Position numbers and translations under genes: made by a program | Shown: positions 1 to 64,000 of the stretch, piece after piece | How positions within the stretch are numbered: the first letter of the stretch is position 1 | How the letters are laid out: the number at the start of each line of letters is the position of its first letter | Notes under the pieces: model-generated | What the model saw: only the letters and a program-made list of their open reading frames with translations | Database searches by the model: none | Told to the model about the DNA's origin: nothing | Assembly (NCBI RefSeq): GCF_013377085.1 | Contig: NZ_JACAAX010000011.1 | Span: 1-64,000 of the forward strand | Reading direction: 5' to 3' | Source of the DNA: Rhodoplanes sp. | GTDB lineage: Bacteria > Pseudomonadota > Alphaproteobacteria > Rhizobiales > Xanthobacteraceae | DNA length: 64,000 nucleotides

Positions 1-1554
1 CGGCAGGACCACCGGGCTGCGGCACCACGCCCGGCGCAGGCGGCGCGATGCCGGCACCGCCGGTCTGCGGCACGAAGCCGCCGCCCGGTCGCCCGACCGG
101 CGTGGTGACGCTGACCGTCTGGGCCGCCTGGTTGATCACCACGGTGTTGTGGATGTTCTGATAGATGACGTTGTTGGGCGGCGGCGGCGCCACATAGACG
201 GGCGGCCGGGCCCAGAACGGGATCGGCCGGTAGATCGGCGCCGGCAGCACGAACAGCCCGACCGGCGGCGGCGGCGGCGGCAGCATCACGTAGTCGGGCG
301 GCGGCGGCGGCAGCAGGAAGATGGGCGGCGGCGGCGGCGGCGCGAAGGCCAGCACCGGGTCGTCGAAGGCCAGCACGGGCCGGTCGACAAACATGACCTC
401 CTCGGGTGGCGGCGGCGGCTCGTCATAGGCGAAGGCCGCAAAGCTGGGCGGCGGCTCCAGGACGGCGGAGAGCCGCGACAGCCGGCGGCGCGCATCATAG
501 GCGTGCGGGCCGTGCGGATAGCGCCGCAGATACGACCAGTAGGCGGGCGGCGTGTCGGCCTCGAAGGTGCGGCGCCAAACGATCGCCTCGCGCCGCGCCG
601 CGACGATGGCGCGCACCCGCCGGGCCATGGGATCGCCCGGATAGGCGGCGAGGAACTCCTCGTAAGCCGAGATGGTGTCGCGGTCGAGCGCGGCCGCATA
701 GGCGTCCTCGGCCGGCAGCGCGCGGATCGGCCGGGCGCGGGACACGGCCGGATCGACCGCGGCGACCGGCGGCGGCGCGTCGGGCCCGCGCTCGAAGAAC
801 ACGAAGGAGGTCTGGATCTGCGCGACGCTCCAGGGCACCTCGGCGCCCTTGGTCAGCTCGTTGACCCGCAGCCGGACGCGATCGAACATCTCGCCGACCG
901 GCAGCCCGGGCTCGCGGAGCATCTCGGCGAGCGCCTGCGCATAGGCCCCGTAGGCGCCCTGCCCTTCCGGCGCGATGGTGCCGGGGGCGGCGTTGAAGGC
1001 GATCAGCATGCCGGGCGCCGGGTCCATCAAGGCGAGGCCGCCGGCGAGCGGCTGGCCGGAGCGCACGAACGGGTTGGCGCGGGCCGCGTCGAGCACGATC
1101 ATGCGCGCCTTGAGCGGCAGCGCCGCCAGCGGCCGGACCAGGAAGTCATAAAGCCGCAGGCCGCGGATCGGCACATCGGTGTCGCGCTCGATCCGCGCGT
1201 CGACCGGGATCAGGTAGTTCTCGCCTTCGAGCTGCAGCCCGTAGCCGGCGAAATAGACGAAGGCCACCGCATCGGGCCCGGCCGCCGTCACCTTGTCGAC
1301 GAAGTCGCGCACCGTGTGGCGCAGCGAATCCTCGTCGAGGTCGCGGGCGCCGACCACGTCGAAGCCGGCCGCCTCGAGCGTCTGGGCGATCAGGCCGGCA
1401 TCGTTCGCCGGCGTCGCCAGCGCCCCGGCCTGATAGGCGCCGTTGCCGATCACCAGCCCGATCCGCCGCTCGACGCTTTGCGCGCTCGCCACCGAGATTA
1501 GCACCGACAGGCAGAGCCAGGTCGCGATCGCCCCGAGCAGTCTCGACGCACTCA
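1..1554 (-). CDS. Caspase-fold (peptidase C14-like) protein lacking catalytic His and Cys, 3' end outside window
   Basis: 518 codons are visible and the frame runs off the left edge. The start is ATG at 1554 with AGGAG about 8 nt upstream. Residues 1-25 form a signal peptide, so the protein is probably exported. A caspase-like domain follows (about 30-240): IGLVIGNGAY, then YFAGYG where active relatives have YYAGHG, then LDAARANPF where relatives have LDACRDNPF. Tyr105 therefore replaces the catalytic His and Ala158 the catalytic Cys, although the fold motifs are kept. The C-terminal third is rich in proline, with several poly-Pro runs. The gene at 4486-6210 is a paralogue with intact residues. 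Probable role: a non-proteolytic binding or scaffold protein. The cellular function is unknown. Confidence 0.85.
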
Positions 1555-1882
1555 TTGCAGAACTCCTGGTTGGGCTGGAGCCCGGGCCTCGACGACGATC
1601 GCGGCACCGGCTCGAGCCCGACATGAACGAATCCTGGCGACCATCGGTCCTGGAGACGGCGCGGCCACGCCGACCGGCAGGACGGCCGTAACGTTGCTGC
1701 GACATTTCAGCCCTTTTGCGGCTTTTGCGCCGTGGGGCGATCCTGCGCAACGAAATTTTAACGATGACGACGGCCGACCCATCCGTTTGCCTGCGCCGAG
1801 GCCGAGCCCGGCACCTTCGACGTCAAATCGTCGCTAATCTGCCATCACGACTAACGAGCGCCTAAGCCTGAATTTAAGGATT
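1555..1882. other. Divergent intergenic region
   Basis: About 330 bp separate the caspase-like gene (leftward) from the sensor kinase (rightward) and should hold both promoters. It includes a locally AT-rich stretch near 1750-1765. I see no convincing operator, hairpin or small gene. Confidence 0.5.
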
Positions 1883-3520
<1,638 letters not shown>

Positions 3521-3631
3521 GCCGGTGCCGTCACGGATTCTTCACGCGACGCCGATGGCTGCCGCAGAGGTTGTTTTCCCGGAGCGGGGCCGTATGGTCG
3601 CCCCGTCCTGCCCGGGACGAATCGAGGTGCT

Positions 3632-4339
3632 TTGGACGTGCTGACGATGCGCCGCTCCGCCGTGTGGGTTCTTCTGCTGGGCGCCATCGCGGGCCTCGCT
3701 TTGCTCGTGGCGCGGCGGCCGGGCGAGAGCGGCCTGTCGGACGGCGACATCGCCTCGCTGCTGGTCAAGCTCGGCTTCATCGCGCTGCTCAGCGGCTTCG
3801 TGCTGACCCTGTTCCGCGACCGCTTCGCCCAGGCCGTGCAATGGGCCCTGATCTGGGCCGCGATCGCCCTCGCGCTCGTCGCCGGCTACACTTATCGGTT
3901 CGAGCTCAAGGACGCCGGCGAGCGCGTGATGGCCGAGCTGGTGCCCGGCCGCGCCGCCAGCCGCGGCAAGACCGTCGAGGTGGCGCGCGGCAAGGCCGGC
4001 GATTTTCAGATCAGCGCCAAGGTGAACGGCGCAACCGTCGCCATGGTCTTGGACACCGGCGCCAGTGCCGTGGTGCTGACCCACGAGGCCGCCAAGGCGG
4101 CCGGCCTGCCGCTCGACTTCATCAAGTACAACGTCAACGTCGACACCGCCAACGGCCGCGCCCAGGCCGCCGCCGTGACGCTCGACCGCATCACGGTCGG
4201 CGGCATCGTCGAGCGCGCGGTGCCGGCCCTGATCGCCCCGCCCGGCCAGCTCAAGGTCAGCCTGCTCGGCATGAGCTTCCTGAACCGCCTGGAAAGCTGG
4301 GAAGTCCGCGGCGCCAAGCTGTCGATGCGGACGTTTTAG
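3632..4339 (+). CDS. Membrane-anchored retropepsin-like aspartic protease (TIGR02281 type)
   Basis: 235 aa. Three hydrophobic segments (about 10-28, 43-62 and 72-88) precede a soluble domain with the catalytic motif VLDTGAS (Asp141), typical of single-domain, dimeric retropepsin-like proteases. The C-terminal LLGMSFL and the following conserved Trp fit the alphaproteobacterial TIGR02281 family. It is likely an inner-membrane protein with the protease domain facing the periplasm. The TTG start has GAGG close upstream; an in-frame ATG lies at 3647. It follows the kinase gene by 111 bp and may share its transcript. The substrate is unknown. Confidence 0.85.
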   Translation: MDVLTMRRSAVWVLLLGAIAGLALLVARRPGESGLSDGDIASLLVKLGFIALLSGFVLTLFRDRFAQAVQWALIWAAIALALVAGYTYRFELKDAGERVMAELVPGRAASRGKTVEVARGKAGDFQISAKVNGATVAMVLDTGASAVVLTHEAAKAAGLPLDFIKYNVNVDTANGRAQAAAVTLDRITVGGIVERAVPALIAPPGQLKVSLLGMSFLNRLESWEVRGAKLSMRTF

Positions 4340-4366
4340 AGGGCGGTTTTGGGCGGGCTCGTCGCC

Positions 4367-4472
4367 CGTAGGGCGCAATGAGCGCAGCGAATTGCGCCGG
4401 CGCAAGCACGATGTCCTGAGCGAGGGGACCGCATTCTCTTGGCGCAATTCGCTGCGCTCATTGCACCCTACG
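4367..4472. repeat. 32-bp near-perfect inverted repeat (REP-like)
   Basis: The left arm is 4367-4398, beginning cgtagggcgcaatgagcgca. The right arm is 4441-4472. The arms match as reverse complements at 31 of 32 positions, separated by 42 nt. The element lies between the convergent ends of the protease and caspase genes. Such modules are common in Rhizobiales intergenic DNA, and this one could also act as a bidirectional terminator. Confidence 0.8.
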
Positions 4473-4485
4473 GCGCTGAGCCCCC

Positions 4486-6210
4486 TCACCCCTTCGCGAT
4501 CGCCTGCAGTGCCTGGATCACGGTCGGCCCGAACGTGCCGTCGATGGGGCCGCGGTAGCTGCCGCGGCCGGCGAGCAGGCGCTGGATGGCGCGGCGCGTC
4601 TCCAGCGTGATCACCTTGCCGCGCTCGTCGATCAGCCGGTTGTGGCAGACGATCTGGCCGAGCCGCAGGCATTCGAGCAGCAGGCTCGCCGCCTCCGCCG
4701 GGTCGTAGGAGGCGCCGTGCCCCCGGTCGATCATCAGGGCGACGTTCATGATGCCGTTGGCGTTGTTGGCGCGGCGGAACCAGGCGATCGCCTGCGCGTC
4801 GTCGCGCGGCGCGCCCCGCCCGCCGGCCAGCATGGCGCCGACATTGGTCATGGCGTCGGGATGGCCGAGTTCGGCGCCACGCCGATAGAGCGCCAGGGCC
4901 CGCGCATCGTCCTTCGGCACGCCCATGCCGGTCGCGTACATGTTCCCGAGATTGTTTGCCGCGTGCGAGCTGCCGAGCTTTTGGCCGCGCTCGAACATCT
5001 CGGCGGCCAGGCGCAGATTGCGGGGCGTGCCGGTGCCGTTGAAGTAGAGCGAGCCGAGATTGTTGGCGGCCTCGCCCGCGTAGGGACCGTCCGGATAGTC
5101 GCGCAGGAAGCTGGCGAGATGCTCCGGATTGGTGCTGTTGGCGAATCGCACCCAGCGCTCGCGCTCGGCCGCCGCCGGATCGGGCCGCCCTGGGGCCTGC
5201 GGCTCGCTCGGCGCCCGCGCCTGCACGTCCGGCACCGGCGTGCGCCGCAGCGCCTCGATCCGCTGGCGTGCCTGGCGGGCATAGAGGCCGTCCGGGAAGC
5301 CTTTCAGGTAGGTCTCGAAATCCTGCGGATCGGTCGACCCTTGCGCCGCGATCCACGCCATCATGTCGGGCAGGCGCGGATCGGCCGGCGGTTGCGCGCC
5401 GACGGACGGGGCTCCGCCCTGCGGCGTCACCGTGATGGTGCCCTCGATCTTGAACGAGAACCGCCCGGTCAGCGACGAGGAGTCCCACGGCACCTGCTTG
5501 CCGCGGGTCTCGCCGATCACCTCGTTGCGCACCTCGATGATCATGTCGGAGATCGACAGCGGCTGATCGATATGGCGCAGCAGCGATCCGGTGAACGGGC
5601 TGTTCCGCCCTTCGCCGTCCTGCGCCACGTTGTCGGGCTGGGTGGCGTAGACGATGAACGTGCCCGAGACGGTCTGGACGCGGCCGAGGCCGCGGCCGAG
5701 CGCGTCGATGGAGCGCGTCCCCATGGTGCGCGACAGATCCTTGGCGAACGGGTTGTCGCGGCAGGCGTCCAGGATGGCGATCTTGACCCGGGCGCTGCGG
5801 TTGAGCTGCCGCATCACCTCGTCGAACGGCACCAGCACCAGGCTCAGCTCCGGCTCGTACTCGACCTTGGCGTCGGTCGGGACGAGGTAGTTCTGGCCGT
5901 TCACCTGGATGCCGTGCCCGGCATAGAAGACCAGCGCCACATCGGCGTTCTCGGAGGCACGGCCGAACGCCTGCATGGCCGAAACGAAGGCGGCGCGGTC
6001 GAAATCGTCGCCGCCGAACACCTCGAAGCCGAGCGAGACGAGCTTGGCGCGCATGTCGGTCGCGTCGTTGCGCGGGTTCTTCAGGGTCGGCGCATGCTGA
6101 TAGGCACTGTTGCCGACGATGAAGGCGACCCGCTTCTCGGCGCTGTCGGCGGGACCTGCGGCCATGAGCAGGACGAGGGCGGCGACGACGGCGAGCATGA
6201 GCTGGCGCAT
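4486..6210 (-). CDS. Caspase-family protein with Sel1-like repeats
   Basis: 574 aa from ATG 6210, chosen because AGGAG sits 8 nt upstream and a clear signal peptide follows; a GTG at 6237 is in frame. The peptidase C14 domain (about 25-250) has FYAGHG with His99 and LDACRDNPF with Cys150, so it should be catalytically competent. After a linker come Sel1/TPR-like repeats (about 350-490, e.g. AANNLGNMYATGMGVPKDDA). The C-terminal segment (YRGPIDGTFGP) resembles a peptidoglycan-binding motif. It is probably a periplasmic, metacaspase-like protease with a protein-interaction region. Processing and target are unknown. It is a paralogue of the degenerate gene at 1-1554. Confidence 0.88.
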   Translation of the reverse strand: MRQLMLAVVAALVLLMAAGPADSAEKRVAFIVGNSAYQHAPTLKNPRNDATDMRAKLVSLGFEVFGGDDFDRAAFVSAMQAFGRASENADVALVFYAGHGIQVNGQNYLVPTDAKVEYEPELSLVLVPFDEVMRQLNRSARVKIAILDACRDNPFAKDLSRTMGTRSIDALGRGLGRVQTVSGTFIVYATQPDNVAQDGEGRNSPFTGSLLRHIDQPLSISDMIIEVRNEVIGETRGKQVPWDSSSLTGRFSFKIEGTITVTPQGGAPSVGAQPPADPRLPDMMAWIAAQGSTDPQDFETYLKGFPDGLYARQARQRIEALRRTPVPDVQARAPSEPQAPGRPDPAAAERERWVRFANSTNPEHLASFLRDYPDGPYAGEAANNLGSLYFNGTGTPRNLRLAAEMFERGQKLGSSHAANNLGNMYATGMGVPKDDARALALYRRGAELGHPDAMTNVGAMLAGGRGAPRDDAQAIAWFRRANNANGIMNVALMIDRGHGASYDPAEAASLLLECLRLGQIVCHNRLIDERGKVITLETRRAIQRLLAGRGSYRGPIDGTFGPTVIQALQAIAKG

Positions 6211-6361
6211 TTTGCGGCTCCTGAGAAAAGTCAGCACACCGCGATACCGCGACCGGAGCCTTGACCGGGGTCAAAGGCCGGCTCGCGCGGCCACGTATTC
6301 ACACCGCCAATCACGTAACTTATCGGTTGCATGACTGCACGCAGAGGGCTACGGTGGAACG

Positions 6362-6763
6362 ATGGATCTCGACCTGCTGTTCCGGGCGTTGTCCGATCCG
6401 ACGCGGCGGCGACTGGTCGACGAGCTGGCCGAACGCGACGGGCAGACCCTGTTCGAGCTGCATGTCCGCCTGATCACCTGGCACGGCGCCAGCCTGTCGC
6501 GGCAGGCTCTCTCAAAACACCTACAGATGCTGGAAGAGGCCGGGCTGGTGCGTACCGAATGGCAGTGGCGCAGCAAGCACCACTTCCTCGACCGCGCGCC
6601 GATCCGGCAGGCCTGGACGCTCTGGCTCGGCCGCCATGCCGGACACGATCGAGCCGAACCAATCGAAGAGTCGGCCGTCACCCTTCGAGGGCCGCGCACC
6701 GCGCGGCCACCTCGGCGTGACGGGGTGAAAGACAGAGACAACAAAAGGAGAGACCTCCGATGA
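6362..6763 (+). CDS. ArsR-family winged-helix regulator
   Basis: 133 aa. The motif LFRALSDPTRRRLVDEL and the recognition-helix region SRQALSKHLQMLEEAGLV are typical ArsR-type helix-turn-helix sequence. No cysteine metal-binding motif is visible, so it probably belongs to the non-metal branch often paired with VOC or SRPBCC proteins. The last 35 residues are charged and low in complexity. Its stop overlaps the start of the VOC gene by 4 bp (ATGA), so the two are translationally coupled. It is likely a repressor of its own operon. Confidence 0.85.
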   Translation: MDLDLLFRALSDPTRRRLVDELAERDGQTLFELHVRLITWHGASLSRQALSKHLQMLEEAGLVRTEWQWRSKHHFLDRAPIRQAWTLWLGRHAGHDRAEPIEESAVTLRGPRTARPPRRDGVKDRDNKRRDLR

Positions 6764-7146
6764 GGATCGTTCTGACCAGCGTGCTGGTGGATGACCAGGA
6801 GAAGGCGCAGCGCTTCTACACCGACGTGTTGGGCTTCGTGCCGCGGGCCGACGTGCCGATGGGCGAGCATCGCTGGCTGACGCTGGTGTCGGACGACGAT
6901 CCGGACGGCGTGCAGCTCCTGCTCGAGCCCGACGCGCATCCGGCCGCCAAGCCCTACAAGGCGGCCCTGGTGCGGGACGGCATCCCGTGCACCTCGTTCG
7001 CCGTCGACGACGTGCAGGCGGAATACAAGCGTCTGCGCGGCCATGGCGTGCGCTTCACCCAGCCGCCCGTCACCATGGGGCCCGTCACCATCGCGGTGTT
7101 CGACGACACCTGCGGCAACCTCGTGCAGATCGCCCAGCAGCACTGA
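6760..7146 (+). CDS. VOC (glyoxalase/dioxygenase superfamily) protein
   Basis: 128 aa with the two beta-alpha-beta-beta-beta modules of the vicinal oxygen chelate fold: SVLVDDQEKAQRFYTDVLGF at the N-terminus and ITIAVF-type strands with GNLVQIAQ at the C-terminus. A good Shine-Dalgarno (AGGAG at 6746-6750) lies 9 nt upstream of the ATG. Pairing with the ArsR gene suggests a small-molecule resistance or detoxification role. The family is too diverse to name a substrate. Confidence 0.85.
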   Translation: MRIVLTSVLVDDQEKAQRFYTDVLGFVPRADVPMGEHRWLTLVSDDDPDGVQLLLEPDAHPAAKPYKAALVRDGIPCTSFAVDDVQAEYKRLRGHGVRFTQPPVTMGPVTIAVFDDTCGNLVQIAQQH

Positions 7147-7191
7147 CGTTCGCCGCTCCCCGCAGCGACGAACGGCAGCGGTGCCGCACCG

Positions 7192-7217
7192 TGGTACTTC
7201 GTCGTTGCAAAGTACCA
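7192..7217. promoter_or_regulatory. Dyad element upstream of the amidohydrolase gene
   Basis: TGGTACTT (7192-7199) and AAGTACCA (7210-7217) are perfect reverse complements around a 10-nt spacer, 49 bp before the amidohydrolase ATG. It could be an operator or a weak terminator for the VOC gene. No T-run follows, which favours an operator. Confidence 0.4.
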
Positions 7218-7266
7218 TGTCGCCGGCTACGCTTTCCCAACAACGACAAGACGATCCGGGGGGATC

Positions 7267-8178
7267 ATGATCGGCCGCCCTGCCGAGAGCATCGTCACGC
7301 GCCACGGCGCCGCGGGCGCCGTCGACGGCCACGTCCATGTCTTCGACCCGCGCTTCCCCTTCGCCGAGGCCCGCAGCTACACGCCTCCTGCCGCGACGGT
7401 CGACGACCTGCGGGCGCATCTGGCCAGCCTCGGGGTCGACCGCGCCGTTCTGGTGCAGCCGAGCGTCTACGGCGACGACAACCGCGCCCTGCTCGATACC
7501 CTCGAACAGCTCGGGCCGACGACGGCGCGCGGCATCGCCGTGATCGACCCGGCCACCGTCACGGATGATCAGCTCCGAACGCTGCGCGACGCCGGGGTGG
7601 TCGGCGTACGGGTCAATCTGCACACCAAGGGCGAGGACCGCGCGCAGGCCGTGGTCGCCGCAGTGGCGCAGACGGCCCAGCGCGTCGCGCCGTTCGACAT
7701 GGTGGTGCAGATCTATGCCGACCTCGCTCTGGTGGCGGCCCTGGAAGACACCATCGCGGCCTCGCCCGTGCCCGTCGTGCTCGATCATTTCGCCGGCGCC
7801 CGGGTCGAGCCCGGTCGCTCGGAATCGAACCGCGCGCCGCCCGGCCACGCCGCCCTCATCCGCCTGCTCGGCGACGGCCGCGTCTGGATCAAGCTGTCGG
7901 CGCCCTATCGGGCGGCCCGGCAGGCGCCCGATTATCCCGAGCTGGCGCCGCTCGCCCGCACCCTGATCACGACCAATCCGGACCGGCTGGTCTGGGCGTC
8001 CGACTGGCCCCACACCGGCGGCGGGGACGAGCGGCAAGGCCGCAAGCCGACCGACATCGAGCCGTTCCGGCAGGTCGACGATGCGCGTACGCTGGCGCTG
8101 CTCGCCGCCTGGGCCGGTGACGACGCCACCCGCACGAAAATCCTGGTCGACAACCCGGCCCGCCTGTTCCGCTTCTGA
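7267..8178 (+). CDS. Amidohydrolase, 2-pyrone-4,6-dicarboxylate lactonase (LigI)-like
   Basis: 303 aa, amidohydrolase_2 TIM barrel. DGHVHVFDP near the N-terminus gives the HxH motif, LDHF lies mid-protein, and WASDWPH carries the C-terminal Asp of the LigI/TIM-barrel lactonase group. No signal peptide is seen, so it is cytoplasmic. LigI hydrolyses the lactone 2-pyrone-4,6-dicarboxylate in protocatechuate 4,5-cleavage; relatives hydrolyse other lactones, so the exact substrate is open. The next gene is a Bug receptor and may deliver the substrate. A purine-rich GGGGGGATC precedes the ATG. Confidence 0.8.
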   Translation: MIGRPAESIVTRHGAAGAVDGHVHVFDPRFPFAEARSYTPPAATVDDLRAHLASLGVDRAVLVQPSVYGDDNRALLDTLEQLGPTTARGIAVIDPATVTDDQLRTLRDAGVVGVRVNLHTKGEDRAQAVVAAVAQTAQRVAPFDMVVQIYADLALVAALEDTIAASPVPVVLDHFAGARVEPGRSESNRAPPGHAALIRLLGDGRVWIKLSAPYRAARQAPDYPELAPLARTLITTNPDRLVWASDWPHTGGGDERQGRKPTDIEPFRQVDDARTLALLAAWAGDDATRTKILVDNPARLFRF

Positions 8179-8258
8179 CGACGAACCAACCCGCGCGCGA
8201 CCTCGCCGATCGGCACGCCACGCGCACCCCGCCTCGAGGCCAACGGAGATTTCGCGAA

Positions 8259-9251
8259 ATGCGCCGACAGCTCCTGCGTTCCGGATCAGCCGCTCTCGGA
8301 CTGGCCGCTCTCGGCCTCGCCGCACTGGCAGGCCCGGCATCGGCCCAGACCTTCCCGTCCCACACCGTCACGCTGGTGGTCGCCTACGCGCCCGGCGGCA
8401 CCGGCGACGTGGTCGCCCGGCTGATCGCCACGAGGCTCGGGCCGGCGCTCGGCCAGAACGTCGTGGTCGAGAACCGGCCGGGCGCGAGCGGTGGCATCGG
8501 CGCCCAGAGCGTCGCCCGCGCGACGCCGGACGGCCACACCATCCTGGTCGGGCAGAGCGCCGAGATCTCCATCAACCAGCATCTGCTCAAGAACATCGGC
8601 TACGATCCGGAGAACGACCTGTTGCCGGTGGCGCTCGGTACCGACGTGCCGCTGGCGCTTGCGATCCCGCCAAAGGCGCCCTACCAGACCATCGACGAGC
8701 TGTTGGCCACCGCGCGGTCGCGGCCGAACGGACTGTCCTTCGCATCGTCCGGCACCGGCACGCCCGGCCACTTCGCCGGCGAGCTTTTGAAGGCGCGCAG
8801 CAAGACCAACCTGGTCCACGTTCCCTACAAGGGCGCCGGTCCGGCCCTCAACGACCTGCTCGGCGCCCATGTCGACCTCTACTTCTCCGGCTTCCCGGCC
8901 GTGATGCCGCATGTGAAGTCGGGCAGCCTGAAGGTGCTCGCGGTGTCGTCGAAGAAACGCGCCACCGGCGCCCCCGACGTGCCGACCGTGGCCGAGGTCA
9001 CCGGCATCAAGGAGTTCGACCTGACGCTGTGGCAGGGGTTCTTCGTGCCGCGCGGCACGCCCAAGGCGGTGGTCACCCGCCTCAACACCGAGATCAACGC
9101 GATCCTGGCGCAGCCCGACATCAAGACCACCCTGATCGAGGCCGGCGCCGAGGTGAACCCGATGTCGGTCGACGAGTTCACCGCCTTCGTGAAGGAGCAG
9201 ACCCAGCGTTACCAGGCGCTCATCAAGGAAATGGGCATCGCCCTGGAATAG
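8259..9251 (+). CDS. Tripartite tricarboxylate transporter substrate-binding protein (Bug/TctC family)
   Basis: 330 aa. The signal peptide is cleaved near ASAQTFPSH. The family hallmark VVAYAPGGTGDVVARLIA follows, then VENRPGASGGIGAQSVA and VPYKGAGPALNDLLG. These periplasmic receptors bind carboxylates (di- and tricarboxylic acids, aromatic acids) and feed TctA/TctB permeases. No tctA or tctB gene lies nearby, so it must use a distant permease or act as a sensor. It lies 80 bp after the LigI-like amidohydrolase, in the same direction. Confidence 0.9.
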   Translation: MRRQLLRSGSAALGLAALGLAALAGPASAQTFPSHTVTLVVAYAPGGTGDVVARLIATRLGPALGQNVVVENRPGASGGIGAQSVARATPDGHTILVGQSAEISINQHLLKNIGYDPENDLLPVALGTDVPLALAIPPKAPYQTIDELLATARSRPNGLSFASSGTGTPGHFAGELLKARSKTNLVHVPYKGAGPALNDLLGAHVDLYFSGFPAVMPHVKSGSLKVLAVSSKKRATGAPDVPTVAEVTGIKEFDLTLWQGFFVPRGTPKAVVTRLNTEINAILAQPDIKTTLIEAGAEVNPMSVDEFTAFVKEQTQRYQALIKEMGIALE

Positions 9252-9420
9252 CCTGCCCAATGCCACGACCGGCGGCGGAACGTCACGAAACGTGACTCGC
9301 CGTTCTTGTTCCAGGTCAATGAGGGCCGCCGTCGCCCGGCCTCTATGAGTCGACATGTCCCTGCGTGCCGCACGAGGCGCGGCCGGCGCTGCGCCCGGTC
9401 ACTGAAAGGGCGTACCGACC

Positions 9421-11208
9421 ATGGACCGCGACGACACACTCCAGGCAGGGTCGACCCCGTCATCGGCAATCGAGGACGGCGCCGGTATCGAGGCCTTCCG
9501 GGCGCTCGACCGCACCCGTCTCGCCCTGATGGCGCAGGCGACCGGCGGCCTCTCCCCGGCGGCGCTGACGCTCGCCTTCCTCGACTGGTGGATCCACCTC
9601 TCCACGGCGCCGGGCAAGTGCATGGAGCTCGCCTGGGTGGCCGGCCGGCGCGCCTCTCGCTTCGGCGCGCAGCTCGCCGCCTCCAGCATCGGGCGGGACC
9701 CGCCGCCCCATATCCCCGCGCCGCCCGGCGACACCCGCTTCTCGGCCGAAGCCTGGCGCAGCGAGCCCTACAGCCTGTGGGCCCAGATGTTCCTGCTCCA
9801 GCAGCAGTGGTGGCACGATCTCACCCACGACGTGCCCGGCGTCGCCCCGCACCACGAGGACGTGGTGGCGTTCACGATGCACCAGCTCCTCGACATGGTC
9901 TCGCCCTCGAATTCCCCCTTCACCAATCCCGAGGTCATCGACAAGACCCGCGAATCGCTCGGGACCAATCTGATTCACGGCTTCCAGAACTGGACCGAGG
10001 ACGTCAGCCGCACGGCGACCGGCCGTCCGCCGGTCGGAACCGAGAGCTACGTGGTCGGACGCGACGTCGCGATCACGCCCGGCAAGGTGGTTTTCCGCAA
10101 CGCTCTGATCGAACTGATCCAGTACGCACCGGCGACCGACACCGTGGCGGCCGAGCCGATCCTGATCGTGCCGGCCTGGATCATGAAGTACTACATCCTC
10201 GATCTGTCGCCGAAGAACTCGATGGTGCGCTGGCTGGTCGGCCAGGGCCACACGGTGTTCTGCATCTCCTGGCGCAATCCCGGCCCGGAGGATCGCGACC
10301 TCGCCTTCGACGACTACCGACGGCTCGGCGTCATGGACGCGCTCGACGCCATCAGCGCGATCCTGCCTGGGCGGAAGATCCACGCCACCGGCTACTGCAT
10401 CGGCGGCACCCTGCTGGCGATCGCCGCCGCCGCCATGGCCCGCATCGGCGACGCACGGCTCGCCTCGGTGACGCTGCTCGCCGCGCAGATGGATTTTTCC
10501 GAGCCCGGCGAGCTCGCACTGTTCATCGATCACAGCCAGCTCCACGTGCTCGACAGCATGATGTGGAACCGCGGCTATCTGTCCGCCGACCAGATGGCGG
10601 GCGCCTTCCAGCTCCTGCGTACCGCCGACCTCGTCTGGTCGCGCCACATCCACGACTATCTGATGGGCGAGCGCAGCCGGATCAACGACCTGATGGCGTG
10701 GAACGCCGACTCGACCCGCATGCCCTACCGCATGCATGGCGAGTATCTGAAGCGGCTCTATCTGGACAACGAGCTCGCCGCCGGCCGCTTCCTGGTCGAC
10801 GGCCGGCCGGCCGTGATCCGGAACATCCACGCACCGATCTTCGTCGTCTCGACCGAACGCGATCACGTCGCGCCATGGCACTCGGTCTACAAGATCCATT
10901 ATCTCAGCGACGCCGACGTGACCTTCGTGCTGACCAGCGGCGGCCACAATGCCGGGATCGTCAGCGAGCCGGACCGCCCGCACCGGCGCTATCGCATCGC
11001 GCTCAAGCGCCCCGACGACTGCTGCATCAGCCCGGAGGAGTGGGTCGCCGCGACGGCCCCGAAGGCCGGATCATGGTGGGTGGACTGGGCCGCGTGGCTC
11101 GACGCCCACTCGGCGCCGGAGCGCGTCGCGTGTCCGGCCATGGGCGCGCCGAGCAAAGGCTACGCGCCGCTCGCCGACGCGCCGGGGACGTACGTGCATC
11201 AGCGTTAG
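9421..11208 (+). CDS. phaC: Class I poly(3-hydroxyalkanoate) synthase
   Basis: 595 aa, a normal class I length. It has an N-terminal PhaC_N region and then an alpha/beta-hydrolase domain with the lipase-like box GYCIGG (catalytic Cys326). Asp481 (STERDHVAPWHSVYK) and His509 (SGGHNAG) complete the triad. It polymerises (R)-3-hydroxyacyl-CoA on storage granules. phaA, phaB, phasin and phaR are not in the window, so it is a stand-alone synthase. It ends in KGYAPLADAPGTYV, as in other PhaC proteins. Confidence 0.93.
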   Translation: MDRDDTLQAGSTPSSAIEDGAGIEAFRALDRTRLALMAQATGGLSPAALTLAFLDWWIHLSTAPGKCMELAWVAGRRASRFGAQLAASSIGRDPPPHIPAPPGDTRFSAEAWRSEPYSLWAQMFLLQQQWWHDLTHDVPGVAPHHEDVVAFTMHQLLDMVSPSNSPFTNPEVIDKTRESLGTNLIHGFQNWTEDVSRTATGRPPVGTESYVVGRDVAITPGKVVFRNALIELIQYAPATDTVAAEPILIVPAWIMKYYILDLSPKNSMVRWLVGQGHTVFCISWRNPGPEDRDLAFDDYRRLGVMDALDAISAILPGRKIHATGYCIGGTLLAIAAAAMARIGDARLASVTLLAAQMDFSEPGELALFIDHSQLHVLDSMMWNRGYLSADQMAGAFQLLRTADLVWSRHIHDYLMGERSRINDLMAWNADSTRMPYRMHGEYLKRLYLDNELAAGRFLVDGRPAVIRNIHAPIFVVSTERDHVAPWHSVYKIHYLSDADVTFVLTSGGHNAGIVSEPDRPHRRYRIALKRPDDCCISPEEWVAATAPKAGSWWVDWAAWLDAHSAPERVACPAMGAPSKGYAPLADAPGTYVHQR

Positions 11209-11761
11209 CGCGATCTCCGACGACGCGAGAAACGGTTCGCCGTCGACGACGCGACGACGTCGATGTCGCGCGCGTTCTCCGACCCCGCCGAAGCGAACCA
11301 CACATCGAGACGACACGTCTCGTACCGCGTCCCGGCAGCCCCTTTTGGAGCAGCGCGACGGCGCCTGCAAAACTGCGCCGGCGTCCGCGACCGCGTCGCC
11401 CGATCCGTCTAGTCCGCCATCTTCGATGGCCCGCGTCACCCGTGCTCTCGGACCGACACGCATCGCAGCATCGTATCGCGCAGCGCAACAGATATCGGGA
11501 GAAGCCCTGACGACAGAATTACAGCTTGCAAAGCCCGAGGCGGCTTCGACATACTTAGAAGCGTTCCGATGTAACTGATCCGTGCACCACACGCCGCCAA
11601 CGACACCCGTCGTCGGTGCTTGTTGAATCACGTCGCGATCGAGCACTCCCGCAGGCCCGATCGGCGCGCTCACGAATCAGCTCGACCCGGTGACCGCCAT
11701 CGGCTGTTCCGTGCCCATCCTCGTCTCGATCGCGCTCGCCCGAAAGGCTCGTTCACCGATC
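11209..11761. other. Long non-coding gap before the cytochrome module
   Basis: About 550 bp with no convincing gene; the frames present are arginine/alanine-rich shadows. The second half, from about 11490, is less GC-rich and could hold the promoter of the cytochrome operon. A GTG at 11690 is in frame with the cytochrome gene but would put an unusual extension before its signal peptide. Confidence 0.5.
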
Positions 11762-12736
11762 ATGCAGAAGCGTCGCCGCTGGCTCGCCATCGCATTCGGC
11801 CTGATCGTCGCGTCGATGCTGTCGGCCAGCGCCGCGGACGCTCAGAGCACCGCCGCGCTCGATCCCGCCAAGCTCGCCGAGATCCGCGACCAGAACGCCA
11901 AGTGCTTCGCCTGCCATTCGCCCGAGGGGCTGAAGTCGCCGCCGCGGCAGGACATGGATCTCGACAAGCTCAAGACCATGCTGCACGACCCGGCACTGTA
12001 CGAGACGTCCAGCCACGGCCGCGTCGAGTGCCGCACCTGCCACGGCGTCGGCGCCACCACGTTCCCGCACGGCGCCAATCTCAAGGCGCAGGTCAGCCCC
12101 TGTTCGGAATGCCACGCCGCCAAGGTCTTCCGCATCGAGACGCAGTTCGACGCGAGCGTCCACGCCAAGACCCAGAAGGACAAGTTCACCTGCTGGTCGT
12201 GCCACGACGGGCACGTCTACAACATCGCGGCCAAGATCGGAGCTCCGCACAAGATCATCGCGCAGGACAACGCGATGTGCCTCGACTGCCACAACTCCGA
12301 TCTGCAGTTCTCGAAATTCGCGCCGGTCGACAAACGCCGTCCCCTCATCGGGCGCATCCACGAATGGCTGCCTAACACCCAACTTCACTGGGCGGCGGTG
12401 CGCTGCGTCGAGTGCCACACGCCGGCGGGGCGCGGCTTCTCCCACGAAATCCTCGACAAGAGCAAGGCCGAGAAGAACTGCGTGTCCTGTCATTCGCGCG
12501 ACTCGTCGCTGCGCACCCGTCTTTACCGGCATCTGCTCGCCGAGGAGGAGGAGACGCTCGGCTTCGTCAACAGCGTGATTCTGCCGCACGCCTACATCAT
12601 CGGCGCCACCCGCAATCCATGGATCGACGGTGCCGTGGGAGCGGTCGCCGCACTCCTGATCGTCGGGATGCTGGTGCATACGGTGCTCCGCCTCGGCGCG
12701 GCGCTATGGCGACGGCGAGGGAGGAGGCCGGCATGA
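11762..12736 (+). CDS. Seven-haem c-type cytochrome, membrane-anchored
   Basis: 324 aa from ATG 11762, chosen because a standard signal peptide (MQKRRRWLAIAFGLIVASML) follows it. Seven CxxCH haem motifs start at residues 48, 90, 114, 144, 173, 215 and 240. A single transmembrane helix lies near the C-terminus (about 284-308) with a basic tail, so the haem domain should face the periplasm. It resembles NapC/NrfB-like and octahaem electron carriers in spacing only; I cannot name the family. It overlaps the next gene by 4 bp and forms an operon with a cytochrome b and an EB_dh-domain protein, so it probably carries electrons between the quinone pool and a periplasmic partner. Confidence 0.88.
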   Translation: MQKRRRWLAIAFGLIVASMLSASAADAQSTAALDPAKLAEIRDQNAKCFACHSPEGLKSPPRQDMDLDKLKTMLHDPALYETSSHGRVECRTCHGVGATTFPHGANLKAQVSPCSECHAAKVFRIETQFDASVHAKTQKDKFTCWSCHDGHVYNIAAKIGAPHKIIAQDNAMCLDCHNSDLQFSKFAPVDKRRPLIGRIHEWLPNTQLHWAAVRCVECHTPAGRGFSHEILDKSKAEKNCVSCHSRDSSLRTRLYRHLLAEEEETLGFVNSVILPHAYIIGATRNPWIDGAVGAVAALLIVGMLVHTVLRLGAALWRRRGRRPA

Positions 12737-13386
12737 AGACGCGCATCTACCTGCTGCCGCTGTGGCTGCGCCTGTGGCACTGGAGCAATGCGGTGCTGAT
12801 CGTCATCCTGACCGTGACCGGCGCAAGCCTGCACTTCTCGGATACCCATCTCACGATGGTGTCGTTCGCGCGCGCCGCGCAGATTCACGACATCGCCGGG
12901 ATGACCATCGTGGCGCTGTACGTCTTCTTCTTGACCGCCAATGCGGTGACCGGGAACTGGTGGCAGTACATTCCCAAGCCCCCGGGCATCATGGCGCGCT
13001 CCCTGCGGGTGATGCGCTATTACGCGTTCGGAATCATGCGCGGCGAGCGGGATCCGCACGAGCCGACCCCGGACAGCAATTTCAACGACATGCAGGCGTC
13101 CGCCTATTTCGCCATCATGTATCTGGTAATGCCGGTCGTGATGATCACCGGGCTGATATTCCTGTTCCCGCTGACTGCGCCCGATCGGCTGTTCGGCCTG
13201 GACGGGCTGTTCCCGGTCGCGGTGGTGCACTACATGGCCGGCGCAGCCGTGGTGCTGTTCGCCATTCTCCACGTCTATCTGGGGACGCTCGGACACACGG
13301 CGACGAGCCAGTACAAGACCATGATCACCGGCTGGCACGAGGGCGATCTGCCCTCGGGCCGGACTTCATCACGACGCGCTCGATAA
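12733..13386 (+). CDS. Cytochrome b561-like membrane subunit
   Basis: 217 aa with about four transmembrane helices. Candidate haem b ligands are His in LWHWSN, QIHDIAG, VVHYMAG and ILHVYLG, the pattern of the cytochrome b/b6 domain found in formate dehydrogenase gamma and thiosulfate reductase membrane subunits. GAGGAGG at 12721 is the ribosome site and the start codon overlaps the upstream stop (ATGA). It would exchange electrons between quinone and the haem proteins on either side. The helices are followed by a short cytoplasmic tail. Confidence 0.9.
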   Translation: MKTRIYLLPLWLRLWHWSNAVLIVILTVTGASLHFSDTHLTMVSFARAAQIHDIAGMTIVALYVFFLTANAVTGNWWQYIPKPPGIMARSLRVMRYYAFGIMRGERDPHEPTPDSNFNDMQASAYFAIMYLVMPVVMITGLIFLFPLTAPDRLFGLDGLFPVAVVHYMAGAAVVLFAILHVYLGTLGHTATSQYKTMITGWHEGDLPSGRTSSRRAR

Positions 13387-13403
13387 CGACAGGAGGGAAA
13401 GCC

Positions 13404-14471
13404 ATGAGACGTTCGACCGTGCTGACGTCTTTAGCCATCGTATCCGCGTTCGCGCTGGGCGCGCCGCTGGTGCTCGCCCAGGAGAAGCCGGTGGCGATGC
13501 GGCCGGTCCCGATCAAGGCCGCGAAGGCGACGGCGGCACCGACGCTCGACGCGGATGCGAGCGACCCGGTGTGGAAGCAGGCGCAGCCCGTCGCCGTCGA
13601 GGCCGTCAAGGGCGTTCACTTCAAGGACAACGCCGGCAACACCAACGCCACCGTGCAGGCGGCCTATTTCGGCGACACGCTCTACATGCTGGTGACCTGG
13701 GAGGATCCGACCCTCTCGGTGCGGCGCTTCCCGTACCAGAAGCAGGCCGACGGCTCGTGGAAGAAGCTGGTCGATCCCGAGGACAAGGGTGGCGACGACA
13801 ACGTCTACTACGAGGACAAGTTCGCAATGATCTGGAACATCGGCAAGTCGATGTTCGGCTTCGACGAGCGTTTCGGCTGCCAAGTGAGCTGCCATGCCGG
13901 CGAGCCCGGAAAGCCGTACGGCAACAAGTACACCAGCGAGGAGGGTGAGACCGGCGACATCTGGCACATGAAGTACGTGCGCGGCGGCTTCCTCGGCCAG
14001 ATCGACGACCAGTGGCTCGACCACACCCGCTTCGACCCGCAGAAATCGCCCGAGGCCGGCCGCAAGTCCGACGCCAACACGGGCGGCGGCTACCAGGACG
14101 TCAAGCTGGTCGGCGGCAAGCCGGAGTTCATGAGCAAGGACGCCAAGCCCGCCAACAAGGGCGGCACCTACTGGATCAAGGCCGAGGACAAGGTGCCGTT
14201 CGACGACTCGAAGTTCGTGGCCGGCGACGAGGTCGCCTCGATCGTGGTGGCGCCGTTCACGGGCGACCGCGGCGACATCAAGGCGGCGCTCGCCTGGAAG
14301 GACGGCAAGTGGACGGCCGAGCTGTCGCGCAAGCTCGTCACCGGCTCGAAGACCGACGTGCAGTTCGACGACCTGTCGAAGAGCTACGGCTTCGGCATCG
14401 CCTTCTTCGACAACGCCCAGGTGCGCCACGCCTACGGCCAGGCGCCGCTGATCCTGAGCTTCGACAAGTAA
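13404..14471 (+). CDS. Ethylbenzene dehydrogenase-related (EB_dh domain) cytochrome
   Basis: 355 aa with a strong Shine-Dalgarno (AGGAGGG, 13391-13397) and a signal peptide (about 1-26). The rest is the EB_dh-type haem-binding beta-sandwich (DADASDPVWKQA, VQAAYFGDTLYMLVTWEDP, KFAMIWNI), like the gamma subunits of DMSO-reductase-family dehydrogenases, which bind haem b. It also carries C159-QVS-C163-H164, a CxxxCH motif that may attach a c-type haem. No molybdopterin alpha or FeS beta subunit is encoded nearby, so the module looks like an electron-transfer chain rather than a hydrocarbon dehydrogenase. Confidence 0.88.
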   Translation: MRRSTVLTSLAIVSAFALGAPLVLAQEKPVAMRPVPIKAAKATAAPTLDADASDPVWKQAQPVAVEAVKGVHFKDNAGNTNATVQAAYFGDTLYMLVTWEDPTLSVRRFPYQKQADGSWKKLVDPEDKGGDDNVYYEDKFAMIWNIGKSMFGFDERFGCQVSCHAGEPGKPYGNKYTSEEGETGDIWHMKYVRGGFLGQIDDQWLDHTRFDPQKSPEAGRKSDANTGGGYQDVKLVGGKPEFMSKDAKPANKGGTYWIKAEDKVPFDDSKFVAGDEVASIVVAPFTGDRGDIKAALAWKDGKWTAELSRKLVTGSKTDVQFDDLSKSYGFGIAFFDNAQVRHAYGQAPLILSFDK

Positions 14472-14493
14472 GGACACGCCGCGAGGCGGGAGA

Positions 14494-14520
14494 ACCGGCG
14501 GCCTCGGCCGCCGGTATCTT
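14494..14520 (+). terminator. Rho-independent terminator of the cytochrome operon
   Basis: ACCGGCGGCC (14494-14503), TC, then GGCCGCCGGT (14506-14515) form a perfect 10-bp stem followed by ATCTTTGT. It lies 22 bp after the EB_dh gene stop and separates it from the convergent exporter genes. Confidence 0.8.
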
Positions 14521-14550
14521 TGTCGACCCCACGCCGGTTTGCCGGGGTGG

Positions 14551-15381
14551 CTACCCGACCATGCTGAGCAGGATGCGGCTCGCGGTCAGGATCAGGAACA
14601 GGCCGAAGGCGATCTCGAGATGCCGGCGCGGCATGCGGTGCGCCAGCACGGCGCCGAAGCGCGCCGTATAGGTCGAGATCGGTGCCATCAGGGCGAAGCC
14701 GACCAGCGACACGAAGCCGATCGACAACGGCGGCAGCTCGCCCATATGCGGGATGCCGGCCAGCATGTAGCCGATCGTGCCGGTGACGGCGATCGGCACG
14801 CCGATCCCGGCCGAGGTGGCGACCGCCTTGTGGATCGACTGACCGTAGAAGGTCAGCACCATGCTGGCCATGGCGCCGCCGCCGACCCCCATCAGCGACG
14901 ACAGAAGGCCGATGACGGCCCCATAGACCCGCAAGACCCAAGGCCCCGGCAGCTTCGGGGCGATGACGAAGCGATCGCCGAGGAACAGGAGCTTGCACGC
15001 CGTGAGCAGCACCGTGCAGCCGAACACGATCTTGAACACCACCGCGGGCGCCACCACGGCGACGGCGGAGCCGAGGATCACGCCGATCACCACCGGCACG
15101 GTCCACAGCTTCACCACGTCCTGCAGGGCGGCGCCCCTGGCCTTGTGGCTGCGGTAGGAGCGGAAGGCGGTCGGCGCGATGACGGCGAGCGAGGTGCCGA
15201 TGCAGAGCTGCATGCGGACGTCGTCGGGCACGCCGATGAGACGGAAGACCTCGAACAGGACCGGCATCAGCACGGCGCCGCCGCCGATGCCGAACAGCCC
15301 GGCGAGGATCCCCGTCACCACGCCACCGCCCATGATGCCCACGGCGAGAATCACGAGTTCGCCGGTGGGCACGTTCATCAT
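14551..15381 (-). CDS. TauE/SafE-family membrane exporter, copy 1
   Basis: 276 aa from ATG 15381 (GGAG 9 nt upstream; the frame extends to TTG 15390). About eight hydrophobic helices form two repeats, each opening with a glycine-rich loop (GLFGIGGGAVLMPVL; GVGGGAMASMVL), the TSUP family signature. Members export sulfite, sulfoacetate or other organosulfonates, or carry carboxylates. It lies directly downstream of a near-identical paralogue (15481-16311), from which it probably arose by tandem duplication. The CoA-acylating aldehyde dehydrogenase operon upstream on the same strand resembles sulfonate catabolism, which makes sulfite export plausible but unproven. Confidence 0.9.
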   Translation of the reverse strand: MMNVPTGELVILAVGIMGGGVVTGILAGLFGIGGGAVLMPVLFEVFRLIGVPDDVRMQLCIGTSLAVIAPTAFRSYRSHKARGAALQDVVKLWTVPVVIGVILGSAVAVVAPAVVFKIVFGCTVLLTACKLLFLGDRFVIAPKLPGPWVLRVYGAVIGLLSSLMGVGGGAMASMVLTFYGQSIHKAVATSAGIGVPIAVTGTIGYMLAGIPHMGELPPLSIGFVSLVGFALMAPISTYTARFGAVLAHRMPRRHLEIAFGLFLILTASRILLSMVG

Positions 15382-15480
15382 CGCGGGCAACTCCGTTCCG
15401 CAGCCTTGCGCGAAGCTTCGATCCGGTGCTGCGCCGCGCAGCGCCGTCCCGTGGCCGTCGCGAGCGGGCTGGCCGCCGCC

Positions 15481-16311
15481 CTACATCACCAGGCTGGACA
15501 GGATGCGGGCCGCGGTGGCGACCAGGAACAGGCCGAAGGCGATCTCGAGGTGCCGACGCGCCATGCGGTGCGCGAGTATGGCGCCGAAGCGCGCCGTCCA
15601 GGTCGAGATCGGCGCCATCAGCGCGAAGCCGACCAGCGACACGAAGCCGACCGACAGCGGCGGCAGCTCGCCCATATGCGGAATGCCGGCCAGCATGTAG
15701 CCGATCGTGCCGGTGACGGCGATCGGCACGCCGAGGCCGGCCGAGGTGGCGACGGCGTTGTGGATCGGCCGCTTGTAGAGGGTGAGGAGCATGGTGGAGA
15801 GCGAGCCGCCGCCGACCCCCATCAGGGCGGAGAGCAGGCCGATGACGGTGCCGTAGATCCGCATGGTCACGGGTCCGGGCAGCTCCGGCGCGATCGAGAA
15901 GCGGTCGCCGACGACCAGCATCTTGGCCGCGATGGTCATCTGGATGAAGGCGAAGACCAGCTTGAACACCGCCGCCGGCGCAACCACGGCGAGCGCGGAG
16001 CCGATGACGACGCCGATCACCACCGGCACGGTCCACAGCTTCACCACGTCCTGCAGGGCCATGCCCTTCGCCTTGTGGGTACGGTAGGAGCGGAACGCGG
16101 TCGGCACGATGATGGCGAGCGAGGTGCCGATGCAGAGCTGCATGCGCACGTCGTCGGGAACGCCGATCAGGCGGAAGATCTCGAACAGCACCGGCACCAG
16201 CACGGCGCCTCCGCCGATGCCGAACAGGCCGGCCAGAATGCCCGTGACCACGCCGCCCCCGGCGATCGCCACGGCGAGGACAACGAGCTCGCCGACCGGC
16301 ACGTCCATCAT
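15481..16311 (-). CDS. TauE/SafE-family membrane exporter, copy 2
   Basis: 276 aa, the same length as its neighbour at 14551-15381 and clearly homologous throughout (GLFGIGGGAVLVPVLFEIFR; GIPHMGELPPLS in both). The start is ATG 16311 with GGAG 9 nt upstream; the same spacing occurs before copy 1, so the duplication included the ribosome site. Differences concentrate in the central helices (about 110-150), which suggests two related transporters with divergent substrate channels. It is an inner-membrane protein. TSUP family members move anions, often sulfur-containing. Confidence 0.9.
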   Translation of the reverse strand: MMDVPVGELVVLAVAIAGGGVVTGILAGLFGIGGGAVLVPVLFEIFRLIGVPDDVRMQLCIGTSLAIIVPTAFRSYRTHKAKGMALQDVVKLWTVPVVIGVVIGSALAVVAPAAVFKLVFAFIQMTIAAKMLVVGDRFSIAPELPGPVTMRIYGTVIGLLSALMGVGGGSLSTMLLTLYKRPIHNAVATSAGLGVPIAVTGTIGYMLAGIPHMGELPPLSVGFVSLVGFALMAPISTWTARFGAILAHRMARRHLEIAFGLFLVATAARILSSLVM

Positions 16312-16437
16312 GGTGTAAATCTCCGTTCAGGCACTGTTTCGCATCGTTTGCGACATCCGCCAAGGCGCGCATTTGCGCGGCGGGACGTGCAATTCCGCAT
16401 GCATCGACAGGGGTTGGCGGTCAGGCGGGAGCGGCCG

Positions 16438-17454
16438 TCATGCCGCGTCGGCGCGCGACGGGGCCGTGCGGACCAGGTCGAGCGCCGTCGTGAGCACATC
16501 GATCCCGGCGCCCGGCCTGACGGCTTCGGTGGCGAGATGACGCCGATAGGCGCGCGCCCCCGGCACGCCCTGGAACAGGCCGAGCATATGGCGCACCATG
16601 GCATAGAGCCGCTCACCGGCGGCGAGCTCGCACGCCATGTAAGGAATGAATCGCTCTACCGCCTCGCGGGCCGAGCCGGCGGGCGCCGCCTCGCCGAACA
16701 GCAGCGGATCGACTGCGAGCAGGCGCCACGGCTCCTGATAGGCGGCACGCCCCATCATCACGCCGTCGACATGGGCGAGCTGGTCGGCCGCCGCCTCGAT
16801 CGAGGCGAAGCCGCCATTGATCGCCACCGGCACGTGCGGCAGCCGCGCCTTGAGCCGGTGGACGCGGCCGTAGTCGAGCGGCGGCACGTCGCGGTTTTCC
16901 CGCGGCGACAGACCCTGCAGCCACGCCTTGCGGGCGTGCACGATCAGGGCGTCGGCGCCGGCCGCGACCACGGTGTCGGCGAGGATGTCGAGCGCCTGTT
17001 CCGGGTCCTGGTCGTCGATGCCGATGCGGCACTTGACCGTGACGGGCACGGCGACGGCCGCCTTCATGGCGGCGACGCAGTCGCCTACCAGCGCCGGCTC
17101 CGCCATCAGGCAGGCGCCGAAGCGGCCCTCCTGCACTCGGTCGGACGGGCAGCCGACATTGAGGTTGATCTCGTCGTAGCCCATCTCGGCGCAGATGCGG
17201 GCCGCCTGCGCGAGCGCCGCCGGATCGCTGCCGCCGAGTTGCACGGCGACCGGATGCTCGCAGGGATCGAAGCGCAGCAGGCGCACGCGGTCGCCGCGCA
17301 GCACCGCGCCGGTCGTCACCATCTCTGTATAAAGCCGCGCTTTTCGCGTGAGACAGCGATGGAACGCCCGGCAATGCCGGTCGGTCCAATCCATCATGGG
17401 TGCAACGGAGAAGCGCACGGCGTCCGTCGCCAAAGTGTGCTGCATGCTGTTCAT
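16438..17454 (-). CDS. dusA: tRNA-dihydrouridine synthase A
   Basis: 338 aa from ATG 17454; the longer frame to 17526 is low in complexity. It is an FMN-dependent TIM barrel: VAPMMDWTDRHCRAFHR at the N-terminus, catalytic Cys in NLNVGCPSDRVQEG, the FMN-binding stretch INGGF, and MMGRAAYQEPW. DusA reduces uridines at positions 20/20a of the tRNA D-loop. It is a housekeeping gene, following the aldehyde dehydrogenase gene by 100 bp on the same strand, probably independently expressed. Confidence 0.94.
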   Translation of the reverse strand: MNSMQHTLATDAVRFSVAPMMDWTDRHCRAFHRCLTRKARLYTEMVTTGAVLRGDRVRLLRFDPCEHPVAVQLGGSDPAALAQAARICAEMGYDEINLNVGCPSDRVQEGRFGACLMAEPALVGDCVAAMKAAVAVPVTVKCRIGIDDQDPEQALDILADTVVAAGADALIVHARKAWLQGLSPRENRDVPPLDYGRVHRLKARLPHVPVAINGGFASIEAAADQLAHVDGVMMGRAAYQEPWRLLAVDPLLFGEAAPAGSAREAVERFIPYMACELAAGERLYAMVRHMLGLFQGVPGARAYRRHLATEAVRPGAGIDVLTTALDLVRTAPSRADAA

Positions 17455-17554
17455 CGCGGCGCACGATAGCACGCCGCACAGGCTTTGCCCGCCCTCGGCC
17501 CCGGACCGCCGGCGACGGGCCCGCACGCGGCCGGTCGCCCGGCAGACCAGCGGA

Positions 17555-18955
17555 TCAATAGCCCTCGAAGAGCTTCCTCTCCTTGATCACGTCGCCGAAC
17601 AGCTCCTCGTCGGTCGGCACCTTGTAGTTCTTGATCTCGCGCGCCACCCAGGTGGTGTTGAGATGGTGCTTCCAGGTGATGTTCTCGGACGTGATGTTCT
17701 TGCCCCAGGTGCCGCAACCGAGCGTGATGGTGAACGGCATGCCGTTGTTCCAGTTGCCGGCGTTGGACTTGTTCTGCGGCATGCGGACCGCGACCCGGCT
17801 GGTCTTGGTCTCCATCGCAAACTTGAGGATGTGGTCCTCGTCGAAGGAGTGGATGCCGCACGAATGGCCGGCGCCCGAATAGGCCTGGATGCCGTTGACC
17901 AGCGCGATCGCGTCCTCGAAGCGATCATACTTGTAGAGCGTGACGACGACCGAGAGCTTCTCGCCGGAGAACGGGAAGTCGGACCCGAAGCCGGTCTCCT
18001 CGACCAGGATCCAGGTGCGGTCCGCCGGCATGTCGATGCCGGCCTTCCGGGCGATGAAGGCCGCCGGCCGCACGATCACGTCGCCGTTGAGATGGCCGTC
18101 CTTCCACAGCGTCGCCTGCAGCTTGGCCTTGTCGGCCGGCGTGCACAGATACGCTCCCTCGGCGATCATCGCCTTCACGGTGGCGTCGTAGATGCTCGCC
18201 TGGATGACGGCCGCGTTCTCGGTCGAGCAGCCGCTCGCCTGATCGTTGATCTGGCTCTCCATGATCTTGTGGGCGACATCCTTGATGTCCGCCGTCTCGT
18301 CTATCACCGTCACCACGTTGCCGGCCCCGACCCCGTAGGCCGGCGTGCCCGACGAATAGGCGGCCTTGACCAGGCCGGCGCCGCCGGTGGCGATGATGAG
18401 GTCGCACTGGCGCATCAGCTCGTCGGTCTTGTCGAGAGTCGGCTTCTCGATGCAGATCACCAGATCCTCGGGCAGTCCCATGGTCCGGAGCAGCCGGCGG
18501 ATGTCGCCGGCGACCAGATTGGTGATCTTGTCGGCGCGCGGATGCGGCGCCAGCACGATGGCGTTGCGGCAGATCAGCGCGTTCATCGCCTTGATGAAGA
18601 CGACGCCCTCCGGCACCGTGGTCGGCACGATGCCGCCGATGACGCCGACCGGCTTGGCGATCTTCATGAGCTGCTTGGCCTCGTCGACATCGACGATGCC
18701 GACCGTCTTGGCCTCGTTGAGGTCGCGCATCAGGCCCTTGGCGCGGGCGATCGTGCGGGCGACCTTGCTCGGCACGTCGCCCATCTTGATCTCGTCGAAG
18801 CTCGCCTGCCCCCACGCCTCGGCACGCTGGACCGCGAGCCAGCCGATCGCGGCCGCGACGCGGCGGGCCTCGTCCTGGGTCCAGCGCTCGGCGACGGCCT
18901 GGGCCTTGCGGGCCCGCGCGATCAATCCGGCGATGTAGTCTCTTGCCTGTTCCAT
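17555..18955 (-). CDS. CoA-acylating aldehyde dehydrogenase, sulfoacetaldehyde dehydrogenase (SauS)-like
   Basis: 466 aa. The NAD-dependent aldehyde dehydrogenase fold has catalytic Cys243 in SGCSTENAAV. The short length and the absence of the Glu-containing motif of hydrolytic ALDHs place it with the acylating group (EutE, SucD, SauS). The C-terminal GTWGKNITSENITWKHHLNTTW is typical of that group. The start ATG 18955 is preceded by GAAGG. It closes a six-gene operon (dctP, dctQ, dctM, zinc alcohol dehydrogenase, CitE-like lyase, this gene). Together the two dehydrogenases would oxidise an imported alcohol via an aldehyde to an acyl-CoA. The SauS resemblance is from memory of the family. Confidence 0.82.
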   Translation of the reverse strand: MEQARDYIAGLIARARKAQAVAERWTQDEARRVAAAIGWLAVQRAEAWGQASFDEIKMGDVPSKVARTIARAKGLMRDLNEAKTVGIVDVDEAKQLMKIAKPVGVIGGIVPTTVPEGVVFIKAMNALICRNAIVLAPHPRADKITNLVAGDIRRLLRTMGLPEDLVICIEKPTLDKTDELMRQCDLIIATGGAGLVKAAYSSGTPAYGVGAGNVVTVIDETADIKDVAHKIMESQINDQASGCSTENAAVIQASIYDATVKAMIAEGAYLCTPADKAKLQATLWKDGHLNGDVIVRPAAFIARKAGIDMPADRTWILVEETGFGSDFPFSGEKLSVVVTLYKYDRFEDAIALVNGIQAYSGAGHSCGIHSFDEDHILKFAMETKTSRVAVRMPQNKSNAGNWNNGMPFTITLGCGTWGKNITSENITWKHHLNTTWVAREIKNYKVPTDEELFGDVIKERKLFEGY

Positions 18956-18978
18956 CGTGGTACCTTCTTCTGTCGAGC

Positions 18979-19875
18979 TTAGTTTGTCGCGGGCGCGCGA
19001 CCGCCGGCGATCCGGTCGGCCTTGTCCAGGAGCTTGCGGGCCCGTTCCGCGACGGGTGGATCGATCATCTTGCCGTCGAGCGAGCAGGCGCCCTTGCCGG
19101 CCGCCGTCGCCTCGGCGAAGGCCGCGACGACGCGGCGCGCCTGCGCCACCTCGTCGTCGGTCGGCGTGAACACCGCATTCACGGCGGCGACCTGGTTCGG
19201 GTGGATGCAGGTCTTGCCGGTCATGCCGAGCCCCTTGACGCGCTCGGTCTCGGCCACCAGCGCGGCCGGGTCGGCGTGATGCACGAACGGCGTGTCGATG
19301 ATCGAGATGCCCCGCGCCCGCCCGGCGAAGACCAACGTGCTGCGGGCATGATGCAGCTCGTCGCCGACCGTCGTGCGGGCGATGCCGAGCTCCTTGGTCA
19401 GGTCCTCGGCGCCGAACTGCAGGCCGGTGACGCGCGACGCCGCCGCGACGATGGCGGCGGCGTCGACGATCGAGGCCGCCGTCTCCATCAGCGGCACGAG
19501 GCCGATGGTGCCCGGCGGAAGGCCGAGCTCCTGCTCGAGCGCGCCGATCACCACGTCGGCGGCCAGGATCGACACCGCGTCGGCCTTGGGCACCACGATG
19601 GTGTCGGGCCGCTTCGGCACGACGGCCAGGAGGTCGCGCAGCCCGAGCGGCGACGTCACGGCATTCACCCGAACCAGGATTTCCTTGCGGCCGTCGCGCG
19701 GTGCGTCCAGGGCAGTCGCCACGGCCGCTCGCGCGCACTCCTTCTCGGGCGGCGCGACCGCGTCCTCGAGATCGAAGATGATGCCGTCGGCCGGCACGTC
19801 GAACGCCCTGGCGATCATCTTGGGCGAGCTGCCGGGGACGTACAGCAGCGATCGTCTGAGCAACACGCGGTCCAT
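18979..19875 (-). CDS. HpcH/HpaI aldolase / CitE-type CoA ester lyase
   Basis: 298 aa. RRSLLYVPGSSPKMIARA and IIFDLEDAV, with metal-binding acidic residues further on, match the citrate lyase beta / malyl-CoA lyase family. IHPNQVAAVNAVF near the C-terminus is the conserved tail. Such enzymes cleave or form beta-hydroxyacyl-CoA thioesters (malyl-CoA, citramalyl-CoA, beta-methylmalyl-CoA). No citrate lyase alpha, gamma or holo-ACP genes accompany it, so it is a stand-alone CoA ester lyase. It lies between the alcohol and aldehyde dehydrogenase genes and could act on the acyl-CoA product. Confidence 0.88.
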   Translation of the reverse strand: MDRVLLRRSLLYVPGSSPKMIARAFDVPADGIIFDLEDAVAPPEKECARAAVATALDAPRDGRKEILVRVNAVTSPLGLRDLLAVVPKRPDTIVVPKADAVSILAADVVIGALEQELGLPPGTIGLVPLMETAASIVDAAAIVAAASRVTGLQFGAEDLTKELGIARTTVGDELHHARSTLVFAGRARGISIIDTPFVHHADPAALVAETERVKGLGMTGKTCIHPNQVAAVNAVFTPTDDEVAQARRVVAAFAEATAAGKGACSLDGKMIDPPVAERARKLLDKADRIAGGRAPATN

Positions 19876-19986
19876 GGCTCCGCCTCCTCCGCTCCCGGCG
19901 CCGCAGGCCGGTCGGTCATGTGGTCTGTTATTGACGTCGAGGATCGGTCGCAGGCGCTCCGGAGGCCGCGACCGCCGGTGCAGTCG

Positions 19987-21132
19987 TCAGCTCATCACGA
20001 TCAGCGGCTTGATCTCCTCGAGCCGCTGCATGCGCGCGAGCGCGGTGTTGACCTCGTCGAGGGTGTAGCGCCCCGAGATCATCCTGCCGAACGGGATGTG
20101 ATCCCCGTGGGTCGAGGCGAACTGCAGCGCTTTCCAGTACGACTTCACGTCACCCGAGAAGGAGCCGAGCACGCGAATGTTCTTCTTGACGATGGTCGAC
20201 GGGCTGAACGTGGTCGTGCCGGTGCCGAGCTGGCCCACCGTGAGGTAGCGGCCGCCCTTGCGCACCAGATCGATGCCCTCGTTGAAGGCGCCCGGAAAGC
20301 CGGTGAACTCCATCACGATGTCGGGGCCGCGCCCGCTGGTGAGGACGCGCAGCGCCGCGGCGCGCTCGTCGTGGGTCGTGCCCTCGATCGTGAACGTGTG
20401 GGTCGCGCCGAACTCTTTGGCGAGCTCGAGCCTCGCATGGGGCGCGCCGATCACGCTGACGGTCCGGGCGCCCTCGACCCGCGCCACCGCGGACGCCAGG
20501 ATCCCGAGCGGGCCGGCGCCCTGGATGGCGACATGCTCGGAGGGGTCGATCGGACCGAGATTATCGAAGGCGTTCATCACCGAGCGGAACGCGCAACTGC
20601 ACAGGCTGGCGACGGCGTCCTCGACATTGTCGGGCACCCGCACGCGCCCCGACTGCGGCAGGACATAGCCGTATTCCGAGAAGCCGCCGAGCAGATAAGG
20701 CGGCTTCTCGATGTTCTCGTACATGTAGGCGCGGCGGTTCTCGCACAGCGTCGGCTGGCGCGCGACCGTGCACCAGTAGCAAGACCCGCACGCCGTGTGG
20801 GTCCACAGGATGCGGTCGCCGATCGACAGCGGCTGGCCGACGCTGTCGCGCTCGGCGCCCGCTCCGATGGCGACGATCTTGCCGACCATCTCGTGGCCGA
20901 GGATCACCGGCAGGTCGACCTTGAGGGCGAGATTGCCGCGCGCCAGATGCACGTCGGTGCCGCAGATCGAGCAGGCGGTGGTGCGCACGATCAGCGCCCC
21001 CGGCTCCGGACCCGACGGCACCGGAACGCATTCGATCTTCAACGGCTCGCCGAACCGCCGCACCACGGCGGCGCGCGAGAATTCAGGCAGGACCCGGAGA
21101 TCCACGGTCTGCTTCTTGTTCGTCTTGGTCAT
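19987..21132 (-). CDS. Zinc-dependent medium-chain alcohol dehydrogenase
   Basis: 381 aa. Catalytic zinc ligands lie in CSICGTDVH and GHEMVG. The structural zinc site is C-GS-C-YW-C-TVARQPTL-C, as in the MDR family. The Rossmann glycine motif is GAGPLGILASAVARVEGA. It oxidises alcohols or polyols with NAD(P). The start ATG 21132 lies 8 bp after the dctM stop, so the genes are cotranscribed with the TRAP transporter. It probably performs the first oxidation of the imported substrate. Confidence 0.9.
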   Translation of the reverse strand: MTKTNKKQTVDLRVLPEFSRAAVVRRFGEPLKIECVPVPSGPEPGALIVRTTACSICGTDVHLARGNLALKVDLPVILGHEMVGKIVAIGAGAERDSVGQPLSIGDRILWTHTACGSCYWCTVARQPTLCENRRAYMYENIEKPPYLLGGFSEYGYVLPQSGRVRVPDNVEDAVASLCSCAFRSVMNAFDNLGPIDPSEHVAIQGAGPLGILASAVARVEGARTVSVIGAPHARLELAKEFGATHTFTIEGTTHDERAAALRVLTSGRGPDIVMEFTGFPGAFNEGIDLVRKGGRYLTVGQLGTGTTTFSPSTIVKKNIRVLGSFSGDVKSYWKALQFASTHGDHIPFGRMISGRYTLDEVNTALARMQRLEEIKPLIVMS

Positions 21133-21140
21133 CTCGAAAC

Positions 21141-22418
21141 CTAGCGGTACCAGAGCGTGAGGAAGGGGACGTAGGTGATCAGCGCCTGCCCGACCAGGGC
21201 GGCCGTGAAGAAGAAGGCGAGGTAGTACATCATCTGCGGCAGCCGGACCTCGGCGGCGCGCGCGGCGACGTAGAGGTTGGCGGCCATCGGCGGGGTCAGC
21301 AGGCCGATCTCGAGATTGACGGCCGTGATGATGCCGAAATGCACCGGATCGATGCCGAACTTCGCCGCGGCCGGCGCGAGCAGCGGCCCCATCAGCAGAA
21401 TGGAGGCGTTGGTCTCCATGAAGGTGCCGACGAGCAGCAGGACGACGTTGACGACCAGCAGGAACATGATCGGGTTGTCGATGTAGGTGGCGACCCAGAT
21501 CGCGATGTCCTGCGGCACCTGGTTGAGCACCATGGCGCGGTTGAACACGCCTGTCATGGCGATGATGACCAGGATGCCGGAGCCGGTGACGACGGCGTGG
21601 CGCACCGACTGCAGCAGCTTCGTGCGGTCGAGCATGCGGCGCACCAGTGCCGCGCTGACCGCATAGATGCAGCCGATCGCCGCCGCCTCGGTCGGCGTCA
21701 TGATGCCCCCGTAGATGCCGCCGAGGATCAGCACCGGCAGCAGCAGCGCGGAGGTCGCCTTGAGAACGATGCGGGTCGGCTTCTCCGTCACGAGGTTCAA
21801 CGACTCGCCCTTGATCTCCCGCCCGCCTTCGAGGAACCGCCGCGACAGGACGATATGGACGGCGAGGAACAGGGCCGCCATCAACAGCGCCGGCAGCAGG
21901 GTCGCGGTGAACAGTTGGGAGATCGACACGCCGACGGTCGCGCCATAGAGGATCAGCGGGATCGACGGCGGCACCAGCACGCCGAGCAGTCCGACCGAGG
22001 CCACCATCGCGGCGATGTAGCCGCGTGGATAGCCGCGGCGCGCCATCTCCGGACTGACGATGCCGCCGACGGTCGCCACCGTCGCCACCGACGAGCCCGT
22101 GATCGCACCCATCATGGCGGACGAGACGATGGCGATGTAGCCGAACGCACCTTTCACGCGGTGGAGCATCAGGTCGGAGAGCTTGATCAGCTCGGCCGCC
22201 ATGCCGCTGCGGTTCATCAGATCGCCCGTGAACATGAACAGCGGGATGGCGATCAGCGGATAGCTGGAGATCTCCTCGTAGGGGATGTTGCTCAGACCCA
22301 CGATGGACAGGCCGTAGGTGCTCATCTGGAGGAAGATCACGAGGCCGAAGGCGACGGCCAGGGGCGCGCCGACCAGCAGGAACAGGGCCATCAGGCCGAA
22401 CGTGAGGGTCAGTGCCAT
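21141..22418 (-). CDS. dctM: TRAP transporter large permease (DctM)
   Basis: 425 aa, about 12 transmembrane helices. Typical signatures are PLFMFTGDLMNRSGMA, GAITGSSVATVATVG, VPPSIPLILYG and TPTEAAAIGCIYA. It is the secondary-active channel subunit of a tripartite ATP-independent periplasmic transporter. It overlaps the dctQ gene by 10 bp and works with the DctP receptor at 22998-24005. Confidence 0.94.
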   Translation of the reverse strand: MALTLTFGLMALFLLVGAPLAVAFGLVIFLQMSTYGLSIVGLSNIPYEEISSYPLIAIPLFMFTGDLMNRSGMAAELIKLSDLMLHRVKGAFGYIAIVSSAMMGAITGSSVATVATVGGIVSPEMARRGYPRGYIAAMVASVGLLGVLVPPSIPLILYGATVGVSISQLFTATLLPALLMAALFLAVHIVLSRRFLEGGREIKGESLNLVTEKPTRIVLKATSALLLPVLILGGIYGGIMTPTEAAAIGCIYAVSAALVRRMLDRTKLLQSVRHAVVTGSGILVIIAMTGVFNRAMVLNQVPQDIAIWVATYIDNPIMFLLVVNVVLLLVGTFMETNASILLMGPLLAPAAAKFGIDPVHFGIITAVNLEIGLLTPPMAANLYVAARAAEVRLPQMMYYLAFFFTAALVGQALITYVPFLTLWYR

Positions 22419-22996
22419 GGGTCGATACCGCCCGGCGCATGACCCGTGCAGGCCCGGATCACGTCGAGAACCGCGTGGATGGTCATCAGCACCGCCCCGG
22501 CCAGCATGAAGCCGACCGGAATGGCGATGGGCGTGCCGAGGTCGATCAGGCGCTCGCCCGAGTTCACTGCGTAGCTGAACAGGTCGGCGGCGAGGGCGAC
22601 GAAATACAGCCCGAACACCACGAACAGCGCGGCCGCGATGCCTTCGAGGAAGCGCAGCAGCCGGCCCGGCGGCAGCGCCTCGACGATGTCGGCGGTGAGG
22701 TGGCGGTGCAGATGGCTGCACAGCGCCGCCCCGACGAAGGTCAGCGGCGACATCGCGACGATCGCCCACTCGCCGGTGTCGGGCAGCGGCAACGCGAACG
22801 CCCGGACGACCACCGAGGTGCCGATCGCCAATACCGCCACCCCCAACGCGGTTGACGCGACCAGGCTCTCCGCACGGCCGAGCAGCAGCTCGATCCGCAT
22901 GAGGACACCGAGCACCGTCCGCCGCCCGGGGTCGTGGGTCTCCGGATCCGACATGATCAAGCCCGCCGCACTCGGTTGGTCCGAGCTCATGACCAT
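22409..22996 (-). CDS. dctQ: TRAP transporter small permease (DctQ)
   Basis: 195 aa with four helices, as expected for DctQ. Hydrophobic segments begin near LVASTALGVAVLAIG and end with GFMLAGAVLMTIHAVL. The start ATG 22996 sits 1 nt after the dctP stop; ATG 22990 and ATG 22954 are alternatives. The C-terminus overlaps dctM by 10 bp. It is the membrane partner that docks DctM and the receptor. Confidence 0.88.
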   Translation of the reverse strand: MVMSSDQPSAAGLIMSDPETHDPGRRTVLGVLMRIELLLGRAESLVASTALGVAVLAIGTSVVVRAFALPLPDTGEWAIVAMSPLTFVGAALCSHLHRHLTADIVEALPPGRLLRFLEGIAAALFVVFGLYFVALAADLFSYAVNSGERLIDLGTPIAIPVGFMLAGAVLMTIHAVLDVIRACTGHAPGGIDPWH

Positions 22997-22997
22997 G

Positions 22998-24005
22998 TCA
23001 GTGTCCGATCGACGCGGCGATTTCCCGTTTGAGCGCCTCGATGCGCTCCGCCCCGTAGATCGGCGCGAGCCGTTCCCAGCCGACCTGACCGACCTTGACG
23101 AACTCGGCCATCTCGGCCGGCGACAGGGTGGTGACGGCGACGCCCCCGGCCGCGATCTTGGCGAGGAAGTCCTTGTTGGCGGCGCGGCTCTTCTGCACCT
23201 CCTCGGCCGCCGCCTCGATGGCCGCCTGGGCGATGATGGCGCGGTGCTTGTCCGAGAGGGTCTTCCAGAACCGCGCGCTGACCGTGACGGCGCCCATCGC
23301 ATAGACGTGGTTGGTCAGCGTCATGAAGCGCTGCGCTTCGAACAGGCGGGAGTTGTAGGTGATGCTCGCGCCGTTGTCCTGGCCGTCCACGGTGCGCTGC
23401 TGGAGGGCGACGAACAGGTTCGGCATCGGCATCGTCACGGTCTGGGCGCCGGCGATCTCGAAGAAGCTGCGGATCGACGCCGAGCCGGGAACCCGGATCT
23501 TGAGGCCCTTGAGATCGTCCGGCGTGCGGACCGCCTGCTTCGAGTTGGTGACCGAACGGAACTCGAGCTCGAAGAAGGCGAGAGCCACCATCCCGTATTT
23601 CTCCATCGTCGCCTTGAGGGTGCGCTGGAGGATTCCTTCGGGATTGTAGAAGATGCGGTCGACCCGATCGAAGCTGCTCGCGATATAAGGCAGGTAGTGG
23701 ATGTCGAGCAGCGGATCGAGGCCGGTCAGCGAGCCGGGATTGAGGAAGCCGAACTCCAGCGAGCCGCGGCTGAGGTCGCGACCGAGCGCCTCGTCGCCGC
23801 CGAGCTGATTGTTCGGAAACACCGTGATGACGACCTCGCCATTGGTCCGCTCCTTGACCAACGCGGCGAAACGCTGGCTCGCGTCGTCGGCCGGCATCCC
23901 CATGGCGAAGACGTGGCCGAGACGCGCCTTGGTCTCAGCCTTCACGCCGTGCGGTGCGAGCACGAGCGCCAGCGCGCCGACGGCGGCGAGAAGAATGGAT
24001 TTCAT
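22998..24005 (-). CDS. dctP: TRAP transporter substrate-binding protein (DctP)
   Basis: 335 aa with a signal peptide (MKSILLAAVGALALVLAP). DctP family text follows: GHVFAMGMPADDASQRFA, VFPNNQLGGD, and the carboxylate-binding Arg region LKGLKIRVPGS, then VDGQDNGAS. It captures an organic anion in the periplasm. It is the first gene of the operon and is divergent from the LysR gene at 24146, with a palindromic operator between. The ligand cannot be read from the sequence. Confidence 0.93.
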   Translation of the reverse strand: MKSILLAAVGALALVLAPHGVKAETKARLGHVFAMGMPADDASQRFAALVKERTNGEVVITVFPNNQLGGDEALGRDLSRGSLEFGFLNPGSLTGLDPLLDIHYLPYIASSFDRVDRIFYNPEGILQRTLKATMEKYGMVALAFFELEFRSVTNSKQAVRTPDDLKGLKIRVPGSASIRSFFEIAGAQTVTMPMPNLFVALQQRTVDGQDNGASITYNSRLFEAQRFMTLTNHVYAMGAVTVSARFWKTLSDKHRAIIAQAAIEAAAEEVQKSRAANKDFLAKIAAGGVAVTTLSPAEMAEFVKVGQVGWERLAPIYGAERIEALKREIAASIGH

Positions 24006-24121
24006 GATGTTCTCCCTACGCTTATATCTCGCCGTCGACGCCTTCGGGCTCTGTCGATCGGCTTTTGAATCGGATGATGGTCCGGGGGCGGGAGGCTGAC
24101 AAACGTACTCTTTACATGAAC

Positions 24122-24140
24122 TTGTGAACCTGATTCACAA
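24122..24140. promoter_or_regulatory. Candidate LysR operator between dctP operon and LysR gene
   Basis: TTGTGAACCTGATTCACAA is a perfect 7-bp inverted repeat around 5 nt, with the T-N11-A core of LysR sites. It ends 5 bp before the LysR start codon, so bound protein would block its own translation start or promoter while acting on dctP, 117 bp away. Confidence 0.6.
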
Positions 24141-24145
24141 TTGCC

Positions 24146-25036
24146 ATGATCCAGCATGTCCCGATCACGCTGCTTCGCGCCTTCGAGGCCGCCGGCCGGA
24201 CCGGATCGTTCACGGCGGCGGCCGCGGAGCTGCTGCTGACGCCGAGCGCCGTCAGCCACGCCATCCGCAAGCTCGAGCAGTCGCTGGGGGCGACCCTGTT
24301 CGAACGGGCCGGACGCGCCGTCCGGCTCACCCCGGAAGGCGATGCGCTGATGCTGCATATCGGCCGCGGCTTCGAGGAGCTGCGCCGCGGCATGGAGGCG
24401 GTGTCGACCCATGCGCCCGGGCTTCTGCGCCTGCATTGCGCGCCGAGCTTCGCGGCGCAGTGGCTGGCGCCGCGCCTGTCCCGCTTTCTGGCGGACTGTC
24501 CCGGCATCGAGATCCAGCTCGCCGCCGGCACGGACTACCTGCAGTTCCAGAGCGACGAGTTCGACGCCGACATCGTCTACGGGGCTCCCCGCCAGGAGGG
24601 CCTGATCGTCCTGCCGCTCGGCGAGGAGATCATCACGCCACTCTGCACGCCGGCGCTCGCCGCGGCCATCCACGCGCCGGCCGACCTCCTCGGTCACCTG
24701 CTGATCGACGGCTACAACCGGACCGTTCGCTGGTCACGGTGGTTCGCGGGCAACGGACTGACGCCGCCGCCCTTCCGCGGCACCCGCTTCGATCGCAGCT
24801 TCCTGGCGATCGGCGCCGCCGTGGACGGGATCGGGGTGGCGCTCGATTCGACCCGGCTCGCCGAGCGCGAGCTCGCCGACGGGCGCCTGGTCGCACCACT
24901 GCTGGAGCGCGCGACCGACATCCGGCTGGTCGACCACCATCTGGTGTTCCCGCGCATCGCCCGGACGCGCCGGCCGCTGCGGCGCTTCATCGACTGGATC
25001 GGACACGAGCTCGCGCTGGACTTCGGGACCTATTGA
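24146..25036 (+). CDS. LysR-type regulator, GcvA-like, divergent from TRAP operon
   Basis: 296 aa. The N-terminal winged helix is LLRAFEAAGRTGSFTAAAAELLLTPSAVSHAIRKLE, and the effector domain begins near 90 with LRLHCAPSFAAQWLAPRL, as in the GcvA/DsdC branch. Its position opposite dctP makes it the likely activator of the TRAP and dehydrogenase operon, responding to substrate or a catabolic intermediate. The gene immediately downstream is a broken reductase fragment. Confidence 0.9.
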   Translation: MIQHVPITLLRAFEAAGRTGSFTAAAAELLLTPSAVSHAIRKLEQSLGATLFERAGRAVRLTPEGDALMLHIGRGFEELRRGMEAVSTHAPGLLRLHCAPSFAAQWLAPRLSRFLADCPGIEIQLAAGTDYLQFQSDEFDADIVYGAPRQEGLIVLPLGEEIITPLCTPALAAAIHAPADLLGHLLIDGYNRTVRWSRWFAGNGLTPPPFRGTRFDRSFLAIGAAVDGIGVALDSTRLAERELADGRLVAPLLERATDIRLVDHHLVFPRIARTRRPLRRFIDWIGHELALDFGTY

Positions 25037-25112
25037 GCCGGCCCGACGTCCGTCTCGGCGGCGACGCAGCACGGACACCGCCCTCGCGTCAGGCGCGCCG
25101 AAGGAGGCCGCC

Positions 25113-25353
25113 TCAACGGTTGTACACCGGCACCGGCCCACGGAACTCCTCCCACACGGCGTCGCAAGCCGCAACCGTCTCGGCCGAAAGCGGGCCCTCG
25201 CGGCAGTTGGCGAGATTCTGCTCGAGCTGCTCCAGCCGGGACGCGCCCAGCACCAAGCCGTCGGCCGCGGTGTGGTGTAAAACCCAGTTGAAGGCCAGGC
25301 CGATCAGCGAGCGGCCCGCCGCCGCGGCGATCGCCTTCAGGCTCTCGACGGCC
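25113..25353 (-). pseudogene. Truncated 3' end of an aldo/keto reductase
   Basis: These 241 bp align without gaps to the last 80 codons of the complete reductase at 29091-30071, with about nine mismatches by eye. The stop codon (25113-25115) is conserved, but homology ends abruptly at 25353 and no start or upstream domain exists. The copy is in the same orientation, exactly 3978 bp from its parent, so the two form a direct repeat around the GntR/RraA module. It is not expected to make a functional enzyme. Confidence 0.9.
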
Positions 25354-25487
25354 GCAAAGCCGTCCGGAGAATCGCCCTACATCGAGCGACGGCCGCCGAC
25401 CGGTGGGACACAGCGCCTTCACCGACGAGGCCGCACCACTCCCGCCCCGAGGAGGGAAGCCGACGTCTCGTCGAGCCCTCCGATACC

Positions 25488-26147
25488 TCATGTCGTTCGG
25501 CGCCATTCGCTCCGGTGCTGCATGAAGCGCCGGTAGGACATGCGCAGGTGGAGCTGCATGACCTGCCGGGCGAGCTCGCCGTCGCGCGCCTCGACCGCGA
25601 TCGTGAGGTCCTGGTGATGGTGCAGGCTCTGCTCCAGCTCGTCACGCGTGAACAGGTAGAAGGCGCGGATGATCACCGGCATGTCGATCATCGTGTCGAG
25701 AATCGCGCGCAGGCGCGGCGAGCGCGCATGGTCGAGCAGAACGTGATGGAAGGTGCGGTTCGCCTCCTGGATTTTCACGATCGCGTCGGCCCCGCCCTTG
25801 GCGAGCGCGGATGCGATCTGCCGGTTGCTGGCGCGTAGGCTCTCGAGCAAAGCGTCGCCGCCGCGCTCGGCGGCGAGCCTCGCCGCATGGGGCTCGAGCA
25901 GCATGCGAAGCTGGAACGTCTCCTCGATGTCGTGCTCGCTCCACTCGGCGACATGGATGCCCTGGCCGGCATCGGCGGTGGCGAGCCCGTCCTCGACCAG
26001 CCGCTTGAGGGCGGCGCGCACCGGCGTGCGGCTGAGCCCGAACTCGCGCGCCAGCGGCTCCTCGCGCAGTTGCGTACCGGGCTGGTAGTGCCCGCCGACG
26101 AGACGCTGCCGCAATGTCTCGTAGGCCCTGTCCTGTCCGCGTCCCAT
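25488..26147 (-). CDS. GntR-family regulator with FCD domain
   Basis: 219 aa. The winged helix is QPGTQLREEPLAREFGLSRTPVRAALKRL. The C-terminal all-helical FCD domain has likely metal or effector ligands in HHVLLDH and LHHHQDLTIAVEARD. FadR-subfamily proteins usually repress catabolic operons and release DNA on binding a carboxylate. It is divergent from the dehydrogenase/RraA/Bug genes at 26359-28908, which it likely controls. Confidence 0.9.
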   Translation of the reverse strand: MGRGQDRAYETLRQRLVGGHYQPGTQLREEPLAREFGLSRTPVRAALKRLVEDGLATADAGQGIHVAEWSEHDIEETFQLRMLLEPHAARLAAERGGDALLESLRASNRQIASALAKGGADAIVKIQEANRTFHHVLLDHARSPRLRAILDTMIDMPVIIRAFYLFTRDELEQSLHHHQDLTIAVEARDGELARQVMQLHLRMSYRRFMQHRSEWRRTT

Positions 26148-26253
26148 CTCGCCCCGTTCCTGCCGCGCCGCTGCTGCGCAGCCGTGCGCCCCCGAACTTA
26201 TGTCGAACCCACTCCGGCACCAAGGGGCGGCGGCGCTGGCGCGAGGCTCGAAC

Positions 26254-26337
26254 TGTACTGTTTTTGTACTTTTATTCCGTCCACATACGTGGAATCACCA
26301 CACCAATTGCGTGAAATGTATTTTTATTGTATTTTTC
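26254..26337. promoter_or_regulatory. AT-rich promoter with candidate GntR sites
   Basis: This divergent region is strikingly AT-rich for the genome. It contains a TCCAC-ATAC-GTGGA dyad (26280-26293), two GTAC half-sites (around 26255 and 26266) and a direct repeat of TGTATTTTT at 26318-26326 and 26329-26337, 11 bp apart and so on one face of the helix. It probably holds the promoter of the 26359 operon and the binding sites of the GntR protein. Confidence 0.45.
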
Positions 26338-26358
26338 AAAAAAATTGGAGAGCCCCAA

Positions 26359-27225
26359 ATGCACATCGCCATCATCGGACTCGGGGAAGTCGGGCGCTGT
26401 TACGCCGCGCCGCTGCACGCGGCCGGGCACGAGCTGAGCCTGTGCGAGGCGCGGCCGTCGGCGGCGGCCGAGGAACTGGCCGCGGCCTGCGGGCGGCCGA
26501 TCCACACCCAGCCGGGCGTCTGGCTCGCCTCGGCCGAATGGATCCTGTCCTGCGTCACCGGTGCCCAGGCTCTGCCGGTGGTCGAGACCCTGCTGCCGAA
26601 CCTGCCGTCCGGCGCCACCATCGCCGACTTGACCACCGCCGCGCCGGACACCAAGCGGCGCGCCGCCAGGGAGGCCGCCGCGCGCCACGTGCGCTACGTC
26701 GACACCGCCATCATGGGGGCCATCTCGCTCAACCGCGTGCGCACGCCGCTGCTCGCCTCCGGCGACGGCGCCGCCGAGCTGCAGGCGCTGCTCGGCAAGG
26801 CCGGCGGCCGCGTCCAGGTGATCGAGGGGGGCGTCGCGGGCGACGCCATTTCGCTGAAGATTCTGCGCAGCGTGTTCACCAAGGGCATGGAGGCGCTCGC
26901 GGTCGAGCTTCTGACCAGCGCCGAGCAGCAGGGCGTGCGGACGCAGCTCTACGAGCAACTCCGCGACATCGACGAGACGCCGCTGCGGAACTTCCTCGAC
27001 ATGCTGGTGCGCACCCATGTGGTGCACGCCAGGCGCCGACTGCACGAGGTGCGGGACGCCGCGGCCGAGCTCGCCGCGCAGGGCCTGCCCTCGCTCGTGC
27101 TGACCGGCGTCGCCGAGCGCTTCCAGAGCACGGTCGACCGCCTCGACCGCCACCCGCTGCAGACCGTCGAGCCGACCGTCGAGGCCGCGCTCGGCTGGCT
27201 TCTGTCCGGTCCCGACCACACCTGA
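26359..27225 (+). CDS. 6-phosphogluconate / 3-hydroxyisobutyrate dehydrogenase-like NAD(P) enzyme
   Basis: 288 aa from ATG 26359 with TTGGAG 8 nt upstream; the longer frame to 26200 is spurious. The N-terminal Rossmann motif is IAIIGLGEVGRCYAAPLHAAGH. The C-terminal helical domain contains the likely active-site stretch LKILRSVFTKGMEAL, as in the DUF1932 branch of the beta-hydroxyacid dehydrogenases. It should oxidise a hydroxyacid or reduce its oxo form. It heads an operon with an RraA-type aldolase and a Bug receptor, opposite the GntR gene. Confidence 0.85.
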   Translation: MHIAIIGLGEVGRCYAAPLHAAGHELSLCEARPSAAAEELAAACGRPIHTQPGVWLASAEWILSCVTGAQALPVVETLLPNLPSGATIADLTTAAPDTKRRAAREAAARHVRYVDTAIMGAISLNRVRTPLLASGDGAAELQALLGKAGGRVQVIEGGVAGDAISLKILRSVFTKGMEALAVELLTSAEQQGVRTQLYEQLRDIDETPLRNFLDMLVRTHVVHARRRLHEVRDAAAELAAQGLPSLVLTGVAERFQSTVDRLDRHPLQTVEPTVEAALGWLLSGPDHT

Positions 27226-27257
27226 TCCCGCTTCAACCCGAGCCCGAGGACGACCCG

Positions 27258-27896
27258 ATGGCATCTCCCGAGCAGATCGTTCAGCTGCGCGATCTCGGCG
27301 CCGCGACCGTGTACGAGGCACAGGGCGCCAAGGGGGCGCTCGACAACAGCCTGAAGCCGATCGACCCGGCTTCGCGCCTGGCCGGACCGGCCCTCACGGT
27401 CGACACCCGCCCGGCCGACAACCTGATGCTCCACTATGCGCTGCTCAAGGCGAAGCCGGGCGACGTGCTGGTGGTCGACGCCAAGGGCTTCATGGAGGCC
27501 GGCCCGTGGGGCGACGTGCTGACCGTGCAGGCCATGAAAGCAGGCGTCGCCGGCCTCGTGATCAACGGCTGCGTGCGGGACGCCGGAACCATCATCGGGC
27601 TGGGATTCCCGGTGTTCTGCCGCGGTCTCTCGATCAAGAGCACGACCAAGGTTCAGGCCGGCAAGCTCGACGTTCCGGTCGACATCGGCGGCGTCGTGAT
27701 CAATCCGGGCGACATCGTCGTCGGCGACCGCGACGGGCTGGTGGTCGTGCCGCAAGCCGAGGTCGCATCCGCGATCGCGAGCAGCCTCGCCCGCGAGCAC
27801 AAGGAAGACCAAATGCGCCAGGCGATCGCCCAAGGCGCGTCAACAGCCGAGTTGCTCGGCCTCACCGACACGCTGACGCGCCTCGGTCTGGTCTGA
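27258..27896 (+). CDS. RraA-like aldolase (HMG/CHA aldolase family)
   Basis: 212 aa. The RraA fold includes the active-site block GPWGDVLTVQAMKAG and GLVINGCVRDAGTI (Arg-Asp pair), as in class II 4-hydroxy-4-methyl-2-oxoglutarate / 4-carboxy-4-hydroxy-2-oxoadipate aldolases, many of which also decarboxylate oxaloacetate. True RraA proteins, which inhibit RNase E, lack a metabolic context; here the flanking dehydrogenase and Bug receptor favour an enzyme. It would release pyruvate or oxaloacetate from a branched hydroxy-oxo acid. Confidence 0.87.
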   Translation: MASPEQIVQLRDLGAATVYEAQGAKGALDNSLKPIDPASRLAGPALTVDTRPADNLMLHYALLKAKPGDVLVVDAKGFMEAGPWGDVLTVQAMKAGVAGLVINGCVRDAGTIIGLGFPVFCRGLSIKSTTKVQAGKLDVPVDIGGVVINPGDIVVGDRDGLVVVPQAEVASAIASSLAREHKEDQMRQAIAQGASTAELLGLTDTLTRLGLV

Positions 27897-27930
27897 TCCG
27901 TCGAACAGCACAACGGAGGAAACAGAAGCG

Positions 27931-28908
27931 ATGTTCACTCCCATCCGATTCTTCGCCGCCTTGTGCGCCGGTCTGCTGCTGGCGGCGCCGTCCGCGTTCG
28001 CCGCCGATCCCTATCCATCGCGGCCGATCCGGATGATCGTCGCCTTCGCGGCCGGCGGCTCCGCCGACATCAATGCCCGCGTCGTCGCCCAGCAGCTCGC
28101 CAAGGAGCTGGGCGGCACCATCATCATCGAGAACAAGGGCGGCGCCGGCGGAAACCTCGGTGCCGTCGAGGTGAAGCGCTCGGCGCCCGACGGCTACACG
28201 ATCTTCTACGCCACCTCGGCCGCGGTCCTGGCCCCCGCGCTCTACAGCAAGCCGGGATTCGACCCCTACACGGATTTCGTCCCGATCTCGCTGACCGCGA
28301 CGATCCCGCTGGTGCTGGTCGTCAATCCGGCCGTCCCGGCCAAGACGGTCGCCGATCTCGCCGCCTGGAGCAAGGAGAAGCGGGGCGAAGTGAACTATGG
28401 GTCGTCCGGGGCCGGCGCGATCCTGCATCTCGGTGGCGCCTTGTTCCTCAAGGAGACCGGCGTACAGGCCGCGCACGTGCCTTACAAAGGCAGCGCAGGC
28501 GCAGTCTCCGATCTGCTCGGCGGATCCGTGCAGTTCATGTTCCTGCCGATCAACGAGGCGTTTCCGCACATCGACAGCGGCGGATTCCGTCCGCTCGCGG
28601 TCGCACACGACCAACGCCTCCCATTGGTGCCGAACGTACCGACGCTGCGCGAGGCGACCGGCCTCTCCACCATGGACATGGGCGCCTGGCAGGGCCTGAT
28701 GGTGCCGAAGGGCACGCCGAGCGAGATCACCGACAAGCTGACGGCCGCGATCGGCCGCGTGCTGAACGACCGGGACGTGCGCAAGCGCCTCGAGGGCCAG
28801 GGCTCGATCGTGCTCGGCGGCACCGCGAAAGACTTTGCCGACTACATGAAGGTCGAGGGCGAGCGCTGGACCCGGATCGTCCGCGAGACCGGCGCGAAGG
28901 CCGACTAG
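27931..28908 (+). CDS. Tripartite tricarboxylate transporter substrate-binding protein (Bug family)
   Basis: 325 aa with GGAGG at 27913 and a signal peptide ending near SAFAADPYPS. The hallmarks RPIRMIVAFAAGGSADINAR, IIENKGGAGGNLGAVE and VPYKGSAGAVSDLLGG are present. As with the receptor at 8259, no TctA/TctB permease genes are adjacent. It follows the aldolase by 34 bp and so belongs to the same operon. It probably binds the di- or tricarboxylate degraded by the two upstream enzymes. Confidence 0.9.
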   Translation: MFTPIRFFAALCAGLLLAAPSAFAADPYPSRPIRMIVAFAAGGSADINARVVAQQLAKELGGTIIIENKGGAGGNLGAVEVKRSAPDGYTIFYATSAAVLAPALYSKPGFDPYTDFVPISLTATIPLVLVVNPAVPAKTVADLAAWSKEKRGEVNYGSSGAGAILHLGGALFLKETGVQAAHVPYKGSAGAVSDLLGGSVQFMFLPINEAFPHIDSGGFRPLAVAHDQRLPLVPNVPTLREATGLSTMDMGAWQGLMVPKGTPSEITDKLTAAIGRVLNDRDVRKRLEGQGSIVLGGTAKDFADYMKVEGERWTRIVRETGAKAD

Positions 28909-29090
28909 GGACTAGGGGCAGGTTCCGCTGGGCCATGGCGCATCATCGAGCCATCGCGGTTCGCAATGCGCCGTGGCGCCCCGGTCGTCACGACCTGCAA
29001 GGAGATGTGAGCTCGCGCTGCGGTCGAGCCGATTGGGCAAATCGAGCCGATCGGAACGAAGCCGAGGAGCTCGCCCGATTGCGGGCCGCC

Positions 29091-30071
29091 TCACCGGTTG
29101 TACACCGGCACCGGCCCACGGAACTCCTCCCACACGGCGTCGCAAGCCGCGACCGTCTCGGCCGACAGCGGGCCCTCGCGGCAGGTGGCGAGATTCTGCT
29201 CGAGCTGCTCCAGCCGGGACGCGCCCAGCACCAGGCCGTCGGCCGCGGTGTGGTGCAACACCCAGTTGAAGGCCAGGCTGATCAGCGAGCGGCCCGCCGC
29301 CGCGGCAATCGCCTTCAGGCTCTCGACGGCCTCGAACGTGCGCGGATGCCAGTAGCGGTCCGCATAGAGCGACTTGCCCCAGAAGGCGGGATCGAAGCGG
29401 CCGCCCGCCGTGACGGACTTGGCGTCGTGCTTGCCGGTCAACAGTCCGCCGGCGAGCGGATTGTAGACGAAGGTCGAGACCCCGAGCCGCTTCGCCATCG
29501 GCAGGTACTCCGACTCGATGCCGCGCGCTACCAGGCTGTACATCGGCTGCGAGACGGCGGGCGGACGCCAACCGTTCCTTTCCGAGATCCAGAACATCTC
29601 GCAGACCTGCCAGGCGGCGTAGTTCGAGGTGGCGACGAAGCGCACCTTGCCGGTGCGCACCAGCGTGTCCATCGCCTCGAGGCTCTCCTCGATCGGCACG
29701 GAGGGATCCGGCTGGTGCAGGTAGTAGAGGTCGATCCAGTCGGTCTGCAGCCGCTTCAGGCTCTCCTCGACCTGGCGCAGGATCGCGCGCTTCGACAGGC
29801 CGGACTCGTCCGCCCCCTCGCCCATCTTGTGCTGGACCTTGGTCGCCAGCACCACGTCCTTCCGCCTGTCGCGCAACGCATTGCCGAGCATCGTCTCGGC
29901 GCCGCCGAGCTGATAGGCGTTGGCGGTGTCGAAGAAGTCGATCCCCTCCTCCAGGCAGCGCGCCACCATCCGGTCGGCGGTCGCCTGGTCGACCGGCTTG
30001 CCGAACGTCATGGTGCCGAAGCACAGCCGCGAGACGGTGAGATCGGTGTGAGCAAGTTTTCGGCGGTCCAT
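29091..30071 (-). CDS. Aldo/keto reductase
   Basis: 326 aa from ATG 30071 (GGAAAGG upstream; the longer frame to 30122 is unlikely). Family features: [11 protein letters not shown], the catalytic Asp/Tyr region [10 protein letters not shown], Lys in VLATKVQHK, His in YYLHQPDP, and NADP-binding near the C-terminus ([15 protein letters not shown]). Relatives reduce aldehydes and sugars or oxidise alcohols. Its 3' end is duplicated at 25113-25353, so it marks the right border of a 4-kb repeat-flanked segment. Confidence 0.9.
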
Positions 30072-30226
30072 GGCGCTGCCTTTCCGGGTCGCCCTGTCTT
30101 GCCGCCGACGGCGGGCGAACACAACCGCCGCGACGGCATCCGAGGCCCGCGCCGATCGCCCGGTCTGGAACGGGCGCCGCGACCGCGCTAAGGAATCGGC
30201 CCGTTCCTGAACACCCGAGTCTCGCC

Positions 30227-31087
30227 GTGCCCTCCTCCGCCACCTCCTCCCCGGTCCCCACCACGCCCCTTCCCTCCGGCGAACCCGTCCCGGTGCTCGG
30301 GCTCGGCACCTGGGGGATGGGCGAGAACCTGCGTCCCGCCGCCCAGGAGGTCGCAGCGCTGCGGCTCGGCCTCGATCTCGGCATGACGCTGATCGACACC
30401 GCCGAGATGTATGCCGACGGCGGCGCCGAGGAGATCGTCGGCGAGGCGATCGCGGGACGGCGCGACGAGGTGTTCCTGGTCGACAAGGTGCTGCCCTCTC
30501 ACGCGACGCGCGCCGGCACCATCGCGGCCTGCGAGGCGAGCCTGAAGCGCCTCGCCACCGATCGCATCGATCTCTATCTGCTGCACTGGCGCGGCCGCGT
30601 GCCGTTCGCCGCGACGCTGGAGGGATTCGCGGCCCTGCAGGCGGCCGGAAAGATCCGCCGGTGGGGCGTCAGCAATCTCGACACCGACGACATGAAGGAG
30701 CTGGTCGCGCTCACCGGCGGCGACGCGGTCGCGACGAATCAGGTGCTCTACAATCCGACTCGCCGCGGCATCGAATTCGACCTCCTGCCCTGGTGCGCAG
30801 CCCGCCGGCTGCCCGTGATGGCCTACTCGCCGATCGAGCAGGGCCGCATCCTGAAGAACCGCACGCTCCTCGCCATCGCGCAGCGCCACGCCGCGACGCC
30901 GGCCCAGGTCGCGCTCGCCTTCTCGCTCCGCCGCGACGGCACCATCGCCATCCCGCGGGCCGGCCACCTCGCGCATGTGCGGGAGAATCGCGGCGCCCTC
31001 GCGGTCCGGCTCGACGCCGACGACCTCGCCGCGATCGACCGCGCCTTTGCGCCGCCGCACCGCAAGGTTCCCCTCGAGATGCTGTAG
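30227..31087 (+). CDS. Aldo/keto reductase, second family
   Basis: 286 aa with GTG start at 30227. [30 protein letters not shown] (catalytic Tyr), FLVDKVLPS (Lys) and YLLHWRG (His) give the complete tetrad. It is only distantly related to the reductase at 29091 and is divergently transcribed from it. The first 20 residues are Pro/Ser-rich and poorly conserved in appearance, so the true start may lie slightly downstream. Substrate unknown; the DkgA-like group reduces 2,5-diketogluconate and methylglyoxal. Confidence 0.88.
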
Positions 31088-31392
31088 AAATTGGTGGCAT
31101 GCGCGCGTTGCGGCACGTTCGTGCCGCATTTGGCGGCGACAGATCCGCGGGGCGGCCGCCCCACCCGGCCGCGGCAGCGTCGTCTCATACCGAGGTCCCA
31201 AACGACGCCCTCGCGACCGGGTGGCGGCGGCCGCCGTGAAATCCCGCAGGCGATCGGCTATCCTGGCGAGCGCAATCGGACCGTGAGCCGACGGACCATC
31301 ACCCGTCGCAGGCGGCGACCGTTCGGGCCGGGTCTCGTCCACCGGGGCGATGGGCGAGGGTGCGCGCACGTGCCGACAGGGAACGACAGACG
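31088..31392. other. Intergenic gap with a hairpin
   Basis: A perfect 9-bp stem, TGCGGCACG (31109-31117), TT, CGTGCCGCA (31120-31128), follows the reductase stop by 21 bp and may terminate it, although only a weak T-run follows. The rest shows no gene. Confidence 0.5.
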
Positions 31393-32808
31393 ATGCTGAG
31401 CAAGAAAGAGCGGGTGGCCGCCGTGTCGGTGGTCGCGAGCGGTTCGCTCGCCTGCGCCAAGTTCGTGATCGGCGTGTCGATCGGCAGCCTGGCGCTGATT
31501 TCCGACGCCCTGCACAGCCTGATCGATCTCGGCGCCACCCTGGTGACCTGGTACGCCGTGCGGGTCTCCGACCGGCCGCCCGACGCCGAGCACCACTACG
31601 GACACGGCAAGGTGGAAAGCCTCGCGGCGCTCGCCGAGACGGCCCTGCTGTTCCTGATCGCCGGCGGCGTCGGCGTGGAGGGCGTGCAGCGCCTGCTCGC
31701 CGGCGGAACGACGCCGACCTTCTCGCTCCTGCCGTTCGCCGTGCTGGCGATCGAGATGGTGATCAACGGCTGGCGCGCCCATGTGCTGCGCAAGACCGCG
31801 CGCGAGACCGGCAGCCAGGCGCTCGAAGCCGATTCGCTTCACTTCGCCTCCGACATGTACGGCTCGGTCGCCGTCATCATCGGCCTCATCCTGGCCGCCT
31901 ATGGGCAGGCCTGGGGGGACCCGGCCGCCGCCCTGGTGGTCGCCGTCATCATCGCCGGCCTCGGCGTGCGCATGAGCCGCCGCACCATCGAGGCCCTGAT
32001 GGACACGGCGCCGCCCGGCGTGCGCGACCGCGTCGCCCGCCTGATCATGGCCGTGCCCGGCGTGGTGCGCATCGAGCGGCTGCGGGTGCGCACCGTCGGC
32101 CCGCGCCAGTTCGTCGACGCCGCCATCGCGGTGCCGCGCACCCTGCCGCTCGACCGCGTCGCCTCGCTCAAGGCGACGCTGCAGGCTGCCGTGGAGAAGA
32201 CGCTCGGCGACACCGATCTCACGGTCAGCACCACACCGGTCGCGCTCGACGACGAGTCCGTGCAGGAGCGCATCATGGTGATCGCCCGCAACCGCGCCCT
32301 CGCGGTGCATCACCTCACGGTTCAGACCATCGGCGATCGGCTGGCGGTGGCACTCGACATCGAGGTCGACGGCGACATGCCGATGGGCACGGCGCACGAG
32401 ATCGCCAGCGGCCTCGAGGATGCGGTCGCGGCCGAGCTCGGACCGTCAGTCGAGGTGGAAACCCACATCGAGCCCCTGCAGGCGCCGAAGCTGCCTGGTC
32501 GCGAGGCGGCACCCGTGCGGGTCGCCGCTCTGGTGGAGTCGCTCACCGAGCTCGCGAAGAATCACCCGGCGCTGCGCAACGTGCACGACGTGCGGGTGCG
32601 CGAGACGCCGGCCGGCGAGCTGGTGTTCTTCCATTGCCACATCGATCCGGCCCGCAGCGTCATCGACGTGCACGAGGCGGTCGACGAGCTCGAGCGCGAC
32701 CTGCGCCGGCGTTATCCCGAGATCAAGCGCGCCATCGGCCATGCCGAGCCGCGCCAGGCCGACGCCTCCGTGACGGTGCCGACGCCGAGCGAGGTGCCGA
32801 CCGCCTAG
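31393..32808 (+). CDS. Cation diffusion facilitator with extended C-terminus
   Basis: 471 aa from ATG 31393 (GTG 31360 is also in frame). The membrane part (about 1-200) has the zinc/iron site residues ISDALHSLID and ADSLHFASD, plus HHYGHGK, typical of FieF/CDF proton antiporters for Zn, Fe, Mn or Co. Most CDF proteins are about 300 aa. Here the cytoplasmic tail is some 270 aa and reads as about three successive ferredoxin-like (ZT_dimer) modules, near 205-290, 292-372 and 385-460. It exports divalent metal from the cytosol. The added domains may sense metal or bind partners. Confidence 0.9.
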   Translation: MLSKKERVAAVSVVASGSLACAKFVIGVSIGSLALISDALHSLIDLGATLVTWYAVRVSDRPPDAEHHYGHGKVESLAALAETALLFLIAGGVGVEGVQRLLAGGTTPTFSLLPFAVLAIEMVINGWRAHVLRKTARETGSQALEADSLHFASDMYGSVAVIIGLILAAYGQAWGDPAAALVVAVIIAGLGVRMSRRTIEALMDTAPPGVRDRVARLIMAVPGVVRIERLRVRTVGPRQFVDAAIAVPRTLPLDRVASLKATLQAAVEKTLGDTDLTVSTTPVALDDESVQERIMVIARNRALAVHHLTVQTIGDRLAVALDIEVDGDMPMGTAHEIASGLEDAVAAELGPSVEVETHIEPLQAPKLPGREAAPVRVAALVESLTELAKNHPALRNVHDVRVRETPAGELVFFHCHIDPARSVIDVHEAVDELERDLRRRYPEIKRAIGHAEPRQADASVTVPTPSEVPTA

Positions 32809-32889
32809 GCGTCCCACACGGGTGGTGGACATTTAGGCGCCGGCGCGCTCTCTTCGGCCGGCCCGAACGAAGCGGAGTCGATCCCGAGA

Positions 32890-33141
32890 ATGAGCGAGAA
32901 GAAGCAAGCCGACGTCGCCATGCTGACGTTCGAGCGCGCGCTCGAGGAGCTGGAGAGCATCGTCGACCGCCTGGAAAGCGGCAACGTGCCGCTTGAGGAA
33001 TCGGTCGCCATCTACGAGCGCGGCGAGGCGCTGAAGCGCCGCTGCGAGGAGCTTTTGAGCCAGGCCGAGGCGCGCGTGCAGAAGATCACGCTCGATGCGG
33101 CCGGCAAGCCGAAGGGCACGGAGCCGCTCGACGTCGGCTGA
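32890..33141 (+). CDS. xseB: Exodeoxyribonuclease VII small subunit
   Basis: 83 aa with the XseB core [43 protein letters not shown] (in full at about 12-54). With XseA it forms ExoVII, which degrades single-stranded DNA in both directions. In many Hyphomicrobiales xseB is followed directly by dxs; here dxs lies nearly 13 kb away at 45998. The next gene begins 41 bp downstream. Confidence 0.93.
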
Positions 33142-33182
33142 GCCGGCCGGACCTCACCCCCGAAAATCCCCCGGAGGCCCGC

Positions 33183-34097
33183 ATGAGCTTTTTCCCTGCG
33201 AAAGATCCGGCGCCCGGCGACGCCTTCGCGTGCGACGCCATCGCCCAACTGATCGTGCCGCGCACCAGCGATATCGGCGGGCTCGAGGTGCGCCGCGCCC
33301 TGCCCTCGGCGCGCCGTCGCATGGTCGGCCCCTTCGTGTTCCTCGACGAGATGGGCCCGGCCGAGTTCCACGCCGGGCAGGGCCTCGACGTGCGGCCGCA
33401 TCCGCATATCGGGCTCGCCACCGTGACGTATCTGTTCGACGGCGAGATTTTTCACCGCGACAGCCTCGGCACCGCGCAGGCGATCCGCCCCGGCGCCGTC
33501 AACTGGATGAGCGCGGGGCGCGGCATCGCCCATTCGGAGCGCACCGCGCCGGACCATCGCCGCGCCGGCGAGCCGCTGCACGGCCTGCAGTGCTGGGTGG
33601 CGCTGCCGGCCGCGATCGAGGAGAGCGCGCCCGCCTTCATGCATCACGACGCCGACGCACTGCCGATCGAGACCGCCGAGGGCAAGACCGTGCGGATCGT
33701 CGCCGGCTCGCTGTTCGGCCGAACCTCGCCGCTGAAAACCGCGTCCGAGACGCTGTTCGCCGACGTGGCGCTCGTGCCCGGCGCGCGGCTGCCGCTCGAC
33801 GCCGTCGCCGAGGAGCGCGCCCTCTATCTGGTGTCGGGCGAGATCGAGATCGCCGGCGACCGCTTCGCGAGCGGTCAGCTTCTGGTGTTCCGCCCCGGCG
33901 ACCGCATCACCGTGACGGCGCTGACGCCGACACGGCTGGCGATCCTGGGCGGCACCGCCATGGACGGTCCGCGCTACATCTGGTGGAACTTCGTCTCCTC
34001 GCGAAAAGACCGCATCGAGGCGGCGAAGGCCGACTGGACGGCTGGCCGCTTCGATCCGGTGCCGGGCGAGAGCGAGCCGATGCCGCTGCCGGCGTGA
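33183..34097 (+). CDS. Pirin-family cupin protein
   Basis: 304 aa. The pirin N-domain has metal-ligand histidines in RPHPHIGLATVTYLFDG and later HSERTAP, followed by GLQCWVALP, and the pirin C-terminal domain (WWNFVSSRKDRI). Bacterial pirins bind Fe or Cu; some act as quercetinases and others regulate metabolism, so the role is uncertain. It is followed 32 bp later by a PLP decarboxylase and may be cotranscribed with it. Confidence 0.92.
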   Translation: MSFFPAKDPAPGDAFACDAIAQLIVPRTSDIGGLEVRRALPSARRRMVGPFVFLDEMGPAEFHAGQGLDVRPHPHIGLATVTYLFDGEIFHRDSLGTAQAIRPGAVNWMSAGRGIAHSERTAPDHRRAGEPLHGLQCWVALPAAIEESAPAFMHHDADALPIETAEGKTVRIVAGSLFGRTSPLKTASETLFADVALVPGARLPLDAVAEERALYLVSGEIEIAGDRFASGQLLVFRPGDRITVTALTPTRLAILGGTAMDGPRYIWWNFVSSRKDRIEAAKADWTAGRFDPVPGESEPMPLPA

Positions 34098-34129
34098 AGA
34101 CCGGGCGCGGATCGCCACGAGGACACGAC

Positions 34130-35563
34130 ATGAGCTTTCGCGACGACGGGGCGATCGCGATCGAGGCGCTGGACGCGTTCGCCGCGAATGCGCGCGGCCG
34201 TGGCGGGCCGGTCATCCGCCAGCCGGCGCTGGGCGACCTCGATCGGCGACTCGGGCTCGAGCGGCTGATCGCCGAGGGCGGCCTCACTGGCGATGCGCTT
34301 CGAAATTTCCTGACAGATTATCTTGCCGCGTCGACCCGACTGCACCATCCAGGCTACATGGCCCATCAGGTGGCCGTGCCGTTGCCGCACAGCGCCATCG
34401 CGGCGCTGGTGGACGCCTTCTGCAACAATGCCATGGCCATCTACGAGATGGGGCCGGCGGCCGCGACGGTCGAGTTCGCCGTGGTGAACTGGATGCTGGA
34501 CAAGGTGGGTTGGCGCCCGTCACCGCCGCCTGATGCCGCGCGTACGGGCGAACGTCATGGTGGCGGCGTGCTGACCCATGGCGGCTCGCTCGCCAATCTC
34601 ACGGCGCTTCTGGCCGCCCGCGGCAGGGTCACGCCGCGAGCTTGGGAGGACGGAACGCCCAAAAACCTCGTGATCGTCGCCTCGCCGGCCAGCCACTACT
34701 CGATCGCCCGCGCGGCGGGAATCATCGGCCTCGGCCAGAAGGCGATCCGGCATGCGCCGACCGATGCGATGGGCCGGCTCGATCCGGCGTGTCTGGGCGG
34801 CTTTCTGGCGGATCTGCGGAAGGACGGTGCGGAGCCGCTCGCCGTCATCGCCAATGCGTGCGGAACGGCGCTGGGGCTCTACGATCCGCTGCGCGACATC
34901 GCCGAAAGATGCCGCGAGCACGGCGCGTGGCTGCATGTCGACGGCGCGCACGGGGCGTCGGCGCTGCTGTCTGGTCGTCTGCGCTCACTGCTGGACGGCA
35001 TCGAACTCGCCGATTCGGTCGTCTGGGACGCCCACAAGATGCTCGGATGCTCCACCTTGTGCGCGGCCGTGCTGGTGCGGGATCACGCGGATCTCGATCA
35101 CGCGTTCCGCGAGGAGGCGAGCTATCTGTTTCACGAGAAGGATCAGCCCGGCTTCGACTTCATCCATCGGACCGTCGAATGTACCAAGGCAGCGCTCGGC
35201 CTGAAGATGTTCTTCGCCCTCGCGGTCCAGGGCGAGCAGGCGATCGCCGCCACGATCGAGCGGCAGACCGACCTTGCCAGGACCGCAGCAGCCATCCTGC
35301 GCGCCGAGCGGGGCATCGAGTTGGCGGTCGAGCCCGAGAGCAACATCGTCTGCTTCCGGCTCGATGGCTCCGACGACCTGCAGATCGCGCTGCGCCGGCG
35401 CCTGACGGAGAAAGGCGACTTCTACATCTCGACGACCGAGGCACTCGGGCGCCGCTGGCTCCGCCTCGCGCTGATGAATCCAGCGACCGAGCCGAGCGAC
35501 ATCGAGGGCTTGATCATGGAACTGCGCGGGCTGCGGGCCGCGGTCCTGCTGGAAATGTCCTGA
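34130..35563 (+). CDS. PLP-dependent group II amino acid decarboxylase
   Basis: 477 aa from ATG 34130 with GAGG upstream. It is a fold-type I aminotransferase-like enzyme: GGSLANLTALLAAR binds the phosphate, ASHYSIARAAGIIG carries the PLP-stacking His, HVDGAHGAS the Asp that holds the pyridine nitrogen, and WDAHKMLG the Schiff-base Lys303. Relatives decarboxylate L-2,4-diaminobutyrate, glutamate or aromatic amino acids, and the substrate cannot be chosen from sequence. The codon texture matches the neighbours. A REP-like hairpin lies just downstream. Confidence 0.9.
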   Translation: MSFRDDGAIAIEALDAFAANARGRGGPVIRQPALGDLDRRLGLERLIAEGGLTGDALRNFLTDYLAASTRLHHPGYMAHQVAVPLPHSAIAALVDAFCNNAMAIYEMGPAAATVEFAVVNWMLDKVGWRPSPPPDAARTGERHGGGVLTHGGSLANLTALLAARGRVTPRAWEDGTPKNLVIVASPASHYSIARAAGIIGLGQKAIRHAPTDAMGRLDPACLGGFLADLRKDGAEPLAVIANACGTALGLYDPLRDIAERCREHGAWLHVDGAHGASALLSGRLRSLLDGIELADSVVWDAHKMLGCSTLCAAVLVRDHADLDHAFREEASYLFHEKDQPGFDFIHRTVECTKAALGLKMFFALAVQGEQAIAATIERQTDLARTAAAILRAERGIELAVEPESNIVCFRLDGSDDLQIALRRRLTEKGDFYISTTEALGRRWLRLALMNPATEPSDIEGLIMELRGLRAAVLLEMS

Positions 35564-35591
35564 AGCTGGCGGGAGCCGAACGAATAGCTCC

Positions 35592-35640
35592 GCCCTCGCC
35601 CTGAGGAGCCGCCGAAGGCGGCGTCTCGAAGCGCGAGGGC
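35592..35640. repeat. REP-like hairpin A
   Basis: GCCCTCGC (35592-35599) pairs with GCGAGGGC (35633-35640), with inner complementarity gccgcc/ggcggc. It lies 29 bp after the decarboxylase gene. This kind of palindromic element is abundant in Rhizobiales and may terminate transcription. Confidence 0.65.
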
Positions 35641-35715
35641 GGCCACCGAAATCCGGCTCGCTCGATTTAGACTATTCACGATGTTTAGGTCGGCTGGAGC
35701 CGACCTTCGGGTGAC

Positions 35716-35765
35716 GGCCCCATGGTTCGAGACGCGATCCTTCGGATCGCTCCTCACCATGAGGC
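35716..35765. repeat. REP-like hairpin B
   Basis: CATGGT and ACCATG arms enclose a central stem GCGATCC-TTC-GGATCGC. It lies between the convergent decarboxylase and MBL genes. The arm wording (ggttcgagacgcg, cctcaccatgagg) is familiar from rhizobial intergenic repeats. Confidence 0.65.
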
Positions 35766-35839
35766 CGAGAGAGCCGGTGCAACGTCGCAACGAGATGACA
35801 CGTGTGAAGCGAGGCCCCCGGCCCCGCCCTCGCGTCACA

Positions 35840-36673
35840 TCACGCCGTGACGGTCTCGCCCACGAAGGCCGGGATGAACCTCTCGCCGAACGCCTCCCTC
35901 AGCCGCGCCATCATGGCGAAGCCGGTGCAGTGATTGGCGGCGACGAACTCCGGCTCCCAGGCGACGAGCTGCGCGATCGTCTTGTCCTGCTGGTCCTTCG
36001 AGACCGGGCCCAGATGCGTGCCGCCGACCCAGCCCTGGAGCTTGTCGAGCCCGGTCACGGCGAAGCCGTAGCGGACGATGTTGACCAGCCCCGAATGGCT
36101 GCAGCCGCCGATCACGATCAGGCCGCGCTCGCCCTCGCAGAACAGCACGGCGTCGTCGTCGATCGGATCCTGCACGTCGCCGTCCTCGCCCCGCAGCACC
36201 AGCCAAGCGTCGCCGAACTCGAAATCGGTGACGCGCGGCACCGAGCCGGAGAACCACAGATGCGGCGTCAGCCGGCGCGGGGTGTCGCGCAGATCCCACA
36301 CGCCGCCGAGCGAGCGCAGATAGTCCTCTGGAAACGGAACACCGATCGGCCGCCGCTTGCCGCCGGCGACCGACCAGCGGTCGCCGAACGCCTTCGCGTG
36401 CATGATCACCTCGACGTCCTTACGGGCCTCCTGGAGGACACGGACGAGGCCGCCGACATGGTCGTAGTGGCCGTGGCTGATCACCACCATGTCGAGCGTC
36501 GCCGGGTGCTTGCCGAGCAGCGCGATGTTGCCGGTGACGGCGCCGGTCTGGCCGGTGTCGTAGAGGATGGTCTTGCCGTCGATCTCGATCAGGAAGGCGG
36601 CGCCGTGCTCGGCCGTGAGCGGCAGCGGCGCGCTGATCGGGATGTTGTTGTCCATCGCGACGGTGACTTTCAT
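35840..36673 (-). CDS. Metallo-beta-lactamase-fold hydrolase
   Basis: 277 aa. SHGHYDHVGG is the HxHxDH zinc motif; further ligands appear in GGCSHSGLVNIV and the C-terminal ANHCTGF. It resembles the archaeal/bacterial MBL group that includes dihydropterin-related synthases. The start ATG 36673 lies 14 bp after the stop of the GntP permease gene, so the two form an operon. Given a sugar-acid permease and a CdaR-type regulator, it might act as a lactonase on the imported compound. That is inference. Confidence 0.85.
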   Translation of the reverse strand: MKVTVAMDNNIPISAPLPLTAEHGAAFLIEIDGKTILYDTGQTGAVTGNIALLGKHPATLDMVVISHGHYDHVGGLVRVLQEARKDVEVIMHAKAFGDRWSVAGGKRRPIGVPFPEDYLRSLGGVWDLRDTPRRLTPHLWFSGSVPRVTDFEFGDAWLVLRGEDGDVQDPIDDDAVLFCEGERGLIVIGGCSHSGLVNIVRYGFAVTGLDKLQGWVGGTHLGPVSKDQQDKTIAQLVAWEPEFVAANHCTGFAMMARLREAFGERFIPAFVGETVTA

Positions 36674-36687
36674 CTGCCTTGCTCCTC

Positions 36688-38028
36688 TCAGGCGCCGATC
36701 ACGAGACGGAACGCCATCAGGGTGGCCAGTCCGACAAATGCGGCGATGATGGTGGACGCCGTGTAGGTCTTGAACATGTCGGGCATCGAGAGCCCGAAAT
36801 ACTCCTTCACGAACCAGAAGCCCGGATCGTTGACGTGCGAGAAGCCGATCGTTCCGATGCCGATCGCGACCGCCACCAGGGCCGGGTCGACGCCCGGATA
36901 GAGCGGCAGGATCGGCAGGATCAGGCCGACCGTGGTCAGCATCGCGATGGTCGCGCCGCCGATGGCGATGTGCATGATCAGCGCCGTGCCCCAGGACAGC
37001 AGATAGGGATCGATCTGCCACGCGGTCAGCACGACCTTGAGGGCCGCGCCGATCCCGGAATCCATCAGCACCTTGTTGAAGGCGCCGCTCGCCCCGATGA
37101 TCACCAGGATGGCCGCCATCGGGCCGATCGCCGACTCGCTGAAGCTCCGCAGCGAGGTCATGTCGCGGCCGCGGGCGAGGCCGAGCGTGAAGTAGGCGAG
37201 GATCGCGGCGATGAACAGCGCCGTGATCGGCTGGCCGATGAAATTGATCACCGGCATGATCGGGTGGTTCGCTCCGAGCGCCATCTCGAACACCGTCTTG
37301 CTGATCATCAGGACCAACGGACAGAGGATGGTGATCAGCGTGACGTCGAGGCGCGGGAGCTGATCGTCCGGCAGAGCGGCGATCTGCAAAAGGTGCTCGG
37401 GCGGCTGCAGGGTGAACTTGTCGCCGATCATCTTGCCGATGATCGGGCCGGCGATGGCCGCGGCCGGCAGGCCGACGATCAGGCCGTACAGGATCACCTT
37501 GCCGAGATCGGCGTGCAGGGCGACCGCCACGGCGGTGGCGGCCGGATGCGGCGGCACCACGCAATGCACCGTGAACAGGCCGATGATCATCGGCAGGCCG
37601 ACCATCACGAGCGACATGCCGGCGGCGCGCGCGACGCTGAACAAGAGCGGCATCAGCAGCACGATGCCGACCTGGAAGAACACCGGGATGCCGCAGATGT
37701 AGCCGACGATCATCATGGCCCAGTGGGTGTTTCGCCTGCCCAGCAGGCGAATGAGCGTGCGGGCCAGACGCTCGGCGCCACCCGAGACCTCCATCATCTT
37801 GCCGACGATGGCGCCGAGCACCAGGATCGGCGCCAGCATGCCGAGGAAGCCGCCGATGCCGCCCTCGATCGACTTGATGATTTGGTCGAGCGGCATGCCG
37901 GTGGCGAAGCCGACGAAGGCCGTGGTGCTGATCAGCGCCACGAACGGGTGCAGCTTGACCGCGATCGTGAGCACGAGAAGCAGGACGATGCTGGCGGCGA
38001 GGACCAGCAGATAGAGTTCCGTTGTCAT
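36688..38028 (-). CDS. GntP-family permease (gluconate/glycerate type)
   Basis: 446 aa, about 12 hydrophobic helices. GntP signatures are GGIGGFLGMLAPILVLGAIVGKMMEVSGGAE (about 57-87) and VVPPHPAATAVA. These inner-membrane proton symporters import gluconate, glycerate, D-serine or related hydroxyacids. The start ATG 38028 has GGAAGGA upstream. It is divergent from a CdaR-like regulator gene with a strong palindrome between them, so it is probably inducible by its substrate. Confidence 0.93.
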   Translation of the reverse strand: MTTELYLLVLAASIVLLLVLTIAVKLHPFVALISTTAFVGFATGMPLDQIIKSIEGGIGGFLGMLAPILVLGAIVGKMMEVSGGAERLARTLIRLLGRRNTHWAMMIVGYICGIPVFFQVGIVLLMPLLFSVARAAGMSLVMVGLPMIIGLFTVHCVVPPHPAATAVAVALHADLGKVILYGLIVGLPAAAIAGPIIGKMIGDKFTLQPPEHLLQIAALPDDQLPRLDVTLITILCPLVLMISKTVFEMALGANHPIMPVINFIGQPITALFIAAILAYFTLGLARGRDMTSLRSFSESAIGPMAAILVIIGASGAFNKVLMDSGIGAALKVVLTAWQIDPYLLSWGTALIMHIAIGGATIAMLTTVGLILPILPLYPGVDPALVAVAIGIGTIGFSHVNDPGFWFVKEYFGLSMPDMFKTYTASTIIAAFVGLATLMAFRLVIGA

Positions 38029-38217
38029 GACGTCCTTCCAGCGGGACCGAGGCGGGACGACTGGCGCGGACGCGAACGGCAGCGCTCCACGCCCCGGATG
38101 GGGGCGCGGCGGGGAAGCGAGGCTCGATCTGCGCCGGTGAACGACGTGACGATAGGCAGGTCGGCGGCGGAAACGAACAGGAAGCTTGCTGCGAACCGGG
38201 AACCCCGCTATTGCGGT

Positions 38218-38236
38218 TTTGTGCAACCTGCACAAA
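38218..38236. promoter_or_regulatory. Candidate CdaR operator
   Basis: TTTGTGCAACCTGCACAAA is an exact 8-bp inverted repeat around ACC. It lies 11 bp before the regulator ATG and 190 bp from the divergent gntP start. It is the best operator candidate for the regulator encoded at 38248. Confidence 0.6.
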
Positions 38237-38247
38237 GATCGGTGATC

Positions 38248-39426
38248 ATGCAGATCAACACCGAGCTCGCCCAGCGCATCGTCGACATCATCATCCCGGT
38301 GGTCCACCGCAACGTGAACCTTATGGACCTGCGGGGCGTGATTATAGCGTCCGGCCATCCGCACCGGATAGGCACGGTGCACATGGGCGCCCGCATCGCC
38401 ATCGAGAACGGCGAGACGATCGAGATCTTTCCCGACGAGCTGGCCCGCTATCCGGGCGCCCTGCAGGGCATCAACATGCCGATCGTCCGCGACGAGCGGC
38501 CGGTCGGCGTGGTCGGCGTGTTCGGCGATCCGCCGACCGTGCGCAGCACCGCCCAGCTCGTGAAGATGATCACCGAGCTGGTGCTCGAGCGCGAGACCCT
38601 GCAGCGCGAGTCGGGCGCCAACCGGCGGATGCGCGAGGAGTTCACACAGCTTCTCGTCCAACACGACGGCACCGAGTTGCCGGCCGCCGCCCGGCGCCTC
38701 GCTCGATCGGTCGGGTTCGACGTGGAGCCACCCCGGCTGGTGGCCCTGTTCCGGGCCACCGAGGACGTCGCCTCGGCGGCGGGCGCCGCCGTGTCGAGCC
38801 TCGCCCAGCTTCCGCTGGCGGAGATCGAGGCCCGGCTGCTCGCGGCCCGAACCCTGCGGGCAGGCGACTTCGTCGCCACGCTGGACGGCGCCGTGATCGT
38901 GCTGTTCCTCACGGCCGGCACCGCGGACGCCACGCTGCTCGCACGGGCGCGTTCACTTCGAAGCAACCTGGCCCACCTCTCCGGTCTGGTGGTCCGCGCC
39001 GGCGTCGGCGGCCGTGCCGCGCCCGGAGCGTTCCCCGCCTCCTTCCGGCAGGCCGTGTTCGCGCTGGCGCGGGCCGGCAACCGGCACCCGATCCGCGCGA
39101 TTTCCGAGGAGCCGCTGCTCGCGGAGTATATGCGCTCGCGCCTGATGGCCGACGACGGCGGCATCGCGGCGCAGCCTGTGATCGGGCGCATCGAGGCCGC
39201 CTTCGTCAAGCGCGCCGTTCTGCGCGAGACCGTCGAAGCGCTGCTGCAGGAGAATCTCGACGGCACAGCGACCGCCTCGGCGCTCCGCGTTCATCGCAAC
39301 ACGCTGTCGTACCGGTTGAAACAGTTCGAGGAGATGACCGGCCTCGCGCCGGCCCGCCGGTTCGCCGACGCCATCGTGTGCTGGATCGCGCTCGGCGCGA
39401 GGCCGACTGCACCGCACGGTCCCTGA
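38248..39426 (+). CDS. CdaR-type sugar diacid regulator
   Basis: 392 aa from ATG 38248; the longer frame upstream is a shadow. The N-terminal diacid_rec domain (QRIVDIIIPVVHRNVNLMDL) binds sugar diacids or glycerate in E. coli CdaR and its relatives. The C-terminal PucR-type helix-turn-helix is LDGTATASALRVHRNTLSYRLKQFEEMTG. It probably activates the gntP-MBL operon opposite, and itself, in response to glycerate, gluconate or a related acid. Confidence 0.92.
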   Translation: MQINTELAQRIVDIIIPVVHRNVNLMDLRGVIIASGHPHRIGTVHMGARIAIENGETIEIFPDELARYPGALQGINMPIVRDERPVGVVGVFGDPPTVRSTAQLVKMITELVLERETLQRESGANRRMREEFTQLLVQHDGTELPAAARRLARSVGFDVEPPRLVALFRATEDVASAAGAAVSSLAQLPLAEIEARLLAARTLRAGDFVATLDGAVIVLFLTAGTADATLLARARSLRSNLAHLSGLVVRAGVGGRAAPGAFPASFRQAVFALARAGNRHPIRAISEEPLLAEYMRSRLMADDGGIAAQPVIGRIEAAFVKRAVLRETVEALLQENLDGTATASALRVHRNTLSYRLKQFEEMTGLAPARRFADAIVCWIALGARPTAPHGP

Positions 39427-39848
39427 ACGAACCGACGCCCCCTGAGCGACCCATCGCGAGGCGGCCGGGAGGGCCGCCCGGCGCTGCCGCGCTCAAGGAG
39501 CGGGTCCAGGCACGGCCCGGCAAATTCGTTCACCCCAGGTTTGCGTCGGTTGAAAATTAGAAAATGGAATTTCCATTTTTGGGGGACCAAAGTCCTCTGC
39601 CAGAACGTAAGGAATACTGGTCGGCGGCGCGGTGCCGGTCTCCCGGTCCCCCATCCGCAATCGCCGACAGGCGAGCGAGAGTGCCGTGATGTCGCGGCTC
39701 GACCGAACGTCTCCCGCTCGGTCGTCCATTCACGTCCCTCCGGCTTGCGCGACGACACGACGACTGCCCGACCCGGATCCCGATCCCGGGCGAACGGCCG
39801 AGGACCACAACCGACCAGATATCCGTCCAAAGGACACATGGTGCTGCG
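39427..39848. promoter_or_regulatory. CitMHS upstream region with AT-rich palindrome
   Basis: A 420-bp gap. At 39549 it carries GTTGAAAATTAGAAAAT, matching 16 of 17 bases at 43197, upstream of the LysR gene. Overlapping it, AAAATGGAA (39561-39569) and TTCCATTTT (39571-39579) form a perfect palindrome. The shared sequence suggests a binding site for the LysR protein of 42166-43173. The rest shows no gene. Confidence 0.5.
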
Positions 39849-41123
39849 ATGCTCGTTGCTCTGAGCGTGGCGATGTTCGCCTGCTTCATCTATCTCCTGA
39901 TGAGCGGACGCCTGACCGCGACCAACACCCTCATTCTGGTTCCCACCGTCTTCGCGCTCATCGGCGGCTTCGGCTTCGGCATCGGCGACATGGTGATCAA
40001 GGGCATCCGGACGGTCTCCCCGACCGGCGTGCTGCTGATCTTCGCCATGGCCTACTTCATGCTGATGACCGACGCCGGGATGTTCGATCCGATCGTGCGG
40101 CGGATCGTCCGCGCGGTCCGGGGCGATCCGGTGAAGGTTTTTCTCGGCACGGTGGCGCTGGGCTATCTGGTGGCGCTCGACGGCGACGGGGCGACCGTCT
40201 ACGTGATTGTCCTGTCGGCGTTCCTGCCGATCTACAAGCGGCTCGGCCTGTCGCTGCCGATGGTCGCCTGCCTGCTCCTGCAATGCACCGGCATCGGCAA
40301 CATCCTGCCCTGGGGCGGACCGACGGCGCGCGCCGCGGCGGCCATGCATGTCGACTTGAACGACATGTTCGTGCCGATGGTGATCCCGCTGCTCGCCTGC
40401 GTCGCCTGGGCCTTCTTCATGGCCTGGCTGTTCGGCACCTGGGAGCGCAAGCGCGTCGGCGTGATCGACATTCGGTTCGGCGACGACACCGAGGCCGGGG
40501 CCAACGGTTGGCGGTTCTACTTCAACTGGACGCTCACGACGCTCCTGATGCTCGGGCTGGTGATGAGCTGGCTGCCGCTCGCCTACATGTTCATGATCGC
40601 GACCGCCATCGCCCTGGTGGTCAACTTCCCGACCCACAAGCTCCAGCAGGAGCGGATGGCCGAGCATGCGCCGGCGATCCTCTCGGTCGCCATGATGCTG
40701 TTCTCGGCCAGCGTCTTCATCGGCATCCTGTCGGAGACCGGCATGGCGTCGGCGATCGCCAAGGCGATCGTGACGGCGATCCCGGCCTCGGTCGGGCATT
40801 CGATGGCCGTGGTGACGGCGCTGATCAGCATCCCGATGACCTGGATGGTGTCGAACGACGTCTTCTATTTCGGGATGCTGCCGATCCTGTCCGAGGCGGC
40901 GTCCCATTACGGCATCACCTCGATCGAGATGGCCCGCGCCTCGCTGGTCGGACAGCCGGTCCACATCCTGAGCCCGCTCGTCGCCTCCACCTATCTGCTC
41001 GTCAGCATGCTCGATGTCGACTACGGCGGCACCCAGAAGTTCACCATCAAGTGGTCGGTCGCCTCGTCCCTGATCATGCTCGCGGTGTCGCTGCTCCTCG
41101 GCCTCATCCCGCTCTACCGGTAG
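39849..41123 (+). CDS. CitMHS-family citrate:proton symporter
   Basis: 424 aa, about 12 helices. The family-typical stretch is VALDGDGATVYVIVLSAFLPIYKRL, and LQCTGIGNILPWGGPTARAA is also present. CitMHS proteins import metal-citrate complexes (Mg, Ca or Fe) with protons. The next gene is a Tat-exported amidohydrolase, 101 bp downstream, so citrate itself may not be the substrate; a tricarboxylic lactone or its hydrolysis product is possible. Ribosome site not obvious. Confidence 0.88.
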   Translation: MLVALSVAMFACFIYLLMSGRLTATNTLILVPTVFALIGGFGFGIGDMVIKGIRTVSPTGVLLIFAMAYFMLMTDAGMFDPIVRRIVRAVRGDPVKVFLGTVALGYLVALDGDGATVYVIVLSAFLPIYKRLGLSLPMVACLLLQCTGIGNILPWGGPTARAAAAMHVDLNDMFVPMVIPLLACVAWAFFMAWLFGTWERKRVGVIDIRFGDDTEAGANGWRFYFNWTLTTLLMLGLVMSWLPLAYMFMIATAIALVVNFPTHKLQQERMAEHAPAILSVAMMLFSASVFIGILSETGMASAIAKAIVTAIPASVGHSMAVVTALISIPMTWMVSNDVFYFGMLPILSEAASHYGITSIEMARASLVGQPVHILSPLVASTYLLVSMLDVDYGGTQKFTIKWSVASSLIMLAVSLLLGLIPLYR

Positions 41124-41224
41124 CGCCCGGCGCGCCACGACGCGACCGGCAGCGCGACGCCCCCGAGACATCGCCGCGCCGGGCCGGAGCAGACATTCAT
41201 CGACAGCACGAAGGAGAGGACTCC

Positions 41225-42187
41225 ATGCGCCACCACGAGATCACGCGACGCGGGATGCTGCAGGCGGCCGCGGGTCTGGGCCTCGCCGCCGGCCTGGGCG
41301 TCGCGCCCGGCCGGGCCGCCGAGGCGGTGCCGTTCTCGGCCGGGACCGAGTTGCCGAAGCTGAAGGTGCCGCCGCACTCCTGCGACTGCCACCATCACAT
41401 CTACGATCCTCGCTTCGCCTATCTGCCCAACGCGGCCCTGAAGCCGCCGCCCGCGACGGTCGCCGACTATCGGCTGCTGCAGAAGCGGCTCGGCACCACC
41501 CGCAACGTCGTCGTCACGCCGTCGACCTACGGCATCGACAATTCCTGCACGCTCGACGCGATCAGGCAGCTCGGCCCCGACGCCCGCGGCGTCGCTGTGG
41601 TGGATACGAGCGTCACCGACGCGGAGCTGAAGCGGCTCGACGCCGGCGGCATCCGCGGCATCCGGTTCAACATCTCGCGGGGCGCTGCCGCGTCGATCGA
41701 GATGATCGAACCGCTGTCGCGCCGGATCGCGCCGCTCGGCTGGCACATCCAGGTGCACATGGCGGGCGCCGACCTGCCGGGCATCGCCGACGTCCTGAAC
41801 AAGGTCGCCTCGCCGATCGTGTTCGACCACCTCGGCCGCGTCCCGGAGCCGGCCGGCCGCGATCACCCGGCCTTCGCCGTGATCGCCCGCCTGATCGAGC
41901 GCGGCCGCACCTGGGTCAAGCTGTCCGAGGCCGACCGCGATTCCAAGTCGGGGCCGCCGCGCTACGAGGACACCGCCAGGCTGGTCGCCGCCTACATCGC
42001 GCTCGCCCCCGAGCGGCTGGTGTGGGGCAGCGACTGGCCGCATCCGGCCGCCACCGCCGGCGAGCTGGCGCTGCAGGACGATGCCGCGCTGCTCGACCTG
42101 ATGCTGGACTGGGCGCCGAGCGAAGCCCTGCGCCGCCGCATCCTGGTCGACAATCCGGCCGCGCTCTACGGCTTCCCGGCGGCCTGA
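41225..42187 (+). CDS. Tat-exported amidohydrolase, LigI-like lactonase family
   Basis: 320 aa with AAGGAGAGGA before ATG 41225. The N-terminus has a twin-arginine signal (TRRGMLQAAAGLGLAAGLG) and a cleavage site near GRAAEA, so the enzyme should fold in the cytosol and act in the periplasm. The mature part has CDCHHHIYDP (HxH), FDHLGR and WGSDWPH, as in 2-pyrone-4,6-dicarboxylate lactonase relatives, and is homologous to the cytosolic protein at 7267. Its 3' end overlaps the convergent LysR gene by 22 bp. Probably it opens a lactone outside and the CitMHS protein imports the resulting acid. Confidence 0.88.
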   Translation: MRHHEITRRGMLQAAAGLGLAAGLGVAPGRAAEAVPFSAGTELPKLKVPPHSCDCHHHIYDPRFAYLPNAALKPPPATVADYRLLQKRLGTTRNVVVTPSTYGIDNSCTLDAIRQLGPDARGVAVVDTSVTDAELKRLDAGGIRGIRFNISRGAAASIEMIEPLSRRIAPLGWHIQVHMAGADLPGIADVLNKVASPIVFDHLGRVPEPAGRDHPAFAVIARLIERGRTWVKLSEADRDSKSGPPRYEDTARLVAAYIALAPERLVWGSDWPHPAATAGELALQDDAALLDLMLDWAPSEALRRRILVDNPAALYGFPAA

Positions 42188-43173
42188 GCGCGCGCCCGGC
42201 CGCCGCTCGCCCCCCGGGCCGGCGGTCGGGTCCTTCGGGCGGCCGCGGCCTTCGGCTGCGGCCCGGCCGGTGGGTTCCCGGCCGACCGCTGGGCGATGTC
42301 CCGCACGATCTCCAAAAGCCGCACCAGAGCCGGAGACGGATGCGTCTCCTTGCGATGGAGCACGCCGATCTGCCGGCGCATGGTGATCGCCTCGAGCGGC
42401 AGCTCGACCAGCGAGGCGGCGATGCGTCCGGGGCCGAGATTGCTGCGCGGCGTGAAGCCGAGAAAGTCGGTGCGCTCGATCAGGATCGGCAGGAGCTGCA
42501 GCGACGTCGTCTCCACCAGGACCTCCGGCGTCCGCAGGCCCTGCGACGTGAACGCCCAGTCGAGCCACTGCCGCGACGCGACCGACCGGTTCGGCAGCAC
42601 CCACTTGTAGCGGAGCAGATCCGCCACCGTGAACGGACGCCCGTGCAGCTCGTGGCGCGAGCTGGCGACGACGACGATCTCGTCGCTGGCGACGTGCTGA
42701 ACCGCGAACTCGCCGGTGTCGTTCGGCAGGATCGTGCTGATGATCATGTCGACCCGGTTCTCGAGCAGCTCGGTCCGGAGCATGTTGCCCTGATCGACGA
42801 CGATCTCCGTGGTCAGGCGCGGCAGCTCGGCCAGGATGCGCTCGAACAGATCCGGGAGGATGTACTCCGCGACCGTCGGCCCGGTGCCGATCCGGACATG
42901 GCCGGCCGACCCGTCGACGAAGCTGCCGATCTCGGCGACCGCCTCGTCCATCGACGCCCGCATCTGCCGCGCCTTGCGCTGCAGGACCGCGCCGACCGCG
43001 GTGAGCACGATGCGCCGCCCCTCGCGCCGGAACAACGGCGCCCCGATCGACGCCTCCAGGCGGCGGATGCATTTGGTCAGCGCCGGCTTGGTCCGGTGCA
43101 ACGTTTCTGCGGCGTGCCCGAGATGCCCGAGGTCGGCGATCGCCTCGAAATAGGCCAGGTCGCGGAGGTCCAT
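42166..43173 (-). CDS. LysR-type regulator
   Basis: 335 aa. The helix-turn-helix is YFEAIADLGHLGHAAETLHRTKPALTKCIRRLE, and the effector domain starts near 90. The last 35 residues are Ala/Pro/Arg-rich, a low-complexity tail of unclear role. It sits between two gene sets (CitMHS/amidohydrolase to the left, 2-hydroxyacid dehydrogenase/RraA to the right), and a matching AT-rich motif stands before both, so it probably controls both. Confidence 0.88.
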   Translation of the reverse strand: MDLRDLAYFEAIADLGHLGHAAETLHRTKPALTKCIRRLEASIGAPLFRREGRRIVLTAVGAVLQRKARQMRASMDEAVAEIGSFVDGSAGHVRIGTGPTVAEYILPDLFERILAELPRLTTEIVVDQGNMLRTELLENRVDMIISTILPNDTGEFAVQHVASDEIVVVASSRHELHGRPFTVADLLRYKWVLPNRSVASRQWLDWAFTSQGLRTPEVLVETTSLQLLPILIERTDFLGFTPRSNLGPGRIAASLVELPLEAITMRRQIGVLHRKETHPSPALVRLLEIVRDIAQRSAGNPPAGPQPKAAAARRTRPPARGASGGRARAQAAGKP

Positions 43174-43196
43174 TTGTTATCCAGAAGTTTCTTACA

Positions 43197-43223
43197 GTTG
43201 AATATTAGAAAATAGATTTCAAC
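43197..43223. promoter_or_regulatory. Candidate LysR operator with GTTGAA...TTCAAC dyad
   Basis: GTTGAA (43197-43202) and TTCAAC (43218-43223) flank tattagaaaatagat, a 27-bp LysR-like dyad 23 bp before the LysR ATG. Its left 17 bp recur at 39549-39565 with a single mismatch. Confidence 0.55.
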
Positions 43224-43415
43224 GGCCGTCGCCGTCAATATGCAGATGACCCGAGCGTCCACGGGCGGCCCGCCAATCCACGGCGCGCCCGCACCGGACA
43301 AGCAGGACGATGCCGGACCGCGGGCCGCGGTCGTCACGGGTCGCCGGTCCGGACGTTCCCCGTCGTCCCGACGGTCCACCGGCCCGCTCCCGGCCGGGAC
43401 GAACGGATCATTCCC

Positions 43416-44402
43416 ATGCGTGCAGCAACCGTCTTGATCTCCGTTCCCAAGCTCGCCGACGAGGGCATGGCCCGCCTCGCCGAAGCCGGGGTGCGCACGA
43501 TCTTCATGAAACAGGGCGCGAGCGACGCCGACCTCGCGGCGACGCTGGCGGCCGAGCCGGTCGACGCCCTCGTGCTGCGCACCCTCGGACTCGACGGCGA
43601 TGCGATCCGCGCCTGCCCCACCCTCAAGGTGATCTCGCGCCACGGCTCCGGCTACAACGGCGTCGACATCGCCGCGGCGAGCGCGCGCCGCATTCCCGTC
43701 TTCATCGCGCCGGCCGCCAACAGCCAATCGGTCGCCGAGCTCGCCGTCGGCCTGATGCTGGCGGTGGCCCGGACCATTCCGGCCCACGACGCCGCCTTCC
43801 GCCGCGGCGAGTGGCATCGCTCCACGGTCGGCACCCAGCTCGGCGGCCGCACCCTCGGCCTGATCGGGATCGGCGCGATCGGCAGCCGCGTGGCCGCCGC
43901 CGCGCGGGCGCTCGGCATGACCGTGGTCGCGTTCGACCGCTTCGTCACGCCCGACAAGGTCCCGGCCGGCATCACCTTGGTTCCGACGCTCGACGCGATG
44001 CTGCCGCGCGCCGACGTGCTCTCCATCCATTGTCCGCTGACGCCGGAGACCACCGGCCTCGTCGGGCGCGACGCCTTGGCGCGCCTGCCATACGGCGCCA
44101 TCCTGATCAACACGGCGCGCGGCCCGCTCGTCGACGAGACGGCGCTGATGGACGCTCTGGCGAGCGGCCAACTCGGCGGCGCCGGGCTCGACACCCTGGT
44201 CGACGAGCCGCCGCCGGCCGACTCCCCGTTCAGGTCCATGCCGAACGTCGTGATCACGCCGCATGTCGGCGGCAACACGCGGGCCGCGCTCGGCGCCGTC
44301 GCCGCGGTCGCGGTCGACAACGCGCTCCGCGTCCTGCGGGGCGACGCCGTCGACCGCCGGCTTTGCGTCAATCCCGACGTTCTCGACGGAAAGGACAAGT
44401 GA
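43416..44402 (+). CDS. D-isomer-specific 2-hydroxyacid dehydrogenase
   Basis: 328 aa. NAD-binding motif LGLIGIGAIGSRVAAAARALG, substrate Arg in LINTARGPLVDE, catalytic Glu nearby and His in ITPHVGGNTRAA, as in phosphoglycerate and glyoxylate/hydroxypyruvate reductases. No ACT domain. It reduces 2-oxo acids or oxidises D-2-hydroxy acids with NAD(P). The stop is followed by the RraA-like start with one base between (TGAcATG), so the two are translationally coupled and probably consecutive steps. Confidence 0.92.
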   Translation: MRAATVLISVPKLADEGMARLAEAGVRTIFMKQGASDADLAATLAAEPVDALVLRTLGLDGDAIRACPTLKVISRHGSGYNGVDIAAASARRIPVFIAPAANSQSVAELAVGLMLAVARTIPAHDAAFRRGEWHRSTVGTQLGGRTLGLIGIGAIGSRVAAAARALGMTVVAFDRFVTPDKVPAGITLVPTLDAMLPRADVLSIHCPLTPETTGLVGRDALARLPYGAILINTARGPLVDETALMDALASGQLGGAGLDTLVDEPPPADSPFRSMPNVVITPHVGGNTRAALGAVAAVAVDNALRVLRGDAVDRRLCVNPDVLDGKDK

Positions 44403-44403
44403 C

Positions 44404-45096
44404 ATGACGAACGCCACCGTGTGGCCGGCCGGGTTCCGGATCAACGAACGCGCCGAAGGTCCTTCGCCAGAGTGGCTGGCGAAGTTCAAGGACATCCCGA
44501 CCTCGTGGGTGAGCGACAGCCTCGGCCGCTCGGTCGGCACCATGGGCCTTCGCGCCTATCACAACCGGATCGACCTGTTGATCGCCGCGCCGGCCGTCAC
44601 GGTGCGGGTCCGGCCCGGTGACAATCTCATGATCCACAAGGCGATGGAGATCGCCCGTCCGGGTGACGTCATCGTCGTCGACGGCGGCGGCGACCTCGCC
44701 CAGGCCTTGATCGGCGGCAACATGCAGACCACCGCCATCCAGAAACGCCTCGCCGGCTTCGTCATCGACGGCGCGATCCGCGACCTGGTCGACTGGGCGA
44801 ACGGCAAGATGCCGATCTGGGCCCGCGGACACACCCATCGCGGCCCCAGCAAGGACGGTCCGGGCGAGATCAACGTGCCGGTCACGGTCGGCGGCATGGT
44901 CGTCCAGCCGGGGGACCTCGTGCTCGGCGATGCCGACGGCCTGCTGGCGCTGCCGCCGTCGCAGCTCCCCGAGGTCTGGCCGCACGTCGAGGCGCAGAAG
45001 AAGAAGGAGGCGGAGCTCCGCGCCGCCGGTGCGGCCGGCACCGCCGATCCGGAGCGCTTCAACAAGATCCTGCGCGCGAAGGGCTGCCCGGTCTGA
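44404..45096 (+). CDS. RraA-family aldolase/decarboxylase
   Basis: 230 aa from ATG 44404. RraA-fold blocks are SWVSDSLGRS, GDVIVVDGGGDLAQALIGGNM and GFVIDGAIRDLVDW (the Arg-Asp pair). It has an extended C-terminus with a Lys/Glu-rich helix (VEAQKKKEAELRA). It probably cleaves a 4-hydroxy-2-oxo acid to pyruvate or oxaloacetate, fed by the upstream dehydrogenase. It is a distant paralogue of the protein at 27258-27896 in a similar neighbourhood. Confidence 0.87.
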   Translation: MTNATVWPAGFRINERAEGPSPEWLAKFKDIPTSWVSDSLGRSVGTMGLRAYHNRIDLLIAAPAVTVRVRPGDNLMIHKAMEIARPGDVIVVDGGGDLAQALIGGNMQTTAIQKRLAGFVIDGAIRDLVDWANGKMPIWARGHTHRGPSKDGPGEINVPVTVGGMVVQPGDLVLGDADGLLALPPSQLPEVWPHVEAQKKKEAELRAAGAAGTADPERFNKILRAKGCPV

Positions 45097-45157
45097 GCGG
45101 GCCATCATTGTCGCACGCCGTTCGACCCGGCGTGCCCGCCTGCCCTCTGCCGTGACC

Positions 45158-45495
45158 TCACGTCCCCGGATTTCTCTGCCTCACTGTGCCGATCTCTGCC
45201 CAGGGGTCGGCCTGCAGGCGCTCGAGGCGATCGGTCAGGTTCAGCACGGTCCAGCGCGCCGGCGACAGCTTCGCCGGCACCTCGCTCCAGGCGACCGAGG
45301 TCGACACCGGAGCGCCGGGACGCGCACGCGGCGAACAGGCGACGAGCGCGGTGGCACCTCGGCCCTTACGCAGATGGTCGACGACTATTTTCCCTCGCGC
45401 GCGCTCTTCGCCATCCTGGCGAGACCCTTCTGCGGCGAGTCCGCCGACATTTGTCCGGTGATGCGCTTGGGGAACGCCTTCGACGTCGTCCAGCC
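45158..45495 (-). pseudogene. Remnant of ligD polymerase domain (NHEJ)
   Basis: Continuing from the ku remnant, the reverse strand reads WTTSKAFPKRITGQMSADSP, then GLARMAKSAREGK, a 1-nt frameshift near 45390, VVDHLRKGRGATAL, SPRARPGAPVSTSVAW and RLERLQADPWAEIG, then a stop at 45158. This is recognisable as the C-terminal part of the LigD primase-polymerase domain (compare YLRN-RGATAV and S-RARPGAPVS in intact proteins). Ligase and nuclease domains are absent. It is clearly non-functional. Confidence 0.82.
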
Positions 45496-45806
45496 GACCT
45501 CGTCGGATTGCAGGAACGCCTCGATGTCCAGCCTATGGATGCTCTCCGAGGCGACCTAGCCGAGCTACTCGTCATCGCTCTCCACATAGGATTCGTCGGC
45601 CGGGTAGTAGCCTTTGACCGGGTCCTCCGCGGCAACCGGCGCGCCGGTCGCGGAATCGACGATCTCGTTGCGAACCCGATGGCCGTTCGAGCGACTAAGG
45701 ATATTGAGGCGAACCCGATGGACGGTCGAGCCGGCCGGAAAAGGGCGACGGCACATGACAGGAGCGAGAGCTTCAGGTAACCCTTCTAGTTCGAGCGTGT
45801 CGCCAT
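45496..45806 (-). pseudogene. Remnant of ku (NHEJ DNA-end binding protein)
   Basis: From ATG 45806 (AGGGGG upstream) the frame reads MATRSN-stop-KGYLKLSLLSC, matching the Ku opening (..WKGYLKLSLVSCP..) with Trp TGG changed to TAG at 45786-45788. After a 1-nt frameshift near 45742 it continues RLNILSRSNGHRVRNEIVD, EDPVKGYY, then TAG at 45565 and 45556 where Glu codons are expected, then ASESIHRLDIEAF. It then runs straight into ligD text, so the middle and end of ku are deleted. At least three nonsense changes and one frameshift are visible. Confidence 0.85.
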
Positions 45807-45997
45807 CGACCCCCTGAAATATGTCAAGTAGAGTTGACAAGTGCCTGAGTAAGAACGCTGAATAGAGGGTTCCAGTTCCGCGCGGCAGCCGCTCCGGCGC
45901 CTGCCGGTGTCCGGGACAGTTGTTTTGTCAGGGTCCGCCTATCTGGTGTAAGCCCCTGATAGGAATTCGTTGTCGACCCCCTGAGGGAGGTGCTGCT

Positions 45998-47929
45998 TTG
46001 CCCCAGTCATCGAACACTCCGCTGCTCGATCGCGTGATCGTCCCCGAGGATCTGCGACGCCTGCAGGAGAGCGAGCTGCGCCAGGTGGCCGACGAGCTTC
46101 GTCAGGAGATGATCGCGGCCGTCTCCCAGACCGGTGGCCATCTCGGCTCGAGCCTCGGCGTCGTCGAGCTCACGGTGGCGTTGCACTACGTGTTCAACAC
46201 GCCGGAGGACCGGCTGATCTGGGACGTCGGCCACCAGGCCTACCCGCACAAGATCCTCACCGGCCGGCGCGACCGCATCCGCACGCTGCGCCAGGGCGGC
46301 GGCCTCTCCGGCTTCACCAAGCGCTCGGAGAGCAAGTACGACCCGTTCGGCGCCGCCCACTCCTCGACCTCGATCTCGGCCGGGCTCGGCATGGCGGTCG
46401 CCCGCGATCTCGACGGGACGAAGCACAACCACGTGGTCGCGGTGATCGGCGACGGCTCGATGTCGGCCGGCATGGCCTACGAGGCGCTCAACAACGCCGG
46501 CGGCATGGATTCCAACCTGATCGTGGTGCTGAACGACAACGACATGTCGATCGCGCCTCCGGTCGGGGCGCTGTCGGCCTATCTGGCGCGGCTGATGTCG
46601 GGCAGGCCGTATCTGTCGCTGCGCGAGATCGGCAAGCAGCTCGCCCAACACCTCCCGCGGCGCCTGCACGAGCAGGCGGTGCGCGCCGAAGAGTTTGCAC
46701 GCAACATGATCACCCATGGCGGCACGCTGTTCGAGGAGCTCGGCTTCTACTATGTCGGCCCGATCGACGGGCACAATCTCGACCACCTGCTGCCGGTCCT
46801 GAAGAACGTCCGCGAGGCCAAGCGCAAGGGTCCGATCCTGGTCCATTGCGTCACCCAGAAGGGCAAGGGCTACCCGCCGGCCGAGACCTCGGCCGACAAG
46901 TATCACGGCGTCGTCAAGTTCGACGTCGCCACCGGCGCCCAGGTGAAGTCCAACGCCAAGACGCCCTCCTACACCAAGGTGTTCGCCGAGGCGCTGGTGC
47001 AGGAGGCCAGGAAGGACACCAAGATCGTCGCCATCACGGCAGCGATGCCGTCCGGCACCGGCCTCGACCTGTTCGGCAACCTGTTCCCGGATCGCTGCTT
47101 CGACGTCGGCATCGCCGAGCAGCACGCCGTGACGTTCGCGGCGGGGCTGGCGACCGAGGGCTACAAGCCGTTCGTCGCCGTCTACTCGACCTTCCTGCAG
47201 CGCGCCTACGACCAGGTCGTGCACGACGTCGCCCTACAGAAGCTGCCGGTGCGCTTCGCCATGGACCGCGCCGGCCTGGTCGGCGCCGACGGCCCGACCC
47301 ACGCCGGCTCGTTCGACGTCGCCTATCTCGGCTGCATCCCCAACATGATCCTGATGGCGGCGGCCGACGAGGCCGAGCTGGTCCACATGGTGGCGACCCA
47401 GGTGGCCGTGAACGACTGCCCGACCGCGCTGCGCTATCCGCGCGGCGAGGGCATGGGCGTGCCGATGCCGCTCGAGGGCATGCCGCTCGAGATCGGCAAG
47501 GGCCGCATCGTGCGCGAGGGCCACAAGGTCGCCCTCTTCTCCTACGGCACCCGCCTCGCCGAATGCCTGCAGGCGGCCGACGAGCTGGCCGCGCTCGGCC
47601 TGTCCACCACGGTGGCCGACGCGCGCTTCGCCAAGCCGCTCGACGTCGCGCTGCTCGGCCGGCTCGCGCGCGAGCACGAGGTGCTGATCACCATCGAGGA
47701 AGGCTCGGTCGGCGGCTTCGGCAGCTATTGTCTGCAGGCGCTCTCCGATGCCGGGCTGCTCGACCGCGGCCTGCGGGTCCGCTCCATGGTGCTGCCCGAC
47801 ACCTATATCGACCACGACTCCCAGACGGCCATGTACGCCGTCGCCGGGCTCGACCGCCGCGGCATCGTCACCAAGGTGTTCGAGGCGCTCGGCAAGGACG
47901 CCACCAAGGAGACCATCCGGCTGGCGTGA
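45998..47929 (+). CDS. dxs: 1-deoxy-D-xylulose-5-phosphate synthase
   Basis: 643 aa from TTG 45998, with GGGAGG 7 nt upstream; the extension upstream to 45920 is not family-like. It is thiamine-diphosphate dependent: [18 protein letters not shown] binds ThDP/Mg, [19 protein letters not shown] contains the conserved His, and the transketolase pyrimidine and C-terminal domains follow. It condenses pyruvate and glyceraldehyde 3-phosphate in the first step of the MEP isoprenoid pathway. A strong terminator follows; tlyA is next. Usually adjacent to xseB in this bacterial group, but here separated from it. Confidence 0.96.
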
Positions 47930-47966
47930 GCCGGCGCGCCGACGCGCCGACCAGAGCACCCCTTCG

Positions 47967-47998
47967 AAACGGCCGGGCTCGCCCGGCCGTTTCCGTTT
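47967..47998 (+). terminator. Rho-independent terminator after dxs
   Basis: AAACGGCCGGGC (47967-47978), TC, GCCCGGCCGTTT (47981-47992) form a perfect 12-bp stem, followed by CCGTTT. It lies 38 bp after the dxs stop. The remaining 280 bp before tlyA show no gene, only a possible short repeat near 48225-48260. Confidence 0.85.
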
Positions 47999-48280
47999 GC
48001 ACGACCACGATGCCGCGGCTATCTGCCTCGGCCGAGGGCTTCAGGAGACGCGGCGCGCGACACGCAGCCCGAGACGACATCGATTTCGGCCTTCGTTCGA
48101 GACCGACACGATCACGGCCAAAATCGCCTGTAGTATGGGTGTGGGGGACGATCATCCGCCGAGGCTCGGGCCCGCGAGCCGGCTATGGCCGGCGCGCCGG
48201 TCGATCGTGTCGATCTCGGGCCGGTCCGGGATCGCGTCCTTGCGCCTGGGAATGACGGTCGTGAATTCGGGACACTGCCC

Positions 48281-49015
48281 ATGACGCCTCGCCTGCGCGC
48301 CGATCGCCTGCTGGTCGATCGCGGCATCTTCGAAAGCCGCGCCAAGGCGCAGGCGGCGATCGCTGCCGGCCTGGTGACGGCCGACGGCGTACGGGTGAGC
48401 AAGCCCTCCGACACGCTGCGCCCCGATGCCGTGATCGAGGCGACGCCGGCGCATCCGTTCGTCTCGCGCGGCGCCCTCAAGCTCGAAGCGGCGCTCGATG
48501 CCGGCCCGATCGACCCGGCCGGCCGGGTGTGCCTCGACGTCGGCGCCTCGACGGGCGGCTTCACCGAGCTGCTGCTCGCCCGCGGCGCCAGAAAAGTCTA
48601 TGCGGTCGATGTCGGCCGCGACCAGCTCCACCCGCGGCTGCGCGCGCATCCGCGGGTCGTCTCGCTGGAGGCGACCGACATCCGCAGCCTTCTGCCGGCC
48701 GCCATGGACGAGCCGCCGTCGCTGGTCGTCATCGACGTCAGCTTCATCCCGCTCGCCCTGGTGCTGCCGGCGGCGCTGACGCTGGCGACGAGCCCCTGCG
48801 ACCTCGTCGTATTGATCAAGCCGCAGTTCGAGGCCGGTCGCGAGCACGTCAAGAAGGGTTTCGTGCGCGACCCGGCCGTGCATGACGCGGTGTGCGGAAA
48901 CATCACGATCCTGGCCCGCTCGCTCGGCTGCGAGGTGCGCGCGGTGCTGCCCTCGCCGATCACCGGCGGCGACGGCAACCGCGAGTTCCTGCTGGTCGCC
49001 CGACGGTCGAACTGA
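48281..49015 (+). CDS. tlyA: TlyA-type rRNA 2'-O-methyltransferase
   Basis: 244 aa from ATG 48281; the frame extends upstream without family similarity. An N-terminal S4 RNA-binding domain (RLRADRLLVDRGIFESRAKAQ) is followed by an FtsJ-like Rossmann methyltransferase domain with SAM motif CLDVGASTGGFTELLLARGA and VVIDVSFIPL. TlyA modifies 16S/23S rRNA cytidines and affects capreomycin sensitivity in mycobacteria; many annotations still call it haemolysin. It follows dxs, its usual neighbour in alphaproteobacteria. Confidence 0.92.
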   Translation: MTPRLRADRLLVDRGIFESRAKAQAAIAAGLVTADGVRVSKPSDTLRPDAVIEATPAHPFVSRGALKLEAALDAGPIDPAGRVCLDVGASTGGFTELLLARGARKVYAVDVGRDQLHPRLRAHPRVVSLEATDIRSLLPAAMDEPPSLVVIDVSFIPLALVLPAALTLATSPCDLVVLIKPQFEAGREHVKKGFVRDPAVHDAVCGNITILARSLGCEVRAVLPSPITGGDGNREFLLVARRSN

Positions 49016-49196
49016 TCGATTGCGCATCGCCACCGTCCCGAGACCCGACATGCTCGCGGCAATCGGACCCTGCCGTCCGCCAAGCTCGACGAGCTCGAGC
49101 TGGAAGCCTTCATCGCAAAAGACGATTTGTCGAACCTGAAGCGCGGACTGTCGGGATTCGAGTTGCCACCGGGCTGAGGGACAGCCATGGTTCCGC

Positions 49197-50435
49197 ATGA
49201 CCGAGCGCCTCGCCATCACGCATCTCGGCCGGCGCGGCGACGGTGTCGCCGACGGCCCCGAGGGTGCCATCTACGTCGCCTATGCTCTGCCCGGCGAGAC
49301 CGTCGAGGTCGAGCCGGTGCACGGCCATCCGGACCGGCGGCGTCTGGTGCATGTCGACACGCCGGGTCCCGACCGGATCGCACCGATTTGCCCGCATTTC
49401 GGCGTCTGCGGCGGCTGCGCCACCCAGCATGTCGGCTGGGATCTCTACCGCGCCTGGAAGCGCGACCTGGTCGTCGAGGCGCTGCGCAGCGCCGGCCTCG
49501 AGGCGTCGGTCGATGATCTGGTCGACGCCCATGGCGAAGGCCGCCGCCGCATCGTGCTGCATGCGCGACGCGGCTCCCACGACATCCTGCAGGTCGGTTT
49601 CTCGGCGCAGCGCGCCCACGACATCGTGCCGATCGACCACTGCCCCGTCACGGCGCCCGGGCTGAAGGGCGCCATCGAGGCCGCCTGGGCGATCGCCGAG
49701 GCGCTGCATCCCTTGCGAAAGCCGCTCGACATCCAGGTGACCGCGACCGACGTCGGCCTCGATATCGACGTGCGCGGCTCCGGCCCGCTGAAAACGGATC
49801 GCGCCAGGGCGCTGGCGGCGCTGGCCGAAGAGCGACGCCTCGCCCGCCTCACCCGTCACGGCGAGCTGGTCGTGCAGCGTGTCGTGCCGACCGTCACGAT
49901 CGGCCGCGCCACCGTGGCGCTGCCGGCAGGACCGTTCCTGCAGGCGACCGCCGAGGGCGAGGCGCAGCTCGCCCGCCTGGTCGACCGCCATGTCGCTGGC
50001 GCCAAGAGCGTCGTCGATCTCTTCGCCGGGATCGGACCGTTCGCGCTGCGGCTCGCCGAGCGCGCCCGCGTGCGCGCCCTCGAGCTCGACGCCGCCGCGG
50101 TCGCGGCCCTCATGCAGGCGGCGGCCAACACGTCGGGGCTGAAGCCGGTGACGGCCGAGGCGCGCGACCTGTTCCGCCGCCCGGTGATCGCCCACGAGCT
50201 CGGCAAGGTCGACGCCGTGGTGTTCGATCCGCCCCGCCAGGGCGCCGAGGCGCAGGCCCACGCCCTCGCCGAGAGCAAGGTGCCGGTCGTCGTCGCGGTG
50301 TCGTGCAGCAGCGCGACGTTCGCACGCGACGCCGCAATCCTCGTCGGCGGCGGCTACAAGCTCACCGACGTCACGCCGGTCGACCAGTTCCGCTGGTCTT
50401 GTCACGTCGAGATCGTCGCGCGCTTCGAGCGGTGA
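49197..50435 (+). CDS. Class I RNA (uracil-5-)-methyltransferase, RlmD/RumA family
   Basis: 412 aa. An N-terminal TRAM-like part is followed by iron-sulfur cysteines C65, C71 and C74 ([11 protein letters not shown]) and a fourth in DHCPV. The SAM domain has [32 protein letters not shown] and the catalytic Cys region [12 protein letters not shown]. It methylates C5 of a uridine in 23S rRNA or tRNA. It lies next to tlyA, forming an RNA-modification cluster. Confidence 0.93.
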
Positions 50436-50498
50436 TCGCGGCGGTGCGAGAGGCGATGCCGGCGATGACGGCTCGTCGTTCCGCGGCACAGCCCCGCA

Positions 50499-51800
50499 TC
50501 AGCACGCCCTGTCGATCTCCCGGCGCAGCGACCCGCCGAGATGCAGCAGGTCCGGTCCGAGCTCGTCGAGACCGTTGATGCCGAGCAGGCCCATGTCGGC
50601 GCGGATCTCCGCCGAGAGCATTGCGATCGCGTGCCTGACCCCGGCCTCGCCGCCGATCGCCGCCGCATAGTTGAACGGCCGTCCGATGAAGACGTATTGC
50701 GCCCCCAGCGCGAGCGCCTTCAGGATGTCGGTGCCGCGCCGGAAGCCGCTGTCGATCATCACGGTCATGTCGCCGGCCACCGCCTTGACGGCCGGCAGCA
50801 TGCGCATCGGCGACACCGCCCCGTCGAGCTGACGGCCGCCATGGTTGGAGACGATGATGCCGTCGACACCGTGCTCCCGCGCGATCTGCGCGTCCTGGGG
50901 ACGAAGGATGCCCTTGAGGACCAGATTGCCGGTCCATTGCCGCCGGATGCGGGCGATGTCGCCCCAGTCCAGATGCTCGCGTCCGGCAAAGTCCCGGTCG
51001 ACCTTGCGGGACACCAGAGGTTCGCCCCGCTCGGCGAAATTGTTCTCGAAATGCGGCATCCCATGCACAAGGAGGGTCCGCAGGAACGTGCTCGTCACCC
51101 AGGCCGGGTGGGTCAGCCCTTCCCACAGCAGCCGGAAGCTGGGCTGGAGCGGCGTCTTGAAGCCGACCCGAAGGTTGTTTTCGCGGTTCTGGACGACCGC
51201 CGTGTCGACGGTCACGACCAGGGTGCCGAAGCCGGCCTTGGCGACGCGGTCGACCAGCGCCGCGATCCGCTGCGGCTCGTTCGGCAGATAGGCCTGAAAC
51301 CAGGTGTTGGGCGCCACCTGCACGACCTCCTCGAGCCGGATCAGCGACGATCCGCTCATGATGTCGACGAGGTTCGCCTGCGCCGCCGCCTGCGCCAGCG
51401 CGAGGTCGCCGCGATAGGCGGTCAGCGCCGTGACACCCATCGGGGCAATGCCGAAGGGCTGCGCCCAGCGTCGTCCGAACAGGGTCGTCTCCTGGCTGCG
51501 CCTGGAGACATCGGTCAGCACCCGGGGCAGGAACTGGATCTCGTCGAACACCGCCCGGTTGTCGCGGAACGAGGCGCGGGTTTCGGTTGCCGCCGCGACA
51601 TAGCCGAACAGGGGCTTCGGAAGATGGCGGCGGGCCGCATCTTCGAAATCGGCGAGCGCATACACCCGGCGCAACCGGCGCGGCACCCGGGCGGCGGGAC
51701 CGGCAGGAGCCGGCACCGCGGGCGGCGCGCCCGTGCCTTGCGGCGCCGAGCCGCCCGCCCGACCAATGGGGTCCCGGCCGGTCGCCTCCGGTTTCGACAT
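50499..51800 (-). CDS. FMN-dependent alpha-hydroxy acid dehydrogenase (LldD family)
   Basis: 433 aa from ATG 51800 (GGGAG 8 nt upstream; ATG 51830 is also in frame). The FMN TIM barrel contains the catalytic His in SNHGGRQLDG and FMN contacts in PMGVTALTAYRGD and DSGFRRGTDILKALALGA. It oxidises L-lactate, glycolate, mandelate or a related 2-hydroxy acid and passes electrons to quinone or oxygen. The first 45 residues are Pro/Ala-rich and not conserved-looking. A LysR gene is divergent and probably regulates it. Confidence 0.92.
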   Translation of the reverse strand: MSKPEATGRDPIGRAGGSAPQGTGAPPAVPAPAGPAARVPRRLRRVYALADFEDAARRHLPKPLFGYVAAATETRASFRDNRAVFDEIQFLPRVLTDVSRRSQETTLFGRRWAQPFGIAPMGVTALTAYRGDLALAQAAAQANLVDIMSGSSLIRLEEVVQVAPNTWFQAYLPNEPQRIAALVDRVAKAGFGTLVVTVDTAVVQNRENNLRVGFKTPLQPSFRLLWEGLTHPAWVTSTFLRTLLVHGMPHFENNFAERGEPLVSRKVDRDFAGREHLDWGDIARIRRQWTGNLVLKGILRPQDAQIAREHGVDGIIVSNHGGRQLDGAVSPMRMLPAVKAVAGDMTVMIDSGFRRGTDILKALALGAQYVFIGRPFNYAAAIGGEAGVRHAIAMLSAEIRADMGLLGINGLDELGPDLLHLGGSLRREIDRAC

Positions 51801-51953
51801 TGCTCGCTCTCCCATGTCGCCCGCCCCCATGCCGGCCTCGATGAGCCGAATGAATGCGGATCGTGCCCGACCAATCCATTCCTGAAATGACAGTAAGGCG
51901 GCGGTCGACTAAGATAAAACGACGAATTCTCCGCATATTGATGAGCTTTCTGA

Positions 51954-52847
51954 ATGAGCGACCGTCGTCTGACTCCCTCGATGCCGATGCTGCTGGCGTT
52001 CGAGGCCGCCGCCCGGCACCAGAACTTCACCCAGGCCGGTGTGGAGCTTTCGCTGACCCAGAGCGCCGTCAGCCGGCACATTCTGGGATTGGAGGAGCTG
52101 CTGGAGGTCGAGCTGTTCCGCCGCTCGGGCCGGCACGTCACCCTGACCGAGGTCGGGTGCATTTATGCCCGCGACATCGCGCCGGCTCTCGCCCGCATCC
52201 GCGGGGCGAGCTCACGGATCACGGCCTATCGCATCGAAAGCCGAACGCTCCATCTCGCGGTCCTTCCCACCTTCGCGTCGCGATGGCTGCTGCCCCGCCT
52301 GGCCGAGTTCTACGGCCGGCATCCGGACATCGTCCTCCATCTGCACACGCGCATCGGCGAGTACGACCTCGCCGACAGCGGCCTCGACGCCGCCATCAAT
52401 GTCGGCGTCGCACCGTGGCCCGGCCTCGTCTGCCACCGGCTGGAGGACGAGCACATGGTGGTCGTGGCGAGCCCGGCCCTGCTGGCCAGGCAGCCGATCA
52501 GGGAGCCGGCCGATGTCGCCGGGCACCTTCTTCTGCACGTCGCGGTTCGGGCCGAGGCCTGGAGCGAGTGGTTCACGCTGCACAGGCTGCCGGCGCGCGC
52601 GATGCGGCGAGGCCCGCAGTTCGAGTTCACGGCGCATCTGATCCAGTCCGCCGTCGCCGGCATCGGCATCGGCTTGGTGTCGCGATGCCTCGTCGAGGAC
52701 GAGCTGCGCGACGGGACGCTGGTCGTGCCGCTCGCGCAAGGCCTGCCGGACAGCCGCGGCTACTACCTGCTCTACCCGCCGGAACGAGCGAATTTTCCAG
52801 CTCTGGAGGCGCTCCGGGATTGGCTGCTGCCGACCGGCGTCAATTGA
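51954..52847 (+). CDS. LysR-type regulator, GcvA-like
   Basis: 297 aa. The helix-turn-helix is MLLAFEAAARHQNFTQAGVELSLTQSAVSRHILGLEELL, followed by an effector domain starting LHLAVLPTFASRWLLPRLAEF. It is related to the regulator at 24146. It faces the FMN oxidase gene across 150 bp, the usual arrangement for activation of a divergent catabolic gene. Its 3' end overlaps the convergent VWA gene by 8 bp. Confidence 0.9.
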   Translation: MSDRRLTPSMPMLLAFEAAARHQNFTQAGVELSLTQSAVSRHILGLEELLEVELFRRSGRHVTLTEVGCIYARDIAPALARIRGASSRITAYRIESRTLHLAVLPTFASRWLLPRLAEFYGRHPDIVLHLHTRIGEYDLADSGLDAAINVGVAPWPGLVCHRLEDEHMVVVASPALLARQPIREPADVAGHLLLHVAVRAEAWSEWFTLHRLPARAMRRGPQFEFTAHLIQSAVAGIGIGLVSRCLVEDELRDGTLVVPLAQGLPDSRGYYLLYPPERANFPALEALRDWLLPTGVN

Positions 52848-53763
52848 AATCGCTGCCGCGGCCCCAGCGCTGCTGCCAAAGCCGCTCGCCGACCGTGCAG
52901 GAGACGCGTGGCGCCGCGGGCGGTGCCGCGCCCGGCCCCGGCCCTGCGGCTTGGTCCGGCTCTGCGGCCGGGATCACGCGCGGCGCGCGGCCGGCGACCT
53001 CCAACACCAGCTTGGTGCGGGTCGCCTCACGGAACTGCGAGCGGTCGCGGATCGGCACCATGAAGGCGGAGGGGCCGCCGATCACGCAGTCCTCGTAGTA
53101 GATGTCGAGCGCCTCGATATCCATGGTGGCGACCGAGGGCCGCTTGAGCATCAGCGGCAGGCCGTTGATGGTGATGCCCTTGGCGACCACCTCGTCGCGC
53201 GTGATGTCGACCGGCGCGCCCTGATTGTTGGCGCCGTCGCCGGAGACGTCGATGACGCGGCGGATGCCGCGCTGCCCGCTCTCCTGGAAAAGCTGCGACG
53301 AGAACTGCAGAGCGCCCGAGATCGAGGTGCGGTAGGCGCGGCGATACGGCGCCTCGGCGATGGCGGTGGCGAACGCCTCGGCGGTCGCCGGTCCGTCGAT
53401 CAGGCGCCACGGCACGACGACGCGCTGGTCGGCCGCGCCCGCCCATTCCACATAGGTGGCGACGATCTTGCCGTGCATGCCCTGGCGCAGCGCGCCGAGA
53501 AACTCCGGCGAGGTGAGCGCCGTGACGTAGCCCTCGCGCTGCAGCGCCTGCTCGTCCGGGTCCATCGAGTAGGAGACGTCGACGGCCAGCACCAGCTCGA
53601 CATCGACGGTCGAGCCCGCCTGTGAGGCCGGCAGATCGGCGAAACGCAGCGCCGGGGCGGCACCGAGGCCGGCGGCCGCCAGCACGGCCCCGAAACCCAT
53701 CCCGGCCGCCGCCACCCGAATCCCTCTCCGCATATCCGTCTCCGCCGTCGCCAGAATCTTCAT
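52840..53763 (-). CDS. DUF1194 von Willebrand factor A domain protein
   Basis: 307 aa, exported (signal peptide about 11-38). The VWA domain begins VDVELVLAVDVSYSMDPDEQ, whose DxSxS is the MIDAS metal site, and includes VIDVSGDGANNQG. DUF1194 proteins occur widely in Rhizobiales, with no established function. The C-terminal 50 residues are Pro/Ala-rich. ATG 53763 is used; ATG 53733 (MRRGIRV) is equally plausible and would begin directly at the signal peptide. Confidence 0.88.
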   Translation of the reverse strand: MKILATAETDMRRGIRVAAAGMGFGAVLAAAGLGAAPALRFADLPASQAGSTVDVELVLAVDVSYSMDPDEQALQREGYVTALTSPEFLGALRQGMHGKIVATYVEWAGAADQRVVVPWRLIDGPATAEAFATAIAEAPYRRAYRTSISGALQFSSQLFQESGQRGIRRVIDVSGDGANNQGAPVDITRDEVVAKGITINGLPLMLKRPSVATMDIEALDIYYEDCVIGGPSAFMVPIRDRSQFREATRTKLVLEVAGRAPRVIPAAEPDQAAGPGPGAAPPAAPRVSCTVGERLWQQRWGRGSDFN

Positions 53764-53791
53764 GCTCTCACAGGCGGCGCGGCGGCGGCAT

Positions 53792-54919
53792 TCACGATCG
53801 CATTATCGCCAGCGCCTCCGCGACCGGCAGGCAGGGCAGATCGAGGGCGCGGGCGACGGCCGGATGGGTGATGCGCCCGTCATGCACGTTGAGGCCGGCG
53901 CGCAGGTGCACGTCCTCGGCGAGCGCCCGCGCCGTCCCCTTGTCGGCCAGCGCCAGCACGAAGGGCAGCGTCACATTGTTGATCGCGAAGGTCGCGGTGC
54001 GGGCGACCGCGCCCGGCATGTTGGTGACGCAATAATGGACGACGTCGTCGACCACATAGGTCGGCTGCGAATGCGTGGTCGGCCGCGAGGTCTCGCAGCA
54101 GCCGCCCTGGTCGATGGCGACGTCGACGATGACGGCACCGGCCTTCATGGCGCGCACCGTCTCGGCCGTGACGAGCCGCGGCGCGGTCGCACCCGGCACC
54201 AGCACGGCGCCGATGACGAGGTCGGCCCGCCGGCACATGGTGTCGATGGTGCCGCGGGTGGAGAACACCGTGCGGACCCGGCTGCCGAAGCGCGCCGCGA
54301 TCCGGCGCAGCGCCTCCGGATTGCGGTCCAGCACCGTCACGTCGGCGCCCATGCCGGAGGCGATCAGGGCCGCATTGACGCCGACCACGCCGCCGCCCAG
54401 CACGACCACCTCGGCGGGTGGCACGCCGGCGACGCCGGCGAGCAGCACGCCGCGCCCGCCGTGAGGCCGCTCCAGGCACATGGCGCCGGCCTGCGGCGCC
54501 AGCCGGCCGGCGACCTCCGACATCGGCGTGAGCAGCGGCAGCGTGCCGTCCGGTGCCGTCACGGTCTCGTAGGCGATGGCGGTGACGCCGGAAGCGAGGA
54601 GCTCGCGCGCCTGCACCGGATCGGGGGCGAGATGCAGATAGGTGAACAGCGTCTGGCCGCGCCGCAGCTTTGCGCGCTCGACCGCCAGCGGCTCCTTGAT
54701 CTTGACGATCAGGTCGGCGCCGGAAAACACCGCGTCGGCGCCGTCGACCAGTGTCGCACCGGCCTTCTCATAGGCGTCGTCGGAATGGCCGGCCCCGACA
54801 CCGGCCCCGCGCTGAACCAGCACCGTGTGGCCGCGTTCGACAAGCTCGCGCACCGACTCGGGGATCAGGCCGACCCGGTCCTCGTGATCCTTGATCTCCT
54901 TGGGAACACCGACCCGCAT
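53792..54919 (-). CDS. ald: Alanine dehydrogenase
   Basis: 375 aa, the standard length. [20 protein letters not shown] at the N-terminus, substrate Lys/His positions in IVKIKEPL and FTYLHLAPD, the NAD motif [16 protein letters not shown], and [20 protein letters not shown]. It interconverts L-alanine and pyruvate plus ammonia with NAD. It lies 28 bp upstream of the DUF1194 gene on the same strand. A 90-bp inverted repeat lies upstream, beyond its promoter. Confidence 0.95.
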
Positions 54920-54994
54920 GACACGCCTCCTGCGCATTCGCCTGCCCGCACCAGGACAGTTGTCATCGCGCAAGTCGGAGTCCATACCCTGCGT

Positions 54995-55084
54995 CGTCAT
55001 GGCCGGGCTTGTCCCGGCCATCCACGTCTTGCTCGCTGCGGCGTCCGTGAGAACGTGGATGCCCGCGACGAGCGCGGGCATGAC
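54995..55084. repeat. 90-bp inverted repeat, common Rhizobiales intergenic type
   Basis: The left part, CGTCATGGCCGGGCTTGTCC and onward to CCACGT, is mirrored by ACGTGGATGCCCGCG through GGGCATGAC. Each half also folds on itself (GGCCGGG/CCCGGCC and GCCCGCG/CGCGGGC). I recognise this wording as a frequent repeat in Bradyrhizobium-like genomes. It lies between ribB and the alanine dehydrogenase gene. Confidence 0.75.
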
Positions 55085-55109
55085 CAGTCGGAGACTGTGG
55101 ATCAGCCCC

Positions 55110-56210
55110 TCAGTGCTCGGTCGACTCGGTGCCGACGATCTCGATGCCGAAGCCGGCGAGGCCGACATAGCGGTGCTCGGCCGCGGTGAGCAGGCGGATC
55201 GACGAGACGCCGAGGTCCTTCAGGATCTGCGCGCCGACGCCGATCTCGCGCCACTGCATCGTGCGCGCCGCCTCGGAGTCGGAGGGCCCGTCGCCGTTCT
55301 TCGGCAGATCGGCCGCCGGCACGCCGACGGTGCCGTCGCGCAGGAAGACGAGCACGCCCCGCCCCTCCTGCTTGAAGCGCCGCAGCGCCGCATGCACGGA
55401 GGGCGCGCCCCCGAACGTGTCGCGCAGCAGATTGTGGCGGTGCAGCCGGGTGAGGACGTTCTTGCCGTCGCCGATGTCGCCGACCACCAGGGCCATGTGG
55501 TGCACGGCCTCGAACGGCGTCACATAGGCGTAGCCCTTCAGCGGGCCGATCTCGGTCTGCACCGTGAAAGCGCTGATGCGCTCGACCAGCTTGTCGCGCA
55601 CCTGGCGATAGGCGATCAGGTCGGCGACCGAGATGACGGTCAGCTTGTGCTGACCGGCGAAAGCGGCGACCTGCGGCCCGCGCATCACGGTGCCGTCGTC
55701 GTTCATCAGCTCGGCCAGCACACCGACCGGCGGCAGGCCGGCGAGCTTGCAGAGATCGACGCAGGCCTCGGTGTGGCCGGAGCGCATGAGCACGCCGCCC
55801 TCGCGCGCGACCAGCGGAAACACATGGCCGGGCCGCACGAAATCGGTCGCCGCCGTGTTGTGATTGGCGAGCGCCCGCACCGTGTTGGTGCGCTCCTCCG
55901 CCGAGATGCCGGTGACGAAGCCCAGCTTCACGTCCACCGACACCGTGAAGGCGGTGCCGAGCGGCGCGTCGTTCAGCGCCACCATCGGATCGAGCCGCAG
56001 ACGCTTGGCCTCCTCGCCCGACAGCGGCGCGCAGACGATGCCCGAGGTGTGGCGGATGACGAAGGCCATCTTCTCGGGCGTGCACATCGACGCCGCGACG
56101 AAGAGATCACCCTCGTCCTCGCGATCGTTGTCGTCGGTGACGATGACCAGCTCGCCTCGCGCGAAGGCGGCGATCGCCGCCTCCACGCGCTTGTTGTTTT
56201 CGTTCGTCAT
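55110..56210 (-). CDS. ribB: 3,4-dihydroxy-2-butanone-4-phosphate synthase with degenerate GTP cyclohydrolase II domain
   Basis: 366 aa. The N-terminal RibB domain is complete: [17 protein letters not shown] (metal and acidic motif), [10 protein letters not shown], and [16 protein letters not shown]. The C-terminal half has the outline of a RibA domain, but the zinc-cysteine region of real GTP cyclohydrolase II (CLTGD..RCDC) is replaced by [16 protein letters not shown] with no Cys, so it should not have that activity. Such RibB-X fusions are common in alphaproteobacteria. It makes the four-carbon precursor of riboflavin. Its ATG overlaps the aroC stop (ATGA). Confidence 0.92.
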
Positions 56211-57373
56211 TCACGGGCTTTCGTATGTGCGGCAGGCACCTGCTCGGCCGGCGTTCGAAGCCGGGCGAACGGCCAGGCCGGCGTCTCGCCGACCTGCCCG
56301 CGCTGGCGGAGATAGTGATCGGCGACCACGCACGCAACCATCGCTTCGGCGACCGGCACGGCGCGGATGCCGACGCAAGGGTCGTGGCGGCCTTTGGTGA
56401 GGATCTCGGTCTCCTCGCCGAAGCGGTCGACGGTCGCCCGCGGCGTCAGGATCGACGAGGTCGGCTTGACGGCAAGGCGGGCGATCAGCGGCTGGCCGGT
56501 CGAGATGCCGCCCAAAACGCCGCCGGCGTGGTTGGAGAGGAAGCGCGGCGCGCCGTCGTTGCCGATCCGCATCTCGTCGGCATTCTCCTCGCCGGTGAGC
56601 TCGGCGGCGGCGAAGCCGGCCCCGATCTCGACGCCCTTGACGGCGTTGATGCCCATCAGGGCACTGGCGAGATCGGCATCGAGCTTGCCGTAGACCGGCG
56701 CGCCGAGCCCGGCCTGCACGCCCTCGGCGACCACCTCGACGACGGCGCCGACCGACGAGCCGCGCTTGCGCACGTCGTCGAGAAAATCGGCGAACACCTG
56801 CGCGGCCACGGCGTCCGGACAGAACAGCGGGTTGCGGTCGACCTCGTCCCAATCCCAGCGGGCGCGGTCGATCTTGAAGCGGCCGACCTGGACGAGCGCG
56901 GCGCGCACCGAAATGCCCGGCACCACCTTTCGCGCGACCGCCCCGGCCGCGACCCGCGCGGCGGTCTCGCGCGCCGACGACCGGCCGCCGCCGCGATAAT
57001 CGCGCAGGCCGTACTTGGCGTCGTAGGTGTAGTCGGCATGGCCCGGCCGATAGGTGTCCTGAATGGCCGAGTAGTCCTTGCTGCGCTGGTCGGTGTTCTC
57101 GATCAGCAGCGCGATCGGCGTGCCGGTGGTGACCTGGGCGCCGGTCTCGGGGTCCGTGAACACGCCCGAGAGAATCTTCACCGTGTCGGGCTCGCGCCGC
57201 TGGGTGGTGAAGCGCGACTGGCCGGGCCGGCGGCGGTCCAGCCGGTCCTGGATCTCGGCGACCTCCAGCGGAATCCGGGGCGGGCAGCCGTCGACCACGC
57301 AGCCGAGCGCCGGCCCGTGGCTCTCGCCGAAGGTGGTGACGCGGAAGAGATGGCCGAACGTGTTGAACGACAT
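56207..57373 (-). CDS. aroC: Chorismate synthase
   Basis: 388 aa. [20 protein letters not shown] is the family N-terminus, [34 protein letters not shown] (about 109-142) the FMN and substrate loop, and the third signature contains TKGRHDPC. It converts EPSP to chorismate with reduced FMN. ATG 57373 follows a weak ribosome site. It is translationally coupled to ribB downstream and lies 161 bp after fabI on the same strand. Confidence 0.96.
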
Positions 57374-57534
57374 TTTTTCGGGGGCCCTGTTGCGGGTCTG
57401 GTAGCGCGGGGGGCCCCGGGGGTCAAATCGCCCCCTGCCCGCGCCTCGCGCATGCCCCGCCGGCCGCTCGGCCCGGGCTGCGGGAACCCCGTGTGGCCCG
57501 ATCGGGCGCGCGTCCGCGCCGCGGCCGCGGCCGG

Positions 57535-58353
57535 TCAGTCCTTGACGACCGAGATATCCGGGGCGTCGGGGCGCTTCATGCCGACCACATGGTAGCCGGC
57601 ATCGACATGGTGGATCTCGCCGGTGACGCCACGGGCCAGATCGGACAGGAGATAGACGGCGGTGTCGCCGACCTCGTCGATCGTCACGGTGCGCTTGAGC
57701 GGCGAGTTGTACTCGTTCCACCGCAGGATATAGCGGAAATCGCCGATCCCGGCGGCCGCCAGGGTCTTGATCGGGCCGGCCGAGATGGCGTTGACCCGGA
57801 TGTTCTTCTCGCCGAGATCGGCCGCCAGATAGCGCACCGAGGCCTCGAGGCCGGCCTTGGCGATGCCCATGACGTTGTAGTGCGGCATCCACTTCTCGGC
57901 GCCGTAATAGGTCAGCGTGAGCAGCGAGCCGCCGTTCGGCATCAGCTTCTCGGCGCGCTGGGCCAGCGCCGTGAACGAGTAGCAACTGATCAGCATCGTC
58001 TTGGTGAAGTTGTCCTCGGTGGTGTCGACATAGCGGCCGTCGAGCTGGTCCTTGTCCGAGAAGGCCACCGCATGGACGACGAAGTCGATGGTGCCGAAGG
58101 CCTCGGCGGCGGCGGCGAAGACCGCGTCGATGGTGGCCGGCTCGGTGACGTCGCAATGGCCGATCAGCGTGGCGCCCAGCTCGGCGGCGAGCGGCTCGAC
58201 CCGCTTCTTGAGCACGTCGCCCTGATAGGTCAGCCCGAGCTGCGCACCCTGGGCGTGCGCCGCCTTGGCGATGCCCCAGGCGATCGAACGATTGTTGGCA
58301 ACGCCAAAAATAAGCCCGCGCTTGCCGCGCAAGAGCCCTGCAGTATCCGGCAT
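57535..58353 (-). CDS. fabI: Enoyl-[acyl-carrier-protein] reductase (NADH)
   Basis: 272 aa from ATG 58353; the frame extends 13 codons upstream without family similarity. SDR fold with [15 protein letters not shown], and the FabI active site Tyr-x6-Tyr... within [21 protein letters not shown] (about 152-172), where Tyr and Lys are catalytic. It carries out the last reduction in type II fatty acid synthesis and is the triclosan target. It precedes aroC, as in many rhizobia. Confidence 0.95.
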
Positions 58354-58758
58354 GGTGATCCTCTGTGCAACCGGTGACCGGCGCGGCCGCACCTATGGCA
58401 CAGGCCGGGGGCGGGCGGCAAGGCGAGGGGGGGACGGGCGACCTTGGGCAATTGGGCGTATTTTGACGGGACGGGCGCACTTGAGGAACGAAACGGCGTA
58501 AAATTTGGACTCGCGCCGAGTCCCAACCTGCTGGCTCGGTATCAGACTTTGTGACGCCAAGTATTTCCGGCCTGGTTAGCAGGTCCGGCCGCGGAACAAC
58601 CTCCGATAAAGCGCCGCGAGATGGCAGGATTGCACAGTTTCGCGATATGCGCGATTGTGACCAACGCGACCGCAACCTACGCGCTCAGATCGCCTGTCAG
58701 AGTCGAGAATTGCGACGAATAACTCTGAATTATGAACTCCCGCAGATAAGGCACAGCC
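58354..58758. other. Intergenic gap and left edge of AT-rich island
   Basis: 405 bp. The first 150 bp are GC-rich and should hold the fabI promoter; from about 58500 base composition falls. No gene is evident. The element ATAACTCTGAATTAT (58719-58733) lies near its right end. Confidence 0.55.
58719..58733 (+). promoter_or_regulatory. 15-nt element shared with the convergent gene
   Basis: ATAACTCTGAATTAT lies 25 nt before the GTG start of the lycopene-cyclase-like gene. The identical 15 nt occur in the same gene-relative orientation before the membrane protein gene (60949-60935, reverse strand). Confidence 0.5.
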
Positions 58759-59913
58759 GTGCATTCAATCGACGTACTGGTCGTCGGCGCAGGTCCAGCA
58801 GGGCTCCTTGCTGCCTCCGAGCTTTCTCAAAATCATCGTGTAACGATAATTGACAGCGGCGTTATAGGACGAACACAGAAATTTTGGGTTACGACTGAAA
58901 GGCGGCTTCGGAAACATAATCTAACTGACTGTGTCATCAACAGACCAGCTAGAATGACTGCCGGCACCTTCCTTGGTGGGCGGGTTTCTGTTGCTGGCGA
59001 TTTTGCTGTGGTCGACGACTTAAAGGTTCTGCAAATCCTCATTGAGCGATGTCGCCAAAGAAACGTTTCGATTATCGACCATTGCGCTCTCTTGAATCTT
59101 CGATGGAAAAAGGAATCTATTGAATCTACCACAACTAAAGAAATATTTAGCTCTCGTATCGTTCTGGACGCAACGGGCGGCGGGTCGCCAATCGCAAGCG
59201 CCTTTCGACTTCATCGAATAGACGGCTTCTACGCGGTTTACGGCGGTCTGCTTCACAATATCAACCTTCATTCCGATGATATCGTTTTAGGTCATGTCGA
59301 ACATCTTGGAGACCCATGCCCAATCTTCGAAGTGGTGCCAACTAGTCAAAGTAGCGCATATTGCGTAATATTTGTCTTCACAAAAACGCTTGTCACGCCA
59401 AACTCACTTGCAACTGCCTTCGAAAGACATTGTCGCCACAATCCGTTTTTCACGCTAACAAAATATACTTGTCAAATCGCAGAGAAGACAGGAGTCATAC
59501 CAATCGGCCGCGTACGACGCCGAAGGCTTCCTGGTATTGTATCGTTAGGGGAGGCTGGATTTATCCAGCCGCCATTGATGGGAACGGCATTTAATGAAAT
59601 TTTAGAGTATTCACACTCGATATGCGAGTGCATTTCAAAAAACTTAGAAAGGGATCATTTAGTTTGCCAATTATCAAGCATGCCGTATCCTGTACTAAAG
59701 CGACTCCAAGACAGCCTCCAGCTCGCCGTTGCAAGAACGATGATGAGAGGAAACGTGGAACTGTTCGATAAAACGCTTCGCGTCATGAACGGATTTCCCG
59801 AAGAAATTATATTCAAGTTCTTTTCTAACGAACTTGCATGGCGGCAGCTCGTCTGGGTTGCGACGAGACTACCTCTAACTTTAGCGTTCATGCGAGAAGA
59901 CCACTACGTTTGA
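58759..59913 (+). CDS. Lycopene-cyclase-like FAD-dependent oxidoreductase
   Basis: 384 aa with GTG start and AAGG 7 nt upstream. The N-terminal Rossmann motif is DVLVVGAGPAGLLAASELS. Mid-protein VLDATGGGSP and the later GVIPIGRVRRRRLPGIVSLGEAGFIQPPLMGTAF match the layout of CrtL/CrtY lycopene cyclases and related non-redox flavoproteins, but the similarity is distant. No other carotenoid gene is present. The gene is far more AT-rich than its surroundings, with codons such as ATA, TTA and AAT, indicating horizontal acquisition. Its 3' end overlaps the convergent gene by 10 bp. Confidence 0.7.
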   Translation: MHSIDVLVVGAGPAGLLAASELSQNHRVTIIDSGVIGRTQKFWVTTERRLRKHNLTDCVINRPARMTAGTFLGGRVSVAGDFAVVDDLKVLQILIERCRQRNVSIIDHCALLNLRWKKESIESTTTKEIFSSRIVLDATGGGSPIASAFRLHRIDGFYAVYGGLLHNINLHSDDIVLGHVEHLGDPCPIFEVVPTSQSSAYCVIFVFTKTLVTPNSLATAFERHCRHNPFFTLTKYTCQIAEKTGVIPIGRVRRRRLPGIVSLGEAGFIQPPLMGTAFNEILEYSHSICECISKNLERDHLVCQLSSMPYPVLKRLQDSLQLAVARTMMRGNVELFDKTLRVMNGFPEEIIFKFFSNELAWRQLVWVATRLPLTLAFMREDHYV

Positions 59914-60890
59914 CCCAATATCGGTTTTGCGACGATGATTGCGACATTGAATAAAAGTGGGAGGCTTGTGCGGATTGCAATCCCGAGGTCAACGACATAG
60001 TCCGGCGTTCCGCTAATGCGATCAAACAACTGGACCAACGAATTGACTTTCTGAACACCCTCATTGTCAAGACTTTTATAATTGATCAGCAGATTATCTA
60101 TTTCACTCTGGTAGGAGATGAGTATTTGCTCTTTTGACTTTTTTATAAGCCCGTGCATTGCTAAGTGCGGATATATCAGTGCCGCTGAACAAATGGGCAC
60201 ATATATAAGTGGCCAGAAAAATTGCACAGCTTCAATGTAATCTTGACGGCCAGTCCAATGTCCTTTCATGGTTCCTGCAAACGCGAATGAATATGCAATG
60301 CTGAGAATTAGAGTAAATGTCGTAAAGTAGTTAATTAGGTTCCGAAGCTCGGGAGTTCGAGCAGGTGCATACTGAAATGTTTTTATCCCTCGAAATTGCA
60401 ATTTGTGTATGACCATGATCAGGTCAACCGTGTGAAGGGTCACTACGCCAGCAGCGACGCAGACGGCGCCAGCAGTGCCCCACATGAATAATTGAATTGC
60501 CCCTGAGGCGTTGAATCCCATCCCGATAAGGCTCGCCGTTCCAGCAACCGCTATCGTTCCAGCTATCAATACACGAGTACGGCGACCGATGATTCCTTCA
60601 GTCACAATGGAGCCATCGATCGAAATTCGAGATGCGCGGTCAATAAGCGCCCCTGATCGAGCGATTAATACCAACCAAGTACCAAACCAGATAAGAAATG
60701 AACCTTGTAAGCTCAGCCACTCAGCAATGAACGTTTTCAGATCTCCTTGGAGAAACGCAATAACTACGCCGGCCAGCGTCCATATGACTGCCACACCAAG
60801 ACCGACTACGAAGTACAGAAAATATCCAACGCGACATGCACTTTCGTTCGTCCTCTTTAAACATTTCTTTGTCTTCGATTGTTTCTTCAT
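59904..60890 (-). CDS. Unknown polytopic membrane protein of the AT-rich island
   Basis: 328 aa from ATG 60890 (MKKQSKTKKCLKRTNES). ATG 60971 is in frame and would add 27 residues, but it would place the shared 15-nt element inside the gene. About five or six hydrophobic segments are visible: VGYFLYFVVGLGVAVIWTLA, FLIWFGTWLVLIARS, TRVLIAGTIAVAGTASLIG, LFMWGTAGAVCVAAGVVTLH, a segment near 210-225 and a C-terminal one. A soluble stretch (SYQSEIDNLLINYKSLDN) follows. I do not recognise the family. An 8-codon frame ending in TGA overlaps the chosen ATG. Low GC, like its convergent partner. Confidence 0.7.
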   Translation of the reverse strand: MKKQSKTKKCLKRTNESACRVGYFLYFVVGLGVAVIWTLAGVVIAFLQGDLKTFIAEWLSLQGSFLIWFGTWLVLIARSGALIDRASRISIDGSIVTEGIIGRRTRVLIAGTIAVAGTASLIGMGFNASGAIQLFMWGTAGAVCVAAGVVTLHTVDLIMVIHKLQFRGIKTFQYAPARTPELRNLINYFTTFTLILSIAYSFAFAGTMKGHWTGRQDYIEAVQFFWPLIYVPICSAALIYPHLAMHGLIKKSKEQILISYQSEIDNLLINYKSLDNEGVQKVNSLVQLFDRISGTPDYVVDLGIAIRTSLPLLFNVAIIVAKPILGQT

Positions 60891-60934
60891 TTCGCTTCGT
60901 CTGTTTTGTACATGTCCAAAGACCGGGTTTGACG

Positions 60935-60949
60935 ATAATTCAGAGTTAT
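60935..60949 (-). promoter_or_regulatory. 15-nt element shared with the lycopene-cyclase-like gene
   Basis: On the reverse strand it reads ATAACTCTGAATTAT, 44 nt before ATG 60890. It is identical to 58719-58733, in the same sense relative to its gene. Chance recurrence of 15 nt within 2.2 kb in equivalent positions is improbable. Confidence 0.5.
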
Positions 60950-61107
60950 CTTCAGAACTCCTAGTCACCATTCGTCGGCAGGTTGTCTCAGAGGCATGAT
61001 CGACGCTTGACGTTGCATGAAACTTATCTGGTTAATCCTCCCCGCAATCTCCCCTCGCTTCGGCCCCCGGTATGCCCCATGACGTGCCCGCGCAAAGGGA
61101 GGAACCG

Positions 61108-62364
61108 ATGGCGTTCCGGGCGGCGGTCGAGGGTTTTCTGCAGTTCTGTGCGATCGAGCGGCAGATGTCGCCGCACACGGTGGCGGCGTATCGGGCAGAT
61201 CTCTCTGACTTCCTGAAGTTTTTGCCGATCGGGGCGGCGCCCGGAGAGGTCGGCGAGGCGGCGCTGCGGGCGTATCTGACCGACATGGTGGGGGAGCGCG
61301 GGCTCTCGGTCGCCACGGGCCGGCGGCGCTTTGCTTGTCTTCGCGCGTTCTTCCGCTGGCTCACCGAGATATCGACAGGCGCCGTGCTTACCGAGACGGC
61401 CGGCGACCGCGCCGTGAGAAACGCATCCTGCGCCGGGGAAACGCCGTCGGTCGGGGGCAGGACGGCCAAGCCGTCGGCCGGCGTGGGGCCGAAGCCCGGC
61501 CTTTCGATCGAGGTCGATGGCGTTCGTGGGGCTGGGGCTGGGGCTGGAAGTAGCCTTTCGGCTGGCGGCGGAGCCGAGGTTGAAGCCGGAGACCGGACCG
61601 GGCCTGATGTCGACCCCGGCGCTGCGGTGGGGCCCGGCCCCGCCCAAAATCCCACCCTATTGGAAAATCCCTTCAAAACCTTCCGGCTGCGACTGCCGCG
61701 GCGAAAGCGGCTGCCCCGCACCTTGTCGCGGCCCGAGGCCGCCGCCCTGATGGGGTCGTTGCGCCGCAGCGTGCCGGAGCGGCCGTCCCCGGCGAGCGGG
61801 CGCACTGCCACGGCCGGTCTGCCGCGCGTGTCGCTCTCCCCCGGCGAGGCCGGTTTCGCCATCGCGCTGCAGCTCATGGTGGCGACCGGCATTCGGGTCG
61901 GCGAGCTGTGCCGGCTGCGCCTCGACGAGGTGGCGCCGGACGGCGGCGCGCTGCGCATCCACGGCAAGGGGGCACGCGACCGGATGGCCTACATCACCGA
62001 CGCGGCCTTGGCCGCCGCCCTCGCCCGGTTGCGGGCCGAGCGGGCCGCCTTCGCTGGAGCGGATACGGTCGCCGTGCCGCTGTTCGTCAACCGCCGCGGC
62101 ACGCCGCTCAGGCCGCAGTCGATCCGGGCCCGGCTGCGGGTGCGGGCACGCGACGCCGGCCTCTCCCGCCGGGTCACGCCTCACATGCTGCGCCACACCG
62201 CCGCGACCCTCTTGATCGAGACCGGCGTCGACATCCGCTTCGTGCAGCGCCTTCTCGGCCATGCCAGCATCGCGACCACCGAGATCTACACCCACGTCTC
62301 CGACGAGGCGCTACGCACCACGCTGGCCCGCGCCGACGTGCTCGGCGCGCTGCGCCCGCACTGA
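61108..62364 (+). CDS. XerC/XerD-type tyrosine recombinase with internal low-complexity insert
   Basis: 418 aa from ATG 61108 with AGGGAGG 5 nt upstream; ATG 61072 is in frame. The N-terminal SAM-like domain (about 5-88) is [23 protein letters not shown]. The catalytic domain has Arg263 (TGIRVGEL), Lys287, His359 and Arg362 ([11 protein letters not shown]), His385 (LGHASIATT) and Tyr394. Xer proteins are about 300 aa; here roughly 90 Gly/Ala/Pro-rich residues (about 91-184) sit between the two domains. GC content is high, like the chromosome, unlike the island beside it. It could be a chromosomal recombinase or the integrase of the island. Confidence 0.87.
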
Positions 62365-62475
62365 CGGCGAGGCCCGCCTCCCGTCCCTCGCCGCCCCTCC
62401 CTGCCCCGACGAAATCCGCCCGGATCGCCCGGCCCCGCCGTTTAGAGGGGGGACGCTGGAGACGGGGGACGAGAC

Positions 62476-64000
62476 ATGCGGGCCGAAGTCATGCGGGCCG
62501 AAGACACGGGGGCCGAAGACACGGGGGCCGACGCGACGCACCGAACCGGGCAGGCAAGCGCGCCGGTGGGCGAGCCAGCCGCGATGGTCGCGCCGGCGGT
62601 GGTCCATGCGGGCGTCGAGGCGACGGCAGTGCCGGCCTGGGACGACGCCCCCGTCACGCCGGCCCGCACCGGCCTGGCGGTCTCGTTCGACGTCTTCGAC
62701 ACCGTGCTGATGCGCCGCTGCACCACGCCGGACGGCGTCTTCGAGCTGGCCTGCCGGCATGCCGGCGCCGATGTCGGCCGCCCCGGCCTGGTCGAGAGCT
62801 TCGTGCAGCACCGCAAGCTCGCCGAGACGACGGCGCGGCGCCGCGTTTTTCGCGCCAACTCCGAACCCGCCCGCAGCGGCCGCGTCGACCGTGTCGCCTC
62901 GGCCGAAGTGACCATCGAGGCCATCTACCAGGAGTTTCCCCGCCGGCTGTTCGGCCTCGAGGCGCTCGCGCCCGCCGATCTGGCCGAGATCGAGTTCCGC
63001 GCCGAGCTCGATCTCTGCGTCGCCGACCCGGAGGTGGCATTCCTGTACGACGAGGCGCGCGACGAGGGCTTTCGCACCGGCTTCGTCTCCGACACCTATT
63101 GGGGCGCCGAGCGGCTCGCAAAACTGCTGCGCCACTGCCGGCCCGGCCTCGCCTGGGACTTCCTCTATGCCTCGTGCGACCACGGCACCGCCAAGGCCGA
63201 CCGCCTGTTCGAGCATGTGCTCGAGGCCGAAAACCTCGATCCGGCGGCGCTGACCCATATGGGCGACAACCCGGCCGCCGATGTCGCCGCCCCGCGAAAG
63301 CTCGGCATCGGGGCGCGGCCCTATGCCCAGGCGACGCCCTGGCTCGCCGGCGTCCTCCAGCGCGAGGAGACGATCTTCGCGCTGGCGACCCACGGCGCGC
63401 CGATGGGCCGGCGGCTCGACGGCGGCGCCCGCACGCTGCGCCGACGGGCCGCCCGCACCACCCCGGTGACGACGCCCGCCGCCGCGCTCGGCCTTGCGGT
63501 GCTGGGCCCGGTGCTCGCGGCCTTCGACCGCTTCGTCGAGGCGCAGGTCCGGCAGATCGAAGCCGAGGGCCGCCGCGTCGCGGTGGCGTTCCTGGCCCGG
63601 GACGGCGCCCTGTCGCGCGACGTCTGGACGAGGCTGCACCCGGACCGGCCGGCCGCCTGGCTGGAGATCAACCGCCGCACCGCGGCGCTGGCGGCCGCCG
63701 ACGGCGAGGCCGGCTTCGCACCGCTGCTCGACCCGATCGACGCCATCGACCGCCCGACCGCGGTCGACATGCTGGGGCTCGACGCGCCGGCGTTGCGGCG
63801 TTTCTTCGCGACCAGTGGCGGCGTCGCCACCGGCCCGGCGCTCGCCGCCGCGCTGCCCCGCCTGTTCGGCCGCAAGGCCATCGCGGATCTGGCCGGCGGC
63901 ATGCGCGACGGCCTCATCGCCCATCTGCGCCGGGAGATCGGCGGCTTCGACGGTCTCGACGACCTGGTGCTGGTCGATCTCGGCTACAGCGGCTCGGTGC
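62476..64000 (+). CDS. Large HAD-superfamily protein, incomplete at window end
   Basis: 508 codons are visible from ATG 62476 and the frame is open at the right edge. Residues 1-60 are low in complexity, with imperfect MRAE/TGAE repeats, so translation may begin further in. SFDVFDTVLMRR (about 69-80) is HAD motif I (DxDxT-like), GFVSDTYWGAERLAKLL is motif II, and HMGDNPAADVAAPRKLGI is motif IV. A second domain begins near 340 (AVAFLARDGALSRDVW) and another acidic strand closes the visible part (LVLVDLGYSG). Similar proteins occur in polysaccharide and glycosyltransferase clusters. Function uncertain. Confidence 0.78.
   Translation, partial: MRAEVMRAEDTGAEDTGADATHRTGQASAPVGEPAAMVAPAVVHAGVEATAVPAWDDAPVTPARTGLAVSFDVFDTVLMRRCTTPDGVFELACRHAGADVGRPGLVESFVQHRKLAETTARRRVFRANSEPARSGRVDRVASAEVTIEAIYQEFPRRLFGLEALAPADLAEIEFRAELDLCVADPEVAFLYDEARDEGFRTGFVSDTYWGAERLAKLLRHCRPGLAWDFLYASCDHGTAKADRLFEHVLEAENLDPAALTHMGDNPAADVAAPRKLGIGARPYAQATPWLAGVLQREETIFALATHGAPMGRRLDGGARTLRRRAARTTPVTTPAAALGLAVLGPVLAAFDRFVEAQVRQIEAEGRRVAVAFLARDGALSRDVWTRLHPDRPAAWLEINRRTAALAAADGEAGFAPLLDPIDAIDRPTAVDMLGLDAPALRRFFATSGGVATGPALAAALPRLFGRKAIADLAGGMRDGLIAHLRREIGGFDGLDDLVLVDLGYSGSV

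Follow-up and report, generated by a model that had tools for sequence, protein, structure and literature searches.

An AT-rich gene pair between inverted dif-like sites beside an Xer-like recombinase gene points to a cassette system for swapping, and probably flipping, two genes at a time

A foreign gene pair beside a recombinase gene

The window analyzed here is 64 kb of contig C3 of an alphaproteobacterial genome of 6.48 Mb and roughly 70% GC. Between fabI and a gene for a HAD-like protein it contains an AT-rich island in which the GC fraction per 1-kb window falls to 0.458 and 0.455 (positions 59001-61000), against about 0.70 around it; third-codon-position GC is 0.44-0.46 in both genes of the island, compared with 0.89 in fabI and 0.85 in the neighboring recombinase gene. 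Gene A lies on the plus strand at 58759..59913 and starts with GTG, and gene B lies on the minus strand at 59904..60971, a convergent arrangement with an overlap of 10 bp. These coordinates and the composition (45-47% GC within about 70%) agree with a first-pass annotation of the window, which had described an AT-rich island, its base composition and codon use well below those of the flanks, with two convergent genes overlapping by 10 bp and an adjacent tyrosine recombinase gene, found here at 61072..62364 on the plus strand. The same annotation had taken the island for transferred DNA, and its composition, an empty site in a congener and the want of homologues in relatives all argue that it is foreign. 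We found no transposase or target duplication at the island, and no regulator gene within it.

The empty site is seen in the congener G001 (L042), where a blastn comparison shows collinearity stopping at 58464 on the fabI side and restarting near 62385 on the HAD side; some 45 nt separate the two blocks. The missing segment (58465..62385, about 3.9 kb, unstranded) takes in the recombinase gene along with the island, and it is also missing from G002 and G004. Because G001 has this empty site, the island and the recombinase gene appear to have been gained or lost together.

The recombinase, of 430 amino acids with a start probably at 61108, is an Xer-like tyrosine recombinase with a SAM-like N-terminal domain and a phage-integrase domain (Pfam PF02899, 49 bits, and PF00589, 124 bits), between which a low-complexity linker of about 95 residues is inserted. 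Alignment shows that the catalytic R, K, HxxR, H and Y are all present. It is not the housekeeping XerC or XerD, whose models give 193.1 (cut-off 335.2) and 180.2 (cut-off 329.6), and two separate XerC/XerD-like genes lie on contigs C12 and C40 of the same genome. Among 157 genomes of the family, orthologues occur only in G041, G880 and G923, and congeners lack one. In G041 the orthologue adjoins aroC, the same general neighborhood; the contig stops about 157 nt upstream of the gene, and any cassette there is therefore not visible.

Gene A encodes a flavoprotein of 384 amino acids with an N-terminal FAD-binding fold and a GxGxxG FAD motif, a distant member of the lycopene cyclase/geranylgeranyl reductase superfamily. 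Its Pfam scores (DAO, 44.5 bits; Lycopene_cycl, 38.3 bits with a cut-off of 23.4) confirm the earlier description of a lycopene-cyclase-like flavoprotein at the level of distant similarity. The nearest relatives, at 20-25% identity, are a stand-alone 465-residue protein in G806 and true CrtY proteins, the latter encoded next to crtB and crtI in alphaproteobacteria with small genomes (1.4 Mb). The gene A product thus resembles CrtY and CrtL in its N-terminal fold and in a weak similarity over its full length, but it lies far under the cut-off of the NCBIfam carotene-cycl family (38.9 bits against 209.5), and the island contains no carotenoid genes. In addition, the position of the CrtY ETTY motif, whose glutamate we take to be the catalytic residue of lycopene cyclase, is VIFV in the alignment; with this glutamate missing, the protein is probably not a lycopene cyclase.

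The product of gene B is a polytopic membrane protein of 355 amino acids (or 328, if translation starts at M28, position 60890), with about six transmembrane segments by hydropathy. It matched no family above cut-off and had no homologue in any collection searched; the annotation had called it unrecognized. Plasmids, phages, viral contigs, the genome contigs of 84,980 species and up to about 400 genomes each of the class and phylum yielded no relative of gene B and only distant relatives of gene A; a Christensenella match in the search for relatives (L077) covered 47 residues only, and E. coli genomes gave no match. Since neither gene has close relatives, the check proposed with the annotation, to find the two families as neighbors elsewhere, fails literally; it is the architecture that recurs, with other genes. 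Structure predictions made for the two proteins without relatives had mean pLDDT values of 46 and 34, too low for the models to be of use.

Inverted sites and their counterparts in other bacteria

Both ends of the gene pair carry the 15-nt sequence ATAACTCTGAATTAT, exact at 58719..58733 on the plus strand (center 58723-58729) and at 60935..60949 on the minus strand. Allowing up to two mismatches, the 6.48-Mb genome has no further copy; there is one for each island gene, in inverted orientation. Each copy, ATAA-CTCTGAA-TTAT, is a near-palindrome with three mismatches to its own reverse complement. Of 3000 dinucleotide shuffles of the island, 7 produced an exact 15-nt inverted repeat, and none of 100 random copies of the window contained an inverted pair of identical ATAA-N7-TTAT cores. 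The annotation had placed the element before both starts in the same orientation relative to the genes. The orientation holds and, for convergent genes, amounts to an inverted repeat that bounds the pair. The placement holds for the left copy, which ends 26 nt before the GTG of gene A; the right copy falls within the longest open reading frame of gene B (ATG at 60971) and, if it does lie upstream, gene B may start at M28. In the window the match ends at 15 nt, and the two starts are not equally far from their cores: 26 nt on the left against 45 nt on the right, where the core may instead fall within the reading frame.

The dif core of E. coli is CATAA-TGTATA-TTATG. Since its center is six nucleotides long, we read ATAA-N7-TTAT as a dif-like core with a center of seven, and the two copies as putative Xer-type sites.

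The orthologous recombinase genes of G880 and G923 likewise come after an AT-rich stretch of 48-50% GC, in surroundings of about 65%, with two convergent genes. In G880 these encode a pentapeptide-repeat protein and an aminotransferase-like protein between inverted copies of TTCATAACTCGGAATTATG (19 nt); in G923 they encode a protein with six transmembrane segments and a cyclopropane-synthase-like methyltransferase between copies of ATCATAACTACGAATTATGG (20 nt). An ATG at the repeat end is the start codon of each of these genes. The sites of the window, G880 and G923 have ATAACTnnGAATTAT in common, with a middle that is locus-specific and the same in both copies of each locus.

Loci outside the family were collected by plasmid protein searches, with the G880 recombinase as query and then with one from Aliarcobacter. 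On pMRAD01 of Methylobacterium radiotolerans, ATAATCGGGGATTATGG bounds genes for a D-Ala-D-Ala-ligase-like protein and an ATPase, with the annotated starts inside the repeats. Phaeobacter inhibens pP66_d has 22-nt repeats with several genes between them and the annotated left start outside the repeat, and Paenibacillus sp. IHBB 10380 has 30-nt repeats that include a GGAGG ribosome-binding site. Inverted pairs are also present in two strains of Aliarcobacter cryaerophilus and in A. faecis, and on megaplasmids of Streptococcus salivarius/equinus, where the repeats are 26-39 nt long, GGTAGGAGA among them. All of these repeats reduce to ATAA-N7-TTAT. Together with the window, 14 loci each have exactly one inverted pair of identical cores around convergent genes; the 13 others are spread over Alphaproteobacteria, Campylobacterota and Firmicutes, and five of the 14 are related Streptococcus plasmids. 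Start codons are mostly at or just inside the repeats, and their offsets are matched at the two cores, for example in G880, G923 and M. radiotolerans (-1/-1) and in S. salivarius NU10 (16/16).

Within a locus the two 7-nt centers are the same; from host to host they vary. They are CTCTGAA in the window, CTCGGAA in G880, CTACGAA in G923, TCGGGGA in M. radiotolerans, CTGAGAA in Phaeobacter, CTATGAA in Paenibacillus, TAGGTAA and TAGGATA in Aliarcobacter and TAAATTG in Streptococcus. For each locus, 200 random sequences gave 0-2 pairs, and 75 viral loci (0.56 Mb), each with at least one core by a 17-nt core pattern, contained chance single matches and no inverted pair. Twelve of the 25 Xer loci that we fetched, including that of a 55%-identical homologue in Bradyrhizobium septentrionale, have no complete pair. 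In a tree, in which the G923 row comes from a wrong frame and forms a long branch, recombinases with site pairs do not form one clade and are mixed with those that have none, which means that the arrangement has had several origins or losses, or else that the tree is not strong enough.

Replacement and orientation of the cassettes

Comparison of related loci shows that whole cassettes are replaced between conserved flanks. G880 and G923 are 87% identical in the left flank and 86% in the right, and their cassettes do not match. In S. salivarius NU10, ICDC2 and SALI-10 the flanks are 95-99.8% identical right up to the repeat, and enclose three unrelated cassettes: a polyprenyl synthetase with a membrane protein, an SHMT-like protein with a STAND/TPR protein, and a GNAT-like protein with a methyltransferase. 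A. faecis and A. cryaerophilus M830MA again enclose unrelated cassettes, with 97.7% identity between xer and one site and 90.7% past the second. These comparisons give three independent whole-cassette swaps. Homologous recombination in the flanks could have provided another route for such replacement.

Certain pairs of families recur across phyla. An ATP-grasp protein is paired with a STAND-type NTPase in Methylobacterium, Paenibacillus and two Aliarcobacter strains, and a GNAT protein with a methyltransferase in both Aliarcobacter and Streptococcus. Relative to xer, the ATP-grasp gene comes first in M. radiotolerans and M830MA and the NTPase gene first in Paenibacillus and ATCC 43158, so one family pair is seen in both orientations, but between distant hosts. 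No inversion was found between near-identical genomes: two S. salivarius/equinus plasmids with the polyprenyl-synthetase cassette carry it in the same orientation, as do SALI-10 and LAB813. In the window, the flavoprotein gene is the one at the flank away from the recombinase. Scans for sigma-70-type consensus sequences point weakly to this xer-distal flank as the promoter side in G880, Aliarcobacter and Streptococcus; in Streptococcus both flanks contain promoter-like -10 motifs. A promoter and terminator scan gave no more hits than shuffled sequence.

Exchange, inversion and alternative readings

The first-pass annotation had read the 15-nt element as a shared regulatory site for two co-regulated genes. 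Because it bounds unrelated pairs beside related recombinases, with a center that is specific to the locus, it reads instead as a recombination site. For Xer-type tyrosine recombinases to act, the central regions of the two sites must be identical; the locus-matched, locus-specific centers are as this requirement predicts, and a regulator-binding site would not need them. We consider it likely that the island is a two-gene cassette between inverted dif-like sites of the adjacent, dedicated Xer-like recombinase, by which it would most likely be both exchanged and inverted. The convergent pair would enter as a package; since each of its genes has a site at its 5' end, the upstream signals would be supplied by the flanks. 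The recombinase would most likely trade one complete cassette for another in the same position and, acting on two inverted sites with identical asymmetric centers that can only invert the segment between them, would most likely also flip it. Inversion would bring gene A or gene B beside a fixed flank, giving a two-state switch between unrelated proteins whose expression would depend on orientation and might benefit the host. Two features of a switch of the FimB, PsrA or RecV kind are present, namely two inverted copies of a site bounding the segment and a local recombinase whose catalytic residues are intact. A repeat of 15 nt is long enough, since PsrA, a locus-encoded tyrosine recombinase of S. 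pneumoniae, inverts across a 15-bp inverted repeat, as established by deletion and complementation (PMC4948785).

A wider reading, to which we give about even credence, is that such loci are widespread and undescribed Xer-driven 'flip cassettes', each with one locus kept up by a dedicated Xer-like recombinase, where convergent gene pairs whose start codons lie at the recombination sites would be exchanged even between phyla and turned around, so that only one member of an unrelated pair of proteins would be expressed at a time; the flavoprotein of the window would then be new, and its membrane protein would found a new family.

It is possible, though less probable than exchange together with inversion, that the cassettes are only exchanged, the sites serving as boundaries, promoters in both flanks expressing both genes, and inversion being rare or without effect. 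Wholesale replacement between conserved flanks is the best-shown fact of these loci, family pairs that travel together across phyla fit cooperating genes better than alternatives, and -10-like motifs lie on both sides in Streptococcus. However, if the enzyme does act on inverted sites with identical asymmetric centers, inversion must be possible, and one family pair does occur in both orientations relative to xer.

The reading of the 15-mer as an operator or promoter element that co-regulates both genes draws on its near-palindromic form, its position before both genes and its confinement to this locus in the genome; we judge it improbable, as the island has no regulator gene, the center varies between loci yet is identical in both copies of each, the element bounds unrelated genes beside related recombinases in other phyla, and in several loci the start codon itself falls within it. 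More doubtful still is a small transposon that has lost its transposase, or is served by one from elsewhere, with the two copies as its terminal inverted repeats. Inverted repeats do stand at both ends of a foreign segment that is missing in G001, but neither a transposase nor a target duplication was found, the segment is single-copy in the genome, the recombinase gene lies outside the repeats and yet goes with the island, and Streptococcus, Aliarcobacter and G880/G923 have different cargo at the same spot, unlike transposon insertions. That two unrelated foreign genes came by ordinary homologous or illegitimate recombination to lie beside a resident Xer-like gene, with the 15-nt match due to chance, is hardly credible: the G041 orthologue by aroC, in the same neighborhood, would allow the recombinase to predate the cargo, and such a repeat did arise in 7 of 3000 shuffles, but chance would have had to produce the same combination at 13 further Xer loci.

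The island is one instance of a two-gene cassette arrangement that recurs beside Xer-like genes, akin to known cases of inversion or cassette exchange by tyrosine recombinases. Among the closest is the PsrA system of the Spn556II hsdS locus, which also has a locus-encoded tyrosine recombinase and an inverted repeat as short as 15 bp, and where inversion has been shown experimentally to choose the expressed coding sequence; its repeats, however, lie inside homologous hsdS genes and shuffle the specificity domains of one restriction system (PMC4948785). In loci of the window type the sites bound whole unrelated genes, and the pair differs wholly between loci and strains. In the tail-fiber G and C segments of phages Mu and P1 and in the pilin inversion of Moraxella, convergent alternative genes share one invertible segment with a fixed upstream signal; Gin and Cin are serine recombinases, Piv is of the DEDD type, and the alternatives are homologous surface proteins, whereas the enzyme of the window is Xer-like and its two genes are unrelated.

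Exchange between Xer core sites has been proposed for the pdif modules of Acinetobacter plasmids, which are bordered by such sites and whose modular exchange is ascribed to site-specific recombination (PMC6863613). There the host XerC/XerD recognize sites that are many per plasmid and enclose varied modules (PMC6863613), while loci of the window type have a dedicated Xer-like gene and exactly one inverted pair with a 7-nt center around a convergent pair of genes. With two copies and this center, in place of many copies in an 11-6-11 layout, the island does not look like a pdif module. By analogy, integrons also combine a resident Xer-related recombinase with AT-richer, foreign, exchangeable cargo and outside expression signals. 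The window differs from them in having neither attC sites nor a direct-repeat array and in placing a convergent pair between inverted sites; as the integron-integrase model scores 103.8 bits against a cut-off of 265, we set the integron aside.

The literature searched, mostly outside subscription journals, held no description of such a cassette architecture, and an earlier account is possible. The comparisons of genomes presented here suggest a cassette system, so far little noticed, by which gene pairs are swapped and probably also flipped. If so, it would be a second, integron-like route by which foreign genes enter, in pairs and at a constant position, with a built-in switch, and it would offer a testable model for the phase-variable expression of unrelated proteins. 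An Xer-like gene with one inverted ATAA-N7-TTAT pair around convergent genes would be a signature for cataloging such loci in every genome, and would open up many uncharacterized pairs of enzymes, STAND NTPases and membrane proteins. The locus-matched centers make the mechanism open to direct testing.

As to what the cargo does, the idea that the two island genes may be a defense pair gained no support from PADLOC models, which gave no match to the window proteins at E <= 1; on the other cassettes the only PADLOC match was mads_2, on the methyltransferase domain of the G923 protein. The membrane cargo proteins of the window, G923 and S. salivarius NU10, all of 330-355 amino acids, showed no detectable relatedness (z <= 1.5). 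A link to lipids or isoprenoids, also raised in the annotation, is no more than suggestive, with a polyprenyl synthetase in a Streptococcus cassette and a cyclopropane-synthase-like enzyme in that of G923.

Probable cassette-end sites at plasmid xer loci

The Xer-like genes of Rhodobacterales plasmids (loci L172-L175, L177, L182 and L184) are preceded, about 70-100 nt upstream of xer, by a conserved element ending TTATCGTTAC, which at L175 forms a full palindrome, GTAACGATAA...TTATCGTTAC. No second copy of this upstream element was found at any of these seven loci. We consider that the element is probably the same kind of site as those at the cassette ends, with the cassette absent.

Ruegeria pSD25 carries one site resembling that of Phaeobacter pP66_d together with a degenerate partial copy (L169, 5772-5783 and 4130-4141), and an IS21 element lies nearby; this arrangement is possibly a decayed cassette. 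On a Bradyrhizobium septentrionale plasmid, a STAND/TPR-type gene resembling the cassette partners of other loci precedes a Xer homologue (55%; L167, 6531-8852), with a transposase beyond this region, and no inverted site pair was seen at this Xer locus. Compared with S. salivarius NU10, the reading frame of the second gene in the S. equinus cassette (L187, 5880-6960) is broken close to the 3' end.

The window recombinase and a flavoprotein relative

Between its core-binding and catalytic domains, the window Xer-like protein (gene 61072-62364) has an insertion of low complexity, about 95 residues long, rich in Gly, Ala and Pro and encoded at 61380-61670; its orthologues lack this insertion.

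Genome G806 encodes a stand-alone lycopene-cyclase-like flavoprotein of 465 residues (L078, 1462-2859), located between panC and a histidine kinase gene. The expected catalytic Glu is missing from this protein, as it is from the window flavoprotein, and the two may belong to one unnamed family.

Gene turnover around fabI and aroC

The HAD-like gene of the window (62476 to approximately 65190) adjoins fabI in the congener with the empty site (G001) and is absent from two other relatives without the island (G002 and G004); therefore, more than one gene gain or loss has occurred in the fabI upstream region. In G041, a family genome with an orthologue of the window Xer-like gene, aroC lies directly downstream of this orthologue (L076 end, G041:C19:113191; L085), and the sequence upstream of the orthologue stops after about 157 nt, at a contig break. 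The fabI gene of G041 is on a separate contig from the Xer orthologue, and a different gene follows it.
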